This document shows, piece by piece, positions 1-21,308 of a stretch of DNA of 21,308 bases. Source of the stretch: Thermoplasmata archaeon (GTDB lineage: Archaea; Thermoplasmatota; Thermoplasmata; Thermoplasmatales; Thermoplasmataceae); NCBI GenBank assembly GCA_021826795.1, contig JAKAYM010000017.1, positions 1 to 21,308 of the forward strand. The letters run 5' to 3'. The notes beneath the pieces were generated by a model, which did not search any database, was not told the origin of the DNA, and saw nothing but the letters and a program-made list of their open reading frames with translations. Each line of letters starts with the position of its first letter. Position 1 is the first letter of the stretch. The position numbers and the translations under genes are program-made.

Positions 1-1062
1 ACTATGAACCAATTTCAGACAACATATTTTCCGGCATACCCAAGTTACAATGTATGTTTCAATGATTCCACCGTGCCGGTATATGCGGTACTGTTAAAAG
101 ATAAATCAAACCCATCGCAGGTAAATACAATGGTTTACGTCCCTTACATAAATTCCTCAATAAATAATCAACCCCTATATATCTCTGATAACATAACATC
201 ATCACCAGTATACGGGGTAACCATGCATAAAGTGATGCCAAATTATGCAAAGGATGGACCGAATTCAGGTGCGTTTATCTACACTACACACTTAACTACA
301 GAAGATCTGGATAAATATGTAAATATTTATATTACCAATAAAACCGGTGCAATGGTAATTCCAAATATATCATACATGTATACGTATGTTAAACCAGGAG
401 TGGCATTACAGGATGGGCTAGCTTTATACTTCGGTATACTATTAATCCCTATTCTGGGTATATTCTCGGCTTATTTTTATTATGGTAAGGACAAAGCCTC
501 TGGGGTACTGGAATCTATAATAGCCAGACCGATTACAAAGGGAAAAGTAATGATCTCCAGATTCACGGGAAATTCCGTAAGTTTCCTAATAGGGCTTCTG
601 ATATCGTTTGGACTGGCGGACATAATACTGGAACATTATACAGGTATATATATATCGGCTGGAACTTTTACAGCAATGTTTCTGGGATATCTGGTGGAAG
701 CAATTGCTTTTGCAGGTATAATGTATTTAATAACGCAGTTTGAAAAAACTCAGGGAGAAATCCTCGGAACGGGTATTGCTCTATTATTCATTCTTGGCTT
801 TATGTGGACAATAGTATCTGGAGCAATATTGTTTTTACTTCGTTTAACCTCAAAGACATCATTTTTAAAAGACCTTCTTATTATAGATTCTATTTCACCC
901 TCTTACTTCCCAGACATTATCTCCGATTATCACCTCGGAGTATATAGTACGGTAAGTGCTTCCAGTGTCGGAATAAACATTTATTCTGTTGTTCTGATAG
1001 GGCTTGCGTGGGTGTTAATTCCATCTCTTCTGGCTCTTTATTTTGCAAGGAAGCGTGATTAA
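1..1062 (+). CDS. ABC-2 type transporter permease, 5' end outside the window
   Basis: Membrane component of an ABC exporter. The frame is open to base 1, and the visible protein starts directly in a long polar region (about residues 1-135) that should follow an N-terminal membrane helix, so the first helix is probably upstream and the ATG at 4 is not the real start. Five hydrophobic helices are visible (about 139-161, 190-208, 219-243, 252-280 and 324-349). The stretch after the first, with YYGKDKASGVLESIIARPIT, is the cytoplasmic loop typical of ABC-2 permeases that precedes the re-entry to the membrane. The large external domain is rich in Asn, Tyr and Ser. No ATPase partner is in view; it would be expected upstream. 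Substrate cannot be told. Family assignment is fairly safe, function beyond that is not. Confidence 0.75.
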   Translation, partial: TMNQFQTTYFPAYPSYNVCFNDSTVPVYAVLLKDKSNPSQVNTMVYVPYINSSINNQPLYISDNITSSPVYGVTMHKVMPNYAKDGPNSGAFIYTTHLTTEDLDKYVNIYITNKTGAMVIPNISYMYTYVKPGVALQDGLALYFGILLIPILGIFSAYFYYGKDKASGVLESIIARPITKGKVMISRFTGNSVSFLIGLLISFGLADIILEHYTGIYISAGTFTAMFLGYLVEAIAFAGIMYLITQFEKTQGEILGTGIALLFILGFMWTIVSGAILFLLRLTSKTSFLKDLLIIDSISPSYFPDIISDYHLGVYSTVSASSVGINIYSVVLIGLAWVLIPSLLALYFARKRD

Positions 1063-1080
1063 ATTTTTCTAATTTTATCA
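1063..1080 (+). terminator. T-rich stretch after the permease gene
   Basis: Two T-runs (TTTTT and TTTT) follow the permease stop immediately. Archaeal RNA polymerase terminates on such U-tracts without needing a hairpin. No stem is visible. Call rests only on composition and position. Confidence 0.35.
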
Positions 1081-1099
1081 TTTCTGTAACAACATTAAC

Positions 1100-1160
1100 T
1101 TTTTATAAATATTTTAGCAATAAATAATTTTATATAAGTTATTTCAATCTGGAGATAAGG
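1100..1160 (+). promoter_or_regulatory. Promoter and ribosome binding site of the ATP synthase operon
   Basis: Two TATA-like boxes stand before atpK: TTTTTATAAATA near 1100-1112 and TTTATATAA at 1129-1137. The first would start RNA near 1132 and give a leader that includes GGAG (1151-1154) and AAGG (1157-1160), 12 and 6 nt before the ATG. The second would give a nearly leaderless message. A Shine-Dalgarno-like site here contrasts with the monocistronic genes of the window, which have a TATA box about 25 nt before their ATG and no such site. Confidence 0.5.
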
Positions 1161-1166
1161 ATATTT

Positions 1167-1394
1167 ATGATAACTGACGCAGATGCTATTTTGGCTTTAG
1201 CCGCTTCTATTGCCATCGCCGGTGGACTGATAGGGACGGGTATGGCTCAGCAGGGTATTGGGGCAGCTGGTATGGGTATAATAGCTGAAAAACCTGAAAA
1301 ATTTGGACAGGTACTGTTCTTCTTTGTTATACCGGAAACGCTATGGATTATAGGTTTTGTTCTGGGAATTATATTACTGCTTCATGTAATATGA
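1167..1394 (+). CDS. atpK: A-type ATP synthase subunit K (proteolipid c-ring subunit)
   Basis: Ring-forming membrane rotor subunit that carries the translocated ion. The 75-residue protein is one helical hairpin: helix 1 (about 7-40) is rich in Gly and Ala, a polar loop AEKPEKFG follows, and helix 2 (about 48-75) contains the ion-carrying carboxylate Glu57 in the motif VIPET. This is the ordinary single-hairpin form, not the doubled one found in some archaea. There is no cleavable leader. Gln28 lies in helix 1 near where Na+-binding rings have a glutamine, but the residues after Glu57 (TLW) do not complete a clear Na+ site, and protons are expected in an acidophile; the ion is not decided by the sequence. 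It is the first gene of the operon and comes before E, as usual for archaeal operons. Confidence 0.93.
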   Translation: MITDADAILALAASIAIAGGLIGTGMAQQGIGAAGMGIIAEKPEKFGQVLFFFVIPETLWIIGFVLGIILLLHVI

Positions 1395-1406
1395 AAATTG
1401 GTTTTT

Positions 1407-1976
1407 ATGTCTCTTGAAAATATTTTAAATGAAATTCAAAGTACTACGGAATCGGAGTTAAAACAGATTAGAGATAGTTATTCGGAAAAAATACAGGATA
1501 TTACCAAAGCCTGTAACGACAAACTGTCCAGAATAAAACAGGATTATAAGGTAAAATCTGAAAACGATATAAAAAATATTATAAGACAATCTGAAGATTC
1601 AATAAAACTGCAATCAAAAAAAATTATTGATGATCGGAAAAAAGAGATTCTTAGCAATACCATGCAACGTTTAAAATCGTATGTTACATCACTGAATAAA
1701 TCATCTAATTATCCGGAACTTCTGAAAATAATGTTAAACGAATCTGAAAAACAACTGGGAAAAAAATTCACAGTGTACTGTTCAGAAAGTGATAAAGAAA
1801 AGTTGGAGAATATTAAATTTTCAGCTTCTGTAAAATTTCAAGTTGATAAAGCCATTAAGTCAGGAATTATATCCAGAAGCGTGGATGGGAAAAAAGAAGC
1901 AGATATGAGACTGGGCAACATATTTGATTCTGTTTCATATGACATAGAGACGTACCTTTATGAGAATATTAAATAG
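1407..1976 (+). CDS. atpE: A-type ATP synthase subunit E (peripheral stalk)
   Basis: Peripheral-stalk subunit that pairs with H and ties the A1 head to subunit I. The N-terminal half (about residues 1-95) is a charged Lys/Glu/Asp-rich segment with few prolines, as expected for a long coiled coil. The C-terminal half, with ADMRLGNIFDSVSYDIETYL near the end, is the globular head-binding domain (the usual motif is ...NTLESRL...). I chose ATG 1407; a TTG at 1398 would add three residues and is less likely. No strong ribosome binding site is visible, so translation probably depends on atpK upstream (12-nt gap). Its stop shares one base with the start of atpC. The sequence is divergent, so the call leans on domain pattern plus position in the operon. 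Confidence 0.85.
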   Translation: MSLENILNEIQSTTESELKQIRDSYSEKIQDITKACNDKLSRIKQDYKVKSENDIKNIIRQSEDSIKLQSKKIIDDRKKEILSNTMQRLKSYVTSLNKSSNYPELLKIMLNESEKQLGKKFTVYCSESDKEKLENIKFSASVKFQVDKAIKSGIISRSVDGKKEADMRLGNIFDSVSYDIETYLYENIK

Positions 1977-3037
1977 TGGTGATTCTTATAAACACTACAT
2001 ATTCTGGGAGCTATGGAAGATTAAAAGTACATTTCAATGACTATCTCAATGATGCTTTTATAAAATCTCTTATGGAACTCGATATAAAGGACATACGTTT
2101 GAAGTTATATGAAACGTCATACAGAGAAGATATTGACAAGGCTACATCATTAAGTGACGATGATGTACAGATCGTTTTGACTGCAATAAATAGACATGTG
2201 ATAAAAAATTCCAAACTTGCACTGTTCGCCATCCCGCCACCGATGAAATCCTTCATGAAAACCTATGTATCTAAATGGGACATAGAAACCATAAAGGCGA
2301 TTATAACTTCAAAGGTAATACATCATGATATAAAACCCGGTGATGGATTCATAATGAGTTTTAGGGATGTTCCTCTGGGAATATTTGCAGGCAATCTCAA
2401 CAATGATGATTTCAGGGTGCTGCTGGAAAAAAATGATGTAGACTCTGTAGTTAATTATCTATTGAATTTTGGTTATAACTATCTTTTAAAAGATCTGGAG
2501 GATTACAAAAAAACAGGGGATACTTCAATGCTGCTTTCTTCAATGGACTATAAATATTACAGTGATCTGGTAGAAAGAGCATTATTTTACAATGGAGATG
2601 AAGGTCAGATAATTAAATATATTAAGAGCGTAATTGATTTAAAAAATATAATGACACTTGCCAAGGCAATTGAATTGAAAGTAGATTATGAAAAGATTGA
2701 AAAAAATATTATAGGGAACGGCAATTATTCAAAGCAGGCACTTGCCGATATTTTCAGATCAGGCGATGTTGTTGAACTGCTTTCTGTATTCAAGCACTTT
2801 AATATAAGTGAATCAATAGATTTTTACAGGGAAAACAGAAATTTGAGTTTATTTGAGGCTGCAATGAGAAGCGCTCTGTTTCACCAGTACGTTCCTGTTA
2901 TGCTGAGCGATACTGCCTCTCAGTATATATTCGCATATATACTGTCCGCCGAACGAGAAAGAGATAATTTAAGAGCTATCATAATAGGTAAGTCATATAA
3001 TCTTGATAGTAATATAATAGAGAGGATGCTGATATAA
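1976..3037 (+). CDS. atpC: A-type ATP synthase subunit C (central stalk, d-like)
   Basis: Funnel-shaped AC39/d-family subunit that couples the c-ring to the central stalk. The 353-residue, mostly helical protein starts with a segment (SYGRLKVHFNDYLND) resembling the family's first repeat, and has three similar helical units, as known for this family. The start is a GTG that overlaps the atpE stop (TAGTG), with a second GTG directly after it, so the exact first residue is open by one codon. It ends with a TAA that directly abuts the ATG of atpF. Length is normal for the family (about 340-360). Confidence 0.87.
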   Translation: MVILINTTYSGSYGRLKVHFNDYLNDAFIKSLMELDIKDIRLKLYETSYREDIDKATSLSDDDVQIVLTAINRHVIKNSKLALFAIPPPMKSFMKTYVSKWDIETIKAIITSKVIHHDIKPGDGFIMSFRDVPLGIFAGNLNNDDFRVLLEKNDVDSVVNYLLNFGYNYLLKDLEDYKKTGDTSMLLSSMDYKYYSDLVERALFYNGDEGQIIKYIKSVIDLKNIMTLAKAIELKVDYEKIEKNIIGNGNYSKQALADIFRSGDVVELLSVFKHFNISESIDFYRENRNLSLFEAAMRSALFHQYVPVMLSDTASQYIFAYILSAERERDNLRAIIIGKSYNLDSNIIERMLI

Positions 3038-3346
3038 ATGTCAAGCCTTTGCATTATAGGGGAGAAAGAACTCATTACAGGATTCAAACTCGTGGGAGTA
3101 AATGATACTTTCATAGCTGATCCTATGGATGGTGCCAGACTCCTCAGGGAATTATATAAATCTAAAAAATATAATGTTATATTAGCATCACAGTCCTTCC
3201 AGAAAAATTTAAAGGTTGATGAAATAAATGAGTATGCCGGTTCCATGGATCCACTTGTAATATTTATCCCGCTTCCGGGAATAAGAGAAGAAGAATCGGT
3301 ATATGATCTTGCAAAAAGAATATTGGGAATTGATATTGGTGATTGA
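3038..3346 (+). CDS. atpF: A-type ATP synthase subunit F (central stalk)
   Basis: Small Rossmann-like rotor subunit that binds D in the central stalk and, in the family, affects ATPase activity. The 102-residue protein has the expected alternating pattern: an N-terminal strand (CIIGEKELITGFKLVGV), the strand NVILAS, and the strand LVIFIPLPG followed by a terminal helix that ends in LAKRILGIDI. The gene begins at the base after the atpC stop and ends directly before the atpA ATG, so translation of C, F and A is probably coupled. Normal length for the family. Confidence 0.92.
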   Translation: MSSLCIIGEKELITGFKLVGVNDTFIADPMDGARLLRELYKSKKYNVILASQSFQKNLKVDEINEYAGSMDPLVIFIPLPGIREEESVYDLAKRILGIDIGD

Positions 3347-6300
3347 ATGAAAAATAGTGGAAAGATATACAGCATATCCGGTCCTGTGGTAATAGCAACA
3401 GACCTTGATGGAAAAATGTTTGATGTGGTACGTGTAGGTAAACTGGGTCTTGTAGGAGAGGTGATAAAAATTGTCGGAAACAGATTTACCATTCAAGTAT
3501 ATGAGGATACCAGCGGGCTTAAGCCAGGGGAACCAGTAATATCTACAGGTAAGCCATTATCCGTTGAACTCGGACCTGGGCTTTTAAAATCTATATATGA
3601 TGGAATACAGAGACCACTGGACGTTATACAGTCAGAAACAGGTGATTTCATAGTGAGAGGTGCAAGTGCACCGCCGCTGGATGAGAAAAAGGAATGGGAG
3701 TTTCAACCTGTGTTGAAAGAGGGTGATGAGGTCGAAGAAGGATATATACTCGGCACAGTGAAGGAAACTGACATAATCACACATAAAATAATGGTTCCAT
3801 ACAAGGTTAATGGAGTAATAAAAACAATTAAGGCAGGAAAATTCAGGGTATCAGATACTGTATGTACAATTCAATCAGAAAATAAGGTCGTGGAGGTAAA
3901 ATTAAAACAGATATGGCCGGTAAGGCAGGCCAGAAAGGTTTTTCTCAAATTCGCACCTGAAATTCCACTTATTACAGGTCAAAGGGTAATAGACTCATTT
4001 TTCCCTGTGGCAAAGGGAGGAACAGTAGCGGTACCGGGGCCGTTCGGATCTGGTAAATGTGTTGCCGGTGATACACCATTGCTTATGGCAGATGGTAGCA
4101 TACATAATATTGAAGAAATCTATGAAGATTCCATATCTAATGGTGAAATAGAGTACCATAATGAGAACGAGACTCTTATAAAACTTAAATCACCTCTGAG
4201 AATATTTTCATTTTATGATGGAAAGATTTCTCAAAGTAAATCTGATTATATATACAAGGGCAAAAGTGATACTTTATTAAAATTAAAGACGAGGACAGGG
4301 AAGAAGGTAAAGGTAACTCCGGTTCATAAGTTATTCAGATTGGATGGGGAAGGAAATATAGTGGAAACGGAGGCAGGACATCTGGAACCGGGAGATTATA
4401 TTATTTCAATAAGAAAATTTGAAGCAGAGGAGGAGAATAAAAATATAGATATTTACTCTGTATTCTATGGTGCCAGGTCAGCCAGCGATGAAATTAAAAA
4501 TAAACTAAAACATATAACAAAGGAAAATAGAAAAATCCTAAGAAATGTAATTGATGAGAACATATTAAATCAGATTACAAGAACAGAAAATAACCCTGCA
4601 CCAAAGTTGAGCTGGATAAAAACGATATACGATACACTTAACATGGAACGCCCAGAGATTATGTACTTAAGGGGAGATAGGAAGGGTAATATTGTAACGG
4701 TACCGAATTTTGTTTCCGAAGATCTCTCAGAGTTATTAGGATTTTATATCGCAGAGGGTTATATAAGAGGCAAAAGCACATTTGTAATTACAAATTCTGA
4801 CAAAAGCATACTTGAAAGAGTTGAATATTTGCTGAAAAAAGTATTTAATTTAAGTGGAAAAATAGAAATACAAAAAGATAAAACAAACAATTTTATAGTA
4901 AACAGTATCGTATTATGTGAATTTATAAGAAAATTAATACCCGGAAAATTAGCTGCTGATAAGGAGGTGCCACAGATAATAATGAAATCAAGCCGGAGAG
5001 TTATATCAGCATTTTTAAAAGGATATTACCTGAGTGATGGCAGTTATTATAAAGGGCAAATAGAATTGTCAACTGCAAGTAAAAATCTGTCAACATCATT
5101 ATCCTATTTGTTAACAAAACTTGGTATACTGCATACTATTAGAAAGAATAAAAGTTTAAGCGAACATTATAGGTATAGAATCTTTATAAGAGGTTTAAAT
5201 GAGCTTAAAAAATTCTATGTGGGATTATCTATTGGAGAGGAAAAATTTAAAAAAATAGAGAACGTAGAAAAATATATAGATTTTAAGAAGAATACTTATA
5301 CAGCCATTGACCTGGTTCCATTAGATTCAGAAAAAATAGATAGTTTATACAGAGCAAACTCCAGTTACAATCAGTTAAAATCAAACTGTGTAGAAATAAC
5401 TAATTATACTAGCCAAAATGAAAGAATGAGCGTTTCTTCCATCAATAAATTTGCCCAGACCATCCTAATAAATAATACTGATGAGGTTAGAGAAGATATT
5501 AATATGTTAAGAAACATCTCTGAATCTCTGGAATTTATATACTTTGACAGAATTGATTCAATAGAGGAACTAATAGGCCCTTTTGATGTTTATGATGTAA
5601 CAACTCCGGAATTTGGAAGTAATTTTGTTGGAGGAGAAGGCGCCATACTGCTGCATAACACAGTAATTCAGCACCAGCTTTCAAAATGGTCCGATGCAGA
5701 TATAACAGTTTATGTAGGATGTGGTGAGAGGGGCAACGAAATGACAGAGATACTTACAACATTCCCTGAATTGCAGGACCCGAAAAGCGGTAAGCCCCTG
5801 ATGGAAAAAACAATTCTAATAGCAAATACCTCAAATATGCCTGTGGCAGCAAGGGAAGCCAGTATTTATACAGGAGTTACCATAGCAGAGTATTACAGAG
5901 ATATGGGTTACGATGTGGCCCTCATGGCTGATTCAACAAGCAGATGGGCAGAGGCTTTAAGGGAAATTTCCGGAAGGCTCGAGGAAATGCCAGGAGAGGA
6001 GGGTTATCCAGCATATCTCGGCAGAAGAATATCTGAATTCTATGAGAGATCAGGAAATGCACAGATAATCCCGCAGGATAAGAGAACAGGTTCAATCACG
6101 CTCATAGGAGCTGTTTCACCACCTGGTGGAGATTTATCAGATCCTGTTGTGCAGAATACCCTGAGGGTTACACGTGTATTCTGGGCACTGGATGCTTCCC
6201 TGGCATCAAGAAGGCATTTTCCATCAATCACCTGCCTCAACAGCTATTCACTCTATCTTGATTCACTTTCCGGCTGGTTTAAATCCAATATAAATCCAGA

Positions 6301-6718
6301 ATGGCCACAGATGCATGCACTGATGATGGGCATACTTCAGAAAGAGTCAGAATTGCAGGAAATAGTCCAGCTTGTGGGATATGATTCACTTCCGGAAAAG
6401 CAGAAAAACGTTCTGGATATTGCCAAGATTATCAGGGAGGATTTTCTCCAGCAGAATGCTTTTGATGATATAGATACGTACTGTTCAATAAATAAACAGT
6501 ATGAAATGCTGATGATTATTAAAACACTCAATGAAATGCAGGAAAGGTCCATAGATGCAGGATTAAAAGTGACACAAACAGCAACATTGCCGGTCAGAAT
6601 GAAGATATCAAGAATGAAAGAAATAAAGGAAGAAGATTTTAATAAGTTTTACAATGATGTTATAAAGGAAATAAATAATGAATATAATAATATAATGGAG
6701 GGTGTTGAAAGTGTCTGA
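3347..6718 (+). CDS. atpA: A-type ATP synthase catalytic subunit A with an in-frame intein
   Basis: Catalytic nucleotide-binding subunit of the A1 head. The 1123-residue precursor is an N-extein (1-237), an intein (238-771) and a C-extein (772-1123). The exteins sum to 589 residues, normal for subunit A. The N-extein has the beta-barrel (GPVVIATDL...), the bulge region with EKKEWEFQP, and ends in GPFGSGK. After splicing, Thr772 completes the Walker A motif GPFGSGKT. The C-extein has [11 protein letters not shown], the Walker B strand with [20 protein letters not shown], and the catalytic region [10 protein letters not shown]. Until the intein leaves, the P-loop is split, so ATP synthase activity requires splicing. 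The gene lies directly between atpF and atpB with no gap or overlap of note. The same insertion site is used in Thermoplasma and Pyrococcus subunit A. Confidence 0.97.
4058..5659 (+). mobile_element. Full-length LAGLIDADG intein in the P-loop of subunit A
   Basis: A protein-splicing element of 534 residues, precursor residues 238-771. It starts with Cys238 ([14 protein letters not shown]), has the block B motif TPVHKLF (Thr324, His327), and ends with the block F/G region [15 protein letters not shown] and ILLHN, with His770, Asn771 and Thr772 as +1 nucleophile. All splicing residues are present. The middle carries a two-motif homing endonuclease: LLGFYIAEG (463-471, acidic Glu470) and LKGYYLSDG (557-565, acidic Asp564), both acidic residues kept. 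A sample of 60 intein bases (4801-4860) has 15 G+C, against 27 in 60 extein bases (5881-5940), in line with a separate origin. Thermoplasma acidophilum is known to have a mini-intein of about 173 residues at this site, so this copy is the long form. Confidence 0.95.
6697..6702 (+). promoter_or_regulatory. Ribosome binding site that fixes the atpB start
   Basis: GGAGGG lies inside the last codons of atpA. Possible atpB starts are GTG 6702, TTG 6705 and GTG 6711. Only GTG 6711 has a normal distance (8 nt) from this site; the others overlap it or nearly so. Confidence 0.75.
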
Positions 6719-8087
6719 TATTATATATAAATCCATTTCACAGATTAACGGCCCGCTTCTATTTGTGGACAATGTAAAAAATGCCTCATACAACGAGATT
6801 GTAAATGTTATACTGGATAATGGAGAAAGGGTAAAGGGGCAGGTTCTGGAAACAAGGAACGGGGTTGCGGTTGTCCAGGTTTATGGATCTACCACGAGTA
6901 TGAGCCCGAACAGCACAGGTGTGTCATTTACAGGGGATACATTCAAACTTCCGGTATCAGATGACATGCTTGGAAGAATATTCAATGGATTCGGCGAACC
7001 AATAGATAAGGGACCAAAAATTTATTCAAGGGAGAAAGTGGATATAACAGGTGCTGCAATAAATCCATATTCCAGGGAAGAACCTAGCGAATTTATTGAA
7101 ACAGGAATTTCAACAATAGATGGAATGAACACACTGGTCATGGGACAGAAACTCCCGATATTTTCAGGCGCAGGTTTATCACATAACAGACTGGCAACAC
7201 AGATTGCAAGACAGGCTAAAACATTGAATGGGAATGAAAAATTCGGTGTTGTGTTCGGTGCAATAGGAATAACAAGTGAGGAGGCAAATTACTTCATGAA
7301 ACAGTTTGAAAATTCCGGGGCCCTTTCTGAATCGGTTATATTTCTGAATCTGGCCTCTGATCCTTCTATGGACAGGATTATACTTCCTAGAGTTGCACTG
7401 ACAACTGCAGAATACATGGCATATGAAAAGGACATGAATATGCTGGTTATACTTACGGATATGACCAATTACTGTGAGGCTCTCAGGGAAATATCGTCAT
7501 CAAGGGAGGAAATACCCGGAAGAAGGGGATATCCCGGATACATGTATACTGATCTAAGCACCATATATGAAAGGGCAGGAAAAATAAAGGGAAGAAAGGG
7601 ATCCATAACACAGATACCCATACTTACAATGCCAGGCGATGATATCACAAATCCGGTGCCTGATCTAACCGGTTATATAACAGAGGGGCAAATCACGCTT
7701 TCCAGGGACCTCAACAGGAAGAATATATACCCAGAAGTGGATGTACTTTCATCATTATCAAGGCTAATGAATCAGGGAATAGGTGCAGACCATACAAGAG
7801 AGGATCATAGAGGTCTTGCCGATCAGCTCTATGCATCATACGCAAAGGGTAAGGATGCCAGGGCACTCAGTGAAATTGTGGGAGAGGAGGCGTTGAGTGA
7901 TTCTGACAAGAAATATCTTCAGTTTGCCGAAGATTTCGAGGGTAAATATGTAAACCAGGGAAATACCGACAGGTCAATTATTGAAACGCTTAATCTGGGA
8001 TGGGATATGCTTTCAATACTGCCCAAGGAAGAAATGAAAAAAGTAAAATCCGCTCATATACAGAAATATGGAAAGTGGGAGAACTAA
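6711..8087 (+). CDS. atpB: A-type ATP synthase subunit B (non-catalytic)
   Basis: Non-catalytic head subunit that alternates with A in the A3B3 hexamer. The 458-residue protein starts at a GTG chosen by its ribosome binding site and overlaps the end of atpA by 8 bases. The place of the P-loop is taken by SGAGLSHN (about 152-159), the degenerate form typical of B subunits, which do not hydrolyse ATP. Other hallmarks are [40 protein letters not shown] and the C-terminal helical domain. There is no intein. Length and motif order are as expected. The last base of its TAA stop is the first base of the atpD start. Confidence 0.96.
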
Positions 8088-8719
8088 TGGCAAATAATAT
8101 CAGATTGACTAGAATTGAATTAATAAATACGAAAAAGAGGGTGAAGGTAGCTTCTAGAGGACTTGAGCTCCTTAAAATGAAACGCCAATCACTTGTCATG
8201 GAATTTTTCAAAATAAGCAATGAAATAAAAGGGCTAAAGGAAAATATAAAAAATGATATAGAAAATGGATTGAATGCTATCAGAATGGCAGAGGTCATTG
8301 ACGGCACACTGGAAATAGAGAGGATATCGTATATGTTCTCTTCACCTGAAATAAAGATAGGCGGAAAAAATATTATGGGTGTAAAAATTCCTGAAATGTC
8401 GGCAGAAATCGGAAAAAAAATTATGGATAGTCAGTATATGGCAACCTCTGTACCTGCATCAATATACGATGCAATGATAATTTTTGACAGAATATTCAAC
8501 GAACTTTTAATAGTTGCACAGAAAGAGTCTTCCATGCGAAAACTACTTAATGAGATAGATAAAACCAATAGGAGGTCCAACGCTATTGAAAATATCATGA
8601 TACCGCGGTTCAAATCGAACCTGAAAATTATAAGAGAACATCTTGATGAAATGGAAAGAGACTCATTCTCAACACTTAAATTTGTTAAAAATCATGTGGT
8701 TGCAGGGCAGGATAAATAA
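8087..8719 (+). CDS. atpD: A-type ATP synthase subunit D (central shaft)
   Basis: Rotating central shaft, the gamma-like coiled coil that sits in the A3B3 hexamer. The protein is 210 residues from the ATG in the TAATG overlap with atpB. A longer open frame from 8000 exists but would run 87 bases into atpB and adds nothing family-like. The N-terminal helix holds the family signature (RLTRIELINTKKRVKVASRGLELLKMKR split over residues 6-33) and the C-terminal helix (about 160-205) pairs with it; between them is the globular hairpin region. Length is normal for AtpD. Confidence 0.93.
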   Translation: MANNIRLTRIELINTKKRVKVASRGLELLKMKRQSLVMEFFKISNEIKGLKENIKNDIENGLNAIRMAEVIDGTLEIERISYMFSSPEIKIGGKNIMGVKIPEMSAEIGKKIMDSQYMATSVPASIYDAMIIFDRIFNELLIVAQKESSMRKLLNEIDKTNRRSNAIENIMIPRFKSNLKIIREHLDEMERDSFSTLKFVKNHVVAGQDK

Positions 8720-8720
8720 T

Positions 8721-8828
8721 ATGGATAATGTGGAAAAATTTAAAAAAATCAGAAAAATTGTACTGATGGTAAACATAACAATGGCAATAGTATTTATTGC
8801 CATAATCATTATGGTGATATATAAATGA
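8721..8828 (+). CDS. 35-aa single-span membrane miniprotein inside the ATP synthase operon
   Basis: I do not recognise this gene. It encodes 35 residues: a basic, amphipathic start (VEKFKKIRK, residues 4-12) and one membrane span (about 13-34, IVLMVNITMAIVFIAIIIMV). The positive-inside rule puts the N-terminus in the cytoplasm. It starts 1 nt after the atpD stop, behind AGGAT with suitable spacing, and its TGA overlaps the ATG of atpH (ATGA), so it is embedded in the translation chain of the operon. The tight packing on both sides is the main argument that it is a real gene. The Methanosarcina mazei operon is known to have a small gene, ahaG, after ahaD, so a small gene in this position has a precedent; homology is not claimed. 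It might be a membrane-sector accessory or an assembly factor. Confidence 0.7.
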   Translation: MDNVEKFKKIRKIVLMVNITMAIVFIAIIIMVIYK

Positions 8829-9148
8829 CTGAAATAGATGAGTTGAAGGTAATCAGGGATAAGGAAGACGCTAAAAAGAAGGCTATTCAGGATTTGAAGG
8901 ATGAAATGGAAAAACAGCTTGCTGATAAAATTAAGGAGTGCAATGAAAAATCAAAGAACGTGGAAAACCAGATTATAAATGATTATAATAAAAGTCTTGA
9001 GGAAATAAAAGAATCAGAAGACAAGAAAATGGTAGATGCACTGGATACTCAGAGGGCCAGGGCACAGGTCATGAAGCTTGATCTAAAGGAACGTGCAATG
9101 GAAGAAAAGGTATATGACATTATATTGAAATACATCAACAAAAAGTGA
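8825..9148 (+). CDS. atpH: A-type ATP synthase subunit H (peripheral stalk)
   Basis: Peripheral-stalk partner of subunit E. The 107-residue protein is almost fully charged and helical, with heptad-like spacing of Leu, Ile and Val among Lys and Glu (for example ELKVIRDKEDAKKKAIQDL) and no long hydrophobic stretch, as expected for the long coiled coil of H. The C-terminus (VYDIILKYINKK) is the short segment that would contact E and the head. The start ATG overlaps the stop of the 35-aa gene. Low-complexity coiled coils of this kind are hard to assign on sequence alone; position before atpI settles it. In Methanosarcina H and I open the operon, while here they close it. Confidence 0.85.
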   Translation: MTEIDELKVIRDKEDAKKKAIQDLKDEMEKQLADKIKECNEKSKNVENQIINDYNKSLEEIKESEDKKMVDALDTQRARAQVMKLDLKERAMEEKVYDIILKYINKK

Positions 9149-9152
9149 TTAA

Positions 9153-11081
9153 ATGCTAAAGCCTGTAAAGATGGTTAAGATCAGGGTTATCGGCCTCAAT
9201 GCGTATAAAAACACCATAATAGATGATATGCACGATCTCAATGTGATTCAGATTGAAAACACTGATCAGGAAGTTGCAAAGATATTCAATATTCCCGCGT
9301 CAAATAGCACGTACAAGTTACTTGCTGATAATCTATCCAGATTCAAGGGATTTTTATCTATACTCCCGGAAAGACCTGTAAAAGAAAAGAAATATTTCAG
9401 TTCAAGGGAAGAGCTTCTTGATAGTGTATCAGAAGTGCCAATAGCCGGTGAGTTATCCCGGCTTAAGGATGATGAGGATAAATATTATTCCATAATAAAA
9501 GAAAACCAGATTATTTTAAAACCGCTTGAAATTATTTCAGGATTCAAAGAAGATTTGTCCATATTAAACAATGGATATGTCGAAAGTTTCATTATAGAGA
9601 CTAAAACGGAAAATAATAACCTAAAAACAGATTATTCAGCAGTCACAGACCTGGGAAATGGATATTCAATAATTACCATCAATAGAAAAAATGAAGCTGA
9701 ATTTCTTTCCATGCTTTCATCAAAAACCTGTGGGATTATGAAGGTTCCTGAAGTGAAGGGTACTGTTACAGAGAATATTAAGGCAAATAAAAAAATCATA
9801 TCAGAGGCTGAGGCATCCATCAACGGAATAAATTCATCACTTAATGCCCTCTCTGATAAATATTATGAAACCATAGCACAGATAACTGAACAGCTTGAAA
9901 TATATGTAAAGGAGGAGGAAATACTCAGCAATATAGCATCATCTGAAAATGCTTTTGCAATGGATGGGTGGATTCCTGCATCTGAATATGATAATGTTGC
10001 CAGTATTCTCAATAAGGATTCTAAGAATACAATTATGATAAGAGTTATAGAGACAAAGGAAGATCCCCCCACAAAACTTTCAAATCCAAAACATTTCAGG
10101 ATATTTGAGTTTTTTATAAGGTTCTATTCTCTTCCTGAAGAGTATGAATTTGATCCAACACTTATTTTTGCCCTTGTTTTCCCTGTGTTCTTTGGATTAA
10201 TGGTCGGGGATGCCGGTTACGGTCTTGTAATACTTTTAGTATCATTATTCATAATCCATAGGATAGACCACCCGCCAGTAAAAAGCCATATTCCTAAAAA
10301 ATTATCCGGTTTTGTGTTAATGATAATGGGTAAAAATTCCCTGAAAACACTGGCAAAGGCCCTAATACCTGCATCTATTATAGCAATTATATTCGGTATA
10401 ATATTCAATGAGTTCTTCGGTTTTACAATATATCCTGTTCCATTCCAGATTAGCCCTGCGCCCGTGCCTGTTACACATATAGGTTTGTTGCTTGTTATTT
10501 CAGGTTATATAGGACTTGCTTTCGTAACATTCGGATTTGTTCTCGGCATTATCAATAACTTTTACATTAACCATAAAAAAGAAGCCATAGCAAAGATAGG
10601 ATGGATACTTATGGCGTGGTCTTTTGCTATTCTTGGACTCAATCTGATACACAGGATAAGCCTTAGCCCAACAGAATTTTCATCACTAATAGGATATATT
10701 ATGCTGATTGTGGGATTCGTCATGGTTATTGCATTTGAAGGTACCTTAAGCCTGATGGAAATTCCATCAATTATTTCACATGTACTTTCATATACAAGGA
10801 TTGTGGGCATACTGCTTGCGTCTGTTGTCCTTGCTCTGGTAATAAACACGGTGTTCAGGGCAACCCTTTCAGATCCTTTTTATTTTATTATAATGGGAGT
10901 GGTTATACTTGTGGTGGGGCAGTTATTCAACCTTGTAATTGCTGTATTTGAGCCGGGAATACAGGGGGCAAGGCTTCTTTACGTAGAATTTTTCTCAAAG
11001 TTTTACTTTGGTAATGGCAAACAGTTCTCTCCGTTTGGAAGCAACAGGCGTTTTACATTGAAGAAATTTGATAAAAAATAA
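9153..11081 (+). CDS. atpI: A-type ATP synthase subunit I (stator membrane subunit, a-like)
   Basis: Membrane stator that forms the ion half-channels. Of 642 residues, the N-terminal 320 or so are a cytoplasmic two-lobed domain with coiled-coil parts (about 90-120 and 205-265), and the rest has seven to eight membrane helices. Family marks are the first loop LMVGDAGYG (349-357), the helix SHVLSYTRIVGILLASVV with Arg549, which corresponds to the essential channel arginine, and the C-terminal signature FEPGIQGARLLYVEFFSKFY (599-618) with Glu600 and Glu612. It is the last gene of the operon, 4 nt after atpH. Length matches the family. Confidence 0.96.
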   Translation: MLKPVKMVKIRVIGLNAYKNTIIDDMHDLNVIQIENTDQEVAKIFNIPASNSTYKLLADNLSRFKGFLSILPERPVKEKKYFSSREELLDSVSEVPIAGELSRLKDDEDKYYSIIKENQIILKPLEIISGFKEDLSILNNGYVESFIIETKTENNNLKTDYSAVTDLGNGYSIITINRKNEAEFLSMLSSKTCGIMKVPEVKGTVTENIKANKKIISEAEASINGINSSLNALSDKYYETIAQITEQLEIYVKEEEILSNIASSENAFAMDGWIPASEYDNVASILNKDSKNTIMIRVIETKEDPPTKLSNPKHFRIFEFFIRFYSLPEEYEFDPTLIFALVFPVFFGLMVGDAGYGLVILLVSLFIIHRIDHPPVKSHIPKKLSGFVLMIMGKNSLKTLAKALIPASIIAIIFGIIFNEFFGFTIYPVPFQISPAPVPVTHIGLLLVISGYIGLAFVTFGFVLGIINNFYINHKKEAIAKIGWILMAWSFAILGLNLIHRISLSPTEFSSLIGYIMLIVGFVMVIAFEGTLSLMEIPSIISHVLSYTRIVGILLASVVLALVINTVFRATLSDPFYFIIMGVVILVVGQLFNLVIAVFEPGIQGARLLYVEFFSKFYFGNGKQFSPFGSNRRFTLKKFDKK

Positions 11082-11083
11082 TA

Positions 11084-11090
11084 TTTTTTT
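11084..11090 (+). terminator. U-tract terminator of the ATP synthase operon
   Basis: Seven consecutive T follow the atpI stop by 2 nt. Position at the end of the operon and before a separate TATA box supports termination; no hairpin is visible. Confidence 0.5.
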
Positions 11091-11105
11091 CATACTGAAA
11101 AGATT

Positions 11106-11116
11106 AATATTATATT
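11106..11116 (+). promoter_or_regulatory. TATA box of the sugar-acid dehydratase gene
   Basis: AATATTATATT is centred about 22 nt before the ATG at 11133, a spacing that suggests a leaderless or nearly leaderless transcript. No ribosome binding site is seen. Confidence 0.5.
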
Positions 11117-11132
11117 CACTATTTATTAGTTC

Positions 11133-12311
11133 ATGGAAACTATAAAAAATATTGAAATATTTGAACTTGGTTCGCCGGAAGAAAAATCATCGCCGTGGAG
11201 TTCTACCATATTGATACTGAAGTTAACATCATCTGAAGGAAGAATAGGATTTGGAGAGGTACCGACAACCATGATGACCCTTCCGGTAAAGGAGAGTTTA
11301 AATGAGGTTGCAAGGATATTTCAGGATAAAAATTATTTTGATGTTGAAAAAAACATACGGGAATATTACAGAAATGCATTTTATGTTACAAAATCTATTG
11401 AAGAAACAGCTGCTTTGAGTGCATTTGAGATAGCATCGTGGGATCTTATAGGGAAGAACCTCGGGTCCCCAGTATATAATTTACTGGGAGGGGAATTCAA
11501 TGATAAAATCAGGGCGTATGCCAATGGATGGTATTCTGACTGTGTTACCCCAGATGATTTTATAAATAAGGCAAAAAAACTGGTTTCAAAGGGATATACA
11601 GCCTTTAAATTTGATCCTTTCGGAGATAATTATGATAAAATTACAGTTGAATCGGTTAAAAAATCTGCTGCAATAGTTGGTGGAATGAGAAATGCATTAG
11701 GTGACAATATAGATTTACTGATTGAATGCCATGGGAGATTTGCACCGAAATATGCGGTTATGGCTGGAACTGCACTGGAAGAGTACAATCCATTATTCAT
11801 TGAAGAGCCTGTTCATCCGGAACTTGAACACTTTCTTCCAGAATTCAGGGCAAGGGTAAATATACCTGTTGCCCTTGGTGAGAGACTTCTAAATAAGGAG
11901 GATTTTGCCAGGTATATTTCCGGTGGAATGGTTGATGTAATACAGCCGGACATAACCAATTCAAAGGGGATACTGGAGGCAAAGAAGATAGCGTCAATAG
12001 CAGATTCCTTCGGTGTTCCTGTGGCATATCATAATGCATTTGGACCTGTACAGACTGCAGCCACCCTTAATGTTGATTACACGCTTTCAAACTTCCTTAT
12101 TCAGGAAAGTTTCGAGGAGTCGTGGCCTGCATGGAAGAAAAGCCTGTTTACAGGATATTCTGTAGAGAATGGATATATGAGGCTATCAGGAAAACCTGGT
12201 CTGGGAATAGAGGTTAATGAGAAAATTTTGAATGATAGTGTTGTATCCGGGATGGAACCTCTGGGAACTGAACCGCCATGGGTGGTTTCCGGGACGTTTA
12301 AAAAATTATAA
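11133..12311 (+). CDS. gnaD: Mandelate racemase/enolase-superfamily sugar-acid dehydratase, probably gluconate dehydratase
   Basis: Probably removes water from D-gluconate (and perhaps D-galactonate) to give 2-keto-3-deoxy acids, the second oxidative step of the Entner-Doudoroff route used by Thermoplasmatales. The 392-residue protein has the N-terminal capping domain (1-125, ending in SPVYNLLGG) and the barrel domain. Visible site residues are Lys159 in KFDPFG, the metal ligand Glu198 with His200 in ECHGRF, the ligands Glu224 (in FIEEP) and Glu250 (in GER), Asp273 (QPDIT), and the base His300 in AYHNAFGP. The ECHGRF motif and the His300 pattern fit the gluconate-type dehydratases. Related enzymes act on xylonate, arabinonate or other acids, so substrate is less certain than family. 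Monocistronic; it converges with the next gene, 2 nt between stops. Confidence 0.75.
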   Translation: METIKNIEIFELGSPEEKSSPWSSTILILKLTSSEGRIGFGEVPTTMMTLPVKESLNEVARIFQDKNYFDVEKNIREYYRNAFYVTKSIEETAALSAFEIASWDLIGKNLGSPVYNLLGGEFNDKIRAYANGWYSDCVTPDDFINKAKKLVSKGYTAFKFDPFGDNYDKITVESVKKSAAIVGGMRNALGDNIDLLIECHGRFAPKYAVMAGTALEEYNPLFIEEPVHPELEHFLPEFRARVNIPVALGERLLNKEDFARYISGGMVDVIQPDITNSKGILEAKKIASIADSFGVPVAYHNAFGPVQTAATLNVDYTLSNFLIQESFEESWPAWKKSLFTGYSVENGYMRLSGKPGLGIEVNEKILNDSVVSGMEPLGTEPPWVVSGTFKKL

Positions 12312-12313
12312 TT

Positions 12314-12607
12314 TTATTTATTAAAATGTTTTATTTTTCTCTCAACTGAATTTTCTACATCTGTTCTGTTATCAATCCTTAATATAGTTTCAATACGTGG
12401 AAATCCAAGATTCTCAAGGAACTTTTCAGCATCCTTCACGATATCAAACAGTATATCCAGATTATCGCATTCTATTACAGTGGCCATGCTGTTTGGGTAG
12501 CATTTAACTGATTTGTTTTTTTCTATATGGTTGACTACTTTCTCTATAGCATCACCAACTGAAACTCCTTTTCCTATAGGATAAAATGTAACATCTGCCA
12601 CTATCAT
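12314..12607 (-). CDS. UPF0045 / MTH1187-family thiamine-binding-like protein
   Basis: Small ferredoxin-fold protein of 97 residues that matches the MTH1187/YqgV family: VADVTFYPIGKGVSVGDAIE at the start, NSMATVIECD in the middle, and RIETILRIDNRTDVENSVERK at the end. Members are soluble, form tetramers, and some have been described as binding thiamine or its precursors (known of the family). Nothing in the neighbourhood concerns thiamine, and no riboswitch is visible, so the role here is open. The gene stands alone, converging with the dehydratase gene. Confidence 0.85.
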   Translation of the reverse strand: MIVADVTFYPIGKGVSVGDAIEKVVNHIEKNKSVKCYPNSMATVIECDNLDILFDIVKDAEKFLENLGFPRIETILRIDNRTDVENSVERKIKHFNK

Positions 12608-12626
12608 AACAATATATCTAAAGTAT

Positions 12627-12637
12627 GTATAAAAATT
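12627..12637 (-). promoter_or_regulatory. TATA box of the UPF0045 gene
   Basis: On the minus strand the box reads AATTTTTATAC, centred about 25 nt before the ATG (12607). Spacing suggests a leaderless transcript. Confidence 0.5.
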
Positions 12638-12690
12638 AATGGTTTATCTATCAATAGGATGATGTAGATATTATCATAATATTTGTAAAA

Positions 12691-12722
12691 ATTTATATAA
12701 TGTTTAAACATAAACATATGTT
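12691..12722 (+). promoter_or_regulatory. vapBC promoter with overlapping palindromes
   Basis: A TATA box (TTTATATA near 12692-12699) is followed by two perfect palindromes, ATGTTTAAACAT (12700-12711) and AACATATGTT (12713-12722), the second ending right before the vapB ATG at 12723. They cover the expected transcription start, the place where VapB-VapC complexes of this type usually bind to repress their own gene (known of toxin-antitoxin systems). That this is the operator is inference. Confidence 0.5.
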
Positions 12723-12935
12723 ATGCCAAAAACTATCACAATCAAACAGTCAGTATATGATGAATTAAAGGGATTCAAAAAAGATAATGAAAGTTTCAGC
12801 GAACTTTTAGAAAGATTGATTAAATCACAGAGCAAGAAGGACATCCTTACATCGTTGAGGGGAAGTATTGAATTTGAAGATAAAGAGGAACTTCTTAAGG
12901 AGATTAAAAAGAAAAGGTGGGAGGATAGGAATTGA
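12723..12935 (+). CDS. vapB: VapB-type antitoxin (UPF0330 family)
   Basis: Antitoxin of a type II pair, 70 residues. The N-terminal half (PKTITIKQSVYDELKGFKKD then SFSELLERLIKS) is a ribbon-helix-helix-like DNA-binding unit: a strand that begins with TITI, then two helices. The C-terminal part (DKEELLKEIKKKRWEDR) is the charged tail that wraps the toxin in this family. It is a typical archaeal VapB of the short type. The start ATG follows a TATA box by about 28 nt, so the message is likely leaderless. It overlaps vapC by 4 bases. Confidence 0.88.
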   Translation: MPKTITIKQSVYDELKGFKKDNESFSELLERLIKSQSKKDILTSLRGSIEFEDKEELLKEIKKKRWEDRN

Positions 12936-13309
12936 TTCTACTGGATACAAATATCATCATCGAGATACTTGAAAAGAAATCAGAAAAAGGGGAAACGTTG
13001 ATGGTTAAAATTATTGAGAGCGAAGAAGAATATTGCACATCCTCGGTTAACATGCATGAGTTACTTTATGGTATAGAAAAATACTCCAAAGATGATCATT
13101 TGGTTCTACAGATACCAACAGTGGAATACAATGAGAATGACAGCAAACTCTCTGCTGTTTTGGAACTAACTGCAGAAAGAAAAGGAAGATCAGTTCCGAG
13201 AATGGATGCAATTATAGCATCAATAGCGATAAACAACGGGTGTTCACTCTATACGTTGGATGAGCACTTTAAAGTTTTTACAGAAAATGGACTTAAACTG
13301 TTTGAATAG
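12932..13309 (+). CDS. vapC: VapC toxin, PIN-domain ribonuclease
   Basis: PIN-domain endoribonuclease of 125 residues; members cleave tRNA or rRNA and are held inactive by VapB (known of the family). The four acidic residues of the Mg2+ site are visible: Asp5 (LLDTN), Glu43 (NMHELLYG), Asp92 (RMDAIIASIA) and Asp110 (TLDEHF). The toxin therefore looks intact. The start is a TTG that overlaps the vapB stop, supported by GGAGG at 12920-12924, 7 nt upstream; this fits translation coupled to and dosed by the antitoxin. No further gene follows in the operon. Confidence 0.9.
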   Translation: MILLDTNIIIEILEKKSEKGETLMVKIIESEEEYCTSSVNMHELLYGIEKYSKDDHLVLQIPTVEYNENDSKLSAVLELTAERKGRSVPRMDAIIASIAINNGCSLYTLDEHFKVFTENGLKLFE

Positions 13310-13391
13310 GAAGAAATATTTCCTTAGTAAAATAAATTACTATCTAATCCTATTTCTTTTTAGAAAATTAATTCCAGATACTTTTGTTACA

Positions 13392-13406
13392 ATGTTATAA
13401 TAACAT
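13392..13406. repeat. Perfect palindrome between vapC and tRNA-Ala
   Basis: ATGTTAT, one A, then ATAACAT: 7-bp arms around one base. It resembles the ATGTTTAAACAT palindrome in the vapBC promoter in its outer ATGTT/ACAT parts. It lies in the 138-bp gap after vapC, which otherwise holds only T-runs suited to termination (near 13366-13374). Confidence 0.45.
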
Positions 13407-13447
13407 AACCATTATCAAAATACTAAACATATAATTGATAAATTAAG

Positions 13448-13519
13448 TGGACCGGTCGGGATTTGGACCCGAGCCCTCCTGCTTGCAAAGCAGGCGATCT
13501 ACCGCTGATCTACCGGCCC
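13448..13519 (-). tRNA. tRNA-Ala (anticodon UGC)
   Basis: A 72-nt cloverleaf on the minus strand. The acceptor stem pairs GGGCCGG with CCGGTCC, including G3-U70, the identity pair for alanine. The D stem is GATC/GATC, the anticodon stem CCTGC/GCAGG with loop TTTGCAA (anticodon TGC), a 5-nt variable loop, and the T stem TCGGG/CCCGA. Discriminator A is followed by CTT, so CCA is added after transcription. No intron. It stands alone with no neighbour RNA gene. Confidence 0.97.
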
Positions 13520-13540
13520 AGTTAATGGAAATTGAACTAG

Positions 13541-13550
13541 AATTATTAAA
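13541..13550 (-). promoter_or_regulatory. TATA box of tRNA-Ala
   Basis: On the minus strand TTTAATAATT lies about 26 nt before the first base of the tRNA, the normal archaeal spacing. This is the start of a gene-free stretch of about 320 bases (13520-13843). Confidence 0.45.
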
Positions 13551-13603
13551 TGTTTCTAAATAGATAGTATAAATAAGAAATATAAACAGATATTTTTAGT
13601 AGA

Positions 13604-13643
13604 GGGGGAGAGGTACATTTCCACTGGAACTAAAAAAATGTAT
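13604..13643 (+). repeat. Flanking repeat, copy 1 (beyond the 3' end of gcvT)
   Basis: Forty bases that align with the minus strand of 14931-14972, with five mismatches and one 2-base gap. Shared blocks are GGGGGAGAGG, CATTTCC, TGGAA, TAAAAAAA and GTAT. In one frame this copy reads GGEVHFHWN then stop, similar to the end of the 57-aa ORF (RGVHFLWK, stop), but it has no start codon: a stop lies 15 codons upstream of its own stop. It could be a remnant of a gene end or of a mobile element. Confidence 0.7.
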
Positions 13644-13663
13644 GGGTGTGTGTAAGAAATTAG

Positions 13664-13843
13664 AGTTATAATAATATATAATATATAATATATAATATAT
13701 AATAAAAGAATGTAATATATAAATAAATATAAAAGTTTATATTATTATATTATAAAGCGACACACTTATTTTTATTTATATAATATATCTATAATATAAT
13801 AATAAATAATACTTATATAAATATAGTAAATAAAAAATAATTA
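13664..13843. repeat. Gene-free AT-rich stretch with a 7-bp tandem repeat
   Basis: AATATAT is repeated four times without change at 13673-13700. The rest up to the gcvT stop is nearly pure A and T, apart from a short island AGCGACACACTT near 13756-13767. There is no ORF with a family resemblance, and no stem that would suggest a stable RNA. It may serve as transcription termination for gcvT and as an easily melted spacer. I see nothing else in it. Confidence 0.6.
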
Positions 13844-14926
13844 TTATGGTAAAATTTTAGGCTTTGAAACTTCTGCTTTTATAAACTTTCCACGAATCTG
13901 GATATCAACATTATTTCCTGTTTTATTGTATTTCCTATCTATATACCCCAATCCTATTCCTGTATTCAAGATCGGAGATACTGTTCCACTTGTTATATTC
14001 CCAACTTTTGATCCATTTACATATATACCAAAACCGTTTCTTGGTATATTCTTGTTTTCTAGTTTAAATCCTCTAAAAATATCTTTATATTCATTTTTTT
14101 GCTTCATCAATTCTTTCTTCCCGATAAATTCATGGTCGAAATTTACAATAAACGAAATTGAGGCTTCATATGGATTTTTATTTTCATTAAAATCCTGTCC
14201 TGATAATAACATTCCTTTTTCCATTCTTAAAGTATCTCTTGCTCCAAGGCCACATGGCAAGCCTCCAATCTTTTTTATTTCTTTTAATACAGACTCCCAC
14301 ATTTCCTCTGCAATTTGATTTGGAACTACCAGTTCAACTCCTTTTTCACCAGTGTATCCAGTACCGGATATTATAATATTATTATTACCTGCTATTACAT
14401 TTTGTACATCTACTACATGATATAGGAATTTAAAAGTTTCAGGAAATTTCATCCCAAGATTGTTTACAATATTTATTGACTGAGGCCCCTGAATTGCAAT
14501 ATGGCTTATTTGATCTGAATAATTTTTAATATCCACTGCATAATTTTTCTTATTTTTAAGCATCCAGTTATATATCTTATCAATATTGGAGGCGTTTGGT
14601 ATCAAGAAAAATTTATTATCAGATATTCTATATATTATTGTATCATCTATCATATTCCCCGATTCATTAAGAAAAGAAGTGTACATACACTCATTTTCCT
14701 TTAGCAATGAAACCTTGGATGGAAAAATATAATCAACATAATTATCTGCGTCACTTCCTGAAATAACTATATCACCCATGTGAGAAATATCAAACATACC
14801 TACATTTTTTCTTACAGACATATGTTCATTTATTATGGAACTGTATTCTAGAGGCATTTCCCATCCATGGAAATCGATCATCTTTGCTCCTAATTTTATA
14901 TGTTCATCATAAAGAGCTGTTTGCAT
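13844..14926 (-). CDS. gcvT: Glycine cleavage system T protein (aminomethyltransferase)
   Basis: Takes the aminomethyl group from lipoylated H protein, releases ammonia and forms methylene-tetrahydrofolate (or the archaeal pterin). I start it at the third Met of the open frame (TALYDEHIKLGAKMIDFHGW follows at once), giving 360 residues, the family length. AAAGGT stands 7 nt before this ATG, and the extra 16 codons upstream are not family-like and overlap another ORF. Motifs: DISHMG (46-51), NESGNMIDD (87-95, catalytic Asp), SGTGYTGEKGVEL, GLGARDTLRMEKG, and near the C-terminus GNITSGTVSPILNTGIGLGY. No gcvH or gcvP gene is in the window. It is preceded by a 57-aa ORF in the same direction, probably in one transcript. 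Confidence 0.94.
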   Translation of the reverse strand: MQTALYDEHIKLGAKMIDFHGWEMPLEYSSIINEHMSVRKNVGMFDISHMGDIVISGSDADNYVDYIFPSKVSLLKENECMYTSFLNESGNMIDDTIIYRISDNKFFLIPNASNIDKIYNWMLKNKKNYAVDIKNYSDQISHIAIQGPQSINIVNNLGMKFPETFKFLYHVVDVQNVIAGNNNIIISGTGYTGEKGVELVVPNQIAEEMWESVLKEIKKIGGLPCGLGARDTLRMEKGMLLSGQDFNENKNPYEASISFIVNFDHEFIGKKELMKQKNEYKDIFRGFKLENKNIPRNGFGIYVNGSKVGNITSGTVSPILNTGIGLGYIDRKYNKTGNNVDIQIRGKFIKAEVSKPKILP

Positions 14927-14930
14927 GGGT

Positions 14931-14972
14931 ATACCTTTTTTTACTTCCATAGGAAATGCACCCCTCTCCCCC
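14931..14972 (-). repeat. Flanking repeat, copy 2 (just before gcvT)
   Basis: Forty-two bases, minus strand, matching copy 1 at 13604-13643 in inverted orientation around gcvT. It spans the last codons and stop of the 57-aa ORF and the start of the gcvT ribosome binding region (AAAAAAAGGTAT). Confidence 0.7.
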
Positions 14973-15114
14973 ATTTAAGTACTGCCATATTATACAAACT
15001 TTCATATGTTATTTTTTTCCCCTCAACACCATTTAAAACACATATTTTCCTAAGGAAATGTACCTCTGTTATGCCTATTTCTTCAAACTCTTTTACTCTT
15101 TTGCTGTTTAGCAT
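14941..15114 (-). CDS. 57-aa ORF upstream of gcvT with a doubled VHFL motif
   Basis: I do not recognise this protein. ATG at 15114 to TAA at 14941 gives 57 residues, mostly polar, no membrane span, no signal. The motif EVHFLRK (residues 17-23) recurs as GVHFLWK at the very C-terminus (51-57). The stop is 14 nt before the gcvT ATG, in a transcript that probably starts from a TATA-like box at 15141-15150, so it is either a small protein co-expressed with GcvT or a leader peptide. The matching DNA at 13604-13643 and 15054-15067 suggests that part of it came from a repeated element. An alternative is the decayed end of a transposase gene. Coding status is uncertain. Confidence 0.45.
   Translation of the reverse strand: MLNSKRVKEFEEIGITEVHFLRKICVLNGVEGKKITYESLYNMAVLKWGRGVHFLWK
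15054..15067 (-). repeat. Flanking repeat core, copy 3
   Basis: On the minus strand AGAGGTACATTTCC, identical over 14 bases to copy 1 (13609-13622 region) and similar to copy 2. It encodes EVHFL in the 57-aa ORF. Confidence 0.6.
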
Positions 15115-15140
15115 GATATAACAATAAAATCCATTATTTC

Positions 15141-15150
15141 TATTTATGCA
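15141..15150 (-). promoter_or_regulatory. TATA-like box ahead of the 57-aa ORF and gcvT
   Basis: Minus strand TGCATAAATA, about 31 nt before the ATG at 15114. It would drive the ORF-gcvT pair. No nearer box is seen before gcvT itself. Confidence 0.4.
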
Positions 15151-15208
15151 TAAACTAAAAATATAGAATTTTTAAACAGTATAAAATTAAACATTAAATT
15201 AAAAATTA

Positions 15209-15436
15209 TTATTTCTTTACCAATTTCCTTGCTTCTTTTTCTTTTTCACTGGCTAGCCATAAAGTGAGCAGGCCAAGAAGTATCAAAGGGGCTACAAAGG
15301 ATATAAGTCCCGAATCCCTCCATCCTGAATATTCTATTCCCCAGAATAGATAAAAAATTAAACCACTAAGTAGTAAAATCATCCCCGCTAATCTGTAAAA
15401 GAAAAATACATTAAGGTATTCTGAGAGTTTTTTCAT
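15209..15436 (-). CDS. Small two-span membrane protein
   Basis: Not recognised. Seventy-five residues with two hydrophobic helices (about 14-33, LAGMILLLSGLIFYLFWG, and 43-62, ISFVAPLILLGLLTLWLA), a short basic N-terminus (MKKLSEYLNVFFFYR) and a highly charged C-terminal tail (SEKEKEARKLVKK). Both ends are probably cytoplasmic. The gene has its own TATA box (CTATTTATAGG on the minus strand, 15457-15467, about 26 nt before the ATG), so it is likely expressed from a leaderless message. It is divergent from the sugar kinase gene. No cysteine, histidine cluster or other hint of function. Confidence 0.7.
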   Translation of the reverse strand: MKKLSEYLNVFFFYRLAGMILLLSGLIFYLFWGIEYSGWRDSGLISFVAPLILLGLLTLWLASEKEKEARKLVKK

Positions 15437-15458
15437 TGTTTTAATGAATAAATCAACC

Positions 15459-15466
15459 TATAAATA
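15459..15466 (-). promoter_or_regulatory. TATA box of the small membrane protein gene
   Basis: TATTTATA on the minus strand, centred 26 nt before the ATG at 15436. It lies in the 138-bp divergent gap shared with the sugar kinase promoter. Confidence 0.5.
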
Positions 15467-15540
15467 GTTTCACAAATTTATTTTGTATTAAGTCTAAAAT
15501 TCGTTTATCCTGTCAGTTCCTTAATAATTTATCCAACTCT

Positions 15541-15561
15541 AAATATTTAAGTATGTATAAA
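15541..15561 (+). promoter_or_regulatory. Promoter of the sugar kinase-GNAT operon
   Basis: Two AT-rich boxes, AAATATTTAA (15541-15550) and GTATAAAATA (15552-15561), lie about 29 and 19 nt before the ATG at 15575. The first has the better spacing for a leaderless start. No ribosome binding site is visible. Confidence 0.4.
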
Positions 15562-15574
15562 ATATCAGTGGCGT

Positions 15575-16594
15575 ATGTTTAATATCGCTGTAGATGGTGG
15601 TGCAACCAAGACTGTTGCAGCAATCTATGATGAAGATAATATCTTAGCAATTGGAGCAGCAGGCCCATCAAATTATAGGAATATTGGAATACATAACACA
15701 GTTGTGCATATAAGACAGGCTATAAATTACAGTCTCAAAAAATCAGGAATTGATGAAAAAGACATAAATAGATACGTATTTGCCCTTGCAGGGGTTAAAG
15801 ATTCTAATAAATCTACCGAAATAGTTGATGGAATTACAGATAAAATATCTGGAAAGAAGGAAAAATTACTACTGAATGATGGAGAGGCAGGTTACTTTTC
15901 ACGTTTCCTGGATAAAGATGGCATAGTAATCGCTCCTGGTACTGGTATGATTGCATATGGGAAAAAATCAAACAACATTCAGAGAACGAGTGGTTGGGGC
16001 TGGTTTATTGGTGATGAAGGAGGAGGATTTTATATAGGCAAGAAAGCCTTACAGGAAACTGCAAAGCTTGAAGATGGAAGATCCGAATATGACTCTGATC
16101 TGAATAATAAAATAAAGTCATTTTATAATGTAAAAAATGGCAGGGATCTTGTTAATATCATATATAAAAACAGGATGGATATAAGAACTATAGCCAGTCT
16201 TTCTACAATCGTCTCACAAATGGCAAACAGTGGTGACGATCTTTCAAAACATATTATACAGGAGGCAGCCATTGAAGCATCATTATGTGCTATATCACTT
16301 TACAAACGGTTGAATTATAAAAATGTCACAGTAAGTGGTTACGGTGGTGTTTACAGATCTGGAGATTTATACTGGAAAACACTTACAAATAATATTAAGG
16401 AAAAATTAGATAATATATCCTTTAAATATCCACTTTATGGTTATCACGCTGTAATAGGTTCTATCATAATGTCAAGATATATAGGCGGCTATGATGTTGA
16501 TGAAAATGATATCGAAAAATTAAAAGAACAGATAGATAAATTGGTTTCCCAGCTTCCCGGTTCAATTAAAAAGAAATATCTTTATATATATTGA
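15575..16594 (+). CDS. murK: BadF/BadG/BcrA/NAGK-family sugar kinase, probably MurNAc/GlcNAc kinase
   Basis: ASKHA-fold kinase of 339 residues, cytoplasmic. Visible parts: phosphate-1 loop DGGATKT (7-13), catalytic Asp102 (LLNDGEAG), phosphate-2 loop APGTGMIAYG (120-129), the NAGK-type signature GWGWFIGDEGGG (140-151), and the adenosine motif VSGYGGVY in the C-terminal half. This family includes GlcNAc kinase and Clostridium acetobutylicum MurK, which phosphorylates MurNAc and GlcNAc at O-6. With murQ, nagZ and an AmiE-type hydrolase next to it, MurNAc/GlcNAc kinase is the best guess: it would make the substrate of MurQ. A real alternative is 2-keto-3-deoxygluconate kinase, since the Thermoplasma acidophilum enzyme of that activity is reported to belong to the same family. 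First gene of a two-gene operon with the GNAT gene, 16 nt apart. Confidence 0.7.
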   Translation: MFNIAVDGGATKTVAAIYDEDNILAIGAAGPSNYRNIGIHNTVVHIRQAINYSLKKSGIDEKDINRYVFALAGVKDSNKSTEIVDGITDKISGKKEKLLLNDGEAGYFSRFLDKDGIVIAPGTGMIAYGKKSNNIQRTSGWGWFIGDEGGGFYIGKKALQETAKLEDGRSEYDSDLNNKIKSFYNVKNGRDLVNIIYKNRMDIRTIASLSTIVSQMANSGDDLSKHIIQEAAIEASLCAISLYKRLNYKNVTVSGYGGVYRSGDLYWKTLTNNIKEKLDNISFKYPLYGYHAVIGSIIMSRYIGGYDVDENDIEKLKEQIDKLVSQLPGSIKKKYLYIY

Positions 16595-16610
16595 AAAGCG
16601 TGAGATATAC

Positions 16611-17693
16611 ATGGAAGAAATCAGAAGAGGAACTATAAGTTACCGCGATAGTCTAATTTCCAGCCTTAATGAAAATTTTAGGCCAGGAGCAGGGGCAAGA
16701 AACGGTATGTATAGCGAATTTCCACATTTATTTTCAAATGAAAATATTAGAAATACATATTTTATATATAAGGATGGAAAACCAGTATCTCAGGCCTCGG
16801 TATTTCCAATGTTTATATCTAACAGGAGTTCAATAATTAAAGCAGCAGCAGTAGGGTCTGTTTCTACCATGAAAGATTATGGAAATAGAGGTTATGCAAC
16901 TTCTATTATTAAGAAAATAATTGATGATTTAACTACCAGACATTTTTCGTTGATGTTTGTTTCCGGAGAACTTGAATTATACAAAAAACAATCCTGCGTT
17001 AAAACAGGGTATATTTCAGATTTTACCATAGAATATAATAAAAATTATTCTGAAACAGATGTAAAAATCAGGGACGCAGAATATCGCTTAAACAATTATA
17101 TGAATTATTTTAACCTATATAAAAAGGAACGTCTACGGCATATAAGGACACCGGAATTGATGAAGTCACTGTTAAATTCATTATGGTTTAAACGATCAGG
17201 ATGGAATATGGAGTTATTTGATAATAATAACGGCAAATTTGACGCATATGCTGTTATATTAAAAAGAAATAATATGGAACAACTCAATGTAATGGAGTAT
17301 TCAGGAAATAGAAAATCTCTTATACGAATATTCCACAAAGCAATGGATTATTTCCACGTAAATAAAATAAAATGGCATGTTTATAATGATGATACTGACT
17401 TTTTTCAATTATCAACAAAGTATCATATAGATAAGAAGATAACATATTTAGAAGGAACAGTGCGTGTCCTTAACGAAAGATCTTTATTTAATAATCTTTC
17501 TCCATGGTTCCTGGAAAATCTTGGCTGTTTGCCATCTATAAAAAAAACTGAAAACGATATATTTATATTAAAGATAAATAAAAAAACTCTTGAAATAAAA
17601 GGTTATGGAGAATTAACAAATTTTCTATTCGGTGGTACTGATCACTCGCTTAATATACCATTGCCATTTCCAGATGATTTAAGTTATATCTAA
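16611..17693 (+). CDS. GNAT-family N-acetyltransferase with a large C-terminal domain
   Basis: Acetyl-CoA-dependent acetyltransferase of 360 residues. The N-terminal 130 residues hold the GNAT core: a strand pair with TYFIYKDGKPVSQASVFPM, then AVGSVSTMKDYGNRGYATSI (81-100), where GNRGYA is the acetyl-CoA pyrophosphate loop, then LMFVSGELELYKKQSCVKTGY (motif B). The remaining 230 residues include a second GNAT-like region and end in a beta-rich segment (about 320-360, KKTLEIKGYGELTNFLFG) that resembles the sterol-carrier-like tail of Eis-type acetyltransferases. The acceptor is not known; in this context an amino sugar or a muropeptide amino group is conceivable. Cotranscribed with the kinase; its end overlaps the convergent murQ gene by 15 bases. 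Confidence 0.75.
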   Translation: MEEIRRGTISYRDSLISSLNENFRPGAGARNGMYSEFPHLFSNENIRNTYFIYKDGKPVSQASVFPMFISNRSSIIKAAAVGSVSTMKDYGNRGYATSIIKKIIDDLTTRHFSLMFVSGELELYKKQSCVKTGYISDFTIEYNKNYSETDVKIRDAEYRLNNYMNYFNLYKKERLRHIRTPELMKSLLNSLWFKRSGWNMELFDNNNGKFDAYAVILKRNNMEQLNVMEYSGNRKSLIRIFHKAMDYFHVNKIKWHVYNDDTDFFQLSTKYHIDKKITYLEGTVRVLNERSLFNNLSPWFLENLGCLPSIKKTENDIFILKINKKTLEIKGYGELTNFLFGGTDHSLNIPLPFPDDLSYI

Positions 17694-18509
17694 ATTATTT
17701 CTTTTAATTTCTTCTATGCACAGTGAAATATCATACCCATTTTTTTCCAGTAAAGATTTTGCTCTGCTGTAATCCAAATTAAACTGGGACATAAGGATAT
17801 TTTCAGCCCTATTCCTTAATTTTTGGTTAAAATTTGATTTCATTGAGGACATAGTATTATCGTAAGTTCTACCTAAAAGTATTGCTATTGCGGTGCTTAT
17901 TGTATTCAATGTAATTTTCTGGGCAGTTCCCGCATTCATTCTGGTAGAACCCTGTATAACCTCAGCACCTGTATTCAATATAATTATATTTTTACAGTAT
18001 TTTTCCATTGAGCTATTGCCATTATCTGTTATCCCTGCTGTATAATAGCCATTTTCAAGTGCATATTTTAACGCCTCTATTATATATGGTGTTTCACCAG
18101 ATGCAGAAATACCTATTACCACATCATATTGAGAATGTATTTTTCTCTTTAAATCTATTATTGCCTGTATTTTTTTATCTTCTGACCCTTCTACAGCAGT
18201 ATAAAGGGCTTTTTTACCCCCAGTCATTATATAATCAAACATATTATGATCTATATTATATGTTGGAAATAGTTCTATTACATCCTGGGCAGCTATTCTA
18301 CCACTTGTCCCTGCGCCGATGTAAACAACCTTCCCGCCACGGTTTATGTGTTCTTTGATTATACTAACTAGTTTAGATATCTGGTCAGATGCATTTTTAA
18401 CTGCTTTAAATGCATTGAAAGACTGATTTACAATTACCTTCACCATATCATCCACATTTAAATTATTAATCCCTCTTGTCTCATCGTTGATTTTTTCAGT
18501 TTCACGCAT
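17679..18509 (-). CDS. murQ: N-acetylmuramic acid 6-phosphate etherase
   Basis: SIS-domain lyase that cleaves the lactyl ether of MurNAc-6-P to give GlcNAc-6-P and D-lactate. The 276-residue protein has the MurQ layout: an N-terminal arm ETEKINDETRGINNLNVDDM, the sugar-phosphate loop YIGAGTSGRIAAQDVIELFPT (Glu79 in it), VEGSED (106-111), ISASGETPYIIEAL (134 on), GAEVIQGSTRMNAGTAQK (181-198), and a C-terminal three-helix tail (RAENILM... LDYSRAKSLLEKNGYD). Glu79 and Glu110 sit where the E. coli enzyme has its essential Glu83 and Glu114, with the same offset (from memory). It is a little shorter than the usual 295-305 residues, mostly at the N-terminus. No signal peptide. An archaeal MurQ is unexpected, since there is no murein. 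Other SIS enzymes are less likely given the full set of MurQ motifs. Confidence 0.88.
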   Translation of the reverse strand: MRETEKINDETRGINNLNVDDMVKVIVNQSFNAFKAVKNASDQISKLVSIIKEHINRGGKVVYIGAGTSGRIAAQDVIELFPTYNIDHNMFDYIMTGGKKALYTAVEGSEDKKIQAIIDLKRKIHSQYDVVIGISASGETPYIIEALKYALENGYYTAGITDNGNSSMEKYCKNIIILNTGAEVIQGSTRMNAGTAQKITLNTISTAIAILLGRTYDNTMSSMKSNFNQKLRNRAENILMSQFNLDYSRAKSLLEKNGYDISLCIEEIKRNNLDIT

Positions 18510-18675
18510 ATTTACACTATTATATGGAAATATAATAATTTTGATTTTAAATACCGGGAAATATACTGTATATATAATTCATAATTTTTTTGGCACTTTA
18601 AATTTATCCTAACTCTTCATTATATATAAAATTTCCAGTAATTATATTTTTATATAATATAGCATTAATATTGAA
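18510..18675. promoter_or_regulatory. Divergent promoter region of murQ and the AmiE-type gene
   Basis: For amiE, TTTTATATAATA (18647-18658) is about 23 nt before the ATG. For murQ, an AATTATTATATT-like box on the minus strand (18530-18541) is about 25 nt before its ATG. Between them lies a perfect 13-bp palindrome ATATAC-T-GTATAT (18561-18573), a possible shared operator. The centre is a T-rich stretch with no further structure. Confidence 0.45.
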
Positions 18676-19731
18676 ATGAATGGTTTAAAGGAATCAGTAG
18701 AATCAGTAATTTATGAAAATTACAGAAAAACAACCTGTGGTTTGTCGATATGCATTTATAAGGATGGTGAACAGATATACAGGAATTCCATTGGAGAGAT
18801 AGAACCACTTTCCTTTCATTATACAGACGATACAGTATATGATCTTGCATCACTTACAAAACCTATTATCACAGCAACAATAACAGGAAAACTCATAGAA
18901 CGTGGTAAAATATCACTGGAGGATAATCTTGGCTCCCTGGGGTTCATCGATAACACTAACCTTTCCAATATTACAGTTAGATCATTGCTTTCCCATAGCA
19001 CGGGGCTGATATGGCATTATCCCTTATACGAGCACGGTCATAATAAAGAAAGTTATATTGAAGCAATTAAATTACTTGGAGAACAGAGTAGGATATACAA
19101 TCACGAAGAATACAGTGATTTGAATTTTATACTTCTTGGTTTTCTGCTTGAACATATTTATGGAAAGTCCCTTGATAAGATTGCAGAAAAAGAAATAATA
19201 CATCCATTGGAACTTAAAAATACCGGATTTAATTTGGTCCGTGACAGCTCTATGATAGCTCCCACTGAAAATACTAAGGATCGTGGTCTCCTGCATGGGA
19301 AAGTACACGATGAAAACTCATATTATCTTGGAGGAGTGGCAGGTCATGCTGGTCTTTTTTCAAATATTAAAGATCTTTCAATTTTTATGAAAAGTCTTCT
19401 TGACGGAAAGCTACTTAATACCAAAACACTTGAATTATTCACATCACCGCAGAATCAGTATCTGGGTGGGACATATGGATTGGGATGGATGGTAAAAACA
19501 AAAAAAACAGAAAAATCATCCCTATCTTATGGTTTATCACTATTCATGGGAGATTACTCTCCCATGGGCACTTTCGGCCATACCGGGTTTACAGGCACAT
19601 CAATTGTTGCCAACCGGGAGATGAATATGTTCTCAATTCTGCTCACAAACAGAGTTTATCCTACCAGAGAAAATGTAAACATACTTAGATTCAGAAGACT
19701 TCTAAACAATGCCATATTTTTAAATATATAA
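18676..19731 (+). CDS. amiE: Serine hydrolase of the AmiE/YbbE (class C beta-lactamase-like) family
   Basis: Penicillin-binding-protein-fold hydrolase of 351 residues. In Bacillus subtilis AmiE (YbbE) removes the stem peptide from MurNAc-peptides; the same is inferred here. Catalytic elements: Ser59 and Lys62 in DLASLTKP (S-x-x-K), Tyr146 in EYSDLN (Y-x-N/D motif), and GHTGFTGTS (301-309) in place of the KTG box. The segment HDENSYYLGGVAGHAGLF (211-228) and APTENTKDRG are strong marks of the YbbE group. Metal or lipid-type beta-lactamases are excluded by these motifs; an esterase of the same fold is the main alternative. No signal peptide, so it acts in the cytoplasm. It is divergent from murQ and converges with nagZ, 12 nt between stops. 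Confidence 0.8.
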   Translation: MNGLKESVESVIYENYRKTTCGLSICIYKDGEQIYRNSIGEIEPLSFHYTDDTVYDLASLTKPIITATITGKLIERGKISLEDNLGSLGFIDNTNLSNITVRSLLSHSTGLIWHYPLYEHGHNKESYIEAIKLLGEQSRIYNHEEYSDLNFILLGFLLEHIYGKSLDKIAEKEIIHPLELKNTGFNLVRDSSMIAPTENTKDRGLLHGKVHDENSYYLGGVAGHAGLFSNIKDLSIFMKSLLDGKLLNTKTLELFTSPQNQYLGGTYGLGWMVKTKKTEKSSLSYGLSLFMGDYSPMGTFGHTGFTGTSIVANREMNMFSILLTNRVYPTRENVNILRFRRLLNNAIFLNI

Positions 19732-19743
19732 TATATTATACTA

Positions 19744-21141
19744 TCACATAAATCCAAGTATGGAATATATTGCATATATTATATTTTCAACCTTGGAACT
19801 ATATGTACTGATATAGCCAATATCCTCACTTATTAATCCCTCATCCATTCCAAGACTGGTAGATACATAGACACAGATGTTACCTTTTGCCTTTTCATTA
19901 ATAATTTTATAATTATAATAGAAGTTCTCATTACGCCCGATAAAAATTAGCTGTTCCATGTTAAATGACACATCATTTAAAGCATCAAAGGATATAAATT
20001 TGAATTTAAGATTATTGAATTCAAATTCTTCTTTTAATTTTGAATAATTGTTTACATCAGAATTTACATTTGTTAACGAATATGGCATGAAAATCAAATA
20101 AAATTCCTTCTCTGGGTCTAAGGTTACATGGCGCTTCCAAACAATGCTTTTATAAGAGATAATTTCCATTATCTTATTAGGTGGCTTAAAATTAAAAACC
20201 TTCTCCGGAATCAAATTTTTAATTCTTTTTACCTTATTACTTTCATCCAGAACTTCAATTTTTTCCAATTCATACTTTAAATTCTCTGCAGTTTCAGTAC
20301 TTGCGCTTTCAACAATATCTGCACCGTTGTTTAATGAAAACTCTACCATTTCTTTATAGCTATAATTCATGGAAATAGCTTTCATATCCATAGAGTCTGT
20401 TATTATCACTCCTTCAAAACCAATTTCACGTCTCAAAATATTATACAGTTTTCCTGACAGTGATGCCGGATAAGAATCAATATTTTCGTATTCTACATGT
20501 GACATCATAATAGAATCAACATTGTTTTCAGAGCTTTTTACAAATGGTGCCATATCATTGTATATTTCTGATATATTTCTGGTGTCAACAGGCAAAATCT
20601 TATGTGAATCGGCACTGACAAAACCATGGCCTGGAAAATGCTTGGCTGTTGAAGCCACCCCATATTTTCGCAATCCCTTAATGTAAGCTATTCCATGTTC
20701 AGATACAGTATCAATATCGGTTCCGAATGATCTCTCAAGTATTACCGGATTGCTGAAATTTTTCAGAATATCCAAATCCGGAGCGAGATTCCAGTTTATA
20801 CCCACAGAAGCAAGGTCATATCCTGTTTTTAATCCCGAATAGTAGGTAAGATTAATATCATTAATTTTCCCCAATGCAAGATTGCTCGGAATGTAATTCA
20901 CATCGGACAATCTAATCACGTTACCACCTTCCTGATCTATAGCATAATACGGTTCTTCTATACCGTTTTCTATTCTGTAAAATTTATTTATATTTTTTAT
21001 AAGTTCTGAGAGTTCGGCTGAATTTCTGAAATTCTTTCTGCTTACTAAAATGGATCCGGGCAATACTTTCTTAAGGTATTTTTTAATGCTTTCAAAATCA
21101 TTACCATTTATGCCAGACTGTATAAAGTATCCTGGTCTCAT
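19744..21141 (-). CDS. nagZ: GH3 beta-N-acetylhexosaminidase, NagZ type
   Basis: Glycoside hydrolase family 3 enzyme that would cut GlcNAc from GlcNAc-MurNAc fragments. The TIM barrel covers about residues 1-320: substrate Asp69 in AIDQEGGNV, ERSFG (136-140), the NagZ-type loop KHFPGHGFVSADSHKILPV with the acid-base pair Asp178/His180, and the nucleophile Asp249 in IITDSMDMKAI. The KHFPGHG...DSH loop separates NagZ from other GH3 enzymes. After the barrel are about 145 residues of a second domain; this is shorter than the second domain of Bacillus NagZ (YbbD), and the domain is missing in E. coli NagZ. There is no signal peptide, so substrates must be imported. TATA box about 24 nt upstream, no ribosome binding site. 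Confidence 0.9.
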   Translation of the reverse strand: MRPGYFIQSGINGNDFESIKKYLKKVLPGSILVSRKNFRNSAELSELIKNINKFYRIENGIEEPYYAIDQEGGNVIRLSDVNYIPSNLALGKINDINLTYYSGLKTGYDLASVGINWNLAPDLDILKNFSNPVILERSFGTDIDTVSEHGIAYIKGLRKYGVASTAKHFPGHGFVSADSHKILPVDTRNISEIYNDMAPFVKSSENNVDSIMMSHVEYENIDSYPASLSGKLYNILRREIGFEGVIITDSMDMKAISMNYSYKEMVEFSLNNGADIVESASTETAENLKYELEKIEVLDESNKVKRIKNLIPEKVFNFKPPNKIMEIISYKSIVWKRHVTLDPEKEFYLIFMPYSLTNVNSDVNNYSKLKEEFEFNNLKFKFISFDALNDVSFNMEQLIFIGRNENFYYNYKIINEKAKGNICVYVSTSLGMDEGLISEDIGYISTYSSKVENIIYAIYSILGFM

Positions 21142-21160
21142 CGATGAATATATTTACAGG

Positions 21161-21170
21161 TTATAAAAAT
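21161..21170 (-). promoter_or_regulatory. TATA box of nagZ
   Basis: Minus strand ATTTTTATAA, centred about 24 nt before the ATG at 21141. It separates nagZ from the upstream partial gene, so nagZ probably has its own leaderless transcript. Confidence 0.5.
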
Positions 21171-21193
21171 ATTTATTTTACAACCTTAACTCG

Positions 21194-21308
21194 CTAATTC
21201 TTAGGTAATATGTCCATGTTTATCTTCTTTAATAGTGATTCAACCCTTTTGGGAATCTCATTAAACTCTATCTTATTATCTGAGTATTCCACTGCATAGA
21301 CCTTTGAC
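21194..21308 (-). CDS. 3' end of an unidentified gene
   Basis: The minus strand is open from the window edge to a TAG at 21194. It yields 37 residues, starting SKVYAVEYSDNKIEFNEIPK and ending in KKINMDILPKN. No family can be named from this tail. It runs in the same direction as nagZ, with 52 nt between its stop and the nagZ start, and so could belong to the same functional cluster. Confidence 0.5.
   Translation of the reverse strand, partial: SKVYAVEYSDNKIEFNEIPKRVESLLKKINMDILPKN

Follow-up and report, generated by a model that had tools for sequence, protein, structure and literature searches.

What would genes for muropeptide salvage be doing in an archaeon? The window analyzed here (the whole stretch of 21,308 nucleotides), whose host is a Ferroplasma-like archaeon, contains five neighboring ORFs for a kinase, a GNAT, a MurQ, an S12 hydrolase and a GH3/NagZ protein, which the original prediction had read as a salvage cassette in an organism without murein. 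This cassette is real, with all five ORFs in place and each having a family match. We predict that they make up the central part of a pathway that catabolizes bacterial peptidoglycan fragments in the cytoplasm, an accessory trait in the order, and give this reading a probability of roughly 85%. The features, by position in the window, are:

15502..15574, no strand: left boundary; blastn synteny extends up to 15501 for Ferroplasma G074 and up to 15484 for G072 and G073, a point at which those genomes have a tRNA-Phe(GAA)
15575..16594, plus: BadF-type sugar kinase, proposed MurNAc/GlcNAc 6-kinase (MurK analogue), 339 aa (BcrAD_BadFG, 1e-35)
15797..15799, plus: codon of kinase Lys75, corresponding to I69 of T. 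forsythia MurK; K in 24/26 cassette-clade rows
16611..17693, plus: GNAT acetyltransferase, 360 aa (Acetyltransf_9, PF13527, 4.5e-9)
17679..18509, minus: MurQ-type N-acetylmuramic acid 6-phosphate etherase, 276 aa (NF003915, 4lzj, archaeal clade)
18180..18182, minus: codon of MurQ Glu110, presumed second member of the catalytic pair; E in 102/102 aligned MurQ
18273..18275, minus: codon of MurQ Glu79, presumed first member of the pair; E in 101/102 aligned MurQ, the remaining one being a gap
18676..19731, plus: AmiE/YfeW-like S12 serine hydrolase, putative cytoplasmic MurNAc-L-Ala amidase, 351 aa (PF00144 Beta-lactamase, 8.5e-48)
19744..21141, minus: NagZ-type GH3 beta-N-acetylglucosaminidase, 465 aa (PF00933 Glyco_hydro_3, 2.6e-63)

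The Five Genes and Their Setting

The window MurQ matches the solved MurQ structure 4lzj (7.2e-43) and passes the NCBIfam subfamily model NF003915 (288.8 bits; cut-off 168), but falls below the stricter models TIGR00274 (220.3 vs. 302 bits) and NF009222 (237.3 vs. 255 bits); as the TIGR00274 cut-off is missed, we file it in the MurQ subfamily and not as an equivalog by that model. It is proposed from its sequence to be a MurNAc-6-P etherase releasing D-lactate, with E79 and E110 as what we take, from work on E. coli MurQ, to be the catalytic glutamates. The GH3 protein is predicted to function in the manner of NagZ and, at 465 aa, has an additional C-terminal part: its top PDB matches include the GH3 GlcNAcases 6k5j, 3wo8 and 5bza, its best NCBIfam match is PRK05337 (183.3 bits, under the cut-off of 207), and it displays the KHFPGHG motif, the DSH loop dyad and the TDS nucleophile motif (at 167, 177 and 247), whose roles we presume to be those of NagZ. 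The S12 protein has YfeW/PBP4B (PRK03642) as its best NCBIfam match (5e-38; 131 bits, below the curated cut-off of 385) and features SxxK (59–62), YSD (146–148) and HTG (an HxG; 302–304), all three being kept in the 22/22 rows that represent the order in the tree set; SxxK, Y and HxG presumably play their usual S12 roles. The motif and alignment check thus bears out, for these three enzymes, the claim that catalytic residues are kept. The GNAT matches nine proteins at E ≤ 1e-3; its relatives adjoin a second NagZ in L149 and are also found in murQ loci of Bacillota, L026 and L041; the clusters of relatives repeatedly include GNATs.

Along the cassette, the kinase and GNAT lie on the plus strand, MurQ on the minus, the S12 hydrolase on the plus and NagZ on the minus. 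TATA-like strings are present upstream of its units, but such strings are frequent throughout this AT-rich window (246 octamers with at most one mismatch vs. 190 expected by shuffling) and carry little weight. None of the NagA, GlmD, NamZ or Opp genes lies within the window. The 37-aa fragment at its right edge (21194–21307, minus) was considered as the end of GlmD, the expected neighbor, and dropped, its best match to the cluster families being an unconvincing E of 0.53. The MR/MLE gene at 11133–12311 was rejected as a pathway epimerase: its best NCBIfam match is gluconate/galactonate dehydratase (612 bits; cut-off 750), and it shares 24% identity with the cluster epimerase and 97% with a gene of the murQ-less G074. 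Patterns from one protein, with a reach of close relatives only, found no relative in viral contigs.

Co-Occurring Genes and the Clusters of Relatives

The search across the order proposed with the original prediction covered 117 genomes, those with a MurQ match at E < 1e-60 being termed murQ+. MurQ is present in 22 of these, about a fifth. It is accompanied by NagZ in 22/22 murQ+ vs. 3/95 murQ− genomes, by AmiE in the same proportions, by NlpC/P60 in 22/22 vs. 6/95, by NamZ in 20/22 vs. 1/95 and by AnmK in 11/22 vs. 0/95. Kinship was controlled by a sign test on independent pairs from a GcvT tree of 81 rows, in which NagZ and AmiE go in the same direction in 9–10 of 10 pairs (p 0.002–0.004), NamZ in 7–8 of 9 (median p 0.008) and NlpC in some 7 of 9 (median p 0.016, with values up to 0.06); averaged over pairings, opposing pairs number 0.0 for each of the four, and the AnmK association is not significant in this test (median p 0.25). 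Chance falls far short of explaining how these genes are associated in relatives. Single pathway members occur in a few murQ-less genomes, and in murQ+ G002 the NlpC match is weak, covering a fragment at the end of a contig.

The loci of relatives assemble up to 16 pathway families within one 20-kb stretch. MurQ, AmiE, NagZ and NamZ share one fetched locus in 15/22 murQ+ genomes (the window holds the first three), and the fetched neighborhoods, within which NagA, GlmD, LysA, the epimerase and Opp were counted, also hold NagA, a GlmD-like deaminase, an L-Ala-D/L-Glu epimerase, a DAP decarboxylase, a PBP4-like peptidase and Opp transporters; a GlcD-like oxidase is likewise found among these clusters. 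Pfam and NCBIfam identify NagA, NamZ, AnmK, LysA and Opp, the GlmD, NagA and LysA identities coming from representative proteins. The closest solved structure to the cluster epimerase of L120 is 1jpm, an L-Ala-D/L-Glu epimerase (1.7e-67), and the closest structures to the SH3+NlpC/P60 endopeptidase of relatives are dipeptidyl-peptidase VI. The same neighbors appear in many bacterial murQ loci; the scan of genome contigs took the best 80 loci and is thus a sample. MurP and MurR are absent from the nine window proteins scanned and from the representative families of relatives' loci, as is an LD-carboxypeptidase from the representative proteins of relatives scanned. The transporter that the original prediction noted as lacking from the window is supplied by relatives' loci as Opp, together with NagA, a GlmD-like deaminase, NamZ and AnmK, and the window organism presumably carries its remaining pathway genes outside the window.

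Chitin breakdown also employs GH3 GlcNAcases, BadF kinases, NagA and SIS deaminases, and the kinase additionally resembles hexokinases and NAGK. Hence, the core could be a set for GlcNAc/chitin catabolism in general (GH3 hexosaminidase, kinase, NagA, deaminase), to which MurQ, AmiE and the rest would be incidental. We consider this very improbable: GlcNAc breakdown does not involve MurQ, which NagZ and AmiE nevertheless follow as counted above, peptide-processing genes lie in the same cluster, and no chitinase is seen among the representative proteins scanned.

The predicted absence of murein in the host is supported by searches for MurB and DAP epimerase, neither of which has a match in any of the 22 murQ+ genomes, while positive controls were found. 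The substrate of the cassette is thus probably foreign to the host, though DAP production by a route without DAP epimerase could be conceived. These results, with the co-occurrence and the extra pathway genes of relatives, favor the muropeptide salvage reading. Further, a simple hydropathy scan finds no N-terminal membrane segment in the kinase, MurQ, AmiE, NagZ and NamZ copies, while such segments are regular in Opp permeases, solute-binding proteins and family F18. This agrees with the absence of signal peptides claimed originally, and catabolism would accordingly follow uptake, in the cytoplasm.

Trees of the Enzymes and the Pocket of the Kinase

All trees are quick ones with SH-aLRT support and no bootstrap. 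In that of MurQ, 29 archaeal rows (22 genomes, the window, five database proteins and a Thermoplasmata row that lies outside the order) fall into a single group with a support of 97, the inner 28 rows having 99; this group stands apart from all 68 bacterial rows, with the order's MurQ clade on a long branch. One of the five database proteins is labeled Conexivisphaerales. AmiE and NagZ of the order are also single clades, with a support of 100 against 11 bacterial rows and of 99 against 15, respectively, all of these rows being drawn from murQ loci. Such clades, set apart from the sampled bacteria, speak against a recent bacterial transfer, which we do not find supported, and uphold the earlier view that the cassette is not freshly moved. 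NamZ of the order is not a single clade, its rows being interspersed with loci from neighboring lineages. Synteny stops just short of the cassette, which is absent from a Ferroplasma whose GcvT is 97% identical. Being missing from the closest relatives of the window, it has been gained or lost often; it is an accessory trait, though old in the order.

The kinase has the MurK/NAGK fold, with C. acetobutylicum MurK as its top structural match, and misses the cut-off of NCBIfam NF046058 (86 vs. 370 bits). Although MurK is the nearest fold, descent from bacterial MurK is rejected by the tree, in which the cassette kinases are a clade of 26 rows (support 98) nested among archaeal paralogues; the partner of 8zo3 there is a Clostridia row. 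Hence, one part of the proposal that a MurK-like kinase replaces MurP stands, in that the enzyme is predicted to work like MurK, but it lies outside the bacterial MurK clade. PMC10465942 places I69 of T. forsythia MurK in the lining of the MurNAc pocket. In the archaeal sugar pocket, I69 and the S-P-L region are replaced by K75, GTGM/L and SGWG. K75 is found in all 20 murQ+ genomes whose kinase falls in the cassette clade, while the position is a glycine in 20/20 sampled paralogues and likewise in those of murQ+ G100 and G101, which use another kinase paralogue without K75. These residue patterns suggest that K75 and the small SGWG residues could provide room and charge for the lactyl group, in keeping with a putative MurNAc phosphorylation.

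The long branch of the order's MurQ clade, the archaeal origin of the kinase and the missed equivalog cut-offs would also fit enzymes repurposed after transfer to process another, perhaps endogenous, lactyl-ether amino sugar, such as one of an archaeal glycan or exopolysaccharide. This is very unlikely in our view, since enzymes acting on murein stem peptides (NlpC/P60, AmiE, L-Ala-D/L-Glu epimerase, PBP4-like peptidase and DAP decarboxylase) and on MurNAc or anhydroMurNAc (NamZ and AnmK) travel with MurQ, and MurB, on the known route to a MurNAc-type sugar, has no match in the murQ+ genomes.

Proposed Pathway and Known Systems

In the muropeptide pathway that we propose, whose substrates, uptake step and reaction order are inferred, an Opp-type ABC transporter would import disaccharide-peptides or peptides shed by neighboring bacteria. 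Inside the cell, NagZ and NamZ would cleave the sugar bonds of GlcNAc-MurNAc and AmiE would separate MurNAc from L-Ala. The BadF-type kinase would phosphorylate MurNAc and GlcNAc at O6, with AnmK doing so for anhydroMurNAc, and MurQ would remove D-lactate to leave GlcNAc-6-P, which NagA and the GlmD-like deaminase would convert to fructose-6-P; the lactate may be burned by the GlcD-like oxidase. The stem peptide would be reduced to L-Ala, L-Glu and lysine by NlpC/P60, the PBP4-like peptidase, dipeptidases, the L-Ala-D/L-Glu epimerase and the DAP decarboxylase. These archaea may thus live partly on the walls of neighboring bacteria. We hold at even odds a fuller version, in which members of the order without a murein wall are true wall scavengers that import muropeptides and break them down fully in the cytoplasm, ending in fructose-6-P, D-lactate, L-Glu, L-Ala and lysine. 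Most of them would do so with a MurNAc kinase that evolved in archaea rather than from bacterial MurK and binds the lactyl carboxylate by K75, and the module would date far back in the order and be acquired or lost mostly as one unit.

The beta-lactamase fold of the S12 hydrolase and the recurrence of GNATs in the clusters might point away from feeding and to defense or detoxification aimed at bacterial wall fragments, beta-lactam-like compounds or lytic enzymes. We think this extremely unlikely, as the clusters run on through NagA, the GlmD-like deaminase, the DAP decarboxylase and the GlcD-like oxidase into central metabolism and, to our knowledge, archaea lack the targets of beta-lactams.

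If true, feeding on walls would tie bacteria and archaea of acidic communities together by a nutrient link and account for the murQ, namZ and anmK genes of archaea. It would also exemplify a pathway that was acquired from bacteria in the distant past and in which an archaeal enzyme took over the first kinase step. Some members of this acidophilic order are in culture; with a near-complete catabolic set devoid of secretion signals, wall-feeding is directly testable there. Among the titles and abstract starts listed from the open-licence literature, we found no description of MurQ or muropeptide catabolism in archaea; the searchable text of PMC5155288 has no match for peptidoglycan, acetylglucosamin or muram, nor does the main text of PMC12352652 have one for murQ, muramic or recycl.

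Several known systems bear comparison with this arrangement. The Bacillus subtilis operon murQ-murR-murP-amiE-nagZ-namZ likewise combines MurQ, an AmiE-type amidase and NagZ, and also NamZ, which is found in the archaeal relatives. Unlike it, the archaeal cassette uses a kinase (the nine window proteins scanned include neither MurP nor MurR), alternates in strand rather than forming one operon, has NagZ, AmiE and NamZ free of N-terminal membrane segments by the hydropathy scan, so that these steps would be cytoplasmic, and resides in an archaeon whose relatives show no MurB. The ykf set that serves murein peptides in B. subtilis (LD-carboxypeptidase, L-Ala-D/L-Glu epimerase, NlpC/P60 endopeptidase and Opp ATPase) is matched by the epimerase, SH3+NlpC/P60 endopeptidase and Opp transporter in the clusters of relatives, which, unlike it, join peptide and sugar branches in one island, the peptide genes lying outside the window. 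The E. coli murQ-murP-yfeW arrangement similarly places MurQ beside a YfeW-type S12 protein (PRK03642 being the best NCBIfam match here), but the window shows no PTS transporter and adds NagZ and a kinase, with NamZ in relatives.

As with C. acetobutylicum MurK and the MurT-MurK-MurQ scavenging route of T. forsythia, which is unable to make MurNAc and acquires it externally (PMC10465942), a BadF-fold kinase would feed MurQ; unlike those MurKs, the archaeal kinases are a clade within archaeal paralogues, with pocket residues different from those of T. forsythia MurK. Finally, the main text of PMC12352652, from 2025, presents archaeal peptidoglycan hydrolases that kill bacteria, with Thermoplasmatota among the lineages rich in them, reports OppBCDF-MppA as enriched in genomes with such a hydrolase and raises the question of whether archaea feed on bacterial walls. 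Both cases would involve archaea acting on bacterial walls; unlike those wall-attacking hydrolases, as that text portrays them, the cluster described here would be the intracellular, catabolic part.

Window content and the site of the cassette

The B subunit of the window's ATPase is 99% identical to a Ferroplasma sp. MAG protein (P0134), so the organism is a Ferroplasma-like member of the Thermoplasmatales (hereafter the order). The window is laid out as follows:

Before the cassette: A/V-type ATPase operon, archaeal
Before the cassette: gluconate dehydratase homologue
Before the cassette: PIN protein, tRNA-Ala and GcvT, after which come the five cassette genes

The Ferroplasma genome G074 is collinear with the window up to position 15501 at a DNA identity of 84-90%, its GcvT being 97% identical to that of the window, and beyond the matching point it carries tRNA-Phe(GAA). 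The alignments of two further genomes (G072 and G073) end at 15484, and tRNA-Phe(GAA) is found there in both. At the limits used, G074 has no match to MurQ, NagZ, AmiE, NamZ, NlpC or AnmK (best MurQ match 6.5e-7). Given that G074 is collinear to 15501 and matches none of the pathway genes at these limits, either the cassette was acquired at this site or the other genomes lost it along with its flank; the tRNA-side position favours insertion, without being proof. On these genome comparisons, the predicted muropeptide cassette is an accessory trait.

Other parts of the window also vary among relatives. The ATPase A subunit gene (3347-6718) holds an intein-like insert of ~530 residues (about 4057-5656) that is absent in G074, G072, G067 and G069; the A subunit genes of G073 and G001 align unbroken across it. 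A short ORF followed by a VapC-like PIN-domain gene (12723-13309) is present in G074; G072 retains only fragments of the ORF, with the PIN gene not seen there, and neither occurs in the G073 stretch searched. On the minus strand, 21194-21307 encodes the C-terminal 37-aa piece of an ORF running in from the right edge, which gave no convincing match when compared with the cluster families.

Distribution and gene neighborhoods in the order

A MurQ match at E below 1e-60, our threshold for a murQ-positive call, is found in 22 of the 117 genomes of the order that were examined. The co-occurrence that the original prediction proposed to look for is found, with NagZ and AmiE (called at E<=1e-10) each present in all 22 of these versus 3 of the 95 other genomes. 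NlpC/P60 shows a comparable pattern (22/22 versus 6/95, the G002 match being weak and fragmentary, at the end of a contig), as do NamZ (20/22, absent from G007 and G101, versus 1/95) and AnmK (11/22 versus 0/95), with Fisher p values for the five co-occurrences of 6.7e-21 to 8e-10. The kinase is matched at E<=3.3e-79 in 24 of the 117 genomes, 20 of them murQ-positive. Among 400 genomes drawn from the class, MurQ is matched at E<=1e-20 in 22, comprising 17 of the order's 22 and five from outside it.

Kinship was controlled for on a GcvT tree of the window and 80 of the 117 genomes, chosen from those with a gcvT match, from which the murQ-positive G101 and G119 are absent. On this tree, murQ presence needs 14 changes, at least 10 of them on well-supported branches. 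NagZ and AmiE change in the same direction as murQ in 9-10 of ten independent pairs (p 0.002-0.004); out of nine pairs, NamZ follows murQ in 7-8 (median p 0.008) and NlpC in about 7 (median p 0.016). AnmK is below significance in this pair test.

The densest locus of the 22 murQ-positive genomes (L123) packs 16 pathway families into a single 20-kb stretch.

Pathway families in the loci of murQ-positive genomes (counts are lower bounds within the loci examined only; contigs and loci end)
NagA: at least 20/22
NamZ: at least 17/22
GlmD-like SIS deaminase: at least 16/22
L-Ala-D/L-Glu epimerase, distinguished from dehydratase: at least 14/22
NlpC/P60: at least 14/22
PBP4-like S13: at least 12/22
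OppB, OppC: at least 11/22
AnmK: at least 9/22
DAP decarboxylase (LysA): at least 9/22
GlcD-like FAD oxidase: at least 4/22

These identities rest on representative proteins: NagA (TIGR00221, 273 bits) and LysA (TIGR01048, 351 bits) score above cut-off, NamZ matches both Pfam domains, AnmK matches PF03702 (238 bits), and the GlmD-like protein falls under all curated NCBIfam cut-offs. The closest structure of one cluster epimerase is the L-Ala-D/L-Glu epimerase 1jpm (1.7e-67), and one NlpC/P60 protein is closest to dipeptidyl-peptidase VI structures.

In four loci (L182, L184, L185 and L153), a second, more divergent MurQ, 33-36% identical to that of the window, lies directly after OppBCDF-type transporter genes, an arrangement that suggests a dedicated muropeptide import operon. 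Very long proteins belonging to a single solute-binding family, from 1,069 aa (truncated where the contig stops) up to 1,319 aa, occur in L121 (10251-14126), L150, L001 and L188 of the murQ-positive genomes G100, G101, G001 and G054; the L121 protein, the sole one of the four scanned, matches SBP_bac_5. Family F18 (e.g., L125 7179-8492), a membrane-associated protein that is assigned to no family and has a weak PKD_3 match, is found in loci of 5/22 murQ-positive genomes.

A probably foreign substrate and its proposed import

Neither MurB_C nor DAP epimerase has a match in any of the 22 murQ-positive genomes (control genomes positive in 10/14 and 9/14, respectively), so MurNAc and meso-DAP are apparently not made by the usual route. 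With their consumers retained, the murein substrate of the pathway appears to be foreign. The presence of AnmK in half of these genomes hints that the substrates include anhydro-muropeptides of the kind shed by Gram-negative bacteria.

A hydropathy scan of the loci copies scored no N-terminal membrane segment in any KIN (cassette kinase), MurQ, AmiE, NagZ, NamZ, NlpC, PBP4, LysA or epimerase, which for the first four fits the predicted cytoplasmic location of the pathway. One NagA and one GlmD copy do score such a segment, and internal hydrophobic stretches occur in AmiE (4/26 copies), NamZ (4/16), MurQ (1/25) and NagZ (1/25). N-terminal segments were scored in OppB (13/14), OppC (14/14), SBP (11/13) and F18 (4/6). 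This pattern fits uptake preceding breakdown.

Bacterial murein catabolism and its components are already well known; what appears to be new is the predicted muropeptide pathway in archaea. MurQ names are assigned automatically in archaeal genome records, and we found no description of such an archaeal pathway in the titles and abstract openings listed by our searches of the openly licensed literature. One study raises the possibility that peptidoglycan is a food source for archaea and finds Opp genes enriched (PMC12352652); the terms murQ, muramic and recycl were not found in its main text.

Phylogeny of the enzymes and the kinase pocket

Trees of the kind that the original prediction proposed for dating transfer from bacteria place the MurQ, AmiE and NagZ rows of the order in clades separate from the sampled bacterial rows. 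A 28-row MurQ group (support 99) unites the window with the 22 genomes and five database proteins. A single Thermoplasmata row that does not belong to the order joins this group (support 97), which is distinct from 68 bacterial rows, with five more archaeal rows placed elsewhere. AmiE (22 rows, support 100) and NagZ (23 rows, support 99) each form a single clade when compared with 11 and 15 bacterial rows, respectively, all drawn from murQ loci; NamZ of the order does not. The cassette kinase belongs to a 26-row clade (support 98) among archaeal paralogues, separate from murQ-linked bacterial kinases, and in the murQ-positive G100 and G101 a different kinase paralogue adjoins murQ.

MurQ with AnmK and NamZ/NagZ or AmiE is also found in one Culexarchaeum and one Nitrososphaerales MAG, and MurQ in a Thermoprotei MAG; the MurQ proteins of these loci (L004, L018, L071) all lie outside the order's clade and are predicted to be other archaeal acquisitions. 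In L023, which comes from a MAG labelled Mycoplasmataceae bacterium, AmiE and a GlcD-like oxidase lie near MurQ; this may be a bacterial parallel, provided that the organism likewise has no wall. Two murQ loci of Bacillota MAGs (L026, L041) carry, beside NamZ, relatives of both GNAT families of the archaeal clusters, including that of the window (26-30% identity).

The cassette kinase shares with Clostridium acetobutylicum MurK an Asn preceding the catalytic Asp, which is also present in GlcNAc kinases (PMC10465942), and for this reason it likely acts on both MurNAc and GlcNAc. In its clade the residue after GTG is Met or Leu, against Ser in the paralogues, and SGW or CGW stands in for their GGW. 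According to the crystal study of Tannerella forsythia MurK, I69, T94 and S133-P134-L135 line the MurNAc pocket, and the residue corresponding to I69 is Asp in S. tokodaii hexokinase (PMC10465942). The same position is Gly in 20/20 sampled paralogues and in those of the murQ-positive G100 and G101, Glu, Glu and Asp in the kinases of three murQ-positive genomes outside the order, and Asp in C. acetobutylicum MurK; because of these residues, Lys is not required there in every MurQ-feeding kinase. Within the cassette clade, the two rows without Lys (G108, G109) are murQ-negative, as are two that do carry it (G038, G086). Whereas T. forsythia MurK places Ile69 in its MurNAc pocket, 24 of the 26 rows of the cassette kinase clade carry Lys (K75) there, among them those of all 20 murQ-positive genomes in the clade, and we propose that this residue pairs with the lactyl carboxylate of MurNAc.
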